This document shows, one piece after another, positions 1-64,000 of a DNA stretch of 64,000 bases; position 1 is the first letter of the stretch, and every line of letters begins with the position of its first letter. Origin of the DNA: a virus; IMG/VR virus record IMGVR_UViG_3300028392_001993, positions 1 through 64,000 of that record; one strand, 5' to 3'. A model generated the notes under the pieces. That model searched no databases and was not told the origin of the DNA. It was given only the letters and a program-made list of their open reading frames with translations. Made by a program: the position numbers and the translations under genes.

Positions 1-1271
1 CACTCTTGGTCAACACTCTGGCTCAAATGGATGCTGAAGTTTTACGGCCCTACGATGAACAACCAGACAAACCTGGCGCACCACAGACCGGCACAGGAAC
101 CTATGAACTGTTTGATAGACGCACTGGTGAGGCCATTCCCGACACTGAATTCTCTGCTCGCAATCAAGCAGATGTAAACACAAGATTAGATGATTATATC
201 AATTTTGGTCCCCACGGCATAGGCACAGTAGATGCTAGATTGGTGTTTGGTGCCAGACCCGTGGGTGATGCTGATCAAGGTACCCTGTCCAACAGTCTGC
301 GACCCACAGGTCCTGGACCTTGGGAAATCTACAACAGAGCGACTGGTAACTCGGCTGCTAACCTCAGTGTGGACGGCCGACCCATAACTGATCGTGCTCA
401 AGCACAACGCATGGCCATGGGAAGTATTGCCGCTGGACAACATGACAATTATGGCGTGAGAACTAGAGGCACACTTAGTGGGGCCAACATAGGCACACAA
501 ACCGACATGGAAAACCGCTTGGGTATGCCCAGTCAATCAGAGGACGCCAACTATGCAGTTGTGGATCGCCAAACTCTTGACCCGGTGTTTAGATTCCGTG
601 CAGCCGATAGAACCCAAGCCAATAGAATCTATGGTCTTTGGCTGACAGCCGCAGGCCTGCCCCAAACCACCGAAGACTACGGATTCCAAGAGATCAGACC
701 CGAATCTGTTGCTCAGCGACCTTCTGAAATCGCACGTGACTGGCGCATAGTGGATCGTGCGACTGACGAGACACTCAACACCGTACGTGGTGCCAGTCAG
801 GATCAGGCCCTGGCAGTGCGAGCCGACACAGCCCGCAGACATGGTGTTGATGCCAGTCAACTGAGCCTGCAGGTGATATTCAATCCAGCCGCGACCAATG
901 CGTCTGGTATCGTAGATCAGCGCAGTGACAGAACTGATGGCCGCAACACGGATTACTCATTCAGAGACTTGTTTGGCACCAACCCCACAGCAGATCAACA
1001 GCAGGGTGGCATAGTTGATGTGGCACCCGATGTGGCACAGAACTTCCCACAGGCTTCGGACAATGTGTATGGTGCAACAGGTCGCGCCAGTTCGGCACCA
1101 GCAGGCAATCAGTTTTCGGGACAGTGGCGGGTGGTTGATGTTCAGGGCCGTGAAGTATATCGTTTCCGTGGTGTGGGCAATAGTCAAGCCGATGCCAATA
1201 GAATTGCTTCATTATGGGCCATAGAAAACAACTATCGTGGCAACCTTCAAGTGTTACCGGTGATGATATGA
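1..1271 (+). CDS. Five-repeat putative virion protein (5' end cut by window)
   Basis: The frame is open to the left edge, so the true start lies outside; the first in-window candidate is TTG at 6. The product contains five diverged copies of a unit that begins with an aromatic residue and a x-[IVF]-[VFY]-[DN]-R-x-T core and ends in an Arg/Gln/Ala-rich helix. Counted from the TTG, copies start near residues 33, 106, 183, 246 and 374; the third and fifth are clearest and both end R-I-x-x-L-W. No enzyme motif is visible. It overlaps the next gene by ATGA. A repeated structural or internal-head protein is an inference from the repeats and from the neighbours, not from a recognised family. Confidence 0.7.
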   Translation, partial: LLVNTLAQMDAEVLRPYDEQPDKPGAPQTGTGTYELFDRRTGEAIPDTEFSARNQADVNTRLDDYINFGPHGIGTVDARLVFGARPVGDADQGTLSNSLRPTGPGPWEIYNRATGNSAANLSVDGRPITDRAQAQRMAMGSIAAGQHDNYGVRTRGTLSGANIGTQTDMENRLGMPSQSEDANYAVVDRQTLDPVFRFRAADRTQANRIYGLWLTAAGLPQTTEDYGFQEIRPESVAQRPSEIARDWRIVDRATDETLNTVRGASQDQALAVRADTARRHGVDASQLSLQVIFNPAATNASGIVDQRSDRTDGRNTDYSFRDLFGTNPTADQQQGGIVDVAPDVAQNFPQASDNVYGATGRASSAPAGNQFSGQWRVVDVQGREVYRFRGVGNSQADANRIASLWAIENNYRGNLQVLPVMI

Positions 1272-3328
1272 TCCTAACAGACTTGTTTGAATCCCAAGAA
1301 ATACACAACCAAGATCGACTGGATCAGGTGCTGGCACGTTGTATTGAAATGGTACACGAAAAAAATCGCGCCAATCCCAAAAAATATGGTAAGGTAGCGG
1401 CCTGTATCATTGACATGAAAAATCGCAAAGTGTTTGGCATAAACTCGCCTGGTGCCAATGGCACACGACGTCATGCTGAACGTGTGGCTATAGATGCTTA
1501 TCACAAGCGATATGGCAAGATCCTGCCTGGCGCCATTATTGTCACAACACTGAGTCCTTGCAACAGACCCATGGCCGAACGTGATGGTCCCAGTTGCCAA
1601 GACCTGCTGATGCAAGCGGGTATCGAAAAAGTCTATTCAGGCTATATGGATCCTAGTCAACATAGTGATCATCCATTCACAGAAGAAACAACCAAGAATG
1701 ATCAGTTGTGGGAGATCTGCAAACAACTCAGCGATAGTTTTGTACATGATGACCTTACAGAAGGTACTGAAAACCGTGCTGATGCTCAACAAGTGTTGGA
1801 CTATATTCATGGCACACACCATGAAAAGCTCACTCGAGAATTACAACGTGCAGTATTGAGCTATCCACAGTGGCAATTGAAAACTGTGCTATTACGCAGT
1901 TTACACATTCCTGACCAAGAGTATGACGATGAAGAACAAGAGCCCGAAGCGGATCCCTACAACCGAGTACAGGTAATAGACCCCGAACATGCCGGCGAAT
2001 ACAGCGCAAACTTTGTGGACAGTAGACCCATTGTGGTTGATCGTGAAGGTTGGATCATAGATGGCAATCACAGAGCCTGGGCTGCCGCAGAGTTATTGAA
2101 CAAAGACAGTATCAAAGCATGGGTTCCGGTTAAGAAACAAGGCGTAACAGAAGCCTTTGATCAACCTTATGCTGTTGAATGGAGCAAACAAAATGGTGAC
2201 TGGCATGCCACAGCCGACTTGGATGACGGCAGTGAACTGATTGTGTTGTTCATGGCACAAGGCGACAACAGCTGGATGGTAGAGTTTGAGCGTGACGAAA
2301 ACATGGACATCACCGGCGAAGGCGATGCTCCTCGTGTGTTTGCCACGGTGTTGACTGCTATGCAACAATTCATTGCCAAGCGTAAACCAGCAATGTTGAA
2401 TTTCAGCGCAGAGAAAGAAGACGACCCCACAGGCAGTAGAGCCCGACTGTATGATAGAATGATTCAGCGTTATATCACTGGTAGTGGTTACGATTTGACA
2501 AGAAAAGATGTGCCAGGTGGCGCAACTTATACGCTGACAAAACAAGCGCCGGGTGTGGCGGAAGGCTTGGATGATAATAGAGTTAGTTTTAAGGTACAAA
2601 AAGGTAAAAACAAATTTGCAACTACTTTAAGTGTTGGTGTTAACCCAGTAGGAGTATACCAATATGATGCTGATACAGGTCGTAGTGTGGCCGAGGTTTA
2701 TCCAGAATTCAAAGGCAAAGGATTAGGTAAATTATTAGTTTTACATGCTATCTATACCGCGGCCAAATTGGGATTAGATTTCCAAGAAGATGAATCAAGA
2801 ACTTCAGAGTATGATAATGTATTAGATAGTTTGAGTAGCAACGGTTATATTGTAGATGACGATGGTTATTGGTATGTTACCGGCGAAGGTGAACAATATC
2901 TACAACACTCATTAAAGCAAGGTGTGGCGGAAGGCGTCTATCGCGGCGACTGGGTACGACATCCAGACAATCCATGGCAGATAGGTCAAATACAAAGTAT
3001 TGACAATGGTCAAGCCGCGGTCATATGGAAAAAGACTGACAAAAGAAAGAAGGCAATGTCATCAACTCATGCAGTTGATGCCCTACAACATGCCAGGCGT
3101 GAGTTCTCTCAATTGACACAACCCACACATACACCGGGTATGGCAGAAAACTTTGCTGATGGTAAAAACCCTGGCCGCAAAGGACTTGCCAAACGCTCAG
3201 GTGTCAATACCAAAGCAAGTGTTAGCACTTTGAGAAATGTTGCCAAACATTCAACAGGTGAGAAGCAACGCATGGCACATTGGTTGGCCAACATGAAGGC
3301 TGGTAGAGCAAAGGCACGTAAAAAATGA
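1268..3328 (+). CDS. Multidomain fusion: deaminase, ParB-like, GNAT and unknown domains joined by G-V-x-E linkers
   Basis: Start ATG 1268 overlaps the upstream stop (ATGA); the N-terminus MILTDLFESQ resembles a capsid-targeting peptide. Domains in order: a zinc cytidine/riboflavin-type deaminase (H69-A-E, P-C98 and C110); a ParB/sulfiredoxin-like segment with D265-G-N-H-R; a domain (about 297-425) repeated in the next gene; a GNAT acetyltransferase (G483-K-G-L-G-K); a small SH3/KOW-like stretch (about 556-610); and a basic tail containing GRKGLAKRSG. Junctions carry L163-T-E-G, G292-V-T-E-A, G429-V-A-E-G, G552-V-A-E-G and G624-M-A-E-N. The first fits the T4 prohead-protease rule (L/I-x-E before G/A) as known from T4. 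That the chain is cut into separate head-internal proteins is an inference. Confidence 0.85.
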   Translation: MILTDLFESQEIHNQDRLDQVLARCIEMVHEKNRANPKKYGKVAACIIDMKNRKVFGINSPGANGTRRHAERVAIDAYHKRYGKILPGAIIVTTLSPCNRPMAERDGPSCQDLLMQAGIEKVYSGYMDPSQHSDHPFTEETTKNDQLWEICKQLSDSFVHDDLTEGTENRADAQQVLDYIHGTHHEKLTRELQRAVLSYPQWQLKTVLLRSLHIPDQEYDDEEQEPEADPYNRVQVIDPEHAGEYSANFVDSRPIVVDREGWIIDGNHRAWAAAELLNKDSIKAWVPVKKQGVTEAFDQPYAVEWSKQNGDWHATADLDDGSELIVLFMAQGDNSWMVEFERDENMDITGEGDAPRVFATVLTAMQQFIAKRKPAMLNFSAEKEDDPTGSRARLYDRMIQRYITGSGYDLTRKDVPGGATYTLTKQAPGVAEGLDDNRVSFKVQKGKNKFATTLSVGVNPVGVYQYDADTGRSVAEVYPEFKGKGLGKLLVLHAIYTAAKLGLDFQEDESRTSEYDNVLDSLSSNGYIVDDDGYWYVTGEGEQYLQHSLKQGVAEGVYRGDWVRHPDNPWQIGQIQSIDNGQAAVIWKKTDKRKKAMSSTHAVDALQHARREFSQLTQPTHTPGMAENFADGKNPGRKGLAKRSGVNTKASVSTLRNVAKHSTGEKQRMAHWLANMKAGRAKARKK

Positions 3329-3765
3329 AAATCTCAGAAGTATTCAACCAGCCCTATGCTTTTAGATGGGACAGCGACAGTGATAACGACACTTACAATG
3401 CTCATACACGACTGCCTGACGGCACCAATCTAACAATCAATTTCTATACCGATCCTGGTGTTGACGGCGATGAAGATTGGGTGGTTGAATTTTGGCGTGG
3501 CAGCCGTTTGGACATTTCCGGAGCCGGTGATCAACAGCGTGTGTTTGCCACAGTGCTAACAGCAATTGGCCAATTCATAGAAATGCAAGAACCTGAAACC
3601 CTGCGGTTCACAGCACACAAAGATGTTGAGCCTGGACAAAAGCCCATGAGCCGAAGCAACCTCTACGACCGACTGGTGCAACGCTATGCTCAAGCCTGGG
3701 GTTATAGATTGGATCGCAGTGACATGGCCGACACCACCGTTTACTTACTGTATAGAATAAGATGA
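3325..3765 (+). CDS. Stand-alone paralogue of the third domain of the upstream fusion protein
   Basis: The 146-residue product starts MKISEVFNQPYAFRW and aligns along its length with the fusion-protein domain beginning TEAFDQPYAVEW: both contain W-x-V-E-F, a D-I-[ST]-G-x-G-D segment, R-V-F-A-T-V-L-T-A, a L-Y-D-R-[LM]-[IV]-Q-R-Y motif and a G-Y-x-L-x-R tail. Its own N-terminal peptide (K-I-S-E-V-F) lines up with the internal linker (G-V-T-E-A-F), which suggests that the fusion arose by joining genes like this one. Start overlaps the previous stop by ATGA. Function is unknown; a head-internal protein is inferred from the N-terminus and position. Confidence 0.8.
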   Translation: MKISEVFNQPYAFRWDSDSDNDTYNAHTRLPDGTNLTINFYTDPGVDGDEDWVVEFWRGSRLDISGAGDQQRVFATVLTAIGQFIEMQEPETLRFTAHKDVEPGQKPMSRSNLYDRLVQRYAQAWGYRLDRSDMADTTVYLLYRIR

Positions 3766-3986
3766 TACCATACCAAAATAGCCACCGAGGCTCACAATAC
3801 AACTTACAGGAATCAGTTGCACCCGGATTCCATGTGTATCAAGCCCGAGTCAAAGTCAAAAATGAGTTGTACACCAATTCAATGGATGTGGCCATATTTG
3901 CCAAGAATCCCTCAATGGCACGCCAACTGCTGATGGCCCAGTACGGTAAAGAAAGTGTGATCACGGCTGTGGTACAAATCGCATAA
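3762..3986 (+). CDS. Small hypothetical protein (74 aa)
   Basis: Starts by ATGA overlap with the preceding gene, so translation is probably coupled. The middle and C-terminal part (YQARVKVKNELYTNSMDVAI, then ARQLLMAQYGKESV) reads like a small alpha/beta domain with alternating strand residues. A near-N-terminal L-Q-E-S-V-A-P-G segment resembles the V-x-E linkers of the upstream fusion protein. I do not recognise the family. It is the last gene of this co-directional run before a short gap and a radical SAM gene. Confidence 0.6.
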   Translation: MIPYQNSHRGSQYNLQESVAPGFHVYQARVKVKNELYTNSMDVAIFAKNPSMARQLLMAQYGKESVITAVVQIA

Positions 3987-4023
3987 TAACACCTTGTGTG
4001 TGGTTTGTTACTAATTAAGTACA

Positions 4024-4923
4024 ATGACTGAAAAAATTCACTTAGACAAACTTGAGTTCTACATTACCAATGTATGTAATCTCACCTGTTCAAACTGCAA
4101 CAGATACAACAACTTTCACTTTCGAGGCTGGGCCAAGTGGGATGACTACGCCGAAGATCTAGAACGACTGAGTCATCGTGTGCATGTGCAGAAGCCAGTT
4201 ATTCTAGGCGGAGAGCCACTGCTGAACCCTGACATTGTGAAGTGGATCAGAGGCTTACAACGTTTATGGCCCAACAGTTACTCCGCGCAAATACAAAGTA
4301 ACGGCACTAGAATCGATCGTGTGCCAGGGTTGTATGAAGCACTACAAGAGGTCGCTGGTAGTTGGATTGGTGTTAGTATACATCGACCTGAGGATCGTGA
4401 AGAAATATTTGTCAGGATCCGTAAATTTCTACAAGGCGATATAACCTACAGTGAAGACCCAAACAACTCAATGGGTAGTGTATATCAATTCAGAGACACT
4501 AACGGTGTTGAAGTACATGTATGGAACAATGACATGTTTGGCAACACAAACATACTTGAGCAGCCTAATGGTCGATTTGGACTTTACAATAGCGATCCCG
4601 ATCGTGCTCACGAAATCTGTTCATTTAGAAAATGGAAAAATTATCACTGGATAAATGGAAAAATTTACAAATGCGGTCCAGTGGCCTTGATGCCTGAATT
4701 TGATCAACAACATCAATTTGATATTAGTAATGAAGACCGAGAAATCCTAAATGGATATCGTGGACTGAGTATGGACGAGTTTGATTCGCGTGGTCAAGAA
4801 TTTTTCAACACCATTGACAATGTTATTCCACAATGCAAGTTTTGCCCAGAATCTATAGAATATCGTCCAGTATACTTTACCAATACCAAAAAGTCATGGC
4901 GTGTTGAATCAGTGACCGCTTGA
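4024..4923 (+). CDS. Radical SAM protein (299 aa)
   Basis: The radical SAM signature C-N-L-T-C-S-N-C (C-x3-C-x2-C) lies at about residues 18-25, followed by the G-G-E-P motif in VILGGEPLLNPD that contacts SAM in this superfamily. Later Cys residues (E-I-C-S-F, K-C-G-P and C-K-F-C-P-E) may ligate an auxiliary cluster. It is a clear paralogue of the protein at 57153-58187: both open with F-Y-I-T-N-V-C-N-L and share R-C/N-C-N-R-[YF]-N-N. It converges on the next gene, overlapping 15 nt tail to tail. Substrate unknown; a phage-encoded modification enzyme is inferred. Confidence 0.88.
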   Translation: MTEKIHLDKLEFYITNVCNLTCSNCNRYNNFHFRGWAKWDDYAEDLERLSHRVHVQKPVILGGEPLLNPDIVKWIRGLQRLWPNSYSAQIQSNGTRIDRVPGLYEALQEVAGSWIGVSIHRPEDREEIFVRIRKFLQGDITYSEDPNNSMGSVYQFRDTNGVEVHVWNNDMFGNTNILEQPNGRFGLYNSDPDRAHEICSFRKWKNYHWINGKIYKCGPVALMPEFDQQHQFDISNEDREILNGYRGLSMDEFDSRGQEFFNTIDNVIPQCKFCPESIEYRPVYFTNTKKSWRVESVTA

Positions 4924-5943
4924 TCCGCAACTGGTAACACAGGTATAAAGTCGGCCTTCAGCAATGCTGGGTCGTGCCCAAGTTTCATCCACACGATCAA
5001 ACCAGGCCAGGCAATGTGCCAGATCATACTCCAGGGCATTGTTCTCTTGCACTAGATCTTTCAGTTGTGTATTGCCTGCGTGATGCATTTGCTTGGGATA
5101 AAATCCTGTAAAGCAACAAGGATATACTGATCCATCGGCAGCAATGTAAATTTCTCGATTCTTCAAGTGTTTGCAATTGTATTCAATATTGGGTTTGTCT
5201 TGTGGAATTGAATCTTTGCTGACTGCAAACCAGGTCACGTGTCCTTCGAGCAGGTACTTGACTGGTGGCACTCCGTCAGCATATTCATTTTTGCCCAAGT
5301 AGTGGCTGTATTCGCCTGCTCTGGTAAAAACAGGACCAGTGTCTCTGCCATCATAGATATTTTCAAAACGCCAAAAGCCCATCTTTTCTGCCATGGCTCT
5401 GCACTCTGCTTCTTGATGACGATTGTGCTCAAACGGAACAAAACGCCAGATGGCACGCCCACCTGCATTGATATATGCCTGTGCATTTTCTATCACACGA
5501 TTCCAGTCTGTATCCTGACGATATAATCCGTGTGTGTCAGCAAGCCCGTCTATGGCAAATCCAATCTGTACCCCCGGTAGGGCCAATCGTGCCCACCATG
5601 CAGGACTACGCAAACTGCCATTGGTGTTGATGTTTACTGTGACTCTGTTTGCTACAACATATTCAACAATTTCTGCACCGTCTTTTGATAGAGCAAAATC
5701 TCCCAGGTTACCATTGAAGTTAACTCCTGTCCCGGGACGATCTGTATCTAGATGAACCCCTGTTAACTGTTTTAAAAATTCAGGAGTAAAAATATGACGG
5801 AATTGGGCCAATGAAAGTTCAACGTCAGGATACCCACTATTGTAATCACTGCCGCGATAGTTTCGCATACACATAGGGCATCGTGCATTGCACCGTGTGG
5901 TCAATTCCACGTGTGCTGTGCGTATTTGATCAAGTTTAAGCAT
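4909..5943 (-). CDS. Radical SAM/SPASM-like protein (344 aa)
   Basis: C-N-A-R-C-P-M-C (C-x3-C-x2-C) follows the typical H-V-E-L-T-T-R-C lead-in near the N-terminus. A C-terminal segment (ADGSVYPCCFTGFYP, then a late C-x3-C) looks like a SPASM or twitch auxiliary-cluster domain. It is the only minus-strand gene in the first 39 kb and converges with the previous radical SAM gene. TATAAATA on the minus strand (5958-5951) lies seven bases before the ATG, so its transcript should have almost no leader. This isolated opposite orientation suggests a later insertion. Substrate unknown. Confidence 0.88.
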   Translation of the reverse strand: MLKLDQIRTAHVELTTRCNARCPMCMRNYRGSDYNSGYPDVELSLAQFRHIFTPEFLKQLTGVHLDTDRPGTGVNFNGNLGDFALSKDGAEIVEYVVANRVTVNINTNGSLRSPAWWARLALPGVQIGFAIDGLADTHGLYRQDTDWNRVIENAQAYINAGGRAIWRFVPFEHNRHQEAECRAMAEKMGFWRFENIYDGRDTGPVFTRAGEYSHYLGKNEYADGVPPVKYLLEGHVTWFAVSKDSIPQDKPNIEYNCKHLKNREIYIAADGSVYPCCFTGFYPKQMHHAGNTQLKDLVQENNALEYDLAHCLAWFDRVDETWARPSIAEGRLYTCVTSCGSSGH

Positions 5944-5950
5944 CGTTAGA

Positions 5951-5958
5951 TATTTATA
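5951..5958 (-). promoter_or_regulatory. T4-late-type promoter element TATAAATA
   Basis: Exact TATAAATA on the minus strand, seven bases upstream of the ATG at 5943. By T4 late-promoter geometry transcription would start about two bases before that codon. Confidence 0.6.
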
Positions 5959-5982
5959 GGCGTAGTTTTTGCTAAATATTAT

Positions 5983-6288
5983 ATGCGAACAGAATTTGTA
6001 TTAGCACTAACTGATGTGTATTGTAGCTGGTCGGGAGAGCCGCCACGCTATAGATGTTATGTCAACGACGAATTGTTTACAGAACGTACCTGGATATGGA
6101 CCGAGCATTATCTAGAAGAACAGTTACAAATACTAGCCAAGCCCGGACAATATCGCATACACTATGAGTTGGTTGACACTGAAACTGCTAAAATGAAAAT
6201 CAACAACTATAGAATCAAGCACGGTCCTGCTAGTGTGGATCAAAAAGGCAACATAACAATTCAGGAATCCAACTATGAGAATGCATGA
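5983..6288 (+). CDS. Hypothetical protein (101 aa)
   Basis: Begins MRTEFVLALTDVYCSWSGEP and continues as a strand-rich small protein with R-Y-R-C-Y-V-N-D, I-H-Y-E-L-V-D and a G-N-I-T-I-Q tail, consistent with a compact beta fold. GCTAAATA lies four bases before the ATG, the spacing seen at several other genes here, so the message is probably leaderless; the promoter is back to back with that of the minus-strand radical SAM gene. Family not recognised. It heads the Dps-containing run. Confidence 0.6.
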   Translation: MRTEFVLALTDVYCSWSGEPPRYRCYVNDELFTERTWIWTEHYLEEQLQILAKPGQYRIHYELVDTETAKMKINNYRIKHGPASVDQKGNITIQESNYENA

Positions 6289-6493
6289 AATAATGGAAAC
6301 CGCGTCTGCAGGCACCAGCTGTGCAGGTGGCGTGGCCCCTGTGGCAATGCCATTAGGCATGGTATCAAGAAATGGCGGATCAATGCTGTCAGGTAAATAT
6401 GTAACGAGTTCGGATCCCACCCCAAACACGCCCAAGGAATACAAAAGGAATAAGAATGCTCGCGGACAGTTTAAAAATTCTATTAGCAACTGA
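6275..6493 (+). CDS. Small hypothetical structural-type protein (72 aa)
   Basis: Overlaps the upstream gene by 14 nt and the downstream Dps-like gene by 38 nt. The N-terminus MRMHEIMETASAGTS has the M-[KR]-[IM]-x-E-[IV] look of the neighbouring head-region proteins. The rest is Gly/Ala-rich, then polar and basic (KEYKRNKNARGQF). Start could also be the ATG two codons later. Function unknown; a short virion-associated protein is a guess from context. Confidence 0.55.
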   Translation: MRMHEIMETASAGTSCAGGVAPVAMPLGMVSRNGGSMLSGKYVTSSDPTPNTPKEYKRNKNARGQFKNSISN

Positions 6494-6899
6494 ATATGCC
6501 TTCAGTATCAAGGCTCAGCTGTTTCACTGGAATGTGGAAGGCCCTGACTTTGCACAACTGCACGAGTTTTTTGGTAACTTATACGAAGAAGTCTATGACG
6601 GTAGTATAGACAAAACAGCAGAATACATTCGAGCACTGGGAGATTACTCCCCTGGCAGCTTTGAACGTTTCTCTGAACTTTCAACTATCAAAGGACAAAC
6701 AAAGATTCCACGTGCCCGTCTCATGATCGAAGAACTGTTGGCCAACAACAACCAACTGCTTGATCTACTCAACGAAACATTTGCCACTGCTGAACAAGAG
6801 AATCAGCAAGGCATTGCAAATTTTATAGCAGAACGCATTGATGCTCAACAAAAGCACGGCTGGATGCTGAGAAGTTTCTTGAAAGACGAAAGAGCATGA
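6456..6899 (+). CDS. dps: Dps-like ferritin-fold protein (147 aa)
   Basis: The Dps ferroxidase signature is present near the N-terminus: F-H-W-N-V-E-G-P-D-F-A-Q-L-H, then an aromatic helix, D and A-E-Y-I-R-A-L-G, with the usual His, His, Asp and Glu spacing. Length is slightly below the 155-170 residues typical of bacterial Dps. Dps oxidises Fe(II) at dimer interfaces and stores it in a dodecamer, protecting DNA from hydroxyl radicals. It sits between structural-type genes, so it could be packaged or act late in the cell. With the FeoA-like and rubrerythrin genes further on it forms an iron/oxygen theme. Confidence 0.85.
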   Translation: MLADSLKILLATEYAFSIKAQLFHWNVEGPDFAQLHEFFGNLYEEVYDGSIDKTAEYIRALGDYSPGSFERFSELSTIKGQTKIPRARLMIEELLANNNQLLDLLNETFATAEQENQQGIANFIAERIDAQQKHGWMLRSFLKDERA

Positions 6900-7726
6900 C
6901 GGATCCGATTTATAAGATAATTGAGCGCCTGGCCTTGATTGAGGGCAAGACAACCCCAGTTGCAGTCAAGCACGGCTTGAACCAACAACAAAAAGCAGCC
7001 GGACAATTGCCGGCCTTGTTCAAGCCAACTGATATTAGTCCTACACTGACCAAGAAACCTTATCAAAATCACCCCATGGACGGTCGACTGGTTGGTGACT
7101 CTGTTGAGCCCAAGAAGCCCAGTCTTGAAGAAGCCATGCAAGAAGTTGAAGAAGACATGGTTAGCAAGGTCAAACAAAACTTTGCTGATTATCTTGAGAA
7201 GTTGGAAAAACAAAATCACCTCGACAGTCATTTGGTTCGTAAAGCCAAACACGATCTTGAAATTGGCGATGATCAAGAAGTAGACGAAGACGACTATGAA
7301 CCCGATATGACAGGTGATATAGAACATGATATCAAAGCAAACCCAGTTACCGCTTTAGGAACAGGAACGGTATTAGGACTAATAGGTATGGAAGAAGCCA
7401 CCTGGGACGCTGATGTAGCACCCATTGGTGATCCTGCTGACACAGAAGTAGCACACGGTGTTGAAGATCACATAGCAGCCTCAGTGGCAGCACCGGCAGC
7501 GCCGATGTCGGCGGTGAGTGAATCACCAGCAAGAACATACACCTTAAAAGATGGCACGTGCCTTGAGTGCTGGGGCGATGATGACAACGGTTACGAAGTC
7601 CGCCACGGTGAGCGCAAGTTACCCACACGTTTTCCCCGCATTGACCATGCTGACATGGCAGTAAAACTGTTTCAAAAGCGTAGACAGAAACAGGATCTAT
7701 CCCAAGATTATATAGAAGAACGATAA
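6896..7726 (+). CDS. Hypothetical acidic protein, probable virion/internal protein (276 aa)
   Basis: Starts four bases before the end of the Dps gene (ATGA). The first ~60 residues are polar; an acidic helical middle (SLEEAMQEVEEDM and a run of D/E near DEDDYEPD) is followed by an Ala/Pro-rich linker and a C-terminal 60-residue domain with TYTLKDGTCLECWGDDDNG and F-P-R-I-D-H-A-D-M-A. The C-terminal domain looks like a small antiparallel fold. No catalytic motif seen. The operon position between Dps and the 1210-residue LysM protein suggests a virion component. Confidence 0.65.
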   Translation: MTDPIYKIIERLALIEGKTTPVAVKHGLNQQQKAAGQLPALFKPTDISPTLTKKPYQNHPMDGRLVGDSVEPKKPSLEEAMQEVEEDMVSKVKQNFADYLEKLEKQNHLDSHLVRKAKHDLEIGDDQEVDEDDYEPDMTGDIEHDIKANPVTALGTGTVLGLIGMEEATWDADVAPIGDPADTEVAHGVEDHIAASVAAPAAPMSAVSESPARTYTLKDGTCLECWGDDDNGYEVRHGERKLPTRFPRIDHADMAVKLFQKRRQKQDLSQDYIEER

Positions 7727-7727
7727 T

Positions 7728-10700
7728 ATGATAGTAGACCAATTATTCACACCCAAGCCTCTCAAAGAAGGTGGCCCATATGACTTGCCAGGCAAGGACT
7801 ATGACCGTCCTGGTGATACTCCGCGCAAAGCACCCGCTAGCGATGAACACAATCCCTATCCTTTCAGTCCGGAAGAGGATGATGATTACTTCCGTGAAAT
7901 CTTCCGCAAGAAGCGTGAAGCGGCCGCTAAAGATCAAGGTGTGGCGGAAGATTATCGTGACAGCCCAAGGGCCGGAATAGATCCAGACTTTGATTCCTTG
8001 CTTCTTCGCAGAGATGCTAGGCGCAAGGGCATGACTGTGGCTCAATATAAACATTATCTAGCAACACAGGATCAAGACAGAGAATATGAATTGACCATTG
8101 GCCCAGCGGCTCGCGCAGAATTAAAACGTCAAGCAGATGAGATTGCAGAATTAAAACGTCAGCAGTTGCGACAAGAACGTTTAGAAGATGAAGCCGCGGC
8201 ACATCAACGTTATACAGAAAAAGCCGAACGTGAGATGGAAATGGAAAAGATCCGCAAGGCTTACCAACATGAACTTAATGTAATCAATAACAAACATACA
8301 AATAGTTTACAGACATTAAATGCAGAAAACTCACACGACATACGTAAGTTATCAATACAACAACAACACGAGTTGACTATGCTAAAAGCAAATCAACCCG
8401 AACGTCCTACACGCCCACAAAGACCCGGTCGCCCACAGCGACCCACTGCAGAACCCGAAGATGACTTTGAACCAGAACCTGAGATCAGTGTTAAACCAGC
8501 ACCAATGACGTCTAATAAACCCTCTATTGGTAATGCAAATTTTGATAGTGAAACCGGAAAACCATTAAAACCACAACAATGGCACACCAGCCAACAATTA
8601 CCATATAAAAAACCCCCAGCACTGGGTTATAAAAATGATGATGATGTAACTGATATTGAACCAAAAAAGTTAGGTGAAACTGGTATTGATCGTGCAGTCA
8701 ATGACAAAGGTCTTACTCAACAACGATGGCTACAGTTAGTTCAAACTAAATTTCCAGACGCTAAAATTGTTTGTGCAAAAATGATTGACGGACCATGTCG
8801 TGCCACGTTGCCCGATGGTAAAACACTGTCTTGGGTCAAAGTAGACCAAGGTACTGATGGCAACAACAATAGCACAGGCGGTGTCAAGCCTGTTGGGACA
8901 GGCAAGTATAAGGCTTTACAAACAGGCATAGATCAGCGCAAAGCGGCCAGAGATAAGATGCAAGCATATGTTGCAACCCTTCCAACTTATACTAGAAAAG
9001 GCATGTCTGAAAGCAAACGCAACAAACAACGCCGACTAAACGAAGCCCTGCTCATGGAAGATCCTGTCTATCGCAGATTCAAGCGTGTGGGTCGTTATAT
9101 CGCGGAACAAAAATTAACTGAACCAGAAATCTTACAAATCTTCTCCGACGCCGAAGCAGGCATGACTGACAAGGCCACAGGCGCCAACCGCACTTTTGCA
9201 GGCCGTGGTAAAGATGCCACTGTGGACTTTGCCAAAGATGTAGCCGGTGCTGTTAAAGGCGTTCTCAACAGCATACAAAATTCAGTTCCTGTGGCCGCAG
9301 TTGACACGGCGTACGATCAGGCCACTGATGCTTTAGGCGACTTGGCTGGTGGACAAAAAGGTGCTGTGATGGATGCGATCAAGAAGTATCGCAATCTTGT
9401 GAAACAATATCCCAAGACAGCAGGCTTTGCCAAGGCTGCATTGGTAGCTATCGCTGGTCTTGCCACAGGCGGTGCTGGTTTGCCTGCTATTGCTGGATTA
9501 ACATACGCATTGGACTCAGCCATCAAAGGCGACAAGTTATCCAGTGTTATTGGTAAAGGTGCCGGAGCGGCCGCATTGGCGGCCGCTGGTCAAGCCATAC
9601 ACGGTGGAGCCACACAAACAGGACCTGCTGATACAAATGCATTTACCAATGTGAATCAAATGGGCGACCACACAGGCGAATACGTTGACATGCCGGACGG
9701 TTCCGATATAGTAAGTCCATTGGTAGCACCACCACCTGAACTTGCTACATATACTGTGCAATCGGGTGATACCTTGAGTCAAATTGCCCAGGCCAACAAT
9801 ACCACAGTACAAGAACTGGTTGGACTTAATCCACAACTGGCCGCCGCAAGCGGTGCCATAGGCGGACAAGGACTTAATCCTGATGTCATATTCCCTGGAC
9901 AACAAATCACATTGCCACCAGCAACACCCGGTGCAGATGTCTATGCTGGGGCAGTTGGTACCAATGCCAACACCATGGCTGATATTGCTCGTGGTCAAGT
10001 GCCCAACAGCGCAATCACACAAGGTATGGCTGCTAGAAATGCAGTAAGAGAATCCATCAAGTATCGTGCAAGAATTTTACATGCTGACAAACTAATCGAT
10101 CAAAAGGCTACAGTGCTGAACTGGGCCTTGAGCGAAAGCGTTGGTCGTAAGAGCAAGAGTGTTAACTTGACTACCTTAGGCACTTACACAGTATTTGAAA
10201 ACATCGACCGTTATCGCCGAGCAATTCTTGAAGCAACACAACCTGGTCGTCCTGAACTGCCAGATCAATATCGTCCAGACTTGCCAGGCGGCGCAGGAGT
10301 GCAATCACAGCCTGGTATGATTGGTCGTGGACTCAATTGGCTAGATAACAAAGCCAAAGCAGTAGGTGGAGCACTCAGCAACTTTGGACACCAATTTACT
10401 ACCAATGTCACAAAAGAAAAACTCAAGATGAACTGGCATCAAGCTGGCAAACCCAGTGATTCAGATCAATTGGCCGCCTGGTTGGTTGGTCAAGGTGTGC
10501 CGCAACAGGTTGTGACCAGTGTGTTTGGCAAGATGGGTATTCCATACACAGCGCCTACTACAGTACAACCAGCAGGTCAATCAGATGAACCAACCGCTAC
10601 TTCTACTGCCACAAGACAAATGCCATGGTACGGAAAAGATGCAAATGGTAAAGTACGTGATTCTGAATCATTACGTGCCCGCGGCAATGCTGAACTAGTT

Positions 10701-11360
10701 AAACGTGGATTGCCTAATATGGCCAATGCAACATCACAAGTTGCCAAAGATATTATCGCTCAAACTGGTGGCGAGCCATTGTTAAGTCAACCAACTGCAA
10801 CAACTACCCCGGCCATAACTACAACTACCACCGCCGCAGGTCAGTTCCCCGGTGAAGATCCAAATGGTCCTGGCTATGTTGGCCGTAGAGAAGTTGCTCG
10901 TCGACAAGCCGCACGTGCCGCACAAACTAGTACAACGCCTGCTAAACCTAATTTTGCTCAACAAGGTGGTGGATACAAGAGTGTGAACTATGCACCCAAT
11001 ATCAAGACTGGTGTTGGTTTGCCTAAACCAACTACTCCTGCGGCACCAATTACAACGGTATCAAAAGGTGGCCTTGACAAGAAAACACAAGATTATATCA
11101 ATGCTATCAATGCCAAACAACCAGCAAGTTTAGCAGAGAACCGTATTGCTATCGCATTGAAACAGCCAGTAGCAGAAATGTTGCAAATGGTCGAGACCAA
11201 AGAAGATGTGCAAAAGATCAAACAGTTTGTTGATCAAACATTTGCCCGCTACGGTGCTGTGAATGAATCAGCATTTGCTTTGCGTAACCAAATACTTGAG
11301 CACATAACGCAAGTTGGTGCTCAACGTCGTAGAGAACACAGCCAGAAAGTGGCCCACTAA
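7728..11360 (+). CDS. Large coiled-coil, LysM-containing putative virion/internal protein (1210 aa)
   Basis: Starts MIVDQLFTPKPLKEGG, similar in style to the other head-region N-termini. G71-V-A-E-D repeats the linker seen in the 1268 fusion protein, with the same 13-nt DNA string (ggtgtggcggaag). Residues ~120-225 are a charged coiled coil; ~225-260 are Pro/Arg-rich repeats; ~540-630 are Ala/Gly-rich and hydrophobic; a LysM domain (YTVQSGDTLSQIAQANNTT) begins near residue 675, a fold that binds peptidoglycan or chitin. The C-terminus is Thr/Ala/Pro-rich, then helical. It could be an ejected or cell-wall-contacting protein. Exact role unknown. Confidence 0.75.
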   Translation: MIVDQLFTPKPLKEGGPYDLPGKDYDRPGDTPRKAPASDEHNPYPFSPEEDDDYFREIFRKKREAAAKDQGVAEDYRDSPRAGIDPDFDSLLLRRDARRKGMTVAQYKHYLATQDQDREYELTIGPAARAELKRQADEIAELKRQQLRQERLEDEAAAHQRYTEKAEREMEMEKIRKAYQHELNVINNKHTNSLQTLNAENSHDIRKLSIQQQHELTMLKANQPERPTRPQRPGRPQRPTAEPEDDFEPEPEISVKPAPMTSNKPSIGNANFDSETGKPLKPQQWHTSQQLPYKKPPALGYKNDDDVTDIEPKKLGETGIDRAVNDKGLTQQRWLQLVQTKFPDAKIVCAKMIDGPCRATLPDGKTLSWVKVDQGTDGNNNSTGGVKPVGTGKYKALQTGIDQRKAARDKMQAYVATLPTYTRKGMSESKRNKQRRLNEALLMEDPVYRRFKRVGRYIAEQKLTEPEILQIFSDAEAGMTDKATGANRTFAGRGKDATVDFAKDVAGAVKGVLNSIQNSVPVAAVDTAYDQATDALGDLAGGQKGAVMDAIKKYRNLVKQYPKTAGFAKAALVAIAGLATGGAGLPAIAGLTYALDSAIKGDKLSSVIGKGAGAAALAAAGQAIHGGATQTGPADTNAFTNVNQMGDHTGEYVDMPDGSDIVSPLVAPPPELATYTVQSGDTLSQIAQANNTTVQELVGLNPQLAAASGAIGGQGLNPDVIFPGQQITLPPATPGADVYAGAVGTNANTMADIARGQVPNSAITQGMAARNAVRESIKYRARILHADKLIDQKATVLNWALSESVGRKSKSVNLTTLGTYTVFENIDRYRRAILEATQPGRPELPDQYRPDLPGGAGVQSQPGMIGRGLNWLDNKAKAVGGALSNFGHQFTTNVTKEKLKMNWHQAGKPSDSDQLAAWLVGQGVPQQVVTSVFGKMGIPYTAPTTVQPAGQSDEPTATSTATRQMPWYGKDANGKVRDSESLRARGNAELVKRGLPNMANATSQVAKDIIAQTGGEPLLSQPTATTTPAITTTTTAAGQFPGEDPNGPGYVGRREVARRQAARAAQTSTTPAKPNFAQQGGGYKSVNYAPNIKTGVGLPKPTTPAAPITTVSKGGLDKKTQDYINAINAKQPASLAENRIAIALKQPVAEMLQMVETKEDVQKIKQFVDQTFARYGAVNESAFALRNQILEHITQVGAQRRREHSQKVAH

Positions 11361-11443
11361 ACTCAGCCCTTAGGACCGAGTGGGCGGCTTCTGCCCGGGC
11401 CAATGGATTCGCTACCTGGCGGCCCAAAACGAGCACATACAAG
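11361..11443. other. Intergenic GC-rich segment with imperfect hairpins
   Basis: No gene seen. A G/C-rich stretch can fold (GGGCC near 11397 with GGCCC near 11420) but no T-run follows, so I do not call a terminator. Confidence 0.35.
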
Positions 11444-11471
11444 TTGACATCTCCTAAATAACTGTTATAAT
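11444..11471 (+). promoter_or_regulatory. Consensus sigma-70-like promoter
   Basis: TTGACA (11444-11449), 16-base spacer, TATAAT (11466-11471), before the DsbA-like gene at 11491. An inverted repeat, TCTCCTAAA (11450-11458) with TTTAGGAGA (11478-11486), flanks the -10 box and contains the ribosome-binding site, so the site could be an operator or an RBS-masking hairpin. Confidence 0.75.
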
Positions 11472-11490
11472 AGTATTTTAGGAGATTTCT

Positions 11491-11751
11491 ATGACAGCAA
11501 AAACATTCAACGGCGATCAAAAGATCAAACTTACCCAAATTATCAATGAAGGCATGCAGGTCATGCACGAAATCGACACACTTCAGGGCGGACTCAATGA
11601 CACTATCAAAGCCGTAGCAGAAGAACTGGAAGTCAAGCCTGCTATTTTGAAGAAGGCTATCAAATTGGCACACAAGGCTGAATTTGGCAAGGAAAAACAA
11701 GATCACGAAACACTTGAGAATATTCTCGAGACCGTTGGTAAAACCTTATAA
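11491..11751 (+). CDS. DsbA-like dsDNA-binding protein (86 aa)
   Basis: A short all-helical protein: QKIKLTQIINEG, then NDTIKAVAEELEVKPAILKKA and a long C-terminal helix. Size and layout match T4 DsbA (89 residues), a double-stranded DNA-binding protein that helps late transcription in T4; the match is in pattern, not in many identical residues. It has its own consensus promoter and a strong Shine-Dalgarno (AGGAGA) overlapping the right arm of an inverted repeat. It lies just before the replication genes. Other small helical DNA-binding roles are possible. Confidence 0.55.
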   Translation: MTAKTFNGDQKIKLTQIINEGMQVMHEIDTLQGGLNDTIKAVAEELEVKPAILKKAIKLAHKAEFGKEKQDHETLENILETVGKTL

Positions 11752-11754
11752 TTT

Positions 11755-12789
11755 GTGATTAGAGTCTTCCCGGCAAAACAATTCCAAGGACAATATTGTC
11801 TATCACCCTTTGTCATGATTGAGGTCACACTCAATGGTGACGTGAGAATGTGCGGGTGTGGCGCCTGGATGCCCAGCACTATCGGAAACCTAACCAGGAC
11901 AACTCTTAAAGAAATGTTGTCCTCGGACTTGGCGCAAAAAATTAGACAAAGCATTATCGATGGGTCTTATGTTTATTGCAATGAAAAACTATGTGGGGTT
12001 ATTACTAATAATGCTCTAAACAGCATTGATACTGTTCCGCCTAATATCACAGCATTGTTTGATGATGTATCAAAATTTGAAATGCCACATCATATTAGTT
12101 TTCAAGGTGATGAAACCTGTAATCTAAGTTGTCCTAGTTGTCGTACCTCTATCAAAAAAACATCAGCAGATAAACTACAAGAACAACAACATATAGGAAA
12201 ACTTATTTCAAAAAATTTGTTTTCTGAACCCACTGATCAAAAAATAAAATTAGAACTAAGTGGCACAGGTGAAGTATTTGCTAGTCCTCTGTTGTTGAAT
12301 TTTATTAATTCAATCGATCCATCTAACTTTCCTAACCTAGAACTAGATATTGGTACCAACGGATTACTATGCGAACAGAATTGGCATCGACTGGGATTGA
12401 TGCAATCATCAGTAAAAAAAGTAACAGTGAGCATTGATGCTTCCCAAGCCAGCACATATGAAAGACTTCGTCGTGGTGGCAAGTGGGAAAATTTATTAGA
12501 GTCTATGAATTTTTTACAAAATAAAAAACATAGCCAAGGCATAGCATTACACACTAGAATGATTGTACAACAACAAAATTATCCTGAAATTGAATCATTT
12601 TATCAAATGTGTCAACAGTTTGATGTAGACATGGTAGAATATTCAAGAGTAACAAACTGGGGAACTTGGTCCCAAAAAGAATTTCAGTTTCACGATGTTG
12701 TTAATCCTGCACATGCTGAATATGAAATGGCACAAGCAGAAATTGCCAAAGTAAAAAAATTATCAGGCACATGGTTTGCAGGACTATAA
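11755..12789 (+). CDS. Radical SAM protein with N-terminal SPASM/twitch-like domain (344 aa)
   Basis: GTG start at 11755, three bases after the previous stop. Unusually, the N-terminal ~80 residues (VTLNGDVRMCGCGAW, G-N-L, then Y-V-Y-C-N-E) look like a SPASM or twitch auxiliary-cluster domain, which normally follows the core. The radical SAM core then starts with C-N-L-S-C-P-S-C near residue 122 and has a S-G-T-G-E motif in place of G-G-E-P. The last ~100 residues complete the barrel. Two other proteins here (48443-49645 and 62488-63597, both minus strand) share the same inverted order. Substrate unknown. Confidence 0.85.
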   Translation: MIRVFPAKQFQGQYCLSPFVMIEVTLNGDVRMCGCGAWMPSTIGNLTRTTLKEMLSSDLAQKIRQSIIDGSYVYCNEKLCGVITNNALNSIDTVPPNITALFDDVSKFEMPHHISFQGDETCNLSCPSCRTSIKKTSADKLQEQQHIGKLISKNLFSEPTDQKIKLELSGTGEVFASPLLLNFINSIDPSNFPNLELDIGTNGLLCEQNWHRLGLMQSSVKKVTVSIDASQASTYERLRRGGKWENLLESMNFLQNKKHSQGIALHTRMIVQQQNYPEIESFYQMCQQFDVDMVEYSRVTNWGTWSQKEFQFHDVVNPAHAEYEMAQAEIAKVKKLSGTWFAGL

Positions 12790-12792
12790 ATA
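12785..12792 (+). promoter_or_regulatory. T4-late-type promoter element TATAAATA
   Basis: Exact TATAAATA overlapping the end of the radical SAM gene, four bases before an ATG that opens a 23-codon frame in front of the polymerase. Predicted +1 is at that ATG. Confidence 0.5.
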
Positions 12793-12796
12793 TAGT

Positions 12797-12868
12797 ATGA
12801 GTCGCTCACGTTACGAGCATGTAGTATGGCCTACCAGCCACAAATGGAGAAAAATTGAGTTACATTGA
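12797..12868 (+). CDS. Possible 23-residue leader peptide in front of the polymerase
   Basis: ATG 12797 opens MSRSRYEHVVWPTSHKWRKI-E-L-H and stops at 12868, overlapping the polymerase start by 14 nt in another frame. The upstream TATAAATA would place +1 at this ATG, and terminating ribosomes would land on the polymerase TTG. Translational coupling is possible but coding is unproven at this length. Confidence 0.35.
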   Translation: MSRSRYEHVVWPTSHKWRKIELH

Positions 12869-15515
12869 CGCATTATTTGATCGTGAGCACGATCGCATTC
12901 ACACAGTAGAACGCCGCAATGGCGAACGAGTATATAGAGAGTATCCCGCCAACTACATATTCTATTATGATGATCCCCGAGGTAAATTCCAAAGCATCTA
13001 TGGCACACCCGTATCAAGATTTTCTACACGCAATAACAAAGAGTTCCGCAAGGAAGTCCGCGTTCACAGCCATCGGCCGCTTTACGAAAGCGACATCAAC
13101 CCAATCTTTAGATGCCTTGAAGAAAACTACAAGGACCAAGATGCGCCTGAACTTCACACAGCGTTTTTTGACATTGAGGTGGCGTTTGATCAAGATCGCG
13201 GCTTCTCACCTGTATCAGACCCTTTTAATCCCATTACTGCAATCTCGGTCTATCTGGACTGGCTAGATCAACTGGTAACACTTGCTGTGCCACCCAAACA
13301 TCTAAGTTGGGAAACAGCACAAGAACTGGTCAAAGACTTTGAAAACACAATCTTGTTTGCTGACGAAGCAGACATGATCAAGACCTTCCTAGACTTGATT
13401 GACGACGCAGACGTAGTATCAGGTTGGAATAGTGAAGGCTATGACATTCCTTATACTGTAAACAGATGTACTAGAGTGCTATCAAAAGATGACACACGCA
13501 AGTTTTGTTTGTGGGGGCAACTGCCCAAGAAGCGTATGTTTGAACGCTTTGGTGCCGAAAACGAAACCTATGACTTGATTGGTCGTGTGCATATGGACTA
13601 TATGCAACTGTATCGCAAGTACACCTATGAAGAACGCCACAGTTATAGCCTGGATGCTATTTGTGAATACGAACTGGGTGAACGCAAGACACAGTTCGAA
13701 GGCACCCTGGATAGTTTGTATAACCAACACTTCAAAACATTTATTGAATACAACCGCCAAGACACATTGTTGATTGGCAAGTTAGATAAAAAACTACGCT
13801 TCTTGGACCTGGCCAACGAACTGGCACACGCTAATACTGTGTTGCTCCAGACCACTATGGGTGCGGTAGCAGTAACTGAACAGGCTATTATCAATGAGGC
13901 CCACGAACGTGGCATGGTTGTGCCCAATCGCAAGCAACGCCTTACAGACGAGGATACACAGGCCGCGGGTGCCTATGTTGCTTATCCCAAGAAAGGTGTG
14001 CATGAGTGGATTGGTTCAGTTGACATTAACAGTCTGTATCCAAGTGCTATTCGCGCAATGAATATGGGTCCGGAGACTGTGGTAGGACAACTACGCCAGA
14101 CCATGACAGATCACTTGATCAAAGCCAACATGGCCAAAGGTCAGAGTTTTGCGGCTGCATGGGAAGGTATCTTTGCCAGTTTAGAATACACAGCCGTGAT
14201 GAATCGAGAACGTGGCACAGAGATTACCATTGACTGGGAGAACGGCGAAGAGAGTGTACACTCAGCCGCAGAGATCTGGAACATTATATTTGATTCAAAC
14301 CAACCTTGGATACTCACTGCTAACGGCACTATTCTTACATTTGAGAAGAAAGGTATCATTCCCGGCTTGCTAGAACGTTGGTATAGTGAGCGCAAGGACT
14401 TGCAGGCTCGAAAGAAGGACGCAAAAGATGCCAAAGAAATTGCTTTCTGGGACAAACGACAACTGGTTAAAAAGATTAATCTCAACAGTTTGTACGGGGC
14501 TATTCTTAACCCGGGCTGTAGGTTCTTTGACAAACGTATTGGACAGTCAACGACACTTACTGGTCGTTCAATTGCCCGGCACATGGACGCTCATCTTAAT
14601 GAGTGTATCACAGGCGAATATGACCACGTGGGCAAAGCAGTCATCTACGGGGACACAGACTCGTGTTATTTCTCCGCGTGGCCGGTCCTCAAGAAAGAAG
14701 TCGAAGAAGGCCGGATGGCATGGTCAAAAGAGGCTTGTATTCAACTGTATGACAGCCTTGCTGAGCAGGTCAACGAAAGTTTTCCCGGCTTCATGGAACA
14801 GGCGTTCCATTGTCCCAGGGATATGGGCGAATTGATCAAGTGTGGTCGTGAAACAGTGGCGGATCGTGGGCTGTTTATTACCAAGAAACGTTATGCTGTA
14901 AATGCCATTGACATTGAAGGTAAACGACTTGATATCAATGGTTCAATTGGCAAGACCAAAGCCACAGGACTTGACCTAAAACGCAGTGATACACCCAAAG
15001 TAATTCAAGACTTCTTGTTAGAAATTCTAAATAAACTACTTGCTGGCGCAGGTAAAGATGAGATTGTGGAACGTATTCGTGAATTCAAGTATGAGTTCAA
15101 AGAGCGTCCAGGTTGGGAGAAAGGCTCACCCAAGCGTGTGAATAACTTGACCAAGTACTTGGCAGAAGAAACACGATTAGGCAAGGCTAATATGCCCGGC
15201 CACGTGCGAGCCGCAATCAACTGGAATAACATGCGTAAGATGAATAGTGACAACTATAGTATGCAAATTGTGGATGGTATGAAAACTATTGTGTGTAAAC
15301 TCAAGTCAAATGCTCTAGGTTGGACATCGATTGGTTATCCCACAGACGAGCAACGGCTGCCAGCTTGGTTCACTGCATTACCATTTGATGATGGAGAGAT
15401 GGAAGCAACTGTGGTCGATGGTAAAGTTGATAACTTGCTGGGTGTGTTGGATTGGGATTTAGCATCAGCAACCAACACAGAAAATACATTTACTAGTTTG
15501 TTTGACTTCGAATGA
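12855..15515 (+). CDS. Family B DNA polymerase, T4 gp43-like (886 aa)
   Basis: Replicative polymerase with 3'-5' exonuclease. Exonuclease motifs: F-D106-I-E108 (Exo I), W-N-S-E-G-Y-D (Exo II) and Y-N-R-Q-D303 (Exo III). Polymerase motifs: D390-I-N-S-L-Y-P-S (A), K-x-x-x-N-S-L-Y-G near 543 (B) and Y598-G-D-T-D-S (C). Length is close to T4 gp43 (898). The TTG start at 12855 follows a GGAG Shine-Dalgarno and gives MSYIDALFDREHDRI, in keeping with T4-type N-termini. It is followed by ATGA overlap with a methyltransferase, then the sliding clamp. Confidence 0.97.
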   Translation: MSYIDALFDREHDRIHTVERRNGERVYREYPANYIFYYDDPRGKFQSIYGTPVSRFSTRNNKEFRKEVRVHSHRPLYESDINPIFRCLEENYKDQDAPELHTAFFDIEVAFDQDRGFSPVSDPFNPITAISVYLDWLDQLVTLAVPPKHLSWETAQELVKDFENTILFADEADMIKTFLDLIDDADVVSGWNSEGYDIPYTVNRCTRVLSKDDTRKFCLWGQLPKKRMFERFGAENETYDLIGRVHMDYMQLYRKYTYEERHSYSLDAICEYELGERKTQFEGTLDSLYNQHFKTFIEYNRQDTLLIGKLDKKLRFLDLANELAHANTVLLQTTMGAVAVTEQAIINEAHERGMVVPNRKQRLTDEDTQAAGAYVAYPKKGVHEWIGSVDINSLYPSAIRAMNMGPETVVGQLRQTMTDHLIKANMAKGQSFAAAWEGIFASLEYTAVMNRERGTEITIDWENGEESVHSAAEIWNIIFDSNQPWILTANGTILTFEKKGIIPGLLERWYSERKDLQARKKDAKDAKEIAFWDKRQLVKKINLNSLYGAILNPGCRFFDKRIGQSTTLTGRSIARHMDAHLNECITGEYDHVGKAVIYGDTDSCYFSAWPVLKKEVEEGRMAWSKEACIQLYDSLAEQVNESFPGFMEQAFHCPRDMGELIKCGRETVADRGLFITKKRYAVNAIDIEGKRLDINGSIGKTKATGLDLKRSDTPKVIQDFLLEILNKLLAGAGKDEIVERIREFKYEFKERPGWEKGSPKRVNNLTKYLAEETRLGKANMPGHVRAAINWNNMRKMNSDNYSMQIVDGMKTIVCKLKSNALGWTSIGYPTDEQRLPAWFTALPFDDGEMEATVVDGKVDNLLGVLDWDLASATNTENTFTSLFDFE

Positions 15516-16456
15516 AACTCAGCGAAATTGTTGCTTACTTAAATTTACTCAATTCACTTGATGTTCCAAGCGAATGCGATGCCGCGGTAAAAAAGCTAAG
15601 TCATGTAACGCATGTGGTTGCTGATAACGCTGGTCAATGGCAATCTGCCAGTGATAAGATTATTAAAACGTTTGATAATCTAGGTAGTATTATCGCAAAA
15701 TATTCTAGTGAAATTGAAGATCTTAAAGGAGAGTTAAGATCTGAAATAGAACAACGCGAGCAAGAATATCTCCAGGCTAGCATGCGTTTATATCGTGAAC
15801 AACTAATACACCGGCCTGTTGATCGCATTCTAAATACCCGTATGCGAATTGATGATAGCGATGATCTTTCTTTGCGTACCCACCTTAAAAATCTTACTGA
15901 TTGGCGAATGCCTGGCATGATAATAAGACCTGGCGTTGAAAACTACATCGAAGATATGGTTCCGTTAGATCCTTTATATGTTGTTGACCACCACAAAGAA
16001 TTAATTCGTGTCGCAACTAGCAAGTTTACTCCTGAATATCAACGTAGACTGCGAGAGTATGTAATAAATGACTGGGCCGACGGACCAATTTTATCAAAGA
16101 TGCCTAATAATCAATTTGGTGTAATATTTGCGTATCATTATTTTAATCACAAACCCATACCAATTATCAATAAATTTCTAACAGAGTTCTATGAAAAATT
16201 ACGCCCAGGTGGGTCAGTAATTATGACCTATAACAACTGTGATCTAGCACACGGAGTGATTCGTGCCGATCATATGTGGATGTTATATACTCCACGTAGA
16301 TTGATCGAACGCCATGCTCTAGCTGTGGGATTTGAATTAGTTCATGCTGTGGATGGCAAAGGAGATGTAAGTTGGCTAGAACTACGCAAACCTGGTGATA
16401 TTACTTCGCTGAGAGGCGGACAAACATTAGCCAAAATACTTGCAAAAACAGATTGA
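15512..16456 (+). CDS. SAM-dependent methyltransferase-like protein with N-terminal coiled coil (314 aa)
   Basis: Residues ~1-95 are helical, with a coiled coil around SSEIEDLKGELRSEIEQREQ. The C-terminal half has class I methyltransferase features: D-P-L-Y-V-V-D near the start of the fold, a F-Y-E-K-L-R-P-G-G-S-V strand-turn typical of motif V/VI, and a L-I-E-R-H-A-L-A-V-G-F-E tail. The glycine-rich motif I is weak. Starts by ATGA overlap with the polymerase, so it is translated with the replication genes. Target (nucleic acid or small molecule) not visible. Confidence 0.65.
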   Translation: MKLSEIVAYLNLLNSLDVPSECDAAVKKLSHVTHVVADNAGQWQSASDKIIKTFDNLGSIIAKYSSEIEDLKGELRSEIEQREQEYLQASMRLYREQLIHRPVDRILNTRMRIDDSDDLSLRTHLKNLTDWRMPGMIIRPGVENYIEDMVPLDPLYVVDHHKELIRVATSKFTPEYQRRLREYVINDWADGPILSKMPNNQFGVIFAYHYFNHKPIPIINKFLTEFYEKLRPGGSVIMTYNNCDLAHGVIRADHMWMLYTPRRLIERHALAVGFELVHAVDGKGDVSWLELRKPGDITSLRGGQTLAKILAKTD

Positions 16457-16487
16457 AACCTGTATACTTAACACTTAGGAGAAATTT

Positions 16488-17210
16488 ATGAGAGATTACT
16501 TATTAGACTTGGTAGAACACACTTATGACTTGGGCTGTATTGACCTAGTCAAGATTGTTGGAGATACTAGCAAAACTGAAATTGTGGGATTGGCGGAAGA
16601 TTTGAGTGTGGTTATTCGCGGCAACTTCCACAATCCCGTGGCAGACTTTGTGGGCACATTTGGTATGCCTAACTTGGGTAAACTAAAAACTTTGCTTAAC
16701 TTACAAGAGTACAAAGAAGATGCCAAACTTGCTATTACCAAACGTGCTGATGGTGAACCAGATGGTATTTTGTTTGAAAATAAAATTGGCGACTTTAAAA
16801 ACAACTATCGTTTTATGGCATCAGGTATTGTAAACGAAAAACTAAAGACTGCAAAGATCCGCCCTGTAACATGGCACATTGAGTTTGAACCAACCAATGC
16901 GGCTATTCAGCGAATGAAATGGCAAATGAGTGCCAACGCAGAAGAAGCCAACTTCCAGGCCAAAACTGAAGGCAATGATCTCAAGTTTTTCTTTGGTGAT
17001 CATTCAACACATTCAGGAAACTTTGTGTTCCATCCAGGTGTAGGCGGGCAATTGAAACGTGCGTGGGCCTGGCCTGCCAAACAGTTTGTGAGTATCATGG
17101 ACTTGACTGGTGACAAGAAGGTACGCATCAGCGACGACGGTGCCGCAGAGATCACTGTTGATTCAGGCCTGGCTGTATATCAATATCTATTGCCAGCACA
17201 AAGCAAATAA
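16488..17210 (+). CDS. Sliding clamp, T4 gp45-like (240 aa)
   Basis: Length and sequence texture match T4-type clamps (gp45, 228 residues): an N-terminal F-type helix, G-N-F-H-N-P-V-A-D-F-V-G-T-F-G-M region, L-x-x-L-L-x-L near 62-70, and a C-terminal strand-rich half (ISDDGAAEITVDSGLAVYQY). gp45 is a trimeric ring that gives the polymerase processivity and, in T4, activates late promoters, which fits the many TATAAATA elements here. A good AGGAGA Shine-Dalgarno precedes ATG 16488. The stop overlaps the next start (TAATG). Confidence 0.85.
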   Translation: MRDYLLDLVEHTYDLGCIDLVKIVGDTSKTEIVGLAEDLSVVIRGNFHNPVADFVGTFGMPNLGKLKTLLNLQEYKEDAKLAITKRADGEPDGILFENKIGDFKNNYRFMASGIVNEKLKTAKIRPVTWHIEFEPTNAAIQRMKWQMSANAEEANFQAKTEGNDLKFFFGDHSTHSGNFVFHPGVGGQLKRAWAWPAKQFVSIMDLTGDKKVRISDDGAAEITVDSGLAVYQYLLPAQSK

Positions 17211-18775
17211 TGACTGACCCTGTTGTTCAAGATAACTTAACTGCCAAGCAGAATGACTATGCTGTGTTCCTTCCGGCCATCAGCGGGTTTTATGCTACTT
17301 TTGTGGGCAAACAAAGAAATGAACCATACGTGGATCCGGCGAGATTGCCTCAGGGCATTACTGATATGGAGCAACTTAACTGGCTCAATTCCAACAAGGC
17401 TTTATTCCCGTATAAGTGGAGCCTATACTCCGGCGGCCATGCTAACCTCGATCTTGCAAAGCAAGACTGGTCAGAGGATATGGTCCGAAATAGAGAACCG
17501 GGAACGTTCATACTGGGGGACTCAGGCGGTTTTCAGATTGCTAAAGGCTTGTGGGAAGGTGATTGGCGAGCCAACTCAGGTTGTGCTAAAGCTCAAAAGA
17601 AAAGATCACTTATCTTAAACTGGTTAGACAATGTAGCTGACTATGGCATGATCTTGGATATCCCAACTTGGGTCATCCACGACAAGAAAGCAAGTGATGC
17701 ATGTCAGATAACCACACTACAAGAAGCAGTGGATGCCACAAAGTTCAATAATGAATACTTTATGAAACACCGCAAGGGTGTGGAGAATGGTGGTGCCAAG
17801 TTCTTGAATGTGTTGCAAGGTGACAATCATACGTCAGCAGATCAGTGGTATGAGACCATGAAGGAATACTGCGATCCTGTGAAGTATCCAGACACACACT
17901 TTGACGGTTGGTCAATGGGTGGACAAAACATGTGCGACGTACACCTAGTGCTTCGCAGACTGGTAGCACTACGCTATGACAATTTACTTCAAGAGGGCAA
18001 ACACGATTGGATGCATTTCTTGGGAACCTCCAAACTGGAGTGGGCTGTTTTATTAACTGTAATCCAAAGGGCCGTAAGAAAATATGTCAATCCACAATTC
18101 ACAATCTCGTTTGACTGCGCCAGTCCGTTCCTTGCAACAGCAAACGGACAAGTCTATTTTGAAAATGTCTTTGAACACGACAGTAAATGGTCGTATCGCA
18201 TGGCTCCTTCAGCCGACGACAAAAAGTACTCCACAGACACACGCAAGTGGGGAACAGGAGTAGTAGCAGACGGCATCTATCCACGTTGGGAAGATAGTCC
18301 AATAAGCAATCTGCTTAAGATGAAAGATATTTGCATCTACAAGCCCGGCGACCTAAATAAGATTGGCAAAGAAGGCAAGACAAGTTGGGACAGTTTCTCA
18401 TATGCTTTGCTTATGGGGCATAATGTCTGGATGCATCTGACCGCAGTACAAGAAGCCAACCGGCGTTTTGATGCAGGGGAGCATCCTGCTATGATGCGGC
18501 GCAGTACTGGAGACTATGCCAAGTTCGAAGACATTGTGGAAGCAATCTTTGCGGCACCAGATCGCGAAACCAGCGAAGCCATTATTGAAATGTACGACAC
18601 ATATTGGATGGAGATTGTGGGCACACGAGGATTCAAAGGCAAGAAAACCAAAAATGCTCGCACACAATTCAATGCGTTGTTTGAATTCGAAGAAACTGAC
18701 TCTGTACAACCAACCGATGATAGTGTACAATTAGACATATCAGCATTAGATCAATTAGAAAATGAACAGACCTGA
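17210..18775 (+). CDS. dpdA: TGT/DpdA-like guanine transglycosylase (521 aa)
   Basis: The tRNA-guanine transglycosylase signature G-D104-S-G-G-F-Q is present, with a second conserved acidic segment (S-F-D302-C-A-S-P-F) at the place of the TGT nucleophile. It lacks the Cys/His zinc site of bacterial Tgt and has a long C-terminal extension, as in phage DpdA proteins that exchange guanine in DNA for a 7-deazaguanine. Supporting context: folE, queD and queE are all in the window. Start overlaps the clamp stop. A tRNA substrate cannot be excluded. Modification of phage DNA to resist restriction is the inferred role. Confidence 0.8.
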   Translation: MTDPVVQDNLTAKQNDYAVFLPAISGFYATFVGKQRNEPYVDPARLPQGITDMEQLNWLNSNKALFPYKWSLYSGGHANLDLAKQDWSEDMVRNREPGTFILGDSGGFQIAKGLWEGDWRANSGCAKAQKKRSLILNWLDNVADYGMILDIPTWVIHDKKASDACQITTLQEAVDATKFNNEYFMKHRKGVENGGAKFLNVLQGDNHTSADQWYETMKEYCDPVKYPDTHFDGWSMGGQNMCDVHLVLRRLVALRYDNLLQEGKHDWMHFLGTSKLEWAVLLTVIQRAVRKYVNPQFTISFDCASPFLATANGQVYFENVFEHDSKWSYRMAPSADDKKYSTDTRKWGTGVVADGIYPRWEDSPISNLLKMKDICIYKPGDLNKIGKEGKTSWDSFSYALLMGHNVWMHLTAVQEANRRFDAGEHPAMMRRSTGDYAKFEDIVEAIFAAPDRETSEAIIEMYDTYWMEIVGTRGFKGKKTKNARTQFNALFEFEETDSVQPTDDSVQLDISALDQLENEQT

Positions 18776-19289
18776 ACACGAAAATGTCAACTTCTTTATA
18801 GGCACAGAAGTAGAACGCACTCCTGCATTTGGCCAACGTACTTTGTTTGTTGTGGGCTGGCAACCCGTGCTTGAGATTGTTCGACTACTGGCCGAACACA
18901 ACTCGTATATAGACAAGTCCAAGCATATTGAACACATCTTCTTTGGTGCTAATCACAGTTTCCATCCTGCCAACAGACTGGAGTGGCAACGCTGGGAAAG
19001 TATGATTGAACCGTTCCTGGGCGATGGATATCTATGTAGTTTAGACATTCCAATCACCCACGTGGACGAGTTTCACGATGGCCCCCTCTGCGACTACAGA
19101 AATTTTATTCCACAAATTCGAGTAAGTCTGCCCTATACAAAGTTGTGGAATTATAATACAATGTTAAAAATAGATGATAAGGACTTTGATGCTACCAATC
19201 CTGGTGTTTGGTGTCATAGTTTGCAGAGTCTAATGAGTCGTGAAACATTTACTAGTTGGGATGATTACAAGGGAGATTCAAAACTATGA
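18762..19289 (+). CDS. Hypothetical protein coupled to the transglycosylase (175 aa)
   Basis: Overlaps the transglycosylase by 14 nt. Features: F-F-I-G-T-E-V-E-R near the N-terminus, W-Q-P-x-x-E-I-V-R-L-L helix, H-I-F-F-G-A-N-H-S-F-H, a D-I-P-I-T-H-V-D-E-F-H strand and a Cys-containing tail. Several conserved-looking His and Asp residues could bind a metal or nucleotide. I do not recognise the family. Position suggests a role in the same DNA-modification step. Confidence 0.6.
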   Translation: MNRPEHENVNFFIGTEVERTPAFGQRTLFVVGWQPVLEIVRLLAEHNSYIDKSKHIEHIFFGANHSFHPANRLEWQRWESMIEPFLGDGYLCSLDIPITHVDEFHDGPLCDYRNFIPQIRVSLPYTKLWNYNTMLKIDDKDFDATNPGVWCHSLQSLMSRETFTSWDDYKGDSKL

Positions 19290-19738
19290 ATCAAAGAGAT
19301 CAAGCATTAACAGAACAACGTGAGCGAATCATGAGCCAAGCAAAACGTAAAATCTGGATCACATTCCGCAAAGAAGGTATACATTGCTACCCAGCGGCTG
19401 CCACTGATCCTAGTCTGGCCACAGGCGATGAATATGATGTTAGTTTCCTTGGCACACCACATCGTCACATATTCCACTTTAGAGTGTGGATTGATGTGCT
19501 ACACAACGATCGTGACATTGAGTTTATCCAGTTCAAACGCTGGTTAGAAAACTTGTACAAAGACGGCATCTTGCAACTGGACTATAAAAGTTGTGAAATG
19601 ATGGCTGACGATTTGTACGCTGAAATTTCTGCACGGTATCCAGATCGTGCAGTATGGATTGAGGTTGCCGAAGATGGTGAGAACGGCGCCTTAATTAAAT
19701 ATGAACTTTCTCGCCCTAGCAATTCAATTAAAATTTAA
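19286..19738 (+). CDS. Hypothetical protein, possible T-fold (150 aa)
   Basis: ATGA overlap with the upstream gene. After a helical N-terminus it has P-H-R-H-I-F-H-F-R-V-W-I-D-V, then D-R-D-I-E-F-I-Q-F-K-R-W-L, a Y-K-S-C-E-M-M-A-D-D-L helix and a final I-E-V-A-E-D-G-E-N strand. This strand-helix-strand order resembles the tunnelling (T-fold) enzymes such as QueD, QueF and PTPS, but the QueF Cys/Glu pattern is not clear. Assignment to pterin/deazaguanine chemistry is inference from fold pattern and context. Confidence 0.55.
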   Translation: MNQRDQALTEQRERIMSQAKRKIWITFRKEGIHCYPAAATDPSLATGDEYDVSFLGTPHRHIFHFRVWIDVLHNDRDIEFIQFKRWLENLYKDGILQLDYKSCEMMADDLYAEISARYPDRAVWIEVAEDGENGALIKYELSRPSNSIKI

Positions 19739-19747
19739 GGAAATTAA

Positions 19748-19972
19748 ATGGCCAAGCCATCACTCAAATCCAACCCACGTGTCGCTGAGATCTTTAATGA
19801 TCTAGAAGTGTTCTTGGAGTTCTGTCAGGACTTTGGATATCGTTTCAACGAATCGGACCTGTATAACTTTAAGAGTTATGCCTGGCAACAGTTCAACAAG
19901 TGGCATCAAGGCAAGAATGCCAAGAACATGTGGAACGAGGATGCTCGTAGATTTGCAGGATTCCGTGCATGA
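19748..19972 (+). CDS. Small conserved-type phage protein (74 aa)
   Basis: Preceded by AAGGAAA. The product MAKPSLKSNPRVAEIFNDLE, then F-C-Q-D-F-G-Y-R-F-N-E-x-D-L-Y and Q-Q-F-N-K-W, is mostly helical with many aromatic residues. It is of the kind often found next to structural or replication genes in T4-like phages, but I cannot name a function. Overlaps the next start (ATGA). Confidence 0.55.
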   Translation: MAKPSLKSNPRVAEIFNDLEVFLEFCQDFGYRFNESDLYNFKSYAWQQFNKWHQGKNAKNMWNEDARRFAGFRA

Positions 19973-21171
19973 GGAAACTGTTTTACATGGGCTTAGAAAG
20001 TTACGAAGCCCGATACACACTACAATTAACCAACTGGAACCAACGTGTGTTTGACCGTAGAGGTCTTGACGTTGTGTACGTTCCAGGTACTACTATCGAT
20101 AACACACAGGCCATATCAGTTGGTCAGGTGTTAGATGCACACGGTCGCAGTTACTTTGGTATGAGCCAGATGATGAACTTGGTTCAACTCATGAAGAACG
20201 GTGATGTATCTGGTGAGGACGTGATATACTTTGAAGATATGTTCCAACCGGGCATTGAGTCATTGCCTTATATCATGGATCAAATTCCCCAAGAACAACG
20301 TCCGCAAGTATGGGTGCGTTGTTTAGCACAGGCCATCGACCCCGATGACTTTGTACATGTCTGGGGCATGGCAGGATGGATGAGCACATATGAAAAGATG
20401 GTCAATCACTTTGTTACTGGAGTTCTTGCTACCAACGAGGAGATGGTGGCTCATATGCGGATTGCTGGTTGGACTGCTCCGATCTACAACATTTCCGGTC
20501 TTGCATTTGGAAAAGCAGAAGTTCTTGAGCGTGCTGGCGGTAAAGAAAATATTAAACCGTTCGCAGAGCGTCCACGACGAGTTGGGTTTGCGGCTCGTTT
20601 CGATCAAGAGAAACAACCTGGCTTCTTTATGGACCTTATTGAGATGTATGGTGAACTCACCAGCGAGCCTTGTGAGTTTGCAATATACAGTGGCGGACCT
20701 CTGCGAAGCAACAACCCAGAGTATGTTGAACGTGCCCGCCGTATGGAGGCACAGGGGAAACTCAAAATATACGACAACATAACAAAGAATGAATACTATG
20801 CTCATCTTAACAACACTCGTGTGCTTTTTAATTGCGCTCTTCAGGACTGGGTATCTAACACCGTCAGTGAGGCTGATACTCTTGGCTGTAACGTGCTCTA
20901 CCCTGCTTATCGCAGTTTCCCCGAGACTTTCGCAAATGATCCCAACCGTTTATACGTTCCCTGGTCTATAGATGATGCTTATCACAAGATGCAAATGCTC
21001 TTGCGTGAACCACATCATAATATGGGGTTGATCTCAGACTGGAATAACGGAACTGTTGATCGCGTCATTGATATCTTACAAGGCAACGGCGAGCAGTGGA
21101 ACCGAGCAGGTAATCGGTATCGTGACCACGTGGCTCACGAAAAATATCAAGTGGTAAAGATTGAATCATGA
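19969..21171 (+). CDS. Glycosyltransferase, GT4/GT-B-like (400 aa)
   Basis: The C-terminal half has the layout of a GT-B glycosyltransferase: R-R-V-G-F-A-A-R-F-D-Q-E-K-Q-P (donor-domain strand and loop), F-A-I-Y-S-G-G-P, then N-E-Y-Y-A-H-L-N-N-T-R-V-L-F-N-C and a V-S-E-A-D-T-L-G-C segment corresponding to the E-x7-E sugar-nucleotide site, with an acidic residue present. Such enzymes transfer a sugar from NDP-sugar to an acceptor. It overlaps galE downstream by ATGA, giving a sugar module. Acceptor (DNA base, tail or lipid) unknown. Confidence 0.75.
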   Translation: MRKLFYMGLESYEARYTLQLTNWNQRVFDRRGLDVVYVPGTTIDNTQAISVGQVLDAHGRSYFGMSQMMNLVQLMKNGDVSGEDVIYFEDMFQPGIESLPYIMDQIPQEQRPQVWVRCLAQAIDPDDFVHVWGMAGWMSTYEKMVNHFVTGVLATNEEMVAHMRIAGWTAPIYNISGLAFGKAEVLERAGGKENIKPFAERPRRVGFAARFDQEKQPGFFMDLIEMYGELTSEPCEFAIYSGGPLRSNNPEYVERARRMEAQGKLKIYDNITKNEYYAHLNNTRVLFNCALQDWVSNTVSEADTLGCNVLYPAYRSFPETFANDPNRLYVPWSIDDAYHKMQMLLREPHHNMGLISDWNNGTVDRVIDILQGNGEQWNRAGNRYRDHVAHEKYQVVKIES

Positions 21172-22115
21172 TTGCAGTAACAGGAGCCTCGGGCTATATT
21201 GGTGGACAGATTGCGCTAAAGTTAGCTGATGCTGGTCAAAAAGTATTAGGTATTGATCTCCGACTATGCCATAGTGGATTATATAGTTCATTTACAGATT
21301 TTGTTCAAGGAGACTTTGCTGACGAAGCATCATTAACTAGACTACTTGAGGCACAACCCACTGCTATCATTCATTGTGCTGGCACAAGTCTAGTAGGGCC
21401 CAGTGTAAAGAATCCTGCTGAGTACTACAAAAACAACGTGGCCAAGACCATGGCACTGCTGGATATTGTGAGATCGGCTTTGCCCAAGACTAGATTTATA
21501 TTCAGTTCTAGTGCGGCTGTGTACGGCGAACCTATCATGAATCCCTGTCACGAAGTCGATCCTTGCGAACCAATCTCTCCATATGGAGAGAGCAAACGTA
21601 TGATAGAACAAATACTAGAAAGTTACCACCGTGCATACGGGTTAGACTATGTGGCGTTCCGCTACTTCAATGCCTGTGGTGCTGATCCCCAAGGTAGACA
21701 TGGACAGGATCCAGGCGCAACGCACGTGATTGCTCGTTTACTAGAAGCCACAAGAGATGGCGGACAGTTCAATATTTACGGCAATGATTATCCTACCGAT
21801 GACGGCACTTGCATACGTGACTATGTACACGTAGATGATATTGCTCACGCACATATTTTGGCTCTAAATCCTATAATTGAATCTGGGGTGTACAATCTTG
21901 CCGAAGGTACAGGCACCAGTGTTCAACAAATTATCGATCGTGCCCAGGATGTGTTAGGTAAAATGCCCAATGTTGGCGTTGAATCTCGTCGTACTGGAGA
22001 TCCTGCCATGCTCACCGCCAATCCAGAAAAGTTTGATCGCGTAATTGGAATGCCGTGGCGTAATTATAATTTGTCCGATGTAATCAACCATACCTGGGCC
22101 TGGTATGTTCGATAA
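21168..22115 (+). CDS. galE: UDP-glucose 4-epimerase-like NAD-dependent epimerase (315 aa)
   Basis: Short-chain dehydrogenase-type Rossmann start M-I-A-V-T-G-A-S-G-Y-I-G (NAD-binding G-x-x-G-x-x-G), the S-S-S-A-A-V-Y-G strand, catalytic Y-G-E-S-K (Y-x3-K), and the GalE-typical R-Y-F-N-A-C-G-A with T-C-I-R-D-Y-V-H-V-D-D. Slightly shorter than E. coli GalE (338). It interconverts UDP-hexose C4 epimers, supplying the neighbouring glycosyltransferases. Overlaps both neighbours. Confidence 0.9.
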   Translation: MIAVTGASGYIGGQIALKLADAGQKVLGIDLRLCHSGLYSSFTDFVQGDFADEASLTRLLEAQPTAIIHCAGTSLVGPSVKNPAEYYKNNVAKTMALLDIVRSALPKTRFIFSSSAAVYGEPIMNPCHEVDPCEPISPYGESKRMIEQILESYHRAYGLDYVAFRYFNACGADPQGRHGQDPGATHVIARLLEATRDGGQFNIYGNDYPTDDGTCIRDYVHVDDIAHAHILALNPIIESGVYNLAEGTGTSVQQIIDRAQDVLGKMPNVGVESRRTGDPAMLTANPEKFDRVIGMPWRNYNLSDVINHTWAWYVR

Positions 22116-22701
22116 GATTCTAAAGTTCGAACAAGAACTAGCAGAATTCACTGGCGCACCATATGCTATTATGACCGATTGCTGTACTCATGCAATTGAG
22201 TTATGCTTGCGATATGATCAAGTTCAAGAATGTGCGTTCACTCCTTATACCTATTTAAGTATTCCTATGCTTATGCATAAGTTAGGTATCAAATACAATT
22301 ATTTAGATCATGCCTGGCAGCGATGGGTAGGCGAATATCCGTTTGTAGATACACGAATTTGGGATAGTGCCCGTAGATTAGAACGCAATATGTATCGCTC
22401 AAATACCATGCAATGTTTGAGTTTTGGACATGATAAACCTTTACATATAGGCCGTGGTGGTGCTATAATACTTGATGACAAGACAGCATATGATGCAATA
22501 ATTCGTATGAGGTATGACGGTCGCGATCTAAATATCACACCCTGGATAGCACAACGTGAGTTTAGAGTTGGATATCATTACAAGCCCACACCAGAAGAAG
22601 CCATACAAGGGCTGGCATTACTAGAAGGCCTTAAAGAATTTTGTTCCGAACCAAGACACGTTGACTATCAAGATTTAAGAACTATCACAATCAAGGAATA
22701 A
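22105..22701 (+). CDS. Short DegT/DnrJ-type aminotransferase-like protein (198 aa)
   Basis: Matches the large-domain core of DegT/DnrJ/EryC1 sugar aminotransferases: F-E-Q-E-L-A-E-F-T-G-A-P-Y-A start, T-P-Y-T-Y-L-S-I-P, a D-S-A-R segment, and S-F-G-H-D-K-P-L-H-I-G-R-G-G-A containing the PLP lysine position. At 198 residues it is about half the usual ~370, with the C-terminal domain missing, so it may be a minimal or degenerate form, or act as a subunit. It overlaps galE by 11 nt, consistent with an amino-sugar pathway. Confidence 0.7.
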   Translation: MFDKILKFEQELAEFTGAPYAIMTDCCTHAIELCLRYDQVQECAFTPYTYLSIPMLMHKLGIKYNYLDHAWQRWVGEYPFVDTRIWDSARRLERNMYRSNTMQCLSFGHDKPLHIGRGGAIILDDKTAYDAIIRMRYDGRDLNITPWIAQREFRVGYHYKPTPEEAIQGLALLEGLKEFCSEPRHVDYQDLRTITIKE

Positions 22702-22702
22702 G

Positions 22703-23404
22703 ATGACAGACAACAGTTTAAACCTATCGCAAGTAATTCGCAAGCGTCTAATAGATGCAGACAAGCGGTTCTGGGCAGGTGACAACATCAGTGAGTATAT
22801 CACCGACAAAGAAAAAGACTTACTAGTTGATGAACTTACTGGAAAATTCGAAGGTGTACTAGAAAGTTTAATCATTGATACCAAAACTGATCCAAACTCT
22901 AAAGGCACTGCTCGACGTTTAGCAAAGATGTATGTATATGAAATTATGGCTGGCAGGTACGAGGAGAGTCCTAATGCTACGGCTTTCCCGAACGATACGG
23001 ACGGAGCATACGACGGTATGCTTGTGGTGCGTTCAGAGCTTAAGAGCATGTGTAGCCATCATCACCAGCCTGTTACAGGTGTGGCTTATATTGGAATCAT
23101 TGCTGGTCCCAAACTCATTGGTCTTTCCAAGTACACCCGTATCGCACAGTGGTGTGCTAGAAGAGGAACACTCCAAGAAGAACTTTGCATGGACATTGCA
23201 CGTGAAATCGAGTTTGCGACTGGATCAAAAGACGTGGCAGTTTATATTCAAGCAACACATGGATGTTGTGAGAATCGCGGTATTATGGCACACAGTAGTC
23301 TCACGCAAACCACAGTTTTGCGTGGAAACTTCAAATCAGACCAAAGTGTAAAGAAGGAATTCTTTGACAATATCAAACTACAACAGGACTTTGCACCAAG
23401 ATGA
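22703..23404 (+). CDS. folE: GTP cyclohydrolase I
   Basis: Hallmarks of type I GTP cyclohydrolase: M-C-S-H-H-H-Q-P with the zinc Cys and catalytic His, G-L-S-K-Y-T-R-I, L-C-M-D-I-A-R-E-I and H-G-C-C-E-N-R-G with the second zinc Cys. 233 residues, near the usual length. It converts GTP to dihydroneopterin triphosphate, the first step toward folate and, with QueD/QueE/QueC, toward 7-deazaguanines. Located between sugar-type genes, so it is part of the phage modification operon. Confidence 0.95.
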   Translation: MTDNSLNLSQVIRKRLIDADKRFWAGDNISEYITDKEKDLLVDELTGKFEGVLESLIIDTKTDPNSKGTARRLAKMYVYEIMAGRYEESPNATAFPNDTDGAYDGMLVVRSELKSMCSHHHQPVTGVAYIGIIAGPKLIGLSKYTRIAQWCARRGTLQEELCMDIAREIEFATGSKDVAVYIQATHGCCENRGIMAHSSLTQTTVLRGNFKSDQSVKKEFFDNIKLQQDFAPR

Positions 23405-23802
23405 TTAGTTACGCAACCCTAACAGCCGCACAGGACGGTAAAGTAGCACCCTGGACCAATAATGTACCTGAACTCAGCAACACTCACATAGCCGTATTTC
23501 GTGATGCATATCCTGTTACAGAAGGTCACTTGTTGTTTGTGCCAAGAGCCAACACCGATGAGTCTATTGTGGTAGCTCTAGGTCTAGCATTGTTAACCGG
23601 GCGGCAAATGGTGCAAAACAATCAGTGCGATGCATTCAATGTTGGGCTAAATATGGGTACTGCCGCAGGGCAGACAGTAATGTACCCACACGTACACTTG
23701 ATACCAAGAATGCACGGTGATACTCCCGATCCCATTGGCGGTGTACGTAATGTGGTTGCCGGTCAAGGCAACTACAAAACCAACACTTATCAACAACCAT
23801 AA
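23401..23802 (+). CDS. HIT-family protein (133 aa)
   Basis: ATGA overlap with folE. The C-terminal motif G-Q-T-V-M-Y-P-H-V-H-L-I-P-R aligns with the HIT signature (F-H-V-H-F-H-I-I-P-R): the catalytic middle His and third His are kept, the first His is replaced by Tyr. N-terminal G-H-L-L-F-V-P-R is also HIT-like. HIT enzymes cleave or transfer nucleotidyl groups (Ap4A, NMP-sugars). The altered triad could reduce hydrolysis or favour transfer; that is inference. Confidence 0.8.
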   Translation: MISYATLTAAQDGKVAPWTNNVPELSNTHIAVFRDAYPVTEGHLLFVPRANTDESIVVALGLALLTGRQMVQNNQCDAFNVGLNMGTAAGQTVMYPHVHLIPRMHGDTPDPIGGVRNVVAGQGNYKTNTYQQP

Positions 23803-23805
23803 ACT

Positions 23806-24711
23806 ATGACCACACCATTACAAGCCAATCTAGTTGGCATTGCCACAGCACCCGCTGACTGTGTTGCCGATCCGTTGAAGGATCAACTGGTAAACACCAT
23901 TGTAAAATCCATTACCACCAATTGGTTAGAGGATGACCATGTGGTGCCTCAATTTCTCAGACGATATCGAAAATGGATCGAAAGCACAAAACTAAATCGT
24001 GTGTCAGGACTAGATAATTTTCCCAGTGTGACTTATTCACAAGGTACAACTGAGAGTTTTGATAAATTTTATTTGCGACATCACCGTCGTCGCTTTCGTT
24101 GTTTCCGTGGTGATTACTTGTATCATGAACTTACCTGGAAACACTTAGATTATGATTGGGCGTACATTGATGATGAACCACTACAAACCAATGATGCTGT
24201 GGTATTCAGTTTGCCCTTTGCTGACACCGGCGACCAAAAACACACTCAAGCAATGTTAGATCGTTGTTTAGAACTAGGAATACCTGTGTTAATAGATTCA
24301 GCATTTTTTGGTATCTGTTCAGACGTTGATTTTGATTATAGTCATCCTGCTATCACGGATGTTACCATGAGCCTTAGCAAGCCGTTCCCAGTATACGGAA
24401 TGCGTATTGGCATTAGATTTAGCAAAGATACCGCAGATGGATTGAATATCTATGGTAATACTCACTACGTCAACAAGTTTGGTGCGGCTGTGGGCATACA
24501 ACTTTTCAATCATCAAAACCCAGACAAAATATTCACTCGCTATAGAGATCAACAGTTGGCCTGGTGCAAACAGTATGACCTAGTGCCCAGTAAATGTGTG
24601 ACCTTTGGACTGGACTACAATCACAAGTATGACAATCACAATCGTGGAAGTGTAGACAGCAACCGTATTTGCTTTGCCAAGTTCTTTAACAAAGGCCATC
24701 TGCCATTATGA
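23806..24711 (+). CDS. PLP-dependent aminotransferase fold protein (301 aa)
   Basis: The central region reads V-L-I-D-S-A-F-F-G followed by V-T-M-S-L-S-K-P-F-P-V-Y-G-M-R-I-G, the arrangement of the PLP-binding Asp and the Schiff-base Lys of fold-type I aminotransferases. The N-terminal substrate part and the short C-terminal part are divergent, giving 301 residues against ~380 in the family. Lies between a HIT protein and a PP-loop enzyme in one overlapping run; likely part of the same small-molecule or nucleobase pathway. Confidence 0.75.
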   Translation: MTTPLQANLVGIATAPADCVADPLKDQLVNTIVKSITTNWLEDDHVVPQFLRRYRKWIESTKLNRVSGLDNFPSVTYSQGTTESFDKFYLRHHRRRFRCFRGDYLYHELTWKHLDYDWAYIDDEPLQTNDAVVFSLPFADTGDQKHTQAMLDRCLELGIPVLIDSAFFGICSDVDFDYSHPAITDVTMSLSKPFPVYGMRIGIRFSKDTADGLNIYGNTHYVNKFGAAVGIQLFNHQNPDKIFTRYRDQQLAWCKQYDLVPSKCVTFGLDYNHKYDNHNRGSVDSNRICFAKFFNKGHLPL

Positions 24712-25544
24712 CTTGGCGGTTTGGCGGCCATAATGATTGGTTTTCAGTTAGTGTTAGTGAGCCAAATTTTCGATTGAGATTTAACAGTCGTGCATCGACC
24801 CTATACCAAAATTTTGACGATGCGGCAGATCATGCCGCTCAGTTGTTGTTCAAGGAATGGGGCGATCGTCCACTTTATCTATCATTAAGCGGCGGGCTCG
24901 ACAGCGAATTCACTGCAAGAATATTACTTAAGAATAAAATTCCATTTATACCAATTATAGTCAAAATTGGAACTCTAAATCAGTCTGAGTCGTGGTACGC
25001 TGAGTATTGGTGCCATGTCAATTCAATTCAACCAATAATTTTAGAGTACACTATTGATGCTTATGTAGATTGCCTTGCTTTACTTTCTCCCAAACTAAAA
25101 CAAATCAAAAACTTTTACATGACTACATCTATGCTGATCTATGAATACGTAGATCAACTTGACGGTTATTGTATATTCTGTGGTGGTGATGTTAACCTTG
25201 ATTCAGCAAGTGGAAAATTTTACTGTCGTAGTTTGGATTTTGCCTCCAATCTAGTCGATGATAGTAGACACCCAACATCTTTTTTTATGTATACTCCGGA
25301 ACTTGTCCTAAGTTATATCAATAAATTTGACATTGCTCAAGATGAGCAGTATAATAAGTTAAGTTTTTACAATGTAACACCTCGACCCAAGATTGATTAC
25401 ATACCAGCATTAAATGCTAACAGTCAATATCGGGAGGTTATGGGCAAACTTTCTCATCTTTTAAAAACGGATCCTTTTGATACTGACACTCAAAAATTTT
25501 GGTATGGTACTAAAGAACAACTCATACAAACTTTACAACCATAA
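24708..25544 (+). CDS. PP-loop ATPase, asparagine-synthase/QueC-like (278 aa)
   Basis: The ATP-pyrophosphatase P-loop L-S-L-S-G-G-L-D-S-E-F-T-A (S-G-G-x-D-S) is at about residues 58-70, after a short N-terminal domain. Enzymes of this fold adenylate a carbonyl before amidation, nitrile formation or thiolation. The zinc Cys set of QueC is not evident (an isolated I-F-C-G-G exists), so it is not a standard QueC although the context lacks one. It ends the co-directional run that includes folE. Substrate unknown. Confidence 0.8.
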   Translation: MTWRFGGHNDWFSVSVSEPNFRLRFNSRASTLYQNFDDAADHAAQLLFKEWGDRPLYLSLSGGLDSEFTARILLKNKIPFIPIIVKIGTLNQSESWYAEYWCHVNSIQPIILEYTIDAYVDCLALLSPKLKQIKNFYMTTSMLIYEYVDQLDGYCIFCGGDVNLDSASGKFYCRSLDFASNLVDDSRHPTSFFMYTPELVLSYINKFDIAQDEQYNKLSFYNVTPRPKIDYIPALNANSQYREVMGKLSHLLKTDPFDTDTQKFWYGTKEQLIQTLQP

Positions 25545-25626
25545 ATATTTCTCACAAGCGGCCTTTGGCGTTCATCCCGCTATACAAACTCTGCCAGCCT
25601 ATGCTCATTAACATAGGAGAAACAGC
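25545..25626 (+). promoter_or_regulatory. Structured 5' leader of queD with RBS hairpin
   Basis: CATAAATA (25543-25550) may be a late promoter. The following leader can form AGCGG...CCGCT and then CCTATG (8-base loop) CATAGG, whose right arm runs into the AGGAG Shine-Dalgarno of queD. A regulatory role is possible; I could not match a known preQ1 riboswitch consensus. Confidence 0.4.
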
Positions 25627-26133
25627 ATGACAACATTAAATCCCGTAGTTTACAAATACACCTCAACCAAAGAGTATCACGACGCATTTCCGTGTGCGTA
25701 TAGACAGTGGAGGGCAGACAGTCATTGTAACTTGATACACGGTTATTCGTTTAGTATGAAGTTTTACTTTGGCACTAATGAACTAGATGTACGTAACTGG
25801 GCAGCCGATTACGGTGGGCTCAAGGAACTTAAAAAAACCTTAGAAGATCAATTTGATCACACACTTATTGTGGCAGCAGATGATCCTGAAATGGAAACAT
25901 TTAAATTGCTACAAGAAAAAAACATGGCCAAGATTGTGGTGTTACCAAGGCTCGGATGCGAAGGACTTAGCGATATGCTGTACAAGTATGTGAATGGTGT
26001 TTACATTCCAGAGATGTGGGGTCCTGGCGAGGCGGCTCGCCTGTGGTGCTATCGTGTGGAAGTACGTGAAACACAAAGCAATATGGCTTATCGTGAAGGC
26101 CATCGTGAATGGAATGAAGATTTATTTGCATGA
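25627..26133 (+). CDS. queD: 6-carboxytetrahydropterin synthase-like protein
   Basis: QueD/PTPS features: an N-terminal F-P-C-A-Y-R with catalytic-Cys position, C-N-L-I-H-G-Y-S-F (zinc H-x-H-like pair with the preceding His), D-V-R-N-W-A-A-D-Y-G-G-L, then Q-F-D-H-T-L. The usual P-T-x-E segment is replaced by R-L-G-C-E-G. 168 residues, longer than bacterial QueD (~120). It converts dihydroneopterin triphosphate to carboxytetrahydropterin for 7-deazaguanine synthesis, working between FolE and QueE. The leader ahead of it is structured. Confidence 0.85.
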   Translation: MTTLNPVVYKYTSTKEYHDAFPCAYRQWRADSHCNLIHGYSFSMKFYFGTNELDVRNWAADYGGLKELKKTLEDQFDHTLIVAADDPEMETFKLLQEKNMAKIVVLPRLGCEGLSDMLYKYVNGVYIPEMWGPGEAARLWCYRVEVRETQSNMAYREGHREWNEDLFA

Positions 26134-26972
26134 TAGAACACGAGTTTGATATTGCTATGCTGTTGGCCACCCGTGGCCGCACTGATATGTTGGATCGCAG
26201 TATCCGTAGTTTAGTAACTCTTGCAGATGACCCTGGTCGTATACAACTGATGTTTGCATTCGACCGGGACGACGACATTGGGTTCGATTACTTTACGGAA
26301 CATCTCCAGCCTTGGTTAGATACTCAAGATGTTGGGTATACTGCCATGCGATTCGACCGTATGGGTTATATCAATCTCCACAAGTACAACAACGCACTAG
26401 CCGCCAAATCCAGTGCTCGTTGGCTTATGATTTGGAATGATGATGCTGTGATGCAAAGTCAAGGGTGGGATACCACTATTATGAGCCACGAAGGGCAGTT
26501 TAAAGTACTCAGCTTTAAGACTCATAATATGCATCCTTACAGTATCTTTCCTATTGTACCTAGGACGTGGCTTGATTTGTTAGGTTATATCAGTCCACAT
26601 CCAACACAAGATGGATGGGTTAGTCAACAGGCGTATATGTTAGACATTTATGAACGCATTGATGTAAATGTACTACACGACCGATTTGACTTAACTGGCA
26701 ACAATAATGATGAGATATTTAATAATCGCCCTATGCTAGAAGGCAATCTCAATCATCCCATGGACTTTCACAGTCCGCAACAGATCAAACTAAGACAAGG
26801 TGACTGTGCTAAGTTAGCTACATATATGCACGAACAAGGAATCAGCACTGAGTTCTTTGAAAATATATTTAAGGGTACGCAAGATCCTTGGGAAAAATTG
26901 CGACAAAACGATCCAAACAGCCAGATGTTTGCCTTTGAAAGTCCAAACAAGGATCTAAGAAATGTTAAATAG
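26130..26972 (+). CDS. GT-A-type glycosyltransferase-like protein (280 aa), first of a pair
   Basis: Family 2-like start (F-D-I-A-M-L-L-A-T-R-G-R, then R-S-I-R-S-L) and an acidic W-N-D-D-A-V-M motif equivalent to the metal-binding D-x-D of GT-A enzymes. The C-terminal half has H-N-M-H-P-Y-S-I-F-P-I and D-L-T-G-N-N. The gene at 29006-29857 is a close paralogue over the whole length; the two flank a B12-type radical SAM gene. Sugar donor and acceptor unknown. Overlaps queD (ATGA). Confidence 0.78.
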   Translation: MIEHEFDIAMLLATRGRTDMLDRSIRSLVTLADDPGRIQLMFAFDRDDDIGFDYFTEHLQPWLDTQDVGYTAMRFDRMGYINLHKYNNALAAKSSARWLMIWNDDAVMQSQGWDTTIMSHEGQFKVLSFKTHNMHPYSIFPIVPRTWLDLLGYISPHPTQDGWVSQQAYMLDIYERIDVNVLHDRFDLTGNNNDEIFNNRPMLEGNLNHPMDFHSPQQIKLRQGDCAKLATYMHEQGISTEFFENIFKGTQDPWEKLRQNDPNSQMFAFESPNKDLRNVK

Positions 26973-26975
26973 AGT

Positions 26976-28958
26976 ATGACATACAAAATTGCCTGGGTCC
27001 AGCCCAACTTCCAACAAGGACCTAAAGAGTTCAATGCTCACTATTTGCCATACTCAGCTGGCGTAATATGGAGTTATGCCTTAACTGATCCTTGGGTTAA
27101 AGAAAACTTTGAATGCACAGACATGGTCTGGCGTAGAGATGCTGTGGAACCCCTGGCACAAAAACTTGCCGCCAACGATGTGGTTACATTTAGTACCTAT
27201 GTATGGAACCACCAATACAACTATACTCTAGCACGTATGGTCAAACAATTGAATCCCAACTGCTTGATCATCTTTGGTGGTCCTGAACCTGCTATTACAG
27301 ATCCAGATATCTTTGTCAAAGAACCTTACATGGATCTTGTGATTTGCTTTGAGGGAGAGATTACATTCCGTAATGTAATGCGAGCTTTTGAGTCGCGCAA
27401 CTTTGATGAGATTCCCGGACTGTTGGTCAACAAGAACGGTACAGCACTAAACACCGGCGATGCCAAGCGTATCGAAGCACTTGGAGAAATTCCTAGTCCA
27501 TACTTGAGTGGGGTGTTTGACAAGATTGTGGCAGAGAATCCTGGCATAGAGTGGAACGGCACACTAGAAACCAATCGTGGTTGTCCGTTTGCTTGTACCT
27601 TCTGTGACTGGGGTAGTTTGACCTATAACAAGGTCAAGCACTTTGATGTACAAAGAGTTTATGATGAACTGGAATGGATGGCAAAGCACCGGTGTGGGTT
27701 TATCAGTATTACTGATGCAAACTTTGGTATGTTCCCCGAACGTGATAATCTCATCGCCGATAAAATTATCGAAGTACAGAGCAAGTATGGATATCCAAAA
27801 ACGTTTAGCGTGGCCTGGGCAAAAAACCAAAAGAAAGAGGTTGTGGACATTGTCAAGAAACTTTTGGATGCCCCAGGTTTCAATCAAGGACTTACCTTAT
27901 CTGTGCAGAGTCTCGACGTGGACGTCTTGGAAAATATCCGCAGAAAAAACATGGAAATGAACAAGTTGGAAGAAGTGTTTGAACTGTGTGAACAGCGCAA
28001 CATTCCAACCTACACAGAACTTATTCTTGGCTTGCCTGGCGAAAGTTTAAAGACCTGGAAGGACAACTTCTGGAAACTGTTCCGTATGGGCAACCACACA
28101 GGCCTTACTGTGTTCCAAGCGCAGTTGTTGGAAAATGCAGAGATGAATCTACTGCAAAAGAAACTGTTCAAGATTGGTTCGCAACGTGTGACTGATTACT
28201 TCTCTGGTTCCTACTCTAATGAACACATTGAAGAAGGTATTGATATTATTACTAGCACCAAAGACTTGCCTTTTGAAATCATGTTGGATGCTGAAATCTT
28301 CTCGTGGTACATCAACACTTTTCACATCAATGGTGTGAGCACTTTGTTGAGTCGCTTGGTCTACAAGTATCTTGACATAGACTACAGTGTATTCTACGAA
28401 GACTTGTTTGAGTTTCTACAGCACGACGAATGGTTTGTAAAAGAACAAACAGAGGTGCGCCAGTATTTCAGTAACTGGATGACACAAGGTCAAATTCGTC
28501 ATCCCAACATTGGCGGCATTGAGATTCATGGTTGGAACTTGATTCACCGCAGTATCTTGAACATGCACGTGGAACATCAATATGAAAACATCTTTGCCAA
28601 ACTTGAAGCGTTTATGAGCCGATACAATTTGCCCAAGGAATTGTTAGACAATGTGATGAAGTTTCAAAAGAAATATCTCATTGCATACGATGATGTTGCC
28701 CAGTATCCACAGAAACTAGAACTAGATTACAACATCTGGGAATATTTGACATTTGATCAACCATTGCAACAAGGTGCAGTGATATATAATTTAGACTTTC
28801 CCGAAGACAAGACCATGAGCTTTCCACGATTCCTGGAACTGTTCTATTTTGCAAGACGTAGAAACTTTGGCAAAGCCACAGTAGATACCATAGATGGCAG
28901 TACCAACAACAGTGCCCGAAGAGGCGAAGCCGCTGTGCAAGCAATGGCTATAATATAA
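26976..28958 (+). CDS. B12-binding-type radical SAM protein (660 aa)
   Basis: An N-terminal Rossmann-like domain (residues ~1-160, with I-I-F-G-G-P-E-P-A) has the layout of a cobalamin-binding domain, though a D-x-H-x-x-G is not obvious. The radical SAM core follows with G-C-P-F-A-C-T-F-C-D-W-G (C-x3-C-x2-C) near residue 202 and a T-E-L-I-L-G-L-P-G-E strand. The ~250-residue C-terminal extension is unassigned. Such enzymes do methylations or ring rearrangements on unreactive carbons. GTTAAATA lies four bases before the ATG inside the end of the previous gene. Confidence 0.85.
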   Translation: MTYKIAWVQPNFQQGPKEFNAHYLPYSAGVIWSYALTDPWVKENFECTDMVWRRDAVEPLAQKLAANDVVTFSTYVWNHQYNYTLARMVKQLNPNCLIIFGGPEPAITDPDIFVKEPYMDLVICFEGEITFRNVMRAFESRNFDEIPGLLVNKNGTALNTGDAKRIEALGEIPSPYLSGVFDKIVAENPGIEWNGTLETNRGCPFACTFCDWGSLTYNKVKHFDVQRVYDELEWMAKHRCGFISITDANFGMFPERDNLIADKIIEVQSKYGYPKTFSVAWAKNQKKEVVDIVKKLLDAPGFNQGLTLSVQSLDVDVLENIRRKNMEMNKLEEVFELCEQRNIPTYTELILGLPGESLKTWKDNFWKLFRMGNHTGLTVFQAQLLENAEMNLLQKKLFKIGSQRVTDYFSGSYSNEHIEEGIDIITSTKDLPFEIMLDAEIFSWYINTFHINGVSTLLSRLVYKYLDIDYSVFYEDLFEFLQHDEWFVKEQTEVRQYFSNWMTQGQIRHPNIGGIEIHGWNLIHRSILNMHVEHQYENIFAKLEAFMSRYNLPKELLDNVMKFQKKYLIAYDDVAQYPQKLELDYNIWEYLTFDQPLQQGAVIYNLDFPEDKTMSFPRFLELFYFARRRNFGKATVDTIDGSTNNSARRGEAAVQAMAII

Positions 28959-28968
28959 AAATAATCCG

Positions 28969-28997
28969 TAGACAACAGCCAACCATTGTGTTATAAT
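28969..28997 (+). promoter_or_regulatory. Sigma-70-like promoter
   Basis: TAGACA (28969-28974), 17 bases, TATAAT (28992-28997). Predicted +1 is about two bases before the ATG at 29006. Confidence 0.65.
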
Positions 28998-29005
28998 ATA
29001 CAACT

Positions 29006-29857
29006 ATGACTGACTTTGATTCTGATATCGCAGTATTACTGCCCACTAGAGCTCGCACCACCATGGTGGAACGAAGCATTAAAAGTTTATTTGAATTAGC
29101 TGAGCAACCTGATCGAGTTGAAATCGTATTTGGTTACGACAACGACGACACAGTGGGCTTTGATTATTTTAACAAAACCGTGCGTCCTTGGATGGACAAA
29201 AAATCTATTACATATTCGGCCATGAAGTTTGAACCCATGGGCTATATTCGACTCAATGAATATGTAAATGCCATGGCCAAGACTACCAGAGCCAAATGGT
29301 ATATCATCTGGAATGATGATGCGGTGATGCGTACTGTGGGCTGGGATACAGAGATCATTGCCCAAAATGGCAAGTTTAACTTGTTGGCTTTCCATACACA
29401 TAATCAACATCCTTACAGTATCTTTCCTATTATTCCATACAAATGGTTTGAGCTATTAGGTTATCTATGTCCTCACCAAATTGGTGATGCTTGGACTAGC
29501 CAACAGGCTTATATGCTGAACATATTCAAACGTATTGATGTTGTGGTCAAACACGACCGCTATGACCTGACAGGAAACAATCAGGATTCAACATTTGCCA
29601 ATCGTCCTATGAAGGAAACAAATCCATTTGAGCCCGGTGATTTTAACCATGTAGACATGACTAATTTACGAATAAGTGATTGTGTTAAATTGGCCAACTA
29701 TATGAAAAGTATTGGTATGGATACGCAATATTTTGAAAACATTCTAGCAGGCAAACAAGATCCCTGGGAGATGTTGGTACGTAACGATGTGCTCCGACAA
29801 CAAGTACAATGGAAAATAGATCACGATAATCAACGAGTAGAAAGACCAAAAAAATGA
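29006..29857 (+). CDS. GT-A-type glycosyltransferase-like protein (283 aa), second of a pair
   Basis: Paralogue of 26130-26972: same opening (D-I-A-V-L-L-P-T-R-A-R-T), G-F-D-Y-F, W-N-D-D-A-V-M-R metal motif, H-N-Q-H-P-Y-S-I-F-P-I, S-Q-Q-A-Y-M-L and the D-L-T-G-N-N tail. It has its own promoter with only about two bases of leader, unlike its operon-embedded sibling. The GT-radical SAM-GT order suggests two related transfers around one radical modification. Acceptor unknown. Confidence 0.78.
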   Translation: MTDFDSDIAVLLPTRARTTMVERSIKSLFELAEQPDRVEIVFGYDNDDTVGFDYFNKTVRPWMDKKSITYSAMKFEPMGYIRLNEYVNAMAKTTRAKWYIIWNDDAVMRTVGWDTEIIAQNGKFNLLAFHTHNQHPYSIFPIIPYKWFELLGYLCPHQIGDAWTSQQAYMLNIFKRIDVVVKHDRYDLTGNNQDSTFANRPMKETNPFEPGDFNHVDMTNLRISDCVKLANYMKSIGMDTQYFENILAGKQDPWEMLVRNDVLRQQVQWKIDHDNQRVERPKK

Positions 29858-30636
29858 CAGATCACAATTTAGAAGAACGTATTGTGCGTTACTGGAACGC
29901 ACAGCCTTGCAATATTAAGCATGGCAAAAGCGAAGTAGGTACCTTGGAGTTTTACCAAGAAGTTACCGAACGTAGGTATCGGGTGGAACCACACATGAAA
30001 GAATTTGCTAGTTTTCATCTCTGGACCGGGAAACGTGTGTTGGAGATTGGCTGCGGCATTGGTACTGATGCGGCTGAGTTTGCTAGACTTGGTGCAGACT
30101 ATACTGCCATTGACATCAGTACCAATACAATCGAGTTGGCCAAGAAACGTTTTGAAGTAGAAGGTCTCGAAGGTACATTTGTTTGTGGTGACGCTAGCGA
30201 TCCTAAAACATACAAGGATTTGGGCAAGTTTGATTTAGTATACAGTTGCGGCGTGATGCATCATTTCCCTAAAATTGACGAAATGATTCAAAATGCTTAT
30301 GATGCGTTAGAACCAAATGGAGAGTTTAGATTTTTGGTATATGCCAAGAACTCCTGGAAGTACAGTATGATTCGTAAAGGTCTGGATCAATTTGAAGCAC
30401 AAGCAGGTTGCCCTTTTGCACAGGCTTACTCAAATGACGAAGTATATAAACTTTTGGGCGATCGATTCCACATTGAGAGGTTGCGTCAGGCCCACTGTTT
30501 CATGTATAATGTAGAAGCGTACAAACAAGGAAGATATGAACTGGAGCCGTGGTTTGCGGCCATGCCAGAAGAAATGCGCGAAGCGGTGAAAGAATATTTA
30601 GGTTGGCATTTGTTAGTTAAAGCAAGGAAAGTATGA
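29854..30636 (+). CDS. Class I SAM-dependent methyltransferase (260 aa)
   Basis: Clear motif I V-L-E-I-G-C-G-I-G-T-D-A near residue 61, motif II acidic residue in Y-T-A-I-D-I-S, and post-motif D-L-V-Y-S-C-G-V-M-H-H-F. N-terminal ~50 residues include Y-W-N-A-Q-P-C-N, a lead-in seen in small-molecule methyltransferases of this group. ATGA overlap with both the glycosyltransferase and queE. A small metabolite or modified nucleoside is a more likely substrate than protein, by family type only. Confidence 0.85.
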   Translation: MTDHNLEERIVRYWNAQPCNIKHGKSEVGTLEFYQEVTERRYRVEPHMKEFASFHLWTGKRVLEIGCGIGTDAAEFARLGADYTAIDISTNTIELAKKRFEVEGLEGTFVCGDASDPKTYKDLGKFDLVYSCGVMHHFPKIDEMIQNAYDALEPNGEFRFLVYAKNSWKYSMIRKGLDQFEAQAGCPFAQAYSNDEVYKLLGDRFHIERLRQAHCFMYNVEAYKQGRYELEPWFAAMPEEMREAVKEYLGWHLLVKARKV

Positions 30637-31484
30637 GTAAACTCAAAGTAGCAGAACTGTTTTATAGTGTGCAAGGAGAAGGCCGGTACATGGGTGTGCC
30701 TAGTGTGTTCTTGCGTGTGTTTGGATGTAACTTTAAATGTGCCGGTTTTGGCATGCCTCGAGGAGAACTAAGTGATGAAGCAAACAACATTAACCCAGAT
30801 CTGTATACTGAGTATAAGTCGTTGCCTCTTGTGTCTACAGGTTGTGATAGTTACGCTAGTTGGGATCCTAGGTTTCGTCATCTTAGTCCCGTTCTTGATA
30901 CTGGTACGATTGCCGATGCTATTGTGGATACGCTACCGTACAAGGAATGGCGCGACGAACATCTCGTGATCACTGGTGGTGAACCATTGCTAGGTTGGCA
31001 ACGTGCTTACCCAGATTTGTTGGGTCATCCCAAGATGTCAAACTTGAAAGAGATTACATTTGAAACAAATGGTACTCAACCACTGGACGATTCTTTTAAA
31101 CAACATCTGCACACATGGACCTTACATCATGGTCAAGACTTTTATAGAGAAGTAACATTCAGTGTCAGTGCCAAGTTACCCGGCTCAGGTGAGTCATGGG
31201 CAGATGCTATATGTCCAGAAGTGGTGTGTGAATATGAAGAATATGGTTACACATACTTGAAATTGGTAATAGCAACAGAACAGGATTTGACAGATGCAGA
31301 ACGTGCAGTTGAAGAATATCGTGCGGCTGGGTTTACTGGTCATGTGTATGTTATGCCTGTTGGCGGGGTTGAGCGGGTGTACCATCTTAATAATAGAGCA
31401 GTGGCAGAGATGGCAATGCGAAAAGGCTGGAGATACTCAGACAGACTCCAAGTCCCGCTGTTTAAAAACGAATGGGGAACCTGA
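30633..31484 (+). CDS. queE: 7-carboxy-7-deazaguanine synthase-like radical SAM protein
   Basis: QueE-like start: F-Y-S-V-Q-G-E-G-R-Y-M-G-V-P-S-V-F-L-R and V-I-T-G-G-E-P-L-L. QueE makes CDG from carboxytetrahydropterin after QueD. The cluster motif is unusual: G-C-N-F-K-C-A-G-F has Phe where the third Cys of C-x3-C-x2-C should be; the next Cys comes about 40 residues later in S-T-G-C-D-S. Other QueE proteins also have variable Cys spacing, so activity is plausible. Overlaps neighbours by a few bases. Confidence 0.88.
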   Translation: MSKLKVAELFYSVQGEGRYMGVPSVFLRVFGCNFKCAGFGMPRGELSDEANNINPDLYTEYKSLPLVSTGCDSYASWDPRFRHLSPVLDTGTIADAIVDTLPYKEWRDEHLVITGGEPLLGWQRAYPDLLGHPKMSNLKEITFETNGTQPLDDSFKQHLHTWTLHHGQDFYREVTFSVSAKLPGSGESWADAICPEVVCEYEEYGYTYLKLVIATEQDLTDAERAVEEYRAAGFTGHVYVMPVGGVERVYHLNNRAVAEMAMRKGWRYSDRLQVPLFKNEWGT

Positions 31485-31873
31485 TGGGAATATTTGATCG
31501 ATTTCGCAAAAAGCCGGAACCAAAAGTCCGGGCCGAGCCTAAACCTAAGGCACCAGAGAAAACTGAAAAACAACTGGCCACCGAAAAAAACGAGCCTTAT
31601 GTTAGTATTCTCAGGATGGATATCGATCCCAACAACTTGCACCAAGGTGCATTTGAACTAGACTGGAATGAAATCTTTGTGGCACGGCTGGTCAAGGCCG
31701 GTTATATGATGAAACCCGACGATGTTGATGCCGAGATTGTGGATCGGTGGTTCCAAAATATCTGCAGGCATGTTGTTATGGAAACTTGGGAACAGGAACA
31801 GGCCATAAACAAATACAGCAATCAGTATGTAAACAGCCGCGACATCGGTGGCGGCCGGAGTGAAGTAAGTTGA
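31484..31873 (+). CDS. Hypothetical protein (129 aa)
   Basis: The ATG at 31484 shares a base with the queE stop (TGATG). The N-terminus (MGIFDRFRKKPEPK) is basic, then a Lys/Pro/Glu-rich linker, then a compact C-terminal domain with P-Y-V-S-I-L-R-M-D-I-D-P, W-N-E-I-F-V-A-R-L and a W-F-Q-N-I-C helix. I do not recognise it. A membrane-proximal or adaptor role is possible from the basic linker but unsupported. Confidence 0.6.
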   Translation: MGIFDRFRKKPEPKVRAEPKPKAPEKTEKQLATEKNEPYVSILRMDIDPNNLHQGAFELDWNEIFVARLVKAGYMMKPDDVDAEIVDRWFQNICRHVVMETWEQEQAINKYSNQYVNSRDIGGGRSEVS

Positions 31874-32568
31874 ATATATACTTTAATGGTGATAGTTATG
31901 TTGAGGGTACAGAACTTGATGATCCTGCAACTCAAAGTTTTGCCGCAAAGTTATCTGCTAAATTAAATGCACAATTTATAAATCAAGCAGAGAATGGTTC
32001 GAGCAACAGTTTGATCATACGCAAGATGACCGAGTACTTGTACCAGTGCAAACAAACAAACACTTTTCCAGATCTTGTTGTAATTGGTTGGAGCGAGGCC
32101 ACTCGAGAAGACTGTTTTATACTCAATGAGTATAGATCGCTTGCTGGAACTGGTCCTGATCATGAACTCATTGATCCTGATGAGTATAGATATTGGAGTT
32201 ATAACAATCAAAACTGGCAGTACCGGCACCAACTATGTAAGTTTTATAATAGAGCCATACACAACCTGCACCTAGAATTACAATATTTAAAAATACCTCA
32301 TTTGTTCTTCAATGCTATTGAACCTTTAAACAAGATAGAGATTTCAGCTCCAGGTATAGCCCATGAAAATGGAAATAATATTTTAAAATTAGAGTGGCAT
32401 GACTGTTATTTTTATCCTTATGATAGACTTGATATGGCCTGGCGAGATTGGGCAACCGAACGTAATTATCAGCAAGTTACTCCTGACTTTTATCATTTTA
32501 AAGAAGATTGTCATGCAGCCTGGACAGACGTAATCTACAATTATATTAAAGAAAAAAACATAGCATGA
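31870..32568 (+). CDS. SGNH/GDSL-hydrolase-like protein (232 aa)
   Basis: TTG start overlapping the previous stop. Block I is Y-F-N-G-D-S-Y-V-E-G (G-D-S nucleophile region), followed by N-Q-A-E-N-G-S-S-N-S (block II/III-like) and a late F-K-E-D-C-H-A-A-W (D-x-x-H, block V). SGNH enzymes deacylate or deacetylate sugars and lipids. A second, diverged copy lies at 33273-34001 with a nucleotidyltransferase between them. Probably part of the sugar pathway. Confidence 0.75.
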   Translation: MNIYFNGDSYVEGTELDDPATQSFAAKLSAKLNAQFINQAENGSSNSLIIRKMTEYLYQCKQTNTFPDLVVIGWSEATREDCFILNEYRSLAGTGPDHELIDPDEYRYWSYNNQNWQYRHQLCKFYNRAIHNLHLELQYLKIPHLFFNAIEPLNKIEISAPGIAHENGNNILKLEWHDCYFYPYDRLDMAWRDWATERNYQQVTPDFYHFKEDCHAAWTDVIYNYIKEKNIA

Positions 32569-33047
32569 TATTCAATCACATCAAACAACTCAAACAAGAC
32601 GGAAAGAAAATTGGCATTACTTTCTCCACTTTCGATATGCTCCACGCAGGACACATTGCCATGCTCTCGGAAGCCAAGAATCACTGTGACTACCTGATCT
32701 GTGGGCTCCAAACAGACCCGACTATCGATAGACCTGACACTAAAAATCACCCTATACAAAGTATTGTGGAGCGACAAATACAATTGGCCGCATGCCGTTA
32801 CGTTGATGAAGTTGTTGTGTATCAAACCGAACAAGATCTTATTGACTTGCTGTTGATACTGCCATTAGATGTTCGCATACTAGGTGTGGAATATCAAGAC
32901 AAGGATTTCTCTGGTCGTGACGAATGTTATGATCGCGGCATCGAGTTGGTGTTCAATGGTAGAGATCATTCGTTCTCCAGTTCAAGTCTACGCAAACGTG
33001 TGGTCGCGGCTGAAACTTACAAGGTGTTAAAAGATGGAACCACTTAA
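32565..33047 (+). CDS. Cytidylyltransferase-like nucleotidyltransferase (160 aa)
   Basis: H-x-G-H motif in S-T-F-D-M-L-H-A-G-H-I, and the second ATP-binding signature S-S-S-L-R-K-R-V near the C-terminus, as in glycerol-3-phosphate cytidylyltransferase, RfaE and PPAT. Transfers an NMP to a phosphorylated sugar or alcohol. Located between two SGNH proteins in an overlapping run, consistent with activation of a sugar or polyol. Exact substrate not readable. Confidence 0.85.
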   Translation: MIFNHIKQLKQDGKKIGITFSTFDMLHAGHIAMLSEAKNHCDYLICGLQTDPTIDRPDTKNHPIQSIVERQIQLAACRYVDEVVVYQTEQDLIDLLLILPLDVRILGVEYQDKDFSGRDECYDRGIELVFNGRDHSFSSSSLRKRVVAAETYKVLKDGTT

Positions 33048-33276
33048 ACCACCAGCCACATACAAAGTTTACACAGTAATTAAACAAACCGGCATGAGCA
33101 TGAACTATGTTTATGTATCTATGCAGAGTAGCATAAACTACGGGGCTGGTTTTTACGGGACCAGACGCGAAGCCGAGCAGGCTCGCACGTTCGAACTGCT
33201 CAAAGAAACCACAGTGCCTAAACCTCAGTTTCATGTTTTTGAACTTGAAGTGCCCAACCCAGCATACCAAGAATGA
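33034..33276 (+). CDS. Small hypothetical protein (80 aa)
   Basis: Overlaps the nucleotidyltransferase by 14 nt and the next gene by 4. MEPLKPPATYKVYTVIKQTG, then Y-V-Y-V-S-M-Q-S, an E-A-E-Q-A-R-T-F-E-L-L helix and Q-F-H-V-F-E-L-E-V: a small alpha/beta protein. Family and role not recognised. Confidence 0.55.
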   Translation: MEPLKPPATYKVYTVIKQTGMSMNYVYVSMQSSINYGAGFYGTRREAEQARTFELLKETTVPKPQFHVFELEVPNPAYQE

Positions 33277-34001
33277 TACTGTACGTAAATGGTTGCAGTC
33301 ACAGTGCGGCCGCAGAAGCCGCTGTTGTTCATTCTTGGGCCTGTGATGATGGAGCATTATGGCAACGCGGCGATGAGCCGCATCCTGAAAATCTAGCAGT
33401 CAGTTATGGTCGACATATTGCTGATGCATTGGGTGCAGAGTTAATTTGTCAGGCCAGTTCTGGAGGCAGTAACGATCGTATTATACGTATCACAAAGAAA
33501 TGGATTGAAAATAATCCAGACAAATTGGCTGATACATTTATGATCTTACAATGGACCACTTGGGAACGAGAAGAGTGGTTTCACAAAGGTAAATGGTATC
33601 AAGTTAACGCATCAGGTATAGACATAGTGCCACCCGAGTTACAAGAACGCTACAAAAACTACGTTATAAATGTAGACTGGAATATCAAAACCCCCGAAGC
33701 ACACGAAAAGATTTGGGCAATGCATCAGTACCTTAATGAGCAGGGCATACGACATTTGTTCTTTAGTGGACATAGTACATTTAGTGATATCCAAAATCAA
33801 TTTGATTGGGGCAAGGACTATATGCATCCATATGTTCGGGAAGAATCCTACCATAATTGGCTAATAAACAACGGTGGAACCTATTCTCACCCCGAAGGTT
33901 ACCATTTTGATGCCAAAAGTCATAGACTTTGGGCAGATCATGTGTTACAATACATCTATGATAACAACTTGATTGCATCTGATGAAATACGTACTGATTG
34001 A
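33273..34001 (+). CDS. SGNH-hydrolase-like protein, second copy (242 aa)
   Basis: Paralogue of 31870-32568: Y-V-N-G-C-S-H-S (block I, with Cys in place of the Asp of G-D-S), A-S-S-G-G-S-N-D-R-I-I-R, W-T-T-W-E-R-E-E and a C-terminal G-Y-H-F-D-A-K-S-H-R-L-W-A-D-H. The catalytic Ser and the D-x-x-H tail remain. Its 3' end overlaps the RNase H gene by 20 nt. Probably an esterase or deacetylase in the sugar pathway. Confidence 0.7.
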   Translation: MILYVNGCSHSAAAEAAVVHSWACDDGALWQRGDEPHPENLAVSYGRHIADALGAELICQASSGGSNDRIIRITKKWIENNPDKLADTFMILQWTTWEREEWFHKGKWYQVNASGIDIVPPELQERYKNYVINVDWNIKTPEAHEKIWAMHQYLNEQGIRHLFFSGHSTFSDIQNQFDWGKDYMHPYVREESYHNWLINNGGTYSHPEGYHFDAKSHRLWADHVLQYIYDNNLIASDEIRTD

Positions 34002-35031
34002 CACTGCCAATATGTTTTTTCGTGCTAGACACGGAGCGTTTAGAGCCGCAGACTCTTGGACCAAACTAGGCTTTGCTCTGCACGTTACACTAATGGCAGT
34101 GAACAAGATGGCCAAGCGATTTGAAGCAGATCACGTGGTGTTTGCACTGGAAGGACGCTCGTGGCGCAAGGACTACTATAAACCTTACAAGGCTAACCGT
34201 GCTGTGGCTCGGGGTAAAATGACCGAAGAGGAAGCAGAAGAAGATAAACTGTTCTGGGAAACATATGACGAACTGACTAAATACTTGGCTACTAAAACTA
34301 ATTGTAGCGTTATCCGATGTGCCACTGCCGAAGCAGATGATATCATAGCACGTTGGATTGCTTTGCACCCCCAAGACGAACACGTTATTATCAGCTCAGA
34401 TTCTGACTTTGTACAATTACTTGCACCCAACGTCACACAATACAATGGCATTAGTGATGAACTGTTAACTCTGGAGGGCATATTTGATGCTAAAGGTAAC
34501 CACGTCAATGATAAGAAAACTAAACAGCCAAAAACGATCCCGGATCCGGCCTGGTTGTTATTTGAGAAGTGTATGCGTGGCGACAGCTCAGACAACGTAT
34601 TCAGTGCGTATCCTGGAGTACGTGAGAAAGGCACAAAGAATAAAGTTGGTCTCCGTGAGGCCTTTGGAGACAGAGACCGTCGCGGATACAATTGGAACAA
34701 TCTAATGTTGCAACGTTGGACCGACCATGAGGGTGCCGAGCACCGTGTGTTAGATGACTATGAACGCAATCGTGTGCTAGTTGATCTTACAGCACAACCA
34801 GATGATATCAAGAACACTATAGACACAGCCATATGTGAGCAAGTGAGTCACAAGGATGTAGGACAAGTGGGAGTGAGATTTATGCAATTCTGCGGCAAGT
34901 ACGAATTGAACAAATGTAGCGATGCGGCCGAACAGTTTGGTCGCTGGCTCAATGAAACATATAAAGGAGTGCTAGATGATATTAGCCAAACCAGTAGTAG
35001 ACAATCAGTATTACATACTCAAGAAGGATGA
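33982..35031 (+). CDS. T4 RNase H-like 5'-3' exonuclease (FEN family)
   Basis: FEN/T4 RNase H motifs: Y-V-L-I-D-T-A-N-M-F-F-R-A-R at the N-terminus, F-A-L-E-G-R-S-W-R-K with Y-K-A-N-R, A-E-A-D-D-I-I-A-R, I-S-S-D-S-D-F-V-Q-L and G-D-S-S-D-N; the acidic metal ligands are all present. It removes RNA primers and flaps on the lagging strand, acting with the polymerase and clamp above. ATG 33982 is preferred over the upstream in-frame ATG because it begins at the conserved strand. Confidence 0.92.
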   Translation: MKYVLIDTANMFFRARHGAFRAADSWTKLGFALHVTLMAVNKMAKRFEADHVVFALEGRSWRKDYYKPYKANRAVARGKMTEEEAEEDKLFWETYDELTKYLATKTNCSVIRCATAEADDIIARWIALHPQDEHVIISSDSDFVQLLAPNVTQYNGISDELLTLEGIFDAKGNHVNDKKTKQPKTIPDPAWLLFEKCMRGDSSDNVFSAYPGVREKGTKNKVGLREAFGDRDRRGYNWNNLMLQRWTDHEGAEHRVLDDYERNRVLVDLTAQPDDIKNTIDTAICEQVSHKDVGQVGVRFMQFCGKYELNKCSDAAEQFGRWLNETYKGVLDDISQTSSRQSVLHTQEG

Positions 35032-35416
35032 TCGCAAGATTGGCCAACTTGAAGTAAAAGAAAACGGTAATTGTACAATAAAAATTCTCGATAGTGTAGT
35101 AAGTTATAAAACTATCAAGATGGCTCGAGAGGCGGTTGACATCCAATTCGAGCCAGCTGAAACAGCAACTCCATTACCACCAAACGTGGTTTATGGTCAC
35201 GAAGTCGCGGGCGAAGTGTTTAATCCATTATGGGATGTCAAACACAAGTTACCATTGTTCACCAGAGAAGACAAAAGCAAGTCGTGGTTTGCCGCGGGTT
35301 GGTACAAGGTCAAGCAACATCGCAAATGGCGAGCTGTGCAACACCCTAAACTTATCACCTTGGAGCGTTATGCTTATCAAGGTCCCTTTCAAACCAAGGA
35401 ACAAGCAAGTGACTAA
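34976..35416 (+). CDS. Hypothetical protein (146 aa)
   Basis: Overlaps the RNase H gene by 56 nt in another frame. N-terminal strands (YYILKKDDRKIGQLEVKENG), a linker with P-L-P-P-N-V, then W-F-A-A-G-W-Y-K-V-K-Q-H-R-K-W-R and a final Y-A-Y-Q-G-P-F-Q-T-K. Two small strand-rich halves are likely. I cannot name the family; position suggests a replication-associated accessory protein. Confidence 0.6.
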   Translation: MILAKPVVDNQYYILKKDDRKIGQLEVKENGNCTIKILDSVVSYKTIKMAREAVDIQFEPAETATPLPPNVVYGHEVAGEVFNPLWDVKHKLPLFTREDKSKSWFAAGWYKVKQHRKWRAVQHPKLITLERYAYQGPFQTKEQASD

Positions 35417-35765
35417 TCCATTTAGAGATCAAGAAAAATTCATGCGAGCCTGCGAACAAACAGTAGGCGAGTTCAATGAGGCACAATATCAACTGTATTG
35501 TAATCTTATCAGTGAAGAATTCAACGAACTGGTAGCGAGTACAACCAAAGTAGACGATCTTGATGCACTCATTGATATCCTTGTTGTCACAATTGGTGCT
35601 ATCCATAGTCTTGGGGCAGATCCCGAAGGTGCTTGGAAGGAAGTGATGTCAACAAACTTTGCCAAGATTGACCGACAAACGGGTCGGGTACGCAAACGCG
35701 AGGACGGCAAGGTACTCAAACCTGCTGGCTGGACTCCTCCAGAACTGGAACAGTTTGTGAAATGA
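35409..35765 (+). CDS. MazG-like NTP pyrophosphohydrolase (118 aa)
   Basis: GTG start at 35409 overlapping the previous stop. The all-alpha NTP-PPase pattern is visible: L-I-S-E-E-F-N-E-L (E-E-x-x-E), then D-A-L-I-D-I-L-V-V (D-x-x-x-D) and the G-R-V-R-K-R-E-D-G-K-V-L-K-P segment common in phage versions. MazG-type enzymes hydrolyse NTPs/dNTPs or ppGpp-like nucleotides; in phages they are thought to adjust nucleotide or alarmone pools. Confidence 0.85.
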   Translation: MTNPFRDQEKFMRACEQTVGEFNEAQYQLYCNLISEEFNELVASTTKVDDLDALIDILVVTIGAIHSLGADPEGAWKEVMSTNFAKIDRQTGRVRKREDGKVLKPAGWTPPELEQFVK

Positions 35766-35977
35766 GTTTGCATATAAATCGCTTCGTAGACAGCATCAAA
35801 GCACACGAATCGCGTGGTCAACGTGATTTTGTTATGACCATGCGTGAAGCCAAAGATCTGCATAGTGATATTACAAAACTATTACTAACTTTAGAGTCCT
35901 TGCATACCCGAAATACCCAGCCAAAAGAAGAAATAATTACGGTAGAATTGAGTGGTGGCAGTTTCAAAACCACGTAG
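35762..35977 (+). CDS. Small hypothetical protein (71 aa)
   Basis: ATGA overlap with the MazG-like gene. A helical protein: N-R-F-V-D-S-I-K-A-H-E-S-R-G-Q-R-D-F-V-M, then A-K-D-L-H-S-D-I-T-K-L-L-L-T-L-E. The strong amphipathic helices suggest a small dimer. Function unknown. Confidence 0.55.
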   Translation: MSLHINRFVDSIKAHESRGQRDFVMTMREAKDLHSDITKLLLTLESLHTRNTQPKEEIITVELSGGSFKTT

Positions 35978-36008
35978 TTTTTGAGATAAATAAACTACGG
36001 AGATAATG

Positions 36009-36305
36009 ATGTCAAGACCCAAACCAAATGTGTTGATCGAACACACTGACAAAGCAACTTACAAGACCGAACAAGTGTTGGCCTCCGAAGGCGTGTGGGC
36101 AGTTTTTTATGATACTAAACCTATCAATTTGAAAACTTCTAATATGCTCACACAATATCCAGGACCCAAGTACAAGAAGGTCAGCTTCTCAAATCCTGGC
36201 CATGCCAAAAACTTGGCACGTAAACTCAACACACAATTCAAGACCGACAAGTTCACAGTCGTGCTCTTGACGCAGGGGGCGCAAGTATACCCCGATGCCA
36301 AGTAA
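36009..36305 (+). CDS. Hypothetical protein (98 aa)
   Basis: Two adjacent ATGs occur; 36009 has better spacing from the GGAG. A GATAAATA element lies about 20 bases upstream. Product: basic, with V-W-A-V-F-Y-D-T-K-P-I-N-L-K-T, Y-P-G-P-K-Y-K-K-V-S-F-S and an N-L-A-R-K-L-N helix. It could be a small nucleic-acid binding protein; family not recognised. Overlaps the next gene by 11 nt. Confidence 0.55.
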   Translation: MSRPKPNVLIEHTDKATYKTEQVLASEGVWAVFYDTKPINLKTSNMLTQYPGPKYKKVSFSNPGHAKNLARKLNTQFKTDKFTVVLLTQGAQVYPDAK

Positions 36306-36654
36306 ACAATACCTTACCCAACAACTGTTAAATCAATTACCGGCAGATGACCGGCTCAGTGTTGAGCAGGCATTAAAATCGTGGTGGCAAGATCCGCGTG
36401 ACGATAGTGGATTGAGATTGAGTATTTCAGGCTACGATGTTTTTAAATTTTTAAAAATTGAACTGCACGATTTCGAATTTACCAAGGCAATGAGTCCCAG
36501 TTTGTTGATGACCTTGAATCGTAAACTGGACTGCCCTTACTTTCTCAAGGGCAGTAAGACCCCTAAGTTAATTTTGTTTGGTAGTCAGCAAGCCATCATG
36601 TATGCCATGTACGGTGATATGGAAAAGTTTTTACGCTATTTGGATCGTACATAA
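36295..36654 (+). CDS. Hypothetical protein (119 aa)
   Basis: Mostly helical: [23 protein letters not shown], then F-K-F-L-K-I-E-L and a C-terminal [14 protein letters not shown]. No motif seen. It is followed by the duplicated dyad ahead of the GIY-YIG gene, where this transcription unit probably ends. Confidence 0.55.
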
Positions 36655-36715
36655 AATGTAACCCAAAGTATTACTTTTTAGAAACCCAAAAATGTAACAA
36701 AAAGTACTACTTTTT
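36653..36715 (+). repeat. Duplicated 27-nt element with inner dyad, operator-like
   Basis: Two copies at 36653-36679 and 36689-36715 share AAAATGTAAC, then AAAGTA-N-TACTTTTT; in each, AAAGTA and TACTTT form a dyad. The copies are 36 nt apart, upstream of the promoter of the nuclease gene at 36777. Likely a repressor operator, possibly with weak termination at the T-runs. Confidence 0.6.
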
Positions 36716-36741
36716 TGTTGCAAAATACAATGAAATTTCGG

Positions 36742-36770
36742 TTGACCAGAAATGTCCATTTTGCTATAAT
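36742..36770 (+). promoter_or_regulatory. Sigma-70-like promoter, ATG at +1
   Basis: TTGACC (36742-36747), 17 bases, TATAAT (36765-36770), then six bases and the ATG at 36777, the expected +1. Shares the TTTGCTATAAT box with the promoter at 37114. Confidence 0.75.
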
Positions 36771-36776
36771 ACTTGT

Positions 36777-37124
36777 ATGGAACTTAAAAAGCAGTCACGC
36801 AAAAAGCGCACCGATCGTACACACATTGTTTACTTCATCCAAATTGGACTAGAGTACTACATTGGTGTTACAGCAAAAACCCAACGCACAATAACAATGT
36901 CGTTGCGCTCACGCATCAACAAGCATATCTATCGCTCACGCACAGAAGACAAATCATGGCGCCTGTACGAAGCAATTCGTGGCGCTGGTGAGTCGGCTGT
37001 TAATTTTGCAATCATAGACATTGTGCGTGGCAAGACCCAAGCACACCAACTAGAGCGCGAACTAATACGAAAGTATACACCTGCTCTCAACACTGATGTG
37101 CGTACAAAAACGGTTGACCAATAA
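36777..37124 (+). CDS. GIY-YIG nuclease domain protein (115 aa)
   Basis: GIY-YIG signature near the N-terminus: [17 protein letters not shown], followed by [11 protein letters not shown] with the conserved Arg and His, and a Glu in the C-terminal helix (Q-L-E-R-E-L-I). Only the catalytic domain is present, without the DNA-binding modules of I-TevI. The promoter places +1 on the ATG, so the message should be leaderless. Homing-type or nicking role is likely. Confidence 0.8.
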
Positions 37125-37142
37125 TTACCGATTTGCTATAAT
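37114..37142 (+). promoter_or_regulatory. Sigma-70-like promoter
   Basis: TTGACC (37114-37119) overlapping the end of the GIY-YIG gene, 17 bases, TATAAT (37137-37142). Drives the run of small genes from 37173, with a normal leader and AAGGA Shine-Dalgarno. Confidence 0.75.
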
Positions 37143-37172
37143 ATACACATAAAGACACAAAAGGAACCTAAA

Positions 37173-37436
37173 ATGAGTTGGAACAGTTTTATTGCACAAG
37201 TAGCCGAAGATCAAGCAAACGCACTAGTATTTGGCCACAGTCGCCGCATTACCGGTGCCGGGCAAGCCGCTTATATACGCTACGGCAAGGGCCCACGTGC
37301 ATTGTATAATGCATTAGACAAAGCCCTGCCTGCCGCTATAGACCGTGCAAAAGCCAGAAAAAATGCAAGTCACATTGCCGAATTGGAACGTGCTGGTTTT
37401 ACAGTAACTAAAAACACAGAAACACAAGGAGCCTAA
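37173..37436 (+). CDS. Small hypothetical protein (87 aa)
   Basis: First gene of a sigma-70-like transcription unit. MSWNSFIAQVAEDQANALVF, then R-Y-G-K-G-P-R-A-L-Y-N-A-L-D-K-A-L and A-K-A-R-K-N-A-S-H-I: helical and basic, with a helix-turn-helix-like middle. Early-type position and basic character suggest DNA or RNA binding; unproven. Confidence 0.55.
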   Translation: MSWNSFIAQVAEDQANALVFGHSRRITGAGQAAYIRYGKGPRALYNALDKALPAAIDRAKARKNASHIAELERAGFTVTKNTETQGA

Positions 37437-37437
37437 A

Positions 37438-37785
37438 ATGACAGTAACAGTAAACGGTGTCAAAGTAGACACAATCGTAGCCGAAGCCAAGTCAGCCGCT
37501 CGTGAAGCCGCTGAACGTTTCTTCCAAGAAAAACTAAACGGTCGAGATCAGTTTGCCTGTGGCTTTGCCTGGGTTGACATCTTTGGTGTCAAGGGCAATA
37601 CCAAACTGGGTCGTGCTCTCAAAGAAGCAGGCGTGAGCAAGAGTCACACAGGTGCTTTCCAAATTTGGAATCCAGCCAATATGTACGTGCAAAACGTAGA
37701 CACCCTGGAAGCAGGTGCCCAAGCGGCGGCTGATGTGTTTAAGAAATACGGCTTCTCTGCCTACGCTGGTAGCCGTTTAGACTAA
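37438..37785 (+). CDS. Hypothetical protein (115 aa)
   Basis: AAGGAG Shine-Dalgarno overlapping the previous stop. Features: A-K-S-A-A-R-E-A-A-E-R-F-F helix, F-A-C-G-F-A-W-V-D-I-F-G-V-K-G-N-T-K-L-G, and F-Q-I-W-N-P-A-N-M-Y-V-Q with a C-terminal A-A-A-D-V-F-K-K-Y-G. A well-packed alpha/beta domain of unknown family, of a type seen among small early genes of large phages. Confidence 0.6.
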   Translation: MTVTVNGVKVDTIVAEAKSAAREAAERFFQEKLNGRDQFACGFAWVDIFGVKGNTKLGRALKEAGVSKSHTGAFQIWNPANMYVQNVDTLEAGAQAAADVFKKYGFSAYAGSRLD

Positions 37786-37793
37786 GGAAAATT

Positions 37794-37865
37794 ATGATCG
37801 AAATGTTCTTATTCCTGGCCATTACCTTTGCAATCAAAGTTTGGTTTATTAACAAATATATGTAA
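37794..37865 (+). CDS. Single-span membrane peptide (23 aa)
   Basis: ATG 37794 follows AAGGAAA with good spacing and opens a 23-codon frame, M-I-E-M-F-L-F-L-A-I-T-F-A-I-K-V-W-F, almost entirely one hydrophobic segment. The next gene again follows an AAGGAAA. Tiny membrane peptides are common among early phage genes; function unknown. Confidence 0.5.
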   Translation: MIEMFLFLAITFAIKVWFINKYM

Positions 37866-37874
37866 GGAAATCAT

Positions 37875-38057
37875 ATGAGACTATCACCACTTGACGAGCG
37901 TATGAACGCAGACATTGATGCGCTGATTGCCAAATTGGAAGCGGCAAAGACCTCACGCACTTATCTACAACGTGCAAGCCTTGTGGGCAAGGTTGCTGAA
38001 CAGTGCCAAAGTTATGAATTTTATTGGGAAGATAGACTTTACAGTTTAATGGACTAA
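37875..38057 (+). CDS. Small hypothetical protein (60 aa)
   Basis: Good Shine-Dalgarno (AAGGAAA). A helical hairpin: R-M-N-A-D-I-D-A-L-I-A-K-L-E-A-A-K, then R-A-S-L-V-G-K-V-A-E-Q-C-Q-S-Y and E-D-R-L-Y-S-L-M-D. Function unknown. Confidence 0.5.
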   Translation: MRLSPLDERMNADIDALIAKLEAAKTSRTYLQRASLVGKVAEQCQSYEFYWEDRLYSLMD

Positions 38058-38059
38058 CT

Positions 38060-38284
38060 ATGCAAAAGCGGGTTAAAGAATTAATGGCACAGACGCTGGA
38101 CGAAAAGTTCAGCCATACCTGGACCACCTTGACCCCCGCGGACTTGGAAAAGTTTGTGAAACACTTTGCTGAGTTGTTGATCCGCGACTGTGCTGATGTT
38201 GCCTACAGGTTTGATGGACTTACACTAGGACAAGGCTACACCATTGCCAAGCACATCAAAAAGAACTATGAGGTTGAAGAATGA
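38060..38284 (+). CDS. Small hypothetical protein (74 aa)
   Basis: MQKRVKELMAQTLDEKFSHTW, then L-E-K-F-V-K-H-F-A-E-L-L-I-R-D-C and G-Y-T-I-A-K-H-I-K-K-N-Y. Two helices of this kind (F-A-E-L-I-V-x-E-C) recur in small T4-like phage proteins. Overlaps the next gene (ATGA). Function unknown. Confidence 0.55.
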   Translation: MQKRVKELMAQTLDEKFSHTWTTLTPADLEKFVKHFAELLIRDCADVAYRFDGLTLGQGYTIAKHIKKNYEVEE

Positions 38285-38457
38285 ACGAACTTGAAACTGC
38301 CCTAAAAAATCACGACTGGAGTCTGGATGGATGGAAAACTCGTACTGAACTAGATCGATTGATGAAAGAGAATCCCGATACAGGCAAAGCACTATGGGAA
38401 CAATATTGTCCGTGGAGTGATACCAATGGTGGGTATATCAAATGGAGTCAGAAATGA
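38281..38457 (+). CDS. Small hypothetical protein (58 aa)
   Basis: ATG 38281 overlaps the previous stop and the frame closes at 38457, where it overlaps the next start. Product MNELETALKNHDWSLDGWKT, then L-M-K-E-N-P-D and A-L-W-E-Q-Y-C-P-W-S, acidic and Trp-rich. Coding is supported by two ATGA junctions. Function unknown. Confidence 0.55.
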   Translation: MNELETALKNHDWSLDGWKTRTELDRLMKENPDTGKALWEQYCPWSDTNGGYIKWSQK

Positions 38458-38690
38458 ACCAGATCAGTCAGTATCTCGTCAGCATTGATCGGCCACCCTA
38501 TGTGGATGGTCGGCGAGTAGGGCAGGCCACACCTTGTCGAAGTTATGGTCAGCCCTCTTGGTTTATCTCATTTTATGATGGCTATACTCATACAAGTGAT
38601 CCGGTGTTTACTGACGAAGACGGCCTGAACGGCGCACCCACCGTTCGAGAATACGCAAACAATTTAGGATATGAACCATGTATCAATTAA
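38454..38690 (+). CDS. Small hypothetical protein (78 aa)
   Basis: Start ATG 38454 chosen because it overlaps the preceding stop (ATGA). MNQISQYLVSIDRPPYVDGR, then a Ser/Tyr/Gly-rich middle and N-L-G-Y-E-P-C. Function unknown. Confidence 0.5.
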   Translation: MNQISQYLVSIDRPPYVDGRRVGQATPCRSYGQPSWFISFYDGYTHTSDPVFTDEDGLNGAPTVREYANNLGYEPCIN

Positions 38691-38875
38691 TCTTTACATT
38701 TTTGGTTGTGACCAAGGCAGGGCTTCCGGGCTTTAATATAGAACACATCAGTCAGTTTCGTGAAATAGAGGACTGTGAAAAGACCAAGACCGCCATGGTT
38801 GCATACATGGACAAGTTAGTGCGAGAGAACAAAATGTTCCCGGGCGTGTTTGAATGTCAAAAGGTACAGCGATGA
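38678..38875 (+). CDS. Small protein with N-terminal signal or anchor (65 aa)
   Basis: Hydrophobic start M-Y-Q-L-I-F-T-F-L-V-V-T, then a soluble part with two Cys residues (E-D-C-E-K, F-E-C-Q-K). Overlaps both neighbours. Resembles in layout the 59-residue product at 44890: hydrophobic N-terminus, charged helix and a late Cys. A small exported phage protein is likely. Confidence 0.5.
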   Translation: MYQLIFTFLVVTKAGLPGFNIEHISQFREIEDCEKTKTAMVAYMDKLVRENKMFPGVFECQKVQR

Positions 38876-39141
38876 ACAAAGAAATTACACTCACTCCTGC
38901 GGGTGGCCGATTCTATCGTGCCATGGCCTTCCACTGGGTTACTGTGGTATTTGTCATGCCGGTACTAGCCACGTTCATGATTGCGGCCATACTGAATCCT
39001 TTTTGGTTTCGCGATTCAATGTTTAACTTTGTAGAACGCCGGGTTAATGAATTCACCCGCTGGCGTAACAATGTGAAATACCGCATCTATCTTGGATGTG
39101 ACCCCGTTGTTTGGCACACCCTCAAAGGCGACTTAAAGTGA
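38872..39141 (+). CDS. Membrane protein (90 aa)
   Basis: ATG 38872 overlaps the previous stop. One long hydrophobic segment at about residues 22-45 (A-F-H-W-V-T-V-V-F-V-M-P-V-L-A-T-F) in front of a basic cytoplasmic-type tail (V-E-R-R-V-N-E-F-T-R-W-R). Function unknown. Confidence 0.55.
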   Translation: MNKEITLTPAGGRFYRAMAFHWVTVVFVMPVLATFMIAAILNPFWFRDSMFNFVERRVNEFTRWRNNVKYRIYLGCDPVVWHTLKGDLK

Positions 39142-39446
39142 ACAAGTTGATTCGTAAGGGTTGTGTAGCAGTAATTTATTCGCCCGAGTTTGGTGCAGGC
39201 TGGTCAACATGGAATCGCAAATATCCTGAAATTTTGTTTGATCCTGCTATTGTTGAATTCGTAGAAAAAGATCAATCTCAAGAACTGCAAGTGTATGTCA
39301 CTCTCAAATACCCCGGCATCTATGACGGTGGTATAGTGGGATTAAAAATAGAGTGGATTCCTGAAGGCTCTTTTTTTCGTGTGAATGAACACGATGGTGC
39401 TGAAAGTATCGAATTAAGAGACAGGATCAAGTGGATACAGGCTTGA
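39138..39446 (+). CDS. Hypothetical protein (102 aa)
   Basis: GTG start overlapping the previous stop (GTGA). R-K-G-C-V-A-V-I-Y-S-P-E-F-G-A-G-W-S-T-W-N at the N-terminus, then V-E-F-V-E-K, L-K-Y-P-G-I-Y-D-G-G and I-E-W-I-P-E-G-S-F-F-R-V. Well-conserved texture, strand-rich; family not named. Last gene before the first tRNA pair. Confidence 0.6.
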   Translation: MNKLIRKGCVAVIYSPEFGAGWSTWNRKYPEILFDPAIVEFVEKDQSQELQVYVTLKYPGIYDGGIVGLKIEWIPEGSFFRVNEHDGAESIELRDRIKWIQA

Positions 39447-39471
39447 CAATAAATAGATTTCCTGTTACAGT
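39443..39471 (+). promoter_or_regulatory. Sigma-70-like promoter of the tRNA-Ile2/Arg pair
   Basis: TTGACA (39443-39448), 17 bases, TACAGT (39466-39471); expected +1 about three bases before the tRNA. Confidence 0.6.
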
Positions 39472-39480
39472 ACACTTATA

Positions 39481-39557
39481 GCCTTGGTAGCTCAGTTGGT
39501 CAGAGCAGGCGACTCATAATCGCTTGGTCGGGGGTTCAAGTCCCTCCCAAGGCACCA
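39481..39557 (+). tRNA. tRNA-Ile2 (CAT anticodon)
   Basis: Seven-base acceptor stem GCCTTGG/CCAAGGC, encoded CCA, loop CTCATAA. The whole anticodon arm and variable region (GGCGACTCATAATCGCTTGG) is the one of bacterial tRNA-Ile2, which needs lysidine at C34 to read AUA, so I call Ile rather than elongator Met. Confidence 0.85.
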
Positions 39558-39561
39558 GCCG

Positions 39562-39636
39562 CTGGCGTTCGTTCAACGGATAGGACACGATTCTTCTAAA
39601 GTCGTTATAGAGGTTCGATTCCTCTACGCCGGACCA
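39562..39636 (+). tRNA. tRNA-Arg (TCT)
   Basis: Acceptor CTGGCGT/ACGCCGG, anticodon loop CTTCTAA, T-arm AGAGG-TTCGATT-CCTCT, encoded CCA. Its 3' end overlaps the end of the minus-strand oxygenase gene by 13 nt. Confidence 0.9.
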
Positions 39637-40163
39637 AATCCTGATACTGTGATAGCAATGCGCGGAACAGTGATATTTTCTACATTGTGAATTTTTGTAA
39701 CGTCAATGTAATGCCATCTGTGATGTTCTAGGATCACGGAATCTGTCAATTCAATGTCATTGAGAGAAATTGCCTCGTTAGTTTTACTAGGCCGAATATC
39801 AGGATTCAGTTTATGTTTATAAAAACATGTGGTGGCTGTGGAATCAGTTAGTATATAATTGATTGCAAATATTCTAGGATAATCCATATGAGGATAAATT
39901 CTATCACCATCAAACATGCAATGTATCCTGGCTTGCCATACATTTTTATTTACTATTTCTTGATCATTTAACCAAGAGATCAATTGCTTTGGTGGTAGGT
40001 ATTGTTTGTATTGAGCAAAATTTTTTCGAGGATAGTCAACACTGATTTGATCAATGTTACTTACTACTGGCCATTTAAGATTAGGTTCTAAATTATCAAA
40101 GTCCAGGCACATGGCTTCTAATTCAATTGGTAATTTTGGATAGTCAAGATATTTGTACAACAT
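39624..40163 (-). CDS. 2OG-Fe(II) oxygenase-like protein (179 aa)
   Basis: Iron-binding H-x-D in I-Y-P-H-M-D-Y-P-R, with a distal His and Arg in I-H-N-V-E-N-I-T-V-P-R-I-A (His, then Arg nine residues later, as for 2-oxoglutarate binding). Typical double-stranded beta-helix layout in 179 residues. ATTAAATA on the minus strand lies five bases before the ATG, predicting a leaderless transcript. Its 3' end is antisense to tRNA-Arg. One of four such proteins here; hydroxylation target unknown. Confidence 0.78.
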   Translation of the reverse strand: MLYKYLDYPKLPIELEAMCLDFDNLEPNLKWPVVSNIDQISVDYPRKNFAQYKQYLPPKQLISWLNDQEIVNKNVWQARIHCMFDGDRIYPHMDYPRIFAINYILTDSTATTCFYKHKLNPDIRPSKTNEAISLNDIELTDSVILEHHRWHYIDVTKIHNVENITVPRIAITVSGFGPA

Positions 40164-40184
40164 GAAACTATTTAATCTAAATAT

Positions 40185-40219
40185 TTGACTATGTTAACTT
40201 CTTGTGTTAACATAGTCAA
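40185..40219 (+). repeat. Perfect 14-bp inverted repeat ending one base before a start codon
   Basis: TTGACTATGTTAAC (40185-40198), 7-base loop, GTTAACATAGTCAA (40206-40219), then ATG 40221. The left arm supplies a TTGACT -35 and the right arm a TAACAT -10 (17 apart), so the repeat spans the promoter and could be an operator. Confidence 0.75.
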
Positions 40220-40220
40220 T

Positions 40221-40433
40221 ATGACAGAACTTAACGACGCACTTCAAATTCACACACCAGCTAAAGAAAACACTATTAGTTTTTACATTGCAGGCAACGA
40301 CGAAATGCTAAAAATATCCCCCGCCGGTTTTTATGTACGTGGCAAGCGAGTTCCAATGGATGACAAAGAAGCACAAACTGTATATAATTCATTCCAGGCC
40401 TGGTTAACTTGGCAGAACTTGCAACGCCGCTAA
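40221..40433 (+). CDS. Small hypothetical protein (70 aa)
   Basis: ATG 40221 preferred over an in-frame TTG at 40185 because that TTG is part of the inverted repeat and -35 box. MTELNDALQIHTPAKENTIS, then F-Y-I-A-G-N-D-E-M-L-K-I-S-P-A-G-F-Y-V-R-G-K-R-V and a W-L-T-W-Q-N-L tail. There is no Shine-Dalgarno and predicted +1 is at the ATG. Such short phage proteins with G-F-Y-V-R-G-K are frequent in T4-like genomes; function unknown. Confidence 0.65.
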   Translation: MTELNDALQIHTPAKENTISFYIAGNDEMLKISPAGFYVRGKRVPMDDKEAQTVYNSFQAWLTWQNLQRR

Positions 40434-40451
40434 ATATTTCTGGAGGACATT

Positions 40452-40628
40452 ATGGAACCCATCAAACCTGTAAAACTTGCAGATGCTGTAAAAGAGGCAC
40501 TTGCAAAAAAACATCAAGCCGCGCACCCTGATGCGAAACTTAGTAAAACACAACAAAAAGCCGCCAAACGTGGCACTCCAGCAATTACTGGAAAACCCAT
40601 GCGAAAGGTCACTGGCCGAGGAGGCTAA
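40452..40628 (+). CDS. Small basic protein (58 aa)
   Basis: ATG 40452 with TGGAGGA Shine-Dalgarno; GCTAAATA lies just upstream. Product: V-K-L-A-D-A-V-K-E-A-L-A-K-K-H, then L-S-K-T-Q-Q-K-A-A-K-R-G-T-P and a G-R-G-G end, strongly basic. It ends two bases before the next start, and its last codons contain that gene's GAGGAGG Shine-Dalgarno. A nucleic-acid binding role is likely by charge only. Confidence 0.6.
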   Translation: MEPIKPVKLADAVKEALAKKHQAAHPDAKLSKTQQKAAKRGTPAITGKPMRKVTGRGG

Positions 40629-40629
40629 T

Positions 40630-41112
40630 TTGAGCAAAGTAAATAGCAGTCCCGAACGTCATACATTTCAAAATTCTTCAGATGAATTAGCTGAAGTACT
40701 TGAACGTTTACGGAATCAAGATCAGGACCGCATAACCGATCCTGAGTGGCAAAAAGATAACTTAGAATACGATCTTCGCAGTACCAAATGGATCTGCGAT
40801 AAAACAAAAAGTACCAAGACTTACGCTCAAAACTTGTATGCGGCCCTGTGCAATCAGGACTGGCAACGCAATGATGTTTGGCCGTTGCTGAAAGATCAAC
40901 GCTGGCATTGCAGTTGGCGATATGCTGGTGGTATTGTGGCTGACATGCGTGAAGAAGGCGATTACATTGACTGGTACTGTTCGGGCATACAAGGCGAGCC
41001 CGATGATGACTGGGTAGATCTAGGGCATGTGCCTGAAGGCACTGTGACCGATCAAATACGTGAAGATTTTTTTCGATTGGGTTGGATTCCGGTTGACGAA
41101 AACAAAGATTAA
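40630..41112 (+). CDS. Hypothetical protein (160 aa)
   Basis: TTG start at 40630 placed by a strong GAGGAGG six bases upstream. Acidic and Trp-rich: D-E-L-A-E-V-L-E-R-L-R-N-Q, D-L-R-S-T-K-W-I-C, Y-A-A-L-C-N-Q-D-W-Q-R-N-D-V-W-P-L-L, C-S-W-R-Y-A-G-G-I-V-A and D-W-Y-C-S-G. The pattern around Y-A-A-L-C-N suggests a compact conserved phage family I cannot name. Confidence 0.65.
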   Translation: MSKVNSSPERHTFQNSSDELAEVLERLRNQDQDRITDPEWQKDNLEYDLRSTKWICDKTKSTKTYAQNLYAALCNQDWQRNDVWPLLKDQRWHCSWRYAGGIVADMREEGDYIDWYCSGIQGEPDDDWVDLGHVPEGTVTDQIREDFFRLGWIPVDENKD

Positions 41113-41121
41113 AGGTATAAT
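41093..41121 (+). promoter_or_regulatory. Sigma-70-like promoter, ATG at +1
   Basis: TTGACG (41093-41098), 17 bases, TATAAT (41116-41121), six bases, ATG 41128 at the expected +1. Confidence 0.72.
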
Positions 41122-41127
41122 ATACAC

Positions 41128-41361
41128 ATGAACAAATATATAGAAAAAATCCCACGCAGTTTTGCCAAGGTGCTGAGCTGGCGTATTATCATTATTGGTC
41201 AATACATTGGCATTGGGTATTTTACTACCGGTAGTCTTGCATTTGGTGTTGGCCTTGCTGGGGTCACCACTGTGGTAAACAGTTGCCTGTATTTTTTCCA
41301 CGAACGTGCTTGGAACCGGGCAGGATGGGGCAAAGATGCAGTCACTCCTGCTGTCGAATAA
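41128..41361 (+). CDS. DUF2061-like membrane protein (77 aa)
   Basis: I-P-R-S-F-A-K-V-L-S-W-R-I-I-I-I-G-Q-Y, a second hydrophobic segment (G-S-L-A-F-G-V-G-L-A-G-V-T) and the family-typical F-H-E-R-A-W-N-R-A-G-W-G-K end. Two membrane spans with the C-terminus cytoplasmic is the usual picture. The transcript should be leaderless. It overlaps the following PP-loop gene by 26 nt. Role unknown. Confidence 0.75.
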   Translation: MNKYIEKIPRSFAKVLSWRIIIIGQYIGIGYFTTGSLAFGVGLAGVTTVVNSCLYFFHERAWNRAGWGKDAVTPAVE

Positions 41362-42562
41362 AGATCGTTATGGTTACTATACTGTGGGCAAGTTCAAAAC
41401 CTACAGCAAACTAGAGGCCATAGAACACAGCGGAAAAGTTCACCTGCCGGTCAAGTGGAACTTCAACTGTGACACATTTGAAAAGTTTGACTGGACACAA
41501 GAACCTCCGGGTAGTCTAGACTTTTGGTATGCGGCTCGTGCTAGGCAAATAAGAGAAAAATACGATTATCTTGTGCTGTGGTATTCCGGCGGCGCAGATA
41601 GTCATAATGTTCTCATGAGCTTTGTAAAAAATAATATCTTCATTGACGAGATTGCACAATTTCATAACTTAGCCGGTGAAAAAGGCAACAAGCAATCCTG
41701 GGTCAATGAAGAAGTATTTGCGACTTCAATTCCTACTACTCAGTCCCTAATAGAAAACAATCCTGTATATCGCAACACAAAACACAGACTAGTAGACTTG
41801 TCAGAGTTAGAATTTGATCTACTAAAAATAGACGATAACAAGTGGGATTACTTTTACAAAGTCACAAGATTTCTTAGCCCCAATACTCTAGCGCGAAGTT
41901 ACAAAAGAGAACTTATCCCTGACTATCAGATCTTGATGGATCAAGGCAAAAGCGTTTGTTTTATACATGGCTCTGAAAAGCCCAAGGTAGAAAATCGAAA
42001 CAACAAATGGTACATGGTGTTCAACGACTGCTTGGACAATGTGGTAACCCCAAGAACGCAGATGTTAAATCGAGAGTGGGAACATGATGAATTATTTTAC
42101 TGGTCAGACGAACTGCCACAACTGGTTGCCAAACAAGCACATGTGATCAAAAAGTTCATGTCTCAACTTACTCCCGACAAAGCTGACAATGTGAATGTGT
42201 TTAGCGATCAACGCAGTAAAAAAATTCCCGATATTTCATACAGCAATATTGTAATTGATTCTGTTGAATACCGGCTTCTGCCCGACGGCTTACATCAACT
42301 GATCTATCCTGACTGGAATCCTAACTTTATTGTGTGCGGCAAAACCCCCAGTGCCGCATATAGCAATAGAGATACCTGGATGTTTGATAGTATTGCTCCT
42401 GATCTAGGACAACGTTATTATAACCGTGGGTTATTGCATCTTAGACAACTAGTGAAACGTGCCAATCCAGACTATTGGTTTGAATATCCATATGATCCTG
42501 CATCCGGTATTCCTTATAATGGTGGCATGCAACACATGTACAACCGATACTGTATAACTTAA
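41336..42562 (+). CDS. PP-loop ATPase, ~400-aa phage family, copy 1
   Basis: Shared layout of three proteins here (copies at 42563 and 51815): an N-terminal ~80 residues with G-Y-Y-T-V-G-K-F-K-T-Y-S-K-x-E-A, W-N-F-N, R-A-R-Q-I-R-E-K-Y-D-Y, then the P-loop L-W-Y-S-G-G-A-D-S-H-N, I-D-E, and later Y-W-S-D-E-L-P-Q-L, Q-A-H-V-I-K-K-F. Members adenylate a substrate using ATP. ATG 41336 chosen because it precedes the first conserved block. No cysteine motif for thiolation is obvious. Product unknown. Confidence 0.82.
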   Translation: MQSLLLSNKDRYGYYTVGKFKTYSKLEAIEHSGKVHLPVKWNFNCDTFEKFDWTQEPPGSLDFWYAARARQIREKYDYLVLWYSGGADSHNVLMSFVKNNIFIDEIAQFHNLAGEKGNKQSWVNEEVFATSIPTTQSLIENNPVYRNTKHRLVDLSELEFDLLKIDDNKWDYFYKVTRFLSPNTLARSYKRELIPDYQILMDQGKSVCFIHGSEKPKVENRNNKWYMVFNDCLDNVVTPRTQMLNREWEHDELFYWSDELPQLVAKQAHVIKKFMSQLTPDKADNVNVFSDQRSKKIPDISYSNIVIDSVEYRLLPDGLHQLIYPDWNPNFIVCGKTPSAAYSNRDTWMFDSIAPDLGQRYYNRGLLHLRQLVKRANPDYWFEYPYDPASGIPYNGGMQHMYNRYCIT

Positions 42563-43753
42563 ATGAGTTCAATAAAATTAGAAAACAATCCCAAACTAGG
42601 GTATTATAAAGTAGGCGACAAAACGTTCTACAGCAAGCCCGAGGCCTTGGTCGAAGCAACCAAAACCAATCAGTTTCCTGAGTGGAATTTTAGCCGCCAC
42701 ATCTTTGATGCAGTGAACTGGCTGGTAGAACCGCAGACTGATCTGCGTATGTTGTATCGCATACGTGCTCAACAACTGCGTGACCGGTATGACTGGATTA
42801 GAGTAGAAGCCAGCGGCGGCGGCGATTCAACCACTGCGGTGTTGAGTTTTCTCAACAATGGCATTCACCTGGATGAAGTTGTGTTTCGTTATCCCAAGAC
42901 CGGAGAGAAGGATGTACACAACGACCCATTCAATACCAAGTGTGAAAACACTCTAAGCGAATGGGAGTTTGCTGCCAAGCCCTTGCTACAATGGATTGCC
43001 ACTCACCACTCCACAGTAAAAATTACTGTGCATGACTATTCAGAAAACATGCTGGAAGGTGGGGCAGACGAAACTTGGGTGTTCAACAGCAAAGATTATT
43101 TTCAACCAGGACATGCATTCAAGCACGACAACATTGGCTTGATCGATCATCGTCGTGATGCAGATGCAGGCAAGAGCATTTGTGTGTTGTATGGCATCGA
43201 CAAACCCAAGATGTGTATCCGAGATGGCCGTTGGTTTGTGTACTTTATGGATCTACAGGCCAATCATTCTAATTCTGTAGTGTACGAATACACCAACATC
43301 ACCAACGAGTATTTTTACTGGACCCCGGACTTGCCTGAGATTATACACAAACAGGCACACATCATCAAGAACTGGTTTAGTCTTCCGCAGAATCAATTCT
43401 TACAATATCTAGTGCGTTGGCCCAATCACTCTATTGCTAATCGTACTGCATACGAAGCCATGGTCAAACCCTTGATCTATCCAGACTATGATCCTGCTAC
43501 ATTTCAAGTTGCCAAGCCTACCAACAGTTTTTACAACGAAATGGACTTTTGGTTCTACAAAAACTTTCAAGAAACTCGAGCGTTCCAAATCTGGGAAGCA
43601 GGTTTAAAACTGTTGGTGGACAACATTGATTTGAAATATTTTAACACTGAACTAGGACGTCCTGTGGGGTTCATAGGATTCCTCAGCCCATTCTACGATT
43701 TGGGTCCGGCTCAATATGTAAACACCGGGGTGAATAATTTTTCAAAATTCTAA
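42563..43753 (+). CDS. PP-loop ATPase, ~400-aa phage family, copy 2
   Basis: Directly follows copy 1 (TAAATG). Conserved: L-G-Y-Y-K-V-G-D-K-T-F-Y-S-K-P-E-A, R-I-R-A-Q-Q-L-R-D-R-Y-D, P-loop E-A-S-G-G-G-D-S-T-T, I-H-L-D-E-V, I-D-K-P-K, Y-F-Y-W-T-P-D-L-P-E-I and K-Q-A-H-I-I-K. The P-loop is preceded by V-E-A where the sisters have L-x-Y, a modest change. Two tandem copies followed by a Bug receptor suggest related substrates or a heteromer. Confidence 0.82.
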   Translation: MSSIKLENNPKLGYYKVGDKTFYSKPEALVEATKTNQFPEWNFSRHIFDAVNWLVEPQTDLRMLYRIRAQQLRDRYDWIRVEASGGGDSTTAVLSFLNNGIHLDEVVFRYPKTGEKDVHNDPFNTKCENTLSEWEFAAKPLLQWIATHHSTVKITVHDYSENMLEGGADETWVFNSKDYFQPGHAFKHDNIGLIDHRRDADAGKSICVLYGIDKPKMCIRDGRWFVYFMDLQANHSNSVVYEYTNITNEYFYWTPDLPEIIHKQAHIIKNWFSLPQNQFLQYLVRWPNHSIANRTAYEAMVKPLIYPDYDPATFQVAKPTNSFYNEMDFWFYKNFQETRAFQIWEAGLKLLVDNIDLKYFNTELGRPVGFIGFLSPFYDLGPAQYVNTGVNNFSKF

Positions 43754-43921
43754 TAGAGCATAAGTAGAATCAGCAACGCCGATACAGTATCGACGTCGGA
43801 AACATATTGACGCCTGGGGTAGCGAAACCCTTTTACTGGTGTGTTACACATAGAACGCCGATCTCCGTAGCAGATTCTCTGCAAGCTCTTAAACTTATTG
43901 ACACTAACTTTAGGAGAAATC
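43754..43921 (+). other. 168-nt intergenic leader with hairpins
   Basis: No gene seen. CGATA-CAG-TATCG (about 43781-43793) and GGGT...ACCC followed by TTTT (43817-43834) could fold; the latter is a weak terminator candidate. A good TTTAGGAGA Shine-Dalgarno ends the leader before the Bug receptor. Confidence 0.4.
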
Positions 43922-44836
43922 ATGTCAAAAATTCTAGCAACCTTGTTGGCTGCCATTGCCATCACCGCGGCTCAGGCTCGCGAAAACATCACAATCTTGT
44001 ATGCTTACAGCGCAGGTGATTCAGTAGCCAACTACCATCGAACCATTGCCAACGAAGCAAACAAGATCCAAGACCGATATAACTTTGTATTTGATGCCAA
44101 ACCCGGGGCCGGAGGTGCTATTGCATCCAACCAGGCACTGGGCACACCAAATACTATCTTGGCACACTCAACTGCGTTCTTTGTTCGTCCAGTTGTGTTT
44201 CCCAACGAAAGTTACGACATTGCTCGATTCCGGCAACAATACGTTCACTGTATGGCGCCCATGGCAGTGACCAGCAGTCGATATCGATCGCTGAAAGATG
44301 TTCCTACCACGGCTACCGTGGGTATCAGTGGCTTGGGAGTTACCACACACCTGGCTGCAATTGAACTCAAGAAAAAGTTTCCTGACCTGAACATTATCCC
44401 ATTCAAATCAACCACAGACTCAATGTTGAGCATGGTGGGTGGGCAAACTGACTTGCACATTGGTTTTATATCAGAAGCAGAGCAATGGAGCCGGGATAAT
44501 ACCAGCAGTGATCGCAAGGTCTCTGTGTTGGGTATTACTGGCAACAAAACAGTCAACGGTTATACTCCCCTGGCAAAACTGGGTCTTGATCCCAGTTTCG
44601 CTGACATGAATGTGGGGCATCACATGGTGCTTCCTGTCACAATTGATGATGCAAAACGCAAAGAGTTTTATGAAATTTTTGCCAAGGCCTCTCGAACAGA
44701 TGCAGTACGTGCGGCCTATGCTGTGGACTATTGCGAACCACAATCAGTCAAGTACGAAGACTTAAACAAGTTTTTTGTGTTTCATACTGAGTACTGGCGC
44801 AAATTGGCCAGTCAAGTTAAACTAGACAACAAGTAA
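43922..44836 (+). CDS. Bug/TctC-family periplasmic binding protein, copy 1 (304 aa)
   Basis: Signal peptide M-S-K-I-L-A-T-L-L-A-A-I-A-I-T-A-A-Q-A with a plausible cut after A-Q-A. Mature part has the family layout: F-D-A-K-P-G-A-G-G-A-I-A-S-N (the P-G-G/A-x-G ligand loop), T-A-T-V-G-I-S-G-L-G, L-S-M-V-G-G-Q-T-D-L and P-L-A-K-L-G-L. Bug proteins bind carboxylates in the periplasm of proteobacteria. A phage copy is unusual; two PP-loop genes are immediately upstream. Role during infection is unknown. Confidence 0.83.
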   Translation: MSKILATLLAAIAITAAQARENITILYAYSAGDSVANYHRTIANEANKIQDRYNFVFDAKPGAGGAIASNQALGTPNTILAHSTAFFVRPVVFPNESYDIARFRQQYVHCMAPMAVTSSRYRSLKDVPTTATVGISGLGVTTHLAAIELKKKFPDLNIIPFKSTTDSMLSMVGGQTDLHIGFISEAEQWSRDNTSSDRKVSVLGITGNKTVNGYTPLAKLGLDPSFADMNVGHHMVLPVTIDDAKRKEFYEIFAKASRTDAVRAAYAVDYCEPQSVKYEDLNKFFVFHTEYWRKLASQVKLDNK

Positions 44837-44862
44837 ACACATCGGCAGATTCCCTGACTACT

Positions 44863-44870
44863 TATAAATA
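44863..44870 (+). promoter_or_regulatory. T4-late-type promoter element TATAAATA
   Basis: Exact TATAAATA 19 bases before the ATG at 44890; unlike many others here it leaves a ~14-base leader with TTAGGAA. Confidence 0.65.
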
Positions 44871-44889
44871 TAGCAGTTAGGAATTTGCT

Positions 44890-45069
44890 ATGAGCCGGAC
44901 ATTGATCTGGGTGTTGAGTTGGAGTGTGTTAGGACCAGTGCCTGAGTCGGGCGAACAAGCCAAGTTCAAAACTCAAGCAGAATGCGAACAGGCTCGAGTT
45001 CAAAAGCGTGAAGAATACCAGGCACAGAAAAAACAGATTGTGGCTAGTTGTCACCAGAGTACCAAATAG
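44890..45069 (+). CDS. Small protein with N-terminal hydrophobic segment (59 aa)
   Basis: ATG 44890 after TTAGGAA. Hydrophobic start M-S-R-T-L-I-W-V-L-S-W-S-V-L-G, then a charged helix with A-E-C-E-Q-A-R-V-Q-K-R-E-E and a late V-A-S-C-H. A small exported or anchored protein with two Cys, similar in layout to the 38678 product. Ends just before the tmRNA promoter. Confidence 0.6.
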   Translation: MSRTLIWVLSWSVLGPVPESGEQAKFKTQAECEQARVQKREEYQAQKKQIVASCHQSTK

Positions 45070-45070
45070 T

Positions 45071-45099
45071 TTGACATCAAATCAATTTTGTGGTATAAT
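45071..45099 (+). promoter_or_regulatory. Perfect consensus promoter of the tmRNA
   Basis: TTGACA (45071-45076), 17 bases, TATAAT (45094-45099); expected +1 near 45106. Confidence 0.8.
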
Positions 45100-45105
45100 A
45101 AATAC

Positions 45106-45466
45106 TTGAACAGCGTAAACTGTTACTGAGAAAAGGATTCAAGACCCGGGGGCAGTGCCCGGCAGGTCCACCATAAGCATACTTAAATCTCTACAAAACC
45201 GAAAGGTTGGGATCAGGGCTGGTACACCGGATTACTCTAGGGAAACCTATAAGTGCGGATAGACCATAGTATGCTTTTGATGGGCCTGACACAGGATCGA
45301 TTGGGTCAAGAGTACAAGTAATGGCGCTCGGTAGGCGATGACCGTTAATCAAGCAAAACAAGTATCTGCAAACGATGATACATACCTCTTAGCCGCAAAC
45401 GCCTAAGAGCGAGGCAGTTATGCCTTGTAACCAAAAATAGCAATAGGGACTTCGGTCCCTATTTTT
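45106..45466 (+). ncRNA. ssrA: Circularly permuted two-piece tmRNA
   Basis: The acceptor piece comes first: CCGGGGGCAGTGCCCGG (T-arm with a non-standard loop), CAGGTCC, A, CCA (45171-45173). A 108-nt intervening segment follows, closed by AAGCATACT/AGTATGCTT. The coding piece begins GGGCCTG at 45282. GGGCCTG pairs with CAGGTCC in all seven positions with G3-U70, the alanine identity pair. GGGTC (coding) pairs with GACCC (acceptor) and AGTAA with TTACT as helix P2. The tag frame 45368-45406 reads ANDDTYLLAANA and stop. The T-arm loop resembles alphaproteobacterial permuted tmRNAs (from memory). tmRNA rescues stalled ribosomes. Confidence 0.88.
45442..45466 (+). terminator. Rho-independent terminator of the tmRNA
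   Basis: AATAGGGAC, TTCG loop, GTCCCTATT and a T-run; nine base pairs. Confidence 0.88.
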
Positions 45467-46079
45467 ATGGGTATTGCCAAGTCCAGGAGCCATCTTGCTT
45501 ATAAAGTCGTGTTCTTCCTTTAACTTTAGCAGATAGTTTAGAGGCACCTTTTCTGCCATTTTCTGCCGCAGTTGGATTAGGCAATCCTTTATTCCACGGA
45601 GTCGCACCTTTATTTCTGGATACAGACGATGTATAATTTGAACCATTAAATTTTGCGGCACAGGATTGACTACACCAAGCCTTTTCTCTAATCGGGTGAT
45701 GACAAAACTCTATCTTACCAAATAAGTTAGAACATTGAATGCAGGTGTATTGTCGTGTCTCTTTTGGTCTAGTTTTAGTGCGTTTATTTTGAGCAGATAA
45801 CAATTTTGAATGCTCTATCCTTGCCTTCTCGTAATGTCTGTTCGAATACTTCTTTAATCTGCCCATTAGATTTACAGCATGCCATAATGTTCCGCCGTGT
45901 ATCTTCGCTAATAATATATGGGCTATATAATGCTCACGAGCAGTTAGATCAACCAAGTTAGAAGGTTCGTTAGTTCCTCCTAAACACTTTGGAATAATAT
46001 GGTGTTCTTCTTTGTAGCCAGTAGTAGTTCTAAGTTTGGCTCTTTCTATCAGCGATGTATAATGGTTTAAATAATTCAT
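45465..46079 (-). CDS. HNH homing-type endonuclease with zinc ribbon (204 aa)
   Basis: HNH core near the N-terminus: Y-K-E-E-H-H-I-I-P-K-C-L-G-G-T-N-E-P-S-N-L-V-D-L. Then a zinc ribbon: Y-T-C-I-Q-C-S-N-L-F and W-C-S-Q-S-C-A-A-K-F-N, and a Lys/Gly-rich C-terminal repeat (R-N-K-G-A-T-P-W-N-K-G) of NUMOD type. The C-S-Q-S-C-A-A module is shared with the HNH at 58634. CATAAATA five bases before the ATG predicts a leaderless late message. It lies tail to tail with the tmRNA. Confidence 0.85.
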   Translation of the reverse strand: MNYLNHYTSLIERAKLRTTTGYKEEHHIIPKCLGGTNEPSNLVDLTAREHYIAHILLAKIHGGTLWHAVNLMGRLKKYSNRHYEKARIEHSKLLSAQNKRTKTRPKETRQYTCIQCSNLFGKIEFCHHPIREKAWCSQSCAAKFNGSNYTSSVSRNKGATPWNKGLPNPTAAENGRKGASKLSAKVKGRTRLYKQDGSWTWQYP

Positions 46080-46130
46080 AACTTTATTTATGCTTTCGTA
46101 GCCTAATATACCTCGTAACAGAAACCACCA

Positions 46131-46152
46131 AACCCGCTTCGGCGGGTTTTTT
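46131..46152 (+). terminator. Rho-independent terminator
   Basis: AACCCGC, TTCG, GCGGGTT and six Ts. There is no plus-strand gene just upstream, so it may stop read-through antisense to the HNH gene. Confidence 0.8.
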
Positions 46153-46158
46153 AATTTG

Positions 46159-46166
46159 TATAAATA
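46159..46166 (+). promoter_or_regulatory. T4-late-type promoter element TATAAATA
   Basis: Exact TATAAATA 20 bases before ATG 46187, leaving a leader with TTAGGAG. Confidence 0.6.
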
Positions 46167-46186
46167 AATGATATTAGGAGTATAGC

Positions 46187-46510
46187 ATGAGCACCGATTT
46201 TTTAAAAAAATACATCGATATCATCAATGAAGCAGAACAACCACAAGTTCAACTTGATGAAGATGGTCCTTACAGCAAAAAGCAAATTAACTGGGTTATA
46301 AAATACAACCAGCATGACAAGTATGAGGGCAAGGGCGCAGTCTTTAATGTAGATTCCACTGCTAGAAAGGTACGTTGGAAACAACCTCTTAACTATGACG
46401 TAAAGGAATTTGAGAAGGTCGGCTTGGACGTATGGGACCGGAAATTGCGTCAAGCAGTCACTAACGCAGTCTTGGCCCAAATGCCCCCTGCCCCTGGGTA
46501 CGACAACTAA
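46187..46510 (+). CDS. Hypothetical protein (107 aa)
   Basis: Own late promoter, Shine-Dalgarno and terminator, so a single-gene unit. N-terminal F-L-K-K-Y-I-D-I-I-N-E-A-E looks like the capsid-type leader helices of T4-like phages; the rest has Q-I-N-W-V-I-K-Y-N-Q, K-V-R-W-K-Q-P-L and a helical tail ending Q-M-P-P-A-P-G-Y. Function unknown; a late product is likely. Confidence 0.65.
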   Translation: MSTDFLKKYIDIINEAEQPQVQLDEDGPYSKKQINWVIKYNQHDKYEGKGAVFNVDSTARKVRWKQPLNYDVKEFEKVGLDVWDRKLRQAVTNAVLAQMPPAPGYDN

Positions 46511-46526
46511 TTTTCACAAACACCAG

Positions 46527-46550
46527 AACCCGCTTCGGCGGGTTTCTCTT
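46527..46550 (+). terminator. Rho-independent terminator
   Basis: AACCCGC, TTCG, GCGGGTT, then T/C-rich tail; same stem-loop as at 46131. Confidence 0.75.
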
Positions 46551-46601
46551 GTCAACCCTTTCGAGGGCTAAGGCGTTGTATATGTATGTCAAGGAGACAT
46601 C

Positions 46602-46766
46602 ATGCAACATGCTATCAAATGTGACAATTGGGGAAAACCCGGCAAAAATGAAGTGGTGAGATTCATGCCTGTTAACTTGGCCAGGTTTAGAAACTGCCCA
46701 GACTGTGATCGTAAACGAATCACTGCTTGCAAAGATCCTGCTTGCAATCGAACCCGAAAGCCTTGA
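46602..46766 (+). CDS. Small zinc-ribbon-like protein (54 aa)
   Basis: ATG 46602 six bases after AAGGAG. Cys pairs C-P-D-C (in F-R-N-C-P-D-C-D-R-K-R) and two further Cys (T-A-C-K-D-P-A-C-N-R) give a four-Cys knuckle that could bind zinc. Basic overall. Its stop codon overlaps the -35 box of the next promoter. Possibly a small regulator; family not recognised. Confidence 0.5.
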   Translation: MQHAIKCDNWGKPGKNEVVRFMPVNLARFRNCPDCDRKRITACKDPACNRTRKP

Positions 46767-46791
46767 CTCTTATACAATTCTCATATATAAT
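46763..46791 (+). promoter_or_regulatory. Sigma-70-like promoter, ATG at +1
   Basis: TTGACT (46763-46768), 17 bases, TATAAT (46786-46791), six bases, ATG 46798. Confidence 0.72.
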
Positions 46792-46797
46792 ACACTT

Positions 46798-46875
46798 ATG
46801 AAACAAACAACTACAATCGTTACAATCGTTCGCTCAGAACATGAGTGGGATTGCCATTGGGGGCTTTGCCTGTAA
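46798..46875 (+). CDS. Leaderless 25-residue peptide before a terminator
   Basis: M-K-Q-T-T-T-I-V-T-I-V-R-S-E-H-E-W-D, then C-H-W-G-L-C-L. The start codon is the predicted +1 and a strong terminator follows 23 bases after the stop, so this is a ~130-nt transcript. It may be an attenuator-type leader peptide or an unrelated short RNA; the unit at 55993-56202 has the same plan. Confidence 0.4.
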   Translation: MKQTTTIVTIVRSEHEWDCHWGLCL

Positions 46876-46898
46876 TACGAAAGTACTACCCTGCAAAG

Positions 46899-46926
46899 AC
46901 CCTCCACTTCGGAGGGTTTTCTTTTT
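46899..46926 (+). terminator. Rho-independent terminator
   Basis: ACCCTCC, 5-base loop, GGAGGGT, then TTTTCTTTTT. Confidence 0.85.
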
Positions 46927-46931
46927 AGTGC

Positions 46932-46960
46932 TAGACCATAAATTGAAACTCTGCTACAAT
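46932..46960 (+). promoter_or_regulatory. Promoter of the 1.2-kb structured RNA region
   Basis: TAGACC (46932-46937), 17 bases, TACAAT (46955-46960); follows a terminator, and no gene starts within the next 1.2 kb. Confidence 0.55.
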
Positions 46961-47269
46961 AGAACTTAACAAAGCAACAAAGTAGATCGATACTAGTTGT
47001 AACAGATCTTTAAAAATCGTATTTCATTTAGTCCTGGTAACAGGGACTATATGAGAACACATTAGGGTTACCAGACCCGTTAGAGGCATTGGTAGAAGTG
47101 AATTGACACCGGCGGGTGTCCACTTGCTACCAGTCATGAAGCCGGCTCTCTACTGTAAAAAGTAGATCCAGAAAAGCGGCGGATCGTCTGGCAGTAATGA
47201 CCGTGGTGACTTGGTCTCGCAAGCCAAGCAGAACGAGATCCACAACGGTTCCCAAATGTTTTTTCATAT

Positions 47270-47345
47270 GGTGGGTTCATCTAGAGGCCTAGGATAGTGC
47301 CCTTTCACGGCATTCACACCGGTTCGAATCCGGTACCCACTACCA
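47270..47345 (+). tRNA. tRNA-Glu (TTC)
   Basis: Acceptor GGTGGGT/ACCCACT (G1-U72), anticodon loop CTTTCAC, T-arm ACCGG-TTCGAAT-CCGGT, encoded CCA. Lies inside the structured RNA region; a 13-bp stem begins five bases after its CCA. Confidence 0.9.
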
Positions 47346-47785
47346 TACGAAAACACACTGGAGATAAGCAGGAACTTGTGGCCACGAGGTCGCCTCGTCC
47401 AGTGTGTTTTTATATGGTCACTATATAGAAATACATTGCCGAGGAGCGACGTCTTTACCATGGGCTCCGACCATAAAGAGAGGTAGTGTGTTTCTATATA
47501 GCAATCATATAGAAGTATTCTTGGCATAAGTCAAAGCGAGAGAAGAAGCCTAGTATCTGCAGATGCGAAAGTTTCAGTGGTGCAAGTCCCCTCCTAGGCC
47601 TGCTGTTGAGAGTGCTTCTATATGGTAGATGTTATAGTCAAGCATCGATAAGGTATCGTGTATGGACGCATACACTATTCGGGTCACAGCGGCCGGCGAC
47701 TGATCCTAATATAACTGCATCGGCTTTTGCACTCTTAGCGGAGGACGCATAAATTGGCATTCTCGGTGCTTGACTATGATATTTT

Positions 47786-47860
47786 GGTCTGATAGTATAT
47801 CGGTTAGTATCCCACACTGTCACTGTGGGGAGACGGGTTCGATTCCCGTTCAGACCGCCA
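47786..47860 (+). tRNA. tRNA-Asp (GTC)
   Basis: Acceptor GGTCTGA/TCAGACC, discriminator G, loop CTGTCAC, T-loop TTCGATT, encoded CCA. Within the structured RNA region. Confidence 0.93.
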
Positions 47861-48184
47861 AGTTTGAAGCCACACCGCCTGGGCACTTCTCTCAGTAATG
47901 AGACACTAGGTCCTGCAACCGTGGCTTCTCCCCAACGTTCCAGCGTCACTGGATAGTCTGACCCAGACGATGAGAAGTGTGATGACACACACGGGTGGTT
48001 CTGAAACGGCGAAGTTTCACTGAGCAATCAGCGGTCTAACCTAACCGGCGTTGGCAATACGAGAACGGTCCCTGTCGAGAAGCGGGTGGAAGGTGTGACG
48101 AAAATACTTGTGTGGCAGTCCATGACGAGCCTAACAAATTTTCTATCTCACTATAATTACCGCCGGGGGACGCAGAGCACTTGA

Positions 48185-48421
48185 TCAAGCAGTGTGCTGA
48201 GCATTTGCGTACTCAATCCATTCTGAATTGATCTTGCCAGCATCGCCATTGTGAGATGCAGGGTCTGCATCGGGGTTGGCATTTTTCCATTCATTGTAAA
48301 CTTTAGTGGCTTCGTGCCAGTTTTGTTCACGAGCGGCATCATCTTTTATCCACGCATCAAAATCAAGTTTACCGTCATCAAATGTCCAAACACGTTTGTT
48401 AAAATCTGTCCAAGTTGCCAT
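48185..48421 (-). CDS. Small hypothetical protein (78 aa)
   Basis: MATWTDFNKRVWTFDDGKLD, then W-I-K-D-D-A-A-R-E-Q-N-W-H-E-A and a helical tail. GGATAAATA and AGGAG precede the start. Acidic and Trp-rich; no family recognised. It follows the radical SAM gene on the same strand. Confidence 0.55.
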   Translation of the reverse strand: MATWTDFNKRVWTFDDGKLDFDAWIKDDAAREQNWHEATKVYNEWKNANPDADPASHNGDAGKINSEWIEYANAQHTA

Positions 48422-48442
48422 AATATTTCTCCTGTGCAGTAT

Positions 48443-49645
48443 TTATCCGTTACGGGCAATCCAATCAGCCCAGAGCGCATGCCACTCTGGGAATACTTCA
48501 GCAAAACTTTCACTGCGGAGTTGGTCAAGTTTAGCATTATGATACCAAAACGATATTTGTTTTTCGTGGGTGTAATCCGGAGGAGTCCCCATCAAAAACT
48601 TAACAACTTCTCTAAATCGATCAATGGTTTTGAATTTTTCAGCCACTTTGAGTTTGAGTTCGTAAGGCATATATTGAATATTGTTGTGGGGTTCGTCTAA
48701 TACATAATTTTCAAAACTTATGGGCCATTTGCGTTTGAGCCCTTCGGCGTGTAGTTCATCCATGTCAAACACATTTAAAATAGTGGGACTGCAACGAATG
48801 TGTGTTTTTATGTTTGGATACGGGGCTACGTCTATTAGATACTTGTCAGTTACTGCTAGAACTTCGTCCCATTTGCTACCGTAACGTAAATAATCGTTTT
48901 TTGCCCCTACCCCATCAATACTGATAGCAAAATTAACCAGTTTGAATTCTTTGAAGTAGTCTACCAACTTAGGATCATAGATTGTGCCATTGGTATGTGT
49001 TCCGAGTATTTGATTCTTGGCGCCACCTGTACTGACTGCAGACTCTAGGATTTTGTAACTTAACGGAATCATCAATGGTTCGCCACCGTACAAGTCCCAA
49101 AATACCAGTTCTTTTTGCCACTCATCAAATGTGGCTTCAAGAGGTTTGTTATTTTTGTAGATAGTGGTATGAGGTTCCCATTTTTTTAACCAAATCTTAA
49201 ACGGTTTATCGTAGCCATCGTCCTTGTCAAATTCGTAGGCATCTTTGAACCACGATGTACTGGTAATTTCGTTGCAACTACGGCAGGCGTTGTTGCATTG
49301 TATGCCCGGTTTAATTATGATGACCCGGGGCTGATCTGGATGCGATTCAACATCAGCAAAGTCTAGATTTACTTGTTGCCGCATACTAACAACACCAATT
49401 TCCTCTTTCTGCCAACAACTATCACATTCTTTAATGCGTTCACCGTTTTCTAAATGTTGAACAAATTCTTGTCTATGCGGAGACTTCCACACCCGTTTAA
49501 GATCATCGTTAACATCAAACATATGATGATGTTCTGCTGTGGTATCTTTGTACCACCAGGTGCAAATCGGACAGGGACTGACCATGCCACTCATATCCAA
49601 CATAAGAGATAGTTCAGCAAGTTTACATTTGGTATCGTATTTCAT
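48443..49645 (-). CDS. Radical SAM protein with N-terminal twitch domain (400 aa)
   Basis: N-terminal cysteine domain first (S-P-C-P-I-C-T-W-W, then I-K-E-C-D-S-C-W-Q), a twitch/SPASM-like arrangement, then the core with I-Q-C-N-N-A-C-R-S-C (C-x3-C-x2-C) and W-D-L-Y-G-G-E-P-L. Also I-S-I-D-G-V-G in the barrel. ATG 49645 is preferred to an in-frame GTG 18 bases upstream because GTTAAATA lies five bases before it. Divergent from the B12-type radical SAM gene at 49749. Substrate unknown. Confidence 0.87.
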   Translation of the reverse strand: MKYDTKCKLAELSLMLDMSGMVSPCPICTWWYKDTTAEHHHMFDVNDDLKRVWKSPHRQEFVQHLENGERIKECDSCWQKEEIGVVSMRQQVNLDFADVESHPDQPRVIIIKPGIQCNNACRSCNEITSTSWFKDAYEFDKDDGYDKPFKIWLKKWEPHTTIYKNNKPLEATFDEWQKELVFWDLYGGEPLMIPLSYKILESAVSTGGAKNQILGTHTNGTIYDPKLVDYFKEFKLVNFAISIDGVGAKNDYLRYGSKWDEVLAVTDKYLIDVAPYPNIKTHIRCSPTILNVFDMDELHAEGLKRKWPISFENYVLDEPHNNIQYMPYELKLKVAEKFKTIDRFREVVKFLMGTPPDYTHEKQISFWYHNAKLDQLRSESFAEVFPEWHALWADWIARNG

Positions 49646-49748
49646 AACTATATTTAACGACACAACCTTTTGGTAATTTAATTAAAGTCATCCCCCCAAG
49701 GATGAGAAGTGCTATGACAAAAATCATCTGGTAAATATATCACGCAAC

Positions 49749-51704
49749 ATGACAGATTCTAAAAAACAAATTTTCGAAATTAAAACAGTTTCTGACAACG
49801 AGCCTGTGGTAATTGAAAATTCAATGGGCGAAAATTCGCCACATTTGGCCATACTAGAAACCATTGGTACTCTGAGTCGCGGTAGGCCTCAAAAAAATCT
49901 AGATCGAATAATTATCAATCCAGTTACAAAACAAACACGAGTAGCAATGGTATTGCTTCCTTATTGGTCCATACACCACGCACCGTATAATATTGCACGT
50001 CTGGTAGGTTTGGCAAAGGCTGCAGGATTTAGCAGTTGTGCATTTGACGTCAATGTGGAAACTTACAATTTAACAGACAAAAAAGAATTATGGCATTCAT
50101 ACCTGTCTTGGAAATGGGAACAGCCGGAATATTACTATGCAGATATACATCCGTTCATTGAATCTACTCTGTTAGATCAAATTGACAAGATTGTAGAATT
50201 CAAGCCAGATGTCATTGGATTTAGTATATACTATTGTAATAATGAGACTGTGGCCTGGGCGGTGCCAAAGATCAGAGAAAAGTTACCTAATGTAAAAATA
50301 ATAGTGGGCGGATCTCAAGTGATCCAAGGAAAACTTAAATATGCAGAATTATTTGATCACGTGGTCAAAGGTGAAGGAGAACAAGTGTTCCTTGACATCC
50401 TAGAGAAAATTGAAAACAAAACACCTATCTCTGAACGCTTTCTAAGTTATCCTAAAGATCAACGCATTGATCTAGATTCCATGCCGTGGCCAGACTACGC
50501 AGACTTTGACTTGAGTTTGTATCAGTATGGTGCTGCCGTAGGGTCAGAAATCAGTCGAGGGTGTATAGCAAAATGCGAGTACTGTATTGAAACACAATTT
50601 TGGCGTTATCGCGGCAGAGTTGCTACCACAGTAGTTGATGAAATTGAATATCAGTACAAAACATTTGGCGTTAGAGCCATACACTTTGTTGACAGTTTGG
50701 TCAATGGTAATTTAAAAGAGTTAAGAGCATTTGCACTCGGAGTAGTAGCAAAGGGCATGACTGACCTTGCATGGGCCGGTTATGCTCGATCCGACGGTCG
50801 AATGGATCTTGCATATCTGCAGGATTTAAAAAATGGTGGGTGTCACTTTTTAAATTTTGGAGTAGAGTCGGGTAGCAACAAGACACTTGCATTGATGAAG
50901 AAAAATGTCACCCGAGAAGAGATGGAACAAAATTTTAAGGATCTCAAAACAGTAGGCATTAACGCTTACAGTAATTGGATTGTTGGATTTCCCGGAGAGG
51001 AAATCGCCGACGTTGCAGACTCGTTGATTTTTTTATGGCGCACCAGAGATACTGCCATACGTCATTATAGTTTAAACTTATGTTACAACGAGCCGGGCAC
51101 TCCATTGGGAACCAATCCTGACAAGTTTAATATCAGTAGCACTGAGTGGGCCGGCAAATGGATCACTAAAGATTATCGCAATACCAATATACACCGACTG
51201 ATTAGATATAAATCTTTGTTAATATTCACCGCTCACATGCGTCGACATTTGGTTCGACCACACGAAGGTTGGGGGCTTGGGGGTATGGAACGTTACAATT
51301 TTGAAAATCACTACACGTTTTTGTACGATCCGAAGAATGCAAGAAATGTTATAGACTACGACGATTTTGATTACAACATTATAAAAATCAATGTCAATCC
51401 CGTGGCCGATAGTATGGTTAACGAAATATGGCCTTTGCTGAGAACTTTGTATCTTGCCTGGGGTGCATACGAGTTTAGTGTACGTTTTGATCAAGACGAG
51501 GATTTTAAAGAATTTGGAAATCAATTTGTTTTTTCGCCAACTTTTGAAGAAAAATTTAAATTCGATGGCAACGTTTGGTTTAAGATTGATGCCGCTGGCA
51601 ATTGGCAGGCCAAATTAGATTATGTATTTGATTCTGCTATTCCCAACTTGAACTTTGATCTACATTTTGATGAGACGGGAAATTGGGAAAGAATTTCCCG
51701 ATAG
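49749..51704 (+). CDS. B12-binding-type radical SAM protein (651 aa)
   Basis: N-terminal ~60 polar residues, then a Rossmann-like domain (V-A-M-V-L-L-P-Y-W-S, K-I-I-V-G-G-S-Q) of the cobalamin-binding kind, then G-C-I-A-K-C-E-Y-C-I-E (C-x3-C-x2-C) and S-N-W-I-V-G-F-P-G-E-E. A ~200-residue C-terminal part is unassigned. Similar in size to the protein at 26976 but clearly diverged. GGTAAATA lies 11 bases before the ATG. Possible methylase or ring-forming enzyme. Confidence 0.85.
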   Translation: MTDSKKQIFEIKTVSDNEPVVIENSMGENSPHLAILETIGTLSRGRPQKNLDRIIINPVTKQTRVAMVLLPYWSIHHAPYNIARLVGLAKAAGFSSCAFDVNVETYNLTDKKELWHSYLSWKWEQPEYYYADIHPFIESTLLDQIDKIVEFKPDVIGFSIYYCNNETVAWAVPKIREKLPNVKIIVGGSQVIQGKLKYAELFDHVVKGEGEQVFLDILEKIENKTPISERFLSYPKDQRIDLDSMPWPDYADFDLSLYQYGAAVGSEISRGCIAKCEYCIETQFWRYRGRVATTVVDEIEYQYKTFGVRAIHFVDSLVNGNLKELRAFALGVVAKGMTDLAWAGYARSDGRMDLAYLQDLKNGGCHFLNFGVESGSNKTLALMKKNVTREEMEQNFKDLKTVGINAYSNWIVGFPGEEIADVADSLIFLWRTRDTAIRHYSLNLCYNEPGTPLGTNPDKFNISSTEWAGKWITKDYRNTNIHRLIRYKSLLIFTAHMRRHLVRPHEGWGLGGMERYNFENHYTFLYDPKNARNVIDYDDFDYNIIKINVNPVADSMVNEIWPLLRTLYLAWGAYEFSVRFDQDEDFKEFGNQFVFSPTFEEKFKFDGNVWFKIDAAGNWQAKLDYVFDSAIPNLNFDLHFDETGNWERISR

Positions 51705-51727
51705 TTTTTACATATAAGTAAGAATAC

Positions 51728-51802
51728 CGCGGGGTGGAGAAGAGGTAACTCACTAGGCTCATAATCTAGAGATCGGCGGTTCGATTCCGTCTCCCGCAAC
51801 CA
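51728..51802 (+). tRNA. Initiator-type tRNA-fMet (CAT)
   Basis: 5' end CGCGGGG against TCCCGCA gives the C1xA72 mismatch that marks bacterial initiator tRNAs; loop CTCATAA; T-loop TTCGATT; encoded CCA. The anticodon stem (CTAGG/TCTAG) lacks the three G-C pairs of classical initiators, so initiator function is likely but not certain. Confidence 0.82.
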
Positions 51803-51814
51803 ATTCCCAAACTA

Positions 51815-53011
51815 ATGAAATTTTTTGAAGATACATCTGCCTCATCTGATGATGTAAAGCATCATGGTTTTTACATTGTCAATGGCAAAAATTATCTGTA
51901 TCGGTACAATGCACTGGTGGCGGCCACACAGGCCAAGTGCGAACTAGAGTGGCGCTTCAATGACGAAGTGTACAATAGCATAGATTGGTCTATACCACTA
52001 AACAAACCCATACTTGAAATTTATCGTGAGCGGGCACAACAACTGCGTGACAAATACGACTATCTAATTCTTTCTTATAGTGGCGGGTCTGACAGCGACA
52101 ACATTCTTCGTGCGTTTGTGGACAACAATATACATCTTGACGAAGTGTGGATTGACTGGCCACACGGCATAATGGACAAAACTGGATTTAAACCATCTTT
52201 TGATTTGAGTCATGAGAATCTTGCCAGCGAATGGCACTACACCATTGAACCTAAACTTCGAGAGTTGGCTAAAAATCATCCCGGGGTAAAAATACACATA
52301 TCCGATACCACAAGTCAGGGTATTGTAGATGACCTTGAGGACACTTCTGTTATTGTGGGATTTAGAACATCTTACCAAAACATAAGACGCATGAGGTATA
52401 TTTGCAATTATCAACAAAATATGTACGACAACGGTATTGATGTTGCACTTGTATCCGGTATAGAGAAACCATCAGTGACACTAACCCCCGATAACATGAT
52501 TGCGGCGGTGTTTCATGAGTTACCGACTGTTTTTAAAAACGATGTCACTCCGGATCGCCACACTGTGATAGAATATTTTTATTGGACACCTGAGTATCCG
52601 CATATTGTAGTAAACCAAGCGCACGAACTCATAAGATATTTTCAACAGCACGTGGAAGAATTTAAAAATTTAGAAGAGCACTTGAGAACTAATAAATATG
52701 CAATACACCGCTCGATGAGTCTAGATCGAGCTGTGAACATATCCTGTTATCCTACTTGGGATAACTGTTTTCAAACAGATAAATTCTTCTACACATTTGC
52801 CAGTAATCAGTTCAACAAATTGTTGATCCCGTTTATTCGCACAGAACAATTTGCTAAAACATACTATCATCGTTACTTCAATGATGCCAACATCATTGAT
52901 CCCAAACTGATTTTTCATCCGGTTTACAAGAATCGATCAAAAGTTTGTTACAAATATTATCCCGTTATGAGTTTACAAAAATTTTATCAAGGAGTCGTTA
53001 GAAATGTTTAA
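51815..53011 (+). CDS. PP-loop ATPase, ~400-aa phage family, copy 3
   Basis: Starts 12 bases after the tRNA-fMet CCA with no Shine-Dalgarno. Same layout as copies 1 and 2: G-F-Y-I-V-N-G-K-N-Y-L-Y, W-R-F-N-D, R-E-R-A-Q-Q-L-R-D-K-Y-D-Y, P-loop L-S-Y-S-G-G-S-D-S-D-N, I-H-L-D-E-V, G-I-E-K-P, Y-F-Y-W-T-P-E-Y-P and N-Q-A-H-E-L-I. It overlaps the second Bug receptor by 8 nt, repeating the PP-loop/Bug order of 42563-44836. Confidence 0.82.
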   Translation: MKFFEDTSASSDDVKHHGFYIVNGKNYLYRYNALVAATQAKCELEWRFNDEVYNSIDWSIPLNKPILEIYRERAQQLRDKYDYLILSYSGGSDSDNILRAFVDNNIHLDEVWIDWPHGIMDKTGFKPSFDLSHENLASEWHYTIEPKLRELAKNHPGVKIHISDTTSQGIVDDLEDTSVIVGFRTSYQNIRRMRYICNYQQNMYDNGIDVALVSGIEKPSVTLTPDNMIAAVFHELPTVFKNDVTPDRHTVIEYFYWTPEYPHIVVNQAHELIRYFQQHVEEFKNLEEHLRTNKYAIHRSMSLDRAVNISCYPTWDNCFQTDKFFYTFASNQFNKLLIPFIRTEQFAKTYYHRYFNDANIIDPKLIFHPVYKNRSKVCYKYYPVMSLQKFYQGVVRNV

Positions 53012-53960
53012 AAATATCATCAGTATTGTTTGTTTGCTATTTGCCATGGCCGCTAATGCAACAGAGATGCCAGCAGAGCTAAAAGGCAAGACTATTCGAT
53101 ATGTTGTGCCCACGGCACCAGGTTCACTGAGTGATGTGCGTTCACGTGAAGTGCTTGACGTTGTATCAAAGCAAACTGGACTGACATTTGTGATCACTTA
53201 CAAACCAGGCAATAAAAACGGGGTTGGCATGCAAACCATTGCAGAGTCAGCACCCGATGGCCTGACCATGGGTTGGACCAGTTCGCCCACACGCATCATC
53301 TACGATCTCAAGAACGCAACTGGCTTCCCCAAGCGTGATGAGCTTGTGCCGTTTGTGAATCTTTGGAAATTCTCCAATGTGGTATCTGCAGATGTCAATG
53401 CACCGTTTAATACCATGCGAGAGGCTTTGACGTATATTCGAGCAAATCCAAACCGACTAAACTATGCTCAAGTTGATGCAGTATCAGCTATTACACTAGA
53501 AAGATTGTTCAACAACGACAATAAAGACACAGTGGTTGGTATTCCAATGACCACCTTTCCCGAAGCAATTGCATTGATGAAAAACAAACAGATGACTTTT
53601 ATTGCCACTAGCATTGGATACGCACAAGACAATGCCTCACACATCAAGATGTTGGCCACCACTGGCGCCACAAGACATTCAACATTGCCTAACATTCCCA
53701 CTGTGGGAGAGTTTGTGCCAGGATTTGAAATGCCATCATATGGTTCAGCATTTTTGCCACGTGGTGTACCACAACACATCTTGAACTACTACAATGAAGT
53801 GTTTGTGACTGCACTGCGTAATCCTGAGTTACAGTCCAAAATGCGAACCTGGGAATACGAACCTTGTGTAGATAATCTAGCACAGACACAGGCAGTATAT
53901 GATCGAGAATATGTGCGCTTTGACCGTATGATCAAACAAACCAAGATTGAAATCAAATGA
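53004..53960 (+). CDS. Bug/TctC-family periplasmic binding protein, copy 2 (318 aa)
   Basis: Signal peptide M-F-K-N-I-I-S-I-V-C-L-L-F-A-M-A-A-N-A, then K-T-I-R-Y-V-V-P-T-A-P-G-S-L-S-D (ligand-loop position), Y-K-P-G-N-K-N-G-V-G, L-A-T-T-G-A-T-R and L-P-N-I-P-T-V-G-E-F-V-P-G-F-E typical of Bug receptors. Diverged from copy 1. Translated with the PP-loop gene (8-nt overlap) and with the SDR downstream (ATGA). Binds a small carboxylate in family members; the ligand here is unknown. Confidence 0.88.
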   Translation: MFKNIISIVCLLFAMAANATEMPAELKGKTIRYVVPTAPGSLSDVRSREVLDVVSKQTGLTFVITYKPGNKNGVGMQTIAESAPDGLTMGWTSSPTRIIYDLKNATGFPKRDELVPFVNLWKFSNVVSADVNAPFNTMREALTYIRANPNRLNYAQVDAVSAITLERLFNNDNKDTVVGIPMTTFPEAIALMKNKQMTFIATSIGYAQDNASHIKMLATTGATRHSTLPNIPTVGEFVPGFEMPSYGSAFLPRGVPQHILNYYNEVFVTALRNPELQSKMRTWEYEPCVDNLAQTQAVYDREYVRFDRMIKQTKIEIK

Positions 53961-54499
53961 AAGTTGCAATCACCGGACACTCTCGAGGACTTGGCCGTGT
54001 GTTGTGGGATAGATTTGCGGCACAGGATGATGTAGAGCTAGTGGGCTTTTCAAGAAGCAACGGCTACGACATTGTCAAGGCACAAGATAAAATTGTTGCA
54101 GAATCACTTGACTGTGATTTGTTTATCAACAATGCCTACAATGGCTTTGCCCAGGTGGATCTCTTGGTCAAGATGGTGGATGCTTGGAAACACCAGCCCA
54201 ACCGACACATTATTAATGTCAGCAGTTTGTCATCGTATCACGACAAACGCAGAATGTGGCCTTATAGCATACACAAGATTGCACTAGACCGACAAGCAGA
54301 ACAGATTCAATCAAACTTTTTGTGGCCCAAGGTCATTAACTTTCGTCCTGCACTATTTGAAAGCGATATGGGCTACTCTAGTGAGTTCAATCGCTGGCGT
54401 CAGAAAATTCCCGTAGATACCATGGCCGATGTGGTGATGTACACTGTTGACAATCGGCACCGGTTTACCATCAAGGATATAGTTGTCGATCACGCCTGA
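53957..54499 (+). CDS. Short-chain dehydrogenase/reductase-like protein (180 aa)
   Basis: N-terminal T-G-H-S-R-G-L-G (T-G-x3-G-x-G), then F-I-N-N-A-Y (N-N-A-G-like), N-V-S-S-L-S-S and catalytic Y-S-I-H-K (Y-x3-K). Shorter than usual (~250), missing much of the C-terminal substrate region. Likely NAD(P)-dependent; acts with the upstream genes by overlap. Its 3' end overlaps the convergent oxygenase gene by 29 nt. Confidence 0.82.
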   Translation: MKVAITGHSRGLGRVLWDRFAAQDDVELVGFSRSNGYDIVKAQDKIVAESLDCDLFINNAYNGFAQVDLLVKMVDAWKHQPNRHIINVSSLSSYHDKRRMWPYSIHKIALDRQAEQIQSNFLWPKVINFRPALFESDMGYSSEFNRWRQKIPVDTMADVVMYTVDNRHRFTIKDIVVDHA

Positions 54500-55067
54500 C
54501 ATCCATGGCCTTTAGTCGAGCAATGGTTGGCGAGTCGTCCCAGAATCCAATCTGAATAGCAGTTCTACCACCGTCAGGCATGGGTTCAATTGAGTGTAAT
54601 ACCTGTGCATTGATCAAGTACCATTCACCTACAGGCATACGATGTCTGCAAATTTCTGTCAAGTTATCATAAGTCTTTGGATACTCTTTCACAAGGGGTC
54701 TAATGTAAGGCTTGCCTTCTTCCAGCCAGTGGATTGTGTCCACTGCTGGTCCACCTGTTTGCAACAACCAAATCAGTGTCCAGTTACGACTTGTGTCATG
54801 ATGTGGACAGGCCCAGCCAGCGCCATGAATACTTACCCCGATATCGGTGTAGTCTGTGCCCACATGTTCGTGTACCCAATCTTTGATACCTTGACTGACA
54901 TCGAACCTGTCATAGGGTGTGTTGATAAATTTAATGCCTTTGCGTGTGCAGATGCGATCTATTTGTTTGGCCAATTGTTTGCTGGTATCATAAGCGTCTG
55001 GTGCTTCATAAAGCTCGCGTGGCAGTGGGGGGAGATCTGGAAAGATCATGAGTTCTTCTGGAGTCAT
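54471..55067 (-). CDS. 2OG-Fe(II)/aspartyl hydroxylase-like protein (198 aa)
   Basis: H-x-D in C-P-H-H-D-T-S-R-N-W, the distal His in I-N-A-Q-V-L-H-S-I-E-P and Arg in G-G-R-T-A-I-Q-I, matching the iron and 2-oxoglutarate ligands of cupin-fold oxygenases. Transcribed from the minus half of a palindromic TATAAATATTTATA, back to back with another oxygenase gene. Target unknown. Confidence 0.78.
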   Translation of the reverse strand: MTPEELMIFPDLPPLPRELYEAPDAYDTSKQLAKQIDRICTRKGIKFINTPYDRFDVSQGIKDWVHEHVGTDYTDIGVSIHGAGWACPHHDTSRNWTLIWLLQTGGPAVDTIHWLEEGKPYIRPLVKEYPKTYDNLTEICRHRMPVGEWYLINAQVLHSIEPMPDGGRTAIQIGFWDDSPTIARLKAMDVRRDRQLYP

Positions 55068-55090
55068 TTATGTGCTTTCAAGTTGGGAGA

Positions 55091-55104
55091 TATAAATATT
55101 TATA
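55091..55104. promoter_or_regulatory. Palindromic, two-way T4-late-type promoter
   Basis: TATAAATATTTATA reads TATAAATA on both strands and lies centrally between two divergent oxygenase genes. Each side leaves ~23 bases of leader without a Shine-Dalgarno. Confidence 0.65.
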
Positions 55105-55127
55105 CAACACCTCTTTCCTATTAAAAT

Positions 55128-55955
55128 ATGAATCCTTACGAAAATATAGCCTACGCTCGACTCAACCTTGACTTTGATCATCGACTGTTTGCTCTGGAGT
55201 TTGATAAATTAATCTCTCCACACAGCACCGCAATCAACAATGGCAAGCAAAGTTGGGAACGAACACGTCGACTCAATCAGACATGGGGCATGGTAGATCC
55301 TGAAACATACGATAAGTGTACTGTAGAGATAGCCTATAAACAGATTGAGATGAGAGGAATACCACAGTGGCAAATGACTCAATTAATGTATATGGAGCCC
55401 GAAGAGTCTGATTCTGAAATGCTCAGAAGAGAAGCAGACTTTGGTGGCACTTATGCTCGAAACCTCGCTCTGCATCGTGAATGGAAAATTAAACCACAGT
55501 TTGAAAAACTAAAACTTATAAAGTTTATCAAGGCATTACCTTTCAAGCGAATGAACAGTATACATTGTGTGAGTCTTGATCCAGGAAGTTTTGCCAGTAT
55601 ACATCGAGATAGTCGTTGGTTTGAAGGTAGTGATGTACCCAACGTGGCCGGTAAGAATGGTGTTATTCGACAAGGGTTTGTTATTATTACATTAAACATC
55701 AGTGACGGCGGTGTCCCATTGTACTGGGCGTTTGACAACAAATATGTGAACGATGCATATCATGCAAACGACCCAGTTTACATAACCAGCGATTACTTCT
55801 TACACGGTGTGCCTGTTTGTGCCAGTCGTCGTAGACAAATAAGAATTACTGGTATTCCCACAGATGATCTTGCCAACCTAATAGACCAAGACAGTAAAAT
55901 AATGGTGCCGCCGGACATGGAGTATGCTGTTGGTGATCAATGGTATCCTGGATAA
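55128..55955 (+). CDS. 2OG-Fe(II) oxygenase-like protein (275 aa)
   Basis: H-x-D in F-A-S-I-H-R-D-S-R-W, distal His in Y-F-L-H-G-V-P-V and Arg in R-R-R-Q-I-R-I-T-G. N-terminal ~120 residues are a separate helical region with Trp/Met-rich Q-W-Q-M-T-Q-L-M-Y-M. Divergent from the oxygenase at 54471. No Shine-Dalgarno. Target unknown. Confidence 0.72.
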   Translation: MNPYENIAYARLNLDFDHRLFALEFDKLISPHSTAINNGKQSWERTRRLNQTWGMVDPETYDKCTVEIAYKQIEMRGIPQWQMTQLMYMEPEESDSEMLRREADFGGTYARNLALHREWKIKPQFEKLKLIKFIKALPFKRMNSIHCVSLDPGSFASIHRDSRWFEGSDVPNVAGKNGVIRQGFVIITLNISDGGVPLYWAFDNKYVNDAYHANDPVYITSDYFLHGVPVCASRRRQIRITGIPTDDLANLIDQDSKIMVPPDMEYAVGDQWYPG

Positions 55956-55992
55956 CGTTGTAAAAATACAACATCAAGTTTGCCAAAAACAA

Positions 55993-56021
55993 TTGACACA
56001 CAAAGGTAAATAAACTATAAT
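55993..56021 (+). promoter_or_regulatory. Perfect consensus promoter with ATG next to +1
   Basis: TTGACA (55993-55998), 17 bases, TATAAT (56016-56021); the ATG at 56029 is one base after the expected +1. Confidence 0.78.
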
Positions 56022-56028
56022 TGATACT

Positions 56029-56139
56029 ATGAAAACGACACTTTGTTTATTGCAACCCAAGAATATGTTCAGTCAGACATCTGCCTGGTCACACGCCTAT
56101 GGTCGCTTGACAAGCATTCTAGGAGACACAGGGTCTTAA
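56029..56139 (+). CDS. 36-residue near-leaderless peptide before a terminator
   Basis: M-K-T-T-L-C-L-L-Q-P-K-N-M-F-S-Q-T-S, ending G-D-T-G-S. A terminator follows 28 bases later. The plan matches the unit at 46763-46926: consensus promoter, start at +1, 25-36 codons, stem-loop with TTTTCTTTTT. Coding is uncertain; the transcript is likely. Confidence 0.4.
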   Translation: MKTTLCLLQPKNMFSQTSAWSHAYGRLTSILGDTGS

Positions 56140-56167
56140 ATAGTACGCAATCGTATCTTATTCAAAG

Positions 56168-56202
56168 ACCCTGGAACTAAAAACTCCGGGGTTTTTCTTT
56201 TT
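56168..56202 (+). terminator. Rho-independent terminator
   Basis: ACCCTGGA, 9-base loop, TCCGGGGT (one G-U), then TTTTTCTTTTT. Confidence 0.8.
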
Positions 56203-56215
56203 AAGGAGAACTTAG

Positions 56216-56263
56216 ATGACCGAAGAAGAATATTGGAAGTGGATTCAAGAGAACGTGCAATAA
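56216..56263 (+). CDS. Possible 15-residue peptide
   Basis: AAGGAGA followed by ATG 56216 and M-T-E-E-E-Y-W-K-W-I-Q-E-N-V-Q, then stop. Good ribosome site, but very short and just after a terminator. Confidence 0.3.
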   Translation: MTEEEYWKWIQENVQ

Positions 56264-56462
56264 ACGTTCAAAGTGCAACAGGAAACGCGGTCCTGTGCCT
56301 CACTCAAAACCGGCACAAACGGGCGGCCTCGGGGATGGCTTGTGTTCTTGTACATAAAAAAATCCGAGCGTATTAAAGCATTCTCTATCTGCAAGGAGAC
56401 AAGTGGGTTCATCCATGAAGAGTGCTTTAGTACACGCATTCCAAAGAGTGCGTAAATACTTT
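56264..56462 (+). other. 199-nt gap with two adjacent hairpins
   Basis: No convincing gene. ACAGGA/TCCTGT and TGTGCC/GGCACA hairpins occur near 56278-56318. CGTAAATA at the end serves the next gene. Confidence 0.4.
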
Positions 56463-57053
56463 ATGGAAATTATTGTTCACAAGCATTTTACTATCAGATC
56501 CGATGCTGATGTACTCAAACAATACAACACTCCAATCTGGGAAGTTGAGATCCGATCTGACATAATAGACTCGTCTGAGTTTGAGTCTGCATTGCGGTGC
56601 GATGATAATTTTCAAATGAATCCAGGACATAACTCTTTCTTGCGTGGTGCTTGTAACAGAACTGGAGCAGTTGCTGATTTGTTAAACGAGTCCCAGCAAG
56701 GGTTTTTGCTAGACCTTGTGTCCGAAACACCAGAATTTAAATCTAGATATCCTCGTAAAGATCAATATCAAACAAAAACACATTGGTTTGCTGATATAAT
56801 TAGGGATCAAGCAGGATTTGCTATGGGGCCGCATATTGACAATAGTCATATCATGGTGCAGATGGTGGTTAATTTGTTGCAAGACAATACAACCGCAACA
56901 GAATTTTATCAGTTTAACAATTCAGTGCCGTATTATCGTGCGCCACTCAAACGCAATCAAGGTATAGTGTTTGTGAACACCCCCGGCGCTGTACACAGAA
57001 TCGCCAACATTGATCAAACACGTTGGATCTTGTATGGTGGTCTAACAATATAA
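56463..57053 (+). CDS. 2OG-Fe(II) oxygenase-like protein (196 aa)
   Basis: H-x-D in M-G-P-H-I-D-N-S, then T-A-T-E-F-Y-Q-F and the distal His/Arg in P-G-A-V-H-R-I-A-N-x-D-Q-T-R-W. ATG 56463 is chosen over two upstream in-frame ATGs because CGTAAATA lies four bases before it, the leaderless spacing seen elsewhere. Followed at once by tRNA-Trp. Fourth such oxygenase in the window; target unknown. Confidence 0.75.
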   Translation: MEIIVHKHFTIRSDADVLKQYNTPIWEVEIRSDIIDSSEFESALRCDDNFQMNPGHNSFLRGACNRTGAVADLLNESQQGFLLDLVSETPEFKSRYPRKDQYQTKTHWFADIIRDQAGFAMGPHIDNSHIMVQMVVNLLQDNTTATEFYQFNNSVPYYRAPLKRNQGIVFVNTPGAVHRIANIDQTRWILYGGLTI

Positions 57054-57055
57054 TT

Positions 57056-57132
57056 GGCTCCGTAGTTCAGTCCGGCAGAACGTTGGTCTCCAAAACCAAA
57101 TGTCAGAGGTTCAAATCCTTTCGGGGTCGCCA
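57056..57132 (+). tRNA. tRNA-Trp (CCA)
   Basis: Acceptor GGCTCCG/CGGGGTC with two wobble pairs, loop CTCCAAA, T-loop TTCAAAT, discriminator G, encoded CCA. Confidence 0.92.
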
Positions 57133-57152
57133 ATGTTTATAAGTATGCTATC

Positions 57153-58187
57153 GTGCTAAAACTTAATTATTGTGAATTTTACATAACCAATGTATGCAAT
57201 TTGAACTGCTCGCGTTGCAATAGATTTAACAACTATGCGTTCTCCGGACATTATAAATGGAACGAGTATGCTGAGGTATACAAAAGTTGGTCAGAAAAAC
57301 TAGATGTTGGCAGAATTGGCATCTTGGGCGGTGAGCCTATGCTCAATCCCGAATTTGATGTATGGGTTGAAGAAATTGCTAAACTTTGGCCCAGGGCCTC
57401 CATATTGATTATAACCAATGGAACTCAATTTCACCGTTGGCCTATGTTGTATAAGTTGCTAGAAAAATATCAAGGCAGAGTCAGAATTGATATTAATCGC
57501 CATGATATAAATGCTGAGGCGGAAGTAGTTCGCAATGTTGAACAATTTTTTCCCGGAGATTACAAAAAGTTTTATGTCAATGACGGGTATTACACACAAG
57601 GCCCTGACCATGTTAAGCATTTTAATTTTGCAGATAACGGAATAAAATATGAGGTTTGGGAAGACCAAACATACAAACTTGCATGGAGAGATCACAATCA
57701 GATCTTTGTTAGATATGGTCTTGCAAATACATTTAGTAAGATACCAATAGAACGTTATGATGATCGAGTTAAATTAGTTTATTGGAGTGATCCAACCGCC
57801 GCTATATCTATTTGCGGTGGCAAAGAATCTCATCATTTTCTCAATGGTAAACTTTACAAATGTAATGTCTCTGCAATATTACCAAATTTTATCAAGCAAT
57901 TTGATGTTGCTATGACAGATCAACAAAAAGAGTTAATTGAATCTTATGAACCAGCAGAAATAACATGGAACAATGATAAATTAACAGAATTTGTTGAAGG
58001 GTTACGGCAGACTCGATGTATCGAGCAGTGTCGGTTATGTCCAGATGTGCTAGATGCAAAAGAGTTTCAAGCAGGTATTAAAAAGGTACATATAAAAAAA
58101 ATACAGAATTTGGAGAGTGAGAAGCATTGGCGACTTCAGGAGACTGTAAATCTTCCACCTTACGGTATACGGGGTTCGAATCCCTGA
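57153..58187 (+). CDS. Radical SAM protein whose 3' end runs into tRNA-Tyr (344 aa)
   Basis: GTG start after TATAAGTA. C-N-L-N-C-S-R-C (C-x3-C-x2-C) at about residues 14-21, I-L-G-G-E-P-M-L, and late C-R-L-C-P cluster-type Cys. Paralogue of the protein at 4024. The last ~25 codons are inside tRNA-Tyr in the sense direction, so the C-terminus (E-S-E-K-H-W-R-L-Q-E) is encoded by tRNA sequence; RNase P cutting would remove it from the message. Substrate unknown. Confidence 0.85.
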   Translation: MLKLNYCEFYITNVCNLNCSRCNRFNNYAFSGHYKWNEYAEVYKSWSEKLDVGRIGILGGEPMLNPEFDVWVEEIAKLWPRASILIITNGTQFHRWPMLYKLLEKYQGRVRIDINRHDINAEAEVVRNVEQFFPGDYKKFYVNDGYYTQGPDHVKHFNFADNGIKYEVWEDQTYKLAWRDHNQIFVRYGLANTFSKIPIERYDDRVKLVYWSDPTAAISICGGKESHHFLNGKLYKCNVSAILPNFIKQFDVAMTDQQKELIESYEPAEITWNNDKLTEFVEGLRQTRCIEQCRLCPDVLDAKEFQAGIKKVHIKKIQNLESEKHWRLQETVNLPPYGIRGSNP

Positions 58188-58197
58188 CTCTCCACCA
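58112..58197 (+). tRNA. tRNA-Tyr (GTA)
   Basis: Acceptor GGAGAGT/ACTCTCC, loop CTGTAAA, long variable arm, T-loop TTCGAAT, encoded CCA. Overlaps the end of the radical SAM gene in the same direction. Confidence 0.92.
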
Positions 58198-58205
58198 AAT
58201 AGTTG

Positions 58206-58234
58206 TTGACACAACCGCACGTTAACTATATAAT
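58206..58234 (+). promoter_or_regulatory. Perfect consensus promoter of tRNA-Ser
   Basis: TTGACA (58206-58211), 17 bases, TATAAT (58229-58234); +1 about two bases before the tRNA. Confidence 0.8.
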
Positions 58235-58242
58235 ACTATAAT

Positions 58243-58332
58243 GGAGACGTGGCCGAGTGGCCGATGGCACCGGATTACTAACCCGGCGAGGTAGCAATAC
58301 CTCCGTGAGTTCGAATCTCACCGTCTCCGCCA
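58243..58332 (+). tRNA. tRNA-Ser with ACT anticodon
   Basis: Class II: acceptor GGAGACG/CGTCTCC, discriminator G, long variable arm GAGGTA/TACCTC, encoded CCA. The loop reads TTACTAA, giving ACT, where bacteria use GCT for AGY codons; A31-C39 at the stem end is mispaired. Confidence 0.82.
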
Positions 58333-58337
58333 AAAAT

Positions 58338-58574
58338 ATGACACTGACATTAAACGATTTGAAAGCGAATGACCAGGCTGTGATAGCCAGCGTCACTAAC
58401 GAACGACTACAACAAATGGGCATTGTGCCCACTAGGGTTGTGACTGTATTGAGACGCAAGCCTGGTTGTCTTCACATACGTGTGGGTAGCACTGAGTGGG
58501 CCATACGTGATCAAGACGCTCGGTCAGTAAAAATTATTCCACGGGAGCCGCCGGGTGTGGCAGCAGACTGTTAA
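58338..58574 (+). CDS. FeoA-like domain protein (78 aa)
   Basis: Starts five bases after the tRNA-Ser CCA. L-N-D-L-K-A-N-D-Q-A-V-I-A-S-V, L-Q-Q-M-G-I-V-P-T-R-V-V-T-V-L and W-A-I-R-D-Q-D-A-R-S-V-K-I-I follow the FeoA SH3-like layout. FeoA assists the ferrous transporter FeoB. The last 12 codons lie in tRNA-Asn. Small FeoA-like domains also occur as regulators. Confidence 0.78.
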   Translation: MTLTLNDLKANDQAVIASVTNERLQQMGIVPTRVVTVLRRKPGCLHIRVGSTEWAIRDQDARSVKIIPREPPGVAADC

Positions 58575-58618
58575 TCTGTGCGAAAGCAAGCTAGGTTCGA
58601 GCCCTAGCCGTGGAGCCA
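58538..58618 (+). tRNA. tRNA-Asn (GTT)
   Basis: Acceptor TCCACGG/CCGTGGA, discriminator G, loop CTGTTAA, T-loop TTCGAGC, encoded CCA. The variable region is enlarged to ~11 nt with a GC-GAAA-GC mini-hairpin. Confidence 0.88.
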
Positions 58619-58633
58619 ATCATAAATAACTAT

Positions 58634-59239
58634 ATGTATAAATGTATAGAATGTGATAAATCGTTTAATAGTATTATGGCATTGACTGGACATAAACGAA
58701 TGCACGGTCAATCCAATGGTAAATCTAAAAAAATATTTTGCTCTTGTTTGATTACTCGCATAGCAATGCCATATCAATATTTGGCAGAGTATCAAGCAAA
58801 ATTGATTGGGTGTAAACAATGTAATAAACTGTTTAAACCAGATAGCAACAAAAAAACTTTTTGTTCTCAATCCTGTGCCGCAACATATAATAATACTGTT
58901 TACGTAAAACGCCTGAAAAAAGAAAAGCCACCAAAGATCATTCGAGAGAAAAAAGTTTACACAGAAACTGAGAAAAAATCTAAAAACGTTTCGGCAGTTC
59001 AAGCATATCGTGCTAGAAAATACAGTGCAACATTACCAGACACAGATCGCAAACTTATCAACAAGATTTACGAAATGTGCCCAAACGGATACGAAGTAGA
59101 TCATATTATTGCATTAAGCGAAGGTGGGCCTCATCATCAAGACAATTTGCAATACCTTCCTGCTATGGAAAATAGACGAAAGAATAGAACGCAAAATTAC
59201 AATAGAAGCCTTGCTATCAATTGGCAAGATATGTTATAA
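58634..59239 (+). CDS. HNH endonuclease with C2H2 finger and zinc ribbon (201 aa)
   Basis: N-terminal C2H2 zinc finger (Y-K-C-I-E-C-D-K-S-F, then L-T-G-H-K-R-M-H), a zinc ribbon (G-C-K-Q-C-N-K-L-F, F-C-S-Q-S-C-A-A) and a C-terminal HNH (Y-E-V-D-H-I-I-A-L-S-E-G-G-P-H-H-Q-D-N-L-Q-Y-L). ATG 58634 follows CATAAATA by five bases, as for the HNH at 46079. The finger probably adds DNA recognition. Homing-type endonuclease inserted next to tRNAs. Confidence 0.85.
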   Translation: MYKCIECDKSFNSIMALTGHKRMHGQSNGKSKKIFCSCLITRIAMPYQYLAEYQAKLIGCKQCNKLFKPDSNKKTFCSQSCAATYNNTVYVKRLKKEKPPKIIREKKVYTETEKKSKNVSAVQAYRARKYSATLPDTDRKLINKIYEMCPNGYEVDHIIALSEGGPHHQDNLQYLPAMENRRKNRTQNYNRSLAINWQDML

Positions 59240-59252
59240 TAAGAAAAAATTT

Positions 59253-59328
59253 GCCCTTATAGCTCAGTTGGTAGAGCAACGGTTTTGTAAACCGTAGGTC
59301 CCGTGTTCGAGTCATGGTGGGGGCACCA
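59253..59328 (+). tRNA. tRNA-Thr (TGT)
   Basis: Acceptor GCCCTTA/TGGGGGC with two wobble pairs, loop TTTGTAA, T-loop TTCGAGT, encoded CCA. TATAAT at 59235 overlapping the HNH stop may be its promoter. Confidence 0.9.
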
Positions 59329-59339
59329 AAGGAAATGTA

Positions 59340-59606
59340 ATGGCTAAACTACTGATAGTTACCTGGATCCCAGGCAAAGACGAATCTAAGAATCAAAAGT
59401 CAGAAACAGCAAGAAATATCAAACTAGGTATGATGTGTGTTAAGGGCAAAGTAAATCCTTTTGATTTTAAAGTAACAGACAAATTTACCACACAACGACG
59501 TTGGCGGGATCAAGAATCAGTAGACGAGTACATCAAATTTCTCTACGAATTAGAAACAAGATATGGTGGCCGGTTGGTCAAAATTCAAGTCAAAGATGTT
59601 GACTAA
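59340..59606 (+). CDS. Hypothetical protein (88 aa)
   Basis: Starts 11 bases after the tRNA-Thr CCA with AAGGAAA. MAKLLIVTWIPGKDESKNQK, then R-N-I-K-L-G-M-M-C-V-K-G-K-V, F-T-T-Q-R-R-W-R-D and a helical V-D-E-Y-I-K-F-L-Y-E-L-E. Family unknown. Confidence 0.55.
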   Translation: MAKLLIVTWIPGKDESKNQKSETARNIKLGMMCVKGKVNPFDFKVTDKFTTQRRWRDQESVDEYIKFLYELETRYGGRLVKIQVKDVD

Positions 59607-59627
59607 ACTGTGCAATCACAGTATAAT
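59599..59627 (+). promoter_or_regulatory. Sigma-70-like promoter of tRNA-Gly
   Basis: TTGACT (59599-59604), 17 bases, TATAAT (59622-59627); -35 overlaps the previous stop. Confidence 0.72.
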
Positions 59628-59635
59628 AAAAATAT

Positions 59636-59709
59636 GCGGAGTTGGCATATTGGTTGTGTCCCAGCCTTCCAAGCTGGTTAAACGAGTTCGATTCTCGTAC
59701 TCCGCTCCA
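59636..59709 (+). tRNA. tRNA-Gly (TCC)
   Basis: Acceptor GCGGAGT/ACTCCGC, loop CTTCCAA, T-loop TTCGATT, encoded CCA. Confidence 0.93.
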
Positions 59710-59719
59710 AAGGAACATT

Positions 59720-60079
59720 ATGGATTATTGGGGAAATCATCTTATATTAGATTGCAGTGGTTGTGATCCTGATCGAATCCGTGATCCTGTACTGTTAGAT
59801 CGCTGGATCAGAGCACTTGTGATTGACATAGACATGAAGGCACACGGCGAACCTATCATAACTTACAATGGCGAAGAGCCTTATCACTCAGGCTATACTG
59901 TGGTGCAAGTTATTACTACTTCCAGCATTGTGGCTCACTTTATTGACAACCCGGCTAGTTGTTATCTGGATGTGTTTAGTTGTAAACCATTTGACATAGA
60001 AAAAGTCAAGTCAAGTATGAGAATCACGTTCGGTGCTGAACGTATGCGACAGTATTATATCACGCGACAAGCGGATTAA
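59720..60079 (+). CDS. speD: S-adenosylmethionine decarboxylase-like protein (119 aa)
   Basis: ATG 59720 after AAAGGAAC, ten bases from the tRNA-Gly CCA. L-I-L-D-C-S-G-C, then G-Y-T-V-V-Q-V-I-T-T-S-S-I-V-A-H with the Ser that would become the pyruvoyl group, and L-D-V-F-S-C-K-P-F-D. These are the SpeD/AdoMetDC landmarks in the ~120-residue prokaryotic size. Makes decarboxylated SAM for spermidine synthesis; polyamines help pack phage DNA. Cleavage site Ser is inferred by alignment pattern. Confidence 0.82.
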   Translation: MDYWGNHLILDCSGCDPDRIRDPVLLDRWIRALVIDIDMKAHGEPIITYNGEEPYHSGYTVVQVITTSSIVAHFIDNPASCYLDVFSCKPFDIEKVKSSMRITFGAERMRQYYITRQAD

Positions 60080-60088
60080 GGAAAACAT

Positions 60089-60313
60089 ATGGACATGGAT
60101 CAAGCGGCTGTATTCTTAGCCGGCTCAATTTTGACAGCACTGGGCTTTATAGCCGTGGTGATTGGTCTTGTGGTGATTAATAATATCATTGCTCGATACT
60201 GGAAACCTGTTAGAATCTTTACCGAAGACAGTTGGCATGGTTTCAGCAGTTCAGCAAGATTTGCCGAGCCACAAGAAATTGAAAAAACACAAGAACCCAC
60301 ATTGAAGAAATAA
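60089..60313 (+). CDS. Small membrane protein (74 aa)
   Basis: One transmembrane segment at about residues 6-33 (V-F-L-A-G-S-I-L-T-A-L-G-F-I-A-V-V-I), then a cytoplasmic-type tail R-Y-W-K-P-V-R-I-F-T-E-D-S-W. AAGGAAA Shine-Dalgarno. Follows speD. Function unknown. Confidence 0.6.
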   Translation: MDMDQAAVFLAGSILTALGFIAVVIGLVVINNIIARYWKPVRIFTEDSWHGFSSSARFAEPQEIEKTQEPTLKK

Positions 60314-60314
60314 C

Positions 60315-60563
60315 ATGTGGAGTTATATCATAACTTTCTTTGCAGTATTTGCAACTGATTTGATTTACGTTTACTTTGTAAAGTCAATTCAAGACAATCG
60401 TCCACTCATGGCTGCATGGTGGTCGATGGCAGTGACATTCACAGCCAGTGTGGCAGTTATCAACTACACAGAAGATCACTGGGCCCTGATTCCAGCACTG
60501 GCGGGTGCCTACTGTGGCACATTGTTTGGCATGTGGATCAAAAGAAAAATCAACGGAGTATAG
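60315..60563 (+). CDS. Small membrane protein (82 aa)
   Basis: Three hydrophobic segments (I-I-T-F-F-A-V-F-A-T, A-A-W-W-S-M-A-V-T-F-T-A-S, L-I-P-A-L-A-G-A-Y-C-G-T) and a basic end (K-R-K-I-N-G-V). Its last codons overlap tRNA-Pro. Function unknown. Confidence 0.6.
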   Translation: MWSYIITFFAVFATDLIYVYFVKSIQDNRPLMAAWWSMAVTFTASVAVINYTEDHWALIPALAGAYCGTLFGMWIKRKINGV

Positions 60564-60630
60564 CACAGCCTGGTAGTGCGCCTGGTTTGGGACCAGGAGG
60601 TCGTAGGTTCGATCCCTGCTACTCCGACCA
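60554..60630 (+). tRNA. tRNA-Pro (TGG)
   Basis: Acceptor CGGAGTA/TACTCCG, loop TTTGGGA, T-loop TTCGATC, encoded CCA. Confidence 0.92.
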
Positions 60631-60634
60631 ATAG

Positions 60635-60712
60635 GCAACGGTGGCAGAGAGGCCCAATGCATGGGATTGCAAATCCCAAAAGCCGCTGGTTCGAATCCAG
60701 CCCGTTGCTCCA
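60635..60712 (+). tRNA. tRNA-Cys (GCA)
   Basis: Acceptor GCAACGG/CCGTTGC, loop TTGCAAA, T-arm GCTGG-TTCGAAT-CCAGC, discriminator T, encoded CCA. Confidence 0.92.
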
Positions 60713-60717
60713 AACCA

Positions 60718-60809
60718 GGAAGATGATGCAGTGGCGTTGGTGCCGCGACTGGCCTTGAAAACCAGGTTCTCAGAAATGGGATGGGGTTCGACTCCTCCGT
60801 CTTCCGCCA
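60718..60809 (+). tRNA. tRNA-Ser (TGA)
   Basis: Class II: acceptor GGAAGAT/GTCTTCC, discriminator G, loop CTTGAAA, variable arm TCTCA/TGGGA, T-loop TTCGACT, encoded CCA. Confidence 0.9.
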
Positions 60810-60814
60810 AATAT

Positions 60815-60888
60815 GCCTCGTTCGTCTAATGGTAGGGCCGCGTCTTTACACGGCGCAGACGGCAGTTCGATTCTGTCACGAGGTACCA
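60815..60888 (+). tRNA. tRNA-Val (TAC)
   Basis: Acceptor GCCTCGT/ACGAGGT (G1-U72), anticodon stem GCGTC/GGCGC around TTTACAC, T-loop TTCGATT, encoded CCA. Confidence 0.88.
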
Positions 60889-60889
60889 A

Positions 60890-61123
60890 TTATGCCTCTT
60901 TAGCTGATGTGGTCATAGCACCGGACTGAAAATCCGGGGAACCAGGGTCGGAACCTGGAGGAGGCACCACAAACGTAGTATCAAGTTGAAATTCTTTCTT
61001 GGGATTGATCAGCATGGCATTGAGTGTAAACTCGCGTGTGACTGTAGAATAGAATCGTTGTTGGTAAACACCTTGTGCCGCTTGGTACAAGGATAGCATA
61101 GCGTCATCAGCAGTTGTAATCAT
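60890..61123 (-). CDS. Small hypothetical protein antisense to tRNA-Phe (77 aa)
   Basis: ATG 61123 is five bases after an exact TATAAATA on the minus strand (an earlier in-frame ATG at 61129 overlaps the box itself). M-I-T-T-A-D-D-A-M-L-S-L-Y-Q-A-A-Q, then V-T-R-E-F-T-L-N-A-M-L-I-N-P-K-K. The last ~26 codons are the complement of tRNA-Phe, which gives a Pro/Ser-rich tail. Small gene made credible by the promoter; function unknown. Confidence 0.5.
   Translation of the reverse strand: MITTADDAMLSLYQAAQGVYQQRFYSTVTREFTLNAMLINPKKEFQLDTTFVVPPPGSDPGSPDFQSGAMTTSAKEA
60894..60969 (+). tRNA. tRNA-Phe (GAA)
   Basis: Acceptor GCCTCTT/AGGAGGC, loop CTGAAAA, encoded CCA. The T-loop is GTCGGAA rather than TTCGANN. 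The end of a minus-strand gene runs antisense through it. Confidence 0.9.
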
Positions 61124-61128
61124 AAGCA

Positions 61129-61136
61129 TATTTATA
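61129..61136 (-). promoter_or_regulatory. T4-late-type promoter element TATAAATA
   Basis: Exact TATAAATA on the minus strand; +1 would be the ATG at 61123. It abuts tRNA-Ile on the other strand. Confidence 0.55.
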
Positions 61137-61211
61137 GCCTCCGTAGCTCAGTGGTAGAGCACGATCTTGATAAGGTCGGGGTCGGTGGATCGTTCCCACC
61201 CGGCGGCACCA
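61137..61211 (+). tRNA. tRNA-Ile (GAT)
   Basis: Acceptor GCCTCCG/CGGCGGC with a T4-C69 mismatch, loop TTGATAA, T-arm GGTGG-ATCGTTC-CCACC, encoded CCA. T-loop positions 54 and 58 are A and T, swapped from the standard T and A. Confidence 0.88.
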
Positions 61212-61263
61212 ATTTTTTAAAAGGAGATCTGTCATGACAAGTGACAAGAGTGATAAGATTAGT

Positions 61264-61337
61264 GGGGGTGAAACTTTAAGGTGAAGTAACTGGCTTTTAA
61301 CCAGTAAAACTCGGATCGTTCCCGAGCACCCCTACCA
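61264..61337 (+). tRNA. tRNA-Lys (TTT)
   Basis: Acceptor GGGGGTG/CACCCCT (G1-U72), loop CTTTTAA, T-arm CTCGG-ATCGTTC-CCGAG with the same swapped T-loop, encoded CCA. Confidence 0.9.
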
Positions 61338-61377
61338 TATAAAAACACATTTGACAACCAGGGTGTTTTTATATGGT
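61334..61377 (+). repeat. 15-bp inverted repeat linking tRNA-Lys and tRNA-His
   Basis: ACCATATAAAAACAC (61334-61348) and GTGTTTTTATATGGT (61363-61377), perfect, 14-base loop. The left arm includes the Lys CCA and the right arm the first bases of tRNA-His. A likely processing hairpin; a similar ACCATA...TATATGGT stem follows tRNA-Glu. Confidence 0.8.
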
Positions 61378-61451
61378 GCGTGTCGTCAAGTGGTTAAGAC
61401 CTCGGATTGTGATTCCGATACACGTGGGTTCGAATCCCATCATGCACCCCA
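61375..61451 (+). tRNA. tRNA-His (GTG)
   Basis: Acceptor GTGCGTG/CATGCAC, extra 5' G (61375) opposite discriminator C, loop TTGTGAT, T-loop TTCGAAT, encoded CCA. Confidence 0.92.
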
Positions 61452-61460
61452 AGTTTTTGT

Positions 61461-61534
61461 TCGGGAATAGTGTAATGGTAACACTACAGACTTTGACTCT
61501 GTCATTCTAGGTTCGACCCCTAGTTCCCGTGCCA
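61461..61534 (+). tRNA. tRNA-Gln (TTG)
   Basis: Acceptor TCGGGAA/TTCCCGT with a weak first pair as usual for Gln, loop CTTTGAC, T-loop TTCGACC, discriminator G, encoded CCA. Confidence 0.9.
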
Positions 61535-61541
61535 GTATTCA

Positions 61542-61618
61542 GCCCCGATGACGGAATTGGTATACGTGTTGGTCTTAGAAGCCAAATTTTGCGAGTTCGA
61601 GTCTCGCTTGGGGCACCA
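61542..61618 (+). tRNA. tRNA-Leu (TAG) without long variable arm
   Basis: Acceptor GCCCCGA/TTGGGGC, loop CTTAGAA, T-arm GCGAG-TTCGAGT-CTCGC, Leu-like D-arm, encoded CCA. Between anticodon and T stems there are only five bases (ATTTT), although bacterial tRNA-Leu is normally class II. Confidence 0.85.
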
Positions 61619-61632
61619 TTAATAAAACTGTA

Positions 61633-62130
61633 ATGTCTACAGAGTTAAATAAAAGGCAAATGATGAAAAAACTAGACATTGACCAAGTGGCAGCGTTTAT
61701 CCGTGGCCAAACTCCCGAAACTCGAATCTATCTTGGTTGTGATAGTGAACGTGTGAAAGTTGACGGTAAATGGTATGCTGATTACATTCTTGCTATTGTA
61801 GTCCACATCAACGGCAACAACGGTTGCAAACTGTTTGGTGAAGTACAACGTGAACGCGACTGGGATCAACGGGCATCACGGCCAGCGTTGCGATTAATGA
61901 CCGAAGTTTACAAAGTAAGTGAATTATACTTGAAACTTGAAGAAGTGCTAGACGGTCGTGAGGTTGAAGTCCATCTTGATATTAACCCAGACGAGATGTA
62001 TGGCTCAAGTTGTGTGATCAGCCAAGCCGTTGGTTACATCAAAGGTGTATGCAATGTTATACCTTTTGTCAAGCCAGAAGCGTTTGCGGCTAGTTATGCC
62101 GCAGATAGATTCAAGAGTCTAGCGGCATAA
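61633..62130 (+). CDS. RNase H-like fold, DUF458/YkuK-type protein (165 aa)
   Basis: Begins 14 bases after the tRNA-Leu CCA. R-I-Y-L-G-C-D-S-E-R-V, W-Y-A-D-Y-I-L-A-I-V-V-H-I, an E-V-H-L-D-I-N-P strand and S-Q-A-V-G-Y-I-K-G follow the DUF458 pattern, an RNase H-like fold with acidic residues at the start of strands 1 and 4. Such proteins are common in large phages; nuclease activity is not established. Confidence 0.78.
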   Translation: MSTELNKRQMMKKLDIDQVAAFIRGQTPETRIYLGCDSERVKVDGKWYADYILAIVVHINGNNGCKLFGEVQRERDWDQRASRPALRLMTEVYKVSELYLKLEEVLDGREVEVHLDINPDEMYGSSCVISQAVGYIKGVCNVIPFVKPEAFAASYAADRFKSLAA

Positions 62131-62136
62131 GTTAAT

Positions 62137-62211
62137 GCAGGATTAATTCAGTGGTAGAATGTCTCGTTGCCAACGAGAATGTCATCGGTTCGAACCCGAT
62201 ATCCTGCTCCA
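62137..62211 (+). tRNA. tRNA-Gly (GCC)
   Basis: Acceptor GCAGGAT/ATCCTGC, loop TTGCCAA, T-loop TTCGAAC, encoded CCA. Confidence 0.93.
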
Positions 62212-62216
62212 AGTTT

Positions 62217-62397
62217 AAAGAAAGTGTGTTAGAAACAGATCGACTATCGGCCCAACTACTAGGGATCTAGTTAATCCAGCGCCGCTGAACGGGCGAGAGC
62301 CGCGGTAGACTGCTAGTCACAGTCGTGTCATGTTGCTGGAGGGAAGGGAGTGCAGTCTTGTATTCCGAACCCTTAAACATCAGGTAGTACTTTCTTT
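62217..62397 (+). ncRNA. Structured RNA segment between tRNA-Gly and tRNA-Thr
   Basis: ORF-free. Closed by AAAGAAAGT (62217-62225) with ACTTTCTTT (62389-62397); inside, AACTA/TAGTT near 62263 and AGACTGC (62307-62313) with GCAGTCT (62352-62358). Nested pairing of this kind suggests a folded RNA of ~180 nt, similar in style to the 47-48 kb region. No family recognised. Confidence 0.5.
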
Positions 62398-62404
62398 ATT
62401 TCAT

Positions 62405-62478
62405 GCTCCTATAGTATAAAGGTATTACACGGCATTGGTAATGCCGAAACGGAGGATCGTTACCCCCTAGGAGCACCA
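62405..62478 (+). tRNA. tRNA-Thr (GGT)
   Basis: Acceptor GCTCCTA/TAGGAGC, loop TTGGTAA, encoded CCA. T-arm GGAGG-ATCGTTA-CCCCC has one A-C mismatch and the swapped 54/58 bases. Confidence 0.87.
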
Positions 62479-62481
62479 GTT

Positions 62482-62556
62482 CGGCCTTTAGTTCAACGGA
62501 TAGAATACGTGGCTTCGAACCATGTGATGGGAGTTCGATTCTCTCAGGGTCGGCCA
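62482..62556 (+). tRNA. tRNA-Arg (TCG)
   Basis: Acceptor CGGCCTT/AGGGTCG with wobble pairs, loop CTTCGAA, T-loop TTCGATT, discriminator G, encoded CCA. Overlaps antisense the end of the radical SAM gene. Confidence 0.9.
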
Positions 62557-63597
62557 TCTATGTTCATATATTCGACGAACAGTTGATTCAAATTGATTTC
62601 TTGATTTTGGGTCTTGTTTGACTGACTGTATGGTGTCACATAATTTTTTTACAAATTGTTTTTGTGTTGGAGTTATTTGATACTGCTCGCATTGATCTTG
62701 TAGCATGTTGACCATGTCAATTCGTTCTTGCTTTGAAAATATTGCCCACCCAAGGTATTCGGGTTGAATCAAGTTGGTCACTCTAGTTGGTCTACGTTGT
62801 CGATTGCACCAATCCAGTGTGGGTACTAGTTGTTGTATGTTGAGTGCCTGTACAACAAAGTGAAAATTTATATCAGCCTCGGGCAATTGTTTAATCAACT
62901 GACTGGTATTATTGACAAAGTTATCCCATACAGCAGGATAACGCATGATTTCATAACCTTCTTTATATCCGTCTACACTGATTTGTAATTCTAAATTTTT
63001 GATTTGCTTTAGCCGGTCAAGATGTGAGTCTAGTATTACAGTGGCATTGGTCACAATGCGAAGTGATATTTGCTGTGCTATCACAAAATCCATAATTTCT
63101 AAATTGCCCTTGGTCAAGAAAAATTCGCCACCAATTATACTGATGCTTTCAATGTTATTGACTTTGGACAGCATCTCTAGTTGTTGTTGGGCAGTGTTGT
63201 TTTCGCGACTGAGATCAATGTTTTCTATTCCGATAATGAATCGTTCTTTGGATAGCGCGGTACTATACGGTGGCGAACACATTATACATTTTAAATTGCA
63301 CACATTGCTGGGCATGAGTTCATATCGAACTCCTGATATGTTGCTTAACGCCTGATTGGCATGATGTCTGTAACTGGTTTGATTCTGTGCCTCTTGGTGT
63401 TGACACACCGTACACCCATCGGGCCAATCAGTAGCCGATTGTAACTGTTGTATTTCGTTGCTGGCGTAATATTGTTCCAAGGTTTGATAGTGCTGGTCGG
63501 TTTTATAAACACAACAAGGCAAAATTTTTACTTGGGAATCTGGAGTGGTATCAAAACGAATATTGTGATGGATGGCCGCACAACGAAAATCAGTCAT
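62488..63597 (-). CDS. Radical SAM protein with N-terminal twitch domain (369 aa)
   Basis: ATG 63597 (MTDFRCAAIHHN) is chosen because AGTAAATA lies four bases upstream; a longer in-frame start at 63642 exists. N-terminal Cys domain (I-L-P-C-C-V-Y-K, W-P-D-G-C-T-V-C-Q-H), then the core C-N-L-K-C-I-M-C and S-I-I-G-G-E-F. The final ~20 residues are encoded opposite tRNA-Arg. Third member of the inverted-order group with 11755 and 48443. Substrate unknown. Confidence 0.86.
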   Translation of the reverse strand: MTDFRCAAIHHNIRFDTTPDSQVKILPCCVYKTDQHYQTLEQYYASNEIQQLQSATDWPDGCTVCQHQEAQNQTSYRHHANQALSNISGVRYELMPSNVCNLKCIMCSPPYSTALSKERFIIGIENIDLSRENNTAQQQLEMLSKVNNIESISIIGGEFFLTKGNLEIMDFVIAQQISLRIVTNATVILDSHLDRLKQIKNLELQISVDGYKEGYEIMRYPAVWDNFVNNTSQLIKQLPEADINFHFVVQALNIQQLVPTLDWCNRQRRPTRVTNLIQPEYLGWAIFSKQERIDMVNMLQDQCEQYQITPTQKQFVKKLCDTIQSVKQDPKSRNQFESTVRRIYEHRWPTLRESNSHHMVRSHVFYPLN

Positions 63598-63648
63598 ACA
63601 ATATTTACTCACTATTATCCTCATAGAAAAATTCAATAACAAAATGCC

Positions 63649-63678
63649 TTGACTTAGGCAATTACTATACTATATAAT
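63649..63678 (+). promoter_or_regulatory. Sigma-70-like promoter of the rubrerythrin gene
   Basis: TTGACT (63649-63654), 18 bases, TATAAT (63673-63678), then a leader with AAGGAGGAAA. Confidence 0.7.
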
Positions 63679-63701
63679 AGTGTTGTCTACAAGGAGGAAA
63701 T

Positions 63702-64000
63702 ATGACACAATCTGTAAAAGGTACACTTACCGAAGAAAACTTAAAAGCGGCATTTGCCGGAGAAAGCCAGGCCAATCGCCGTTATCTGTATTTTGCAAAC
63801 ATGGCCGATGTGGCCGGCGACAATGACATCTCGGCCCTGTTCCGTAGCACAGCCGAAGGCGAAACAGGCCACGCACACGGTCACATGGAATACCTGATTG
63901 ATGGTGGTTCGGGAGATCCTGCCACAGGCATGGCAGCCAAGACCACTGCTGAAGCATTAGAATCAGCCATACACGGCGAAACACATGAGTACACCGACAT
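63702..64000 (+). CDS. Rubrerythrin (3' end beyond window)
   Basis: ATG 63702 after AAGGAGG. F-A-G-E-S-Q-A-N-R-R-Y-L-Y-F-A gives the first di-iron Glu, F-R-S-T-A-E-G-E-T-G-H-A-H-G-H the E-x-x-H pair, and A-I-H-G-E-T-H-E-Y the next ligands, as in rubrerythrin. Family members reduce peroxide with a di-iron centre. The gene is open at the right edge, so presence of the C-terminal rubredoxin domain cannot be judged. Unusual in a phage. Confidence 0.88.
   Translation, partial: MTQSVKGTLTEENLKAAFAGESQANRRYLYFANMADVAGDNDISALFRSTAEGETGHAHGHMEYLIDGGSGDPATGMAAKTTAEALESAIHGETHEYTD

Follow-up and report, generated by a model that had tools for sequence, protein, structure and literature searches.

The tRNA cluster of phage T4 produces two small stable RNAs together with its tRNAs, and RNase III is involved. 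Dense tRNAs accompanied by tmRNA are a feature of phage and mycobacterial tRNA arrays; to our knowledge, stem-closed RNA modules between the tRNAs have not been described for them. GOLLD (RF02032) and ROOL are large structured phage RNAs of lake origin, supported by covariation and found near tRNA islands, and GOLLD can hold tRNAs (PMC12286853). In bacterial rrn operons, a promoter and a boxA site precede RNAs that are each surrounded by long helices, with tRNAs interspersed, and a critical element is the leader–trailer helix of >17 bp in which the site for RNase III lies (PMC10250234). The phage locus described here resembles each of these systems in part. It shares the origin, the tRNA-island setting and the covariation support of GOLLD and ROOL but consists of several separable RNAs, each with its own closing helix, and lacks a match to their covariance models. 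It shares the promoter, boxA-like site, long helices and interspersed tRNAs of rrn operons, whereas it is phage-borne, contains no rRNA and has new small RNAs as cargos, and antitermination and RNase III cutting would apply by analogy. The likeness to T4 would lie in small stable RNAs made alongside phage tRNAs; in place of two such RNAs, the present locus has many interchangeable modules.

The window, i.e. the whole stretch of DNA analysed (64,000 bases), comprises bases 1–64000 of an IMG/VR virus record of 178,197 bases. Among its genes are a phage-type DNA polymerase (phrog_262), 23 tRNAs called by ARAGORN and a permuted tmRNA detected with Rfam, and it therefore derives from a large tailed phage. 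The segment ~46932–48179 is noncoding and highly structured and contains tRNA-Glu and tRNA-Asp (Table 1). A sequence-only reading of this DNA had proposed a structured noncoding region with two tRNAs at 46967–48170. Its nature was borne out by Rfam and ARAGORN for the tRNAs and by the folding energy of 47345–47785 (−161.5 kcal/mol versus −123.9 ± 5.9 kcal/mol for shuffled sequences, z = −6.4), while its ends are better placed at ~46932 and at 48179, the end of the 3′ domain. The absence of coding frames was confirmed as well: the two longest antisense ORFs have no PHROG match and are broken by stops or frameshifts in relatives, which rules out antisense coding. Likewise, the proposed chain of long closing stems corresponds to four abutting stems of 20–23 bp enclosing 35, 41, 77 and 114 nt (mod1–mod4). 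No other stem in the window reaches their length; the next best has 17 bp, and stems of ≥14 bp number 16 in the 64 kb versus a block-shuffled mean of 5.3. The ACCA end of tRNA-Glu (47342–47345) pairs with 47415–47418. No clear terminator was found 3′ of the 3′ domain in the window, and the gene that follows is on the opposite strand.

Table 1 Predicted and detected features of the structured RNA region (positions in the window).
Feature	Position	Strand	Remarks
Sigma-70-type promoter, TAGACC-17-TACAAT	46932..46960	+	−35 weak in the window itself
BoxA-like antitermination element, GATCTTTAAAAA	47005..47016	+	One base off the strict pattern; assigned by position
mod0, ~200-nt structured RNA with own closing stem	47046..47272	+	Outer arms and internal long-range helix covary
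tRNA-Glu (TTC)	47270..47345	+	ARAGORN and Rfam
mod1, 20-bp stem enclosing 35 nt	47342..47418	+	Outer pairs take in the ACCA end of tRNA-Glu
mod2, 20-bp stem enclosing 41 nt	47421..47501	+	Stem search and folding
mod3, 23-bp stem enclosing 77 nt	47504..47626	+	Homologue alone between other tRNAs in G013
mod4, 22-bp stem enclosing 114 nt	47627..47784	+	12/25 consensus pairs with compensatory changes
tRNA-Asp (GTC)	47786..47860	+	ARAGORN and Rfam
modA, ~63-nt hairpin, 18 pairs	47866..47928	+	6 pairs with compensatory changes
3′ domain, RNA family of 174–264 nt	47933..48179	+	Central long-range helix GGUGGU:ACCGCC; conserved tail GGGGGAYGCAGAGCA

The tRNA island has further neighbours. The permuted tmRNA (45067–45444) is of the two-piece alphaproteobacterial type, and relatives with a permuted tmRNA have the tags ANDEKFLMAA and ANDEQFALAA (ARAGORN). 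Several radical-SAM proteins adjoin the island (48443–49663 on the minus strand, 49749–51704 and 57153–58187), one of which has up to 13 matches in related records. Two proteins similar to TctC, the tripartite tricarboxylate transporter receptor, are unusual in phage; they are encoded at 43898–44836, which scores just under the Pfam cut-off, and at 53004–53960.

Protein-neighbour searches with both radical-SAM genes yielded no homologous region. A search with the DNA polymerase gave 598 viral stretches, of which 80 were kept, many of them near-identical, and a DNA search of longer records located the RNA region in four of them (G002, G008, G011 and G013). At least 120 further loci were collected with a pattern of 23 bases out of the conserved 3′-domain tail; these 23 bases are invariant by construction, being the selection pattern, which does not apply to the rest of the conservation. 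No exact copy of the 23-mer was present in the GTDB collection of bacterial and archaeal genomes (257 billion bases). With nhmmer, homologues were found for mod0 (77 loci, 37 distinct), modA (75 and 32), mod4 (55 and 29) and mod3 (11 and 5); the sequences behind this and the other counts are related, and the counts are not numbers of independent events. No nhmmer homologue of mod1 or mod2 was detected among the loci searched, and these two could be mere spacers for that reason. The openly accessible literature searched contained no earlier description of these RNAs.

For the 3′ domain, RNAalifold on 41 divergent sequences gave a consensus of 41 pairs, 21 of which show compensatory double changes. 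The fraction of paired cells was 98.2%, versus 84.0% in shuffles and 35–54% when partners were slid by 1–3 columns, and double-change cells numbered 223 versus 62.9 in shuffles; none of 500 shuffles matched any of the five measures. Helices 1, 2, 3, 5 and 8 hold most of the double changes. Two others, helix 7 and the central GGUGGU:ACCGCC helix, are near-invariant and are supported by conservation, not by covariation. A covariance model of the domain matched 21 of 22 viral records, most of which had been picked for holding it, with one strong copy per record except for G032 with two; weak extra matches of 11–18 bits were left out of these counts. The model found no copy in four cultured relatives, BLASTN found none in cultured phages, and neither the window copy nor a short homologue in L142 reached a gathering score in Rfam 15. 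Judged from its covariation and conservation, the 3′ domain forms a new family of RNAs.

Compensatory changes in mod4 and modA (12/25 and 6/18 pairs) are well over those in column shuffles. For mod0, RNAalifold over all copies gave an energy near 0 because the alignment was too divergent, and its helices were therefore tested by direct pairing. The long-range six-pair helix is fully paired in all eight sequence combinations (100% versus 79% with swapped partners), and the outer arms have a ΔG of −23.8 when matched versus −10.7 with dissimilar partners (2/5000 permutations). The covariation in homologues that the sequence-only reading had named as a check was found in the 3′ domain, mod0, mod4 and modA. 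At least these four appear to be new conserved RNA families in an abundant jumbo-phage group.

The 1.37 Mb of loci contain 184 distinct stems of ≥17 bp, with lengths of 17–31 bp; since this catalogue was picked by pairing at that threshold, the pairing itself is not evidence. One hundred of the 184 stems lie ≤10 nt from a tRNA end, compared with 2% for random placement. The cargos of the 140 tRNA-proximal modules form 60 clusters, and GTRTGYTT occurs in the 3′ arm of 54 modules (shuffled mean 0.7), including 27 of the 60 cluster representatives. No motif shared among the module cargos rose above the null, and a common functional motif was rejected on this basis. Stem modules beside tRNAs are also present in cultured phages, namely Sinorhizobium phage Phosso (PV764938, ~433337–433442, 23-bp stem) and Vibrio phage 2.275.O (MG592671, ~189696–189782, 15-bp stem with a GTGTGTTT arm), both adjoining a tRNA. 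In the cultured Agrobacterium phage Atu_ph07, overlapping stems of 17–22 bp enclose a long insertion in a tRNA-like gene (L266:13088–13284).

The region had been suggested to have its own promoter. A promoter-like site is indeed located at 46932–46960, and its position is kept in homologues, which have TTGACC/TTGACT-N17-TATACT/TATAAT at the matching place, often in tandem. After the promoter and upstream of mod0, homologues carry the boxA-like element GTTCTTTAAAAA or GTTCTTTAACAA. In the loci, 42 distinct boxA-like sites were found versus 3 in shuffled DNA; 37 of the 42 have a promoter ≤110 nt upstream and a tRNA ≤1 kb downstream, and in 27 of 41 an arm of a closing stem (≥15 bp) follows within 110 nt. 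In the window, promoter and boxA-like element likewise lie upstream of the structured RNAs, the latter assigned by position with one mismatch. Helices of >17 bp comparable to leader–trailer helices are present in the window (20–23 bp) and in relatives (17–31 bp, selected at ≥17 bp). GTTCTTTAAAAATT is presumably like betaproteobacterial rRNA leaders. The E. coli rrn leaders, with boxA GCTCTTTAACAA, were used as a control, the leader query beginning 144 nt before 16S, and the comparison draws on a published account of rrn leaders (PMC4807359). Homology of the region to 16S or 23S rRNA was not detected with Rfam. AUUACCGC complements the 530 loop of 16S, but for every module the longest stretch complementary to E. 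coli rRNA is like that in shuffled sequences, and an antisense action on rRNA was rejected.

The sequence-only reading had described a 1.2-kb structured noncoding RNA region that could belong to GOLLD or ROOL or to a new class. One giant RNA of this type, with the two tRNAs in loops and the modules folding into one particle, would agree with the mod0–Asp–modA–3′ domain collinearity of several relatives and with the nearby GOLLD in G008 and G029, but we consider it quite unlikely, as the order and content of the modules vary among relatives. Specifically, the window and G002 have mod4 5′ of tRNA-Asp, whereas G008, G013 and L152 have it 3′ of the 3′ domain. In the window, mod0 precedes the 3′ domain; in L165, L181 and L248, it comes immediately after. 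Moreover, mod3 and the 3′ domain occur alone, the latter adjoining protein genes in L142 and L144, tRNAs needing excision lie between the modules, and in G008 and G029 the 3′ domain is a gene apart from GOLLD. The Rfam scan proposed for GOLLD and ROOL matched only tRNAs in the region at the gathering score, with chance sub-threshold families at E ≤ 10 and no match to ROOL. With the GOLLD criterion of >150 bits for the covariance model of the conserved 3′ region, RF02032 matched neither the window at the gathering score, nor the region at E ≤ 10, nor any part of the whole 178-kb record. The same search found GOLLD in G008, G029 and phage Phosso. Membership in either family is thus ruled out, and the suggestion of new RNA holds in the form of several small ones. 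Because related arrangements occur in many giant phages, the comparison favours a new RNA set over one giant RNA, and the region is better described as a putative operon of several new small RNAs and tRNAs. A further alternative, in which the 3′ domain is a riboswitch-like cis-regulatory leader of the next gene, draws on the 8 of 80 distinct contexts that have a ribosome-binding site and start codon ≤60 nt after the domain. Such a role is extremely improbable, since a tRNA or stem module comes after most copies (coding starts or other sequence after the remainder) and the next gene in the window runs on the other strand.

The stem modules themselves may be read in three ways. If they were processing spacers for tRNA maturation, only the helix would matter and the cargo would be filler. 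The ~60 unrelated cargos behind one arm signature, their lack of a common motif beyond chance and the inclusion of the 3′ end of the upstream tRNA in the 5′ arm of 37 of 159 modules are in line with this, yet the conservation and internal covariation of mod0, mod4, modA and the 3′ domain are not expected of filler, making such a role unlikely for the modules as a whole. MITE-like mobile hairpin elements with terminal inverted repeats would explain why inverted arms of ~20 bp are common to modules with unrelated inserts and why modules occupy different positions. Insertion of an inverted-repeat transposon in both orientations was, however, not seen: all 101 copies of four module families with nearby tRNAs are in the tRNA direction. 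In addition, the arms vary between copies yet remain paired, and the modules are placed at tRNA ends, so that this very improbable explanation is largely refuted. The third reading, a cassette system in which a standard processing helix at tRNA ends carries interchangeable RNA cargos under rRNA-type antitermination, is a possibility that we put forward tentatively.

Other RNAs were noticed in the related islands. GOLLD (L125:5285–5749 on the minus strand, L261 and L260) exceeds the cut-off of Rfam in two jumbo phages from IMG/VR and in the cultured Sinorhizobium phage Phosso (PV764938, 33533–34001); G008 has it downstream of its 3′ domain. Two tandem tRNA-like RNAs lie between tRNA-Asp and modA on the minus strand of G008 (L124:600–800); they have T-arm and acceptor-like stems and end in CCA and TCA, but received no tRNA call. 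The T-loop motif also occurs in a few stem-module cargos (L143, L186 and L250). Another conserved RNA of ~200 nt, which reads TTTGATTAGCGATAGAGATCCGGTGGCAGAAGACC...CAGTAGCTTATCCTAA, is located between tRNAs in G008 (L124:870–1080, minus strand) and G011 (L126:2145–2347) and is absent from the window. It is likely a further family.

Taken as a whole, the region is probably an rrn-like stable-RNA operon yielding tRNAs along with several small structured RNAs. At the sequence level, comparison of the related loci shows how the RNAs are predicted to fold and that they are separate from one another; it also shows that stem arms are shared, that the modules keep to the tRNA strand and that promoter, boxA and tRNA follow in this order. 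By analogy, the region may work like an rrn operon without being a member of that class. Host sigma-70 RNA polymerase would start at the strong promoter, and the boxA-like leader would recruit host Nus factors, allowing readthrough of the long untranslated structured transcript. The ends of each emerging RNA would pair in a long helix (17–31 bp), as in the leader–trailer helices of pre-rRNA. Cleavage would fall to host RNase III in the closing helices and, at the tRNAs, to RNase P together with the tRNA 3′ enzymes, giving tRNA-Glu, tRNA-Asp and about seven small structured RNAs (mod0, mod1–4, modA and the 3′ domain). Host factors are assumed here because genes for RNase III and NusB were not found in 21 phage records. 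From the likeness to rrn we infer that the operon is transcribed with antitermination, that RNase III cleaves the transcript and that the RNAs are stable. Since the RNAs share an operon with tRNAs and adjoin tmRNA, our guess is that those released are abundant trans-acting RNAs in the phage takeover of translation.

If the rrn-like operon is real, the phage would have copied the logic of rRNA operons, boxA plus leader–trailer helices, to make stable RNAs, and there would be a concrete route to asking what role the structured RNAs of phage tRNA islands play, GOLLD included. The cultured relatives with tRNA-adjacent stem modules make part of the proposal testable. Should the cassette system also hold, giant phages would deliver many stable trans-acting RNAs, including new families, from one rRNA-like operon.
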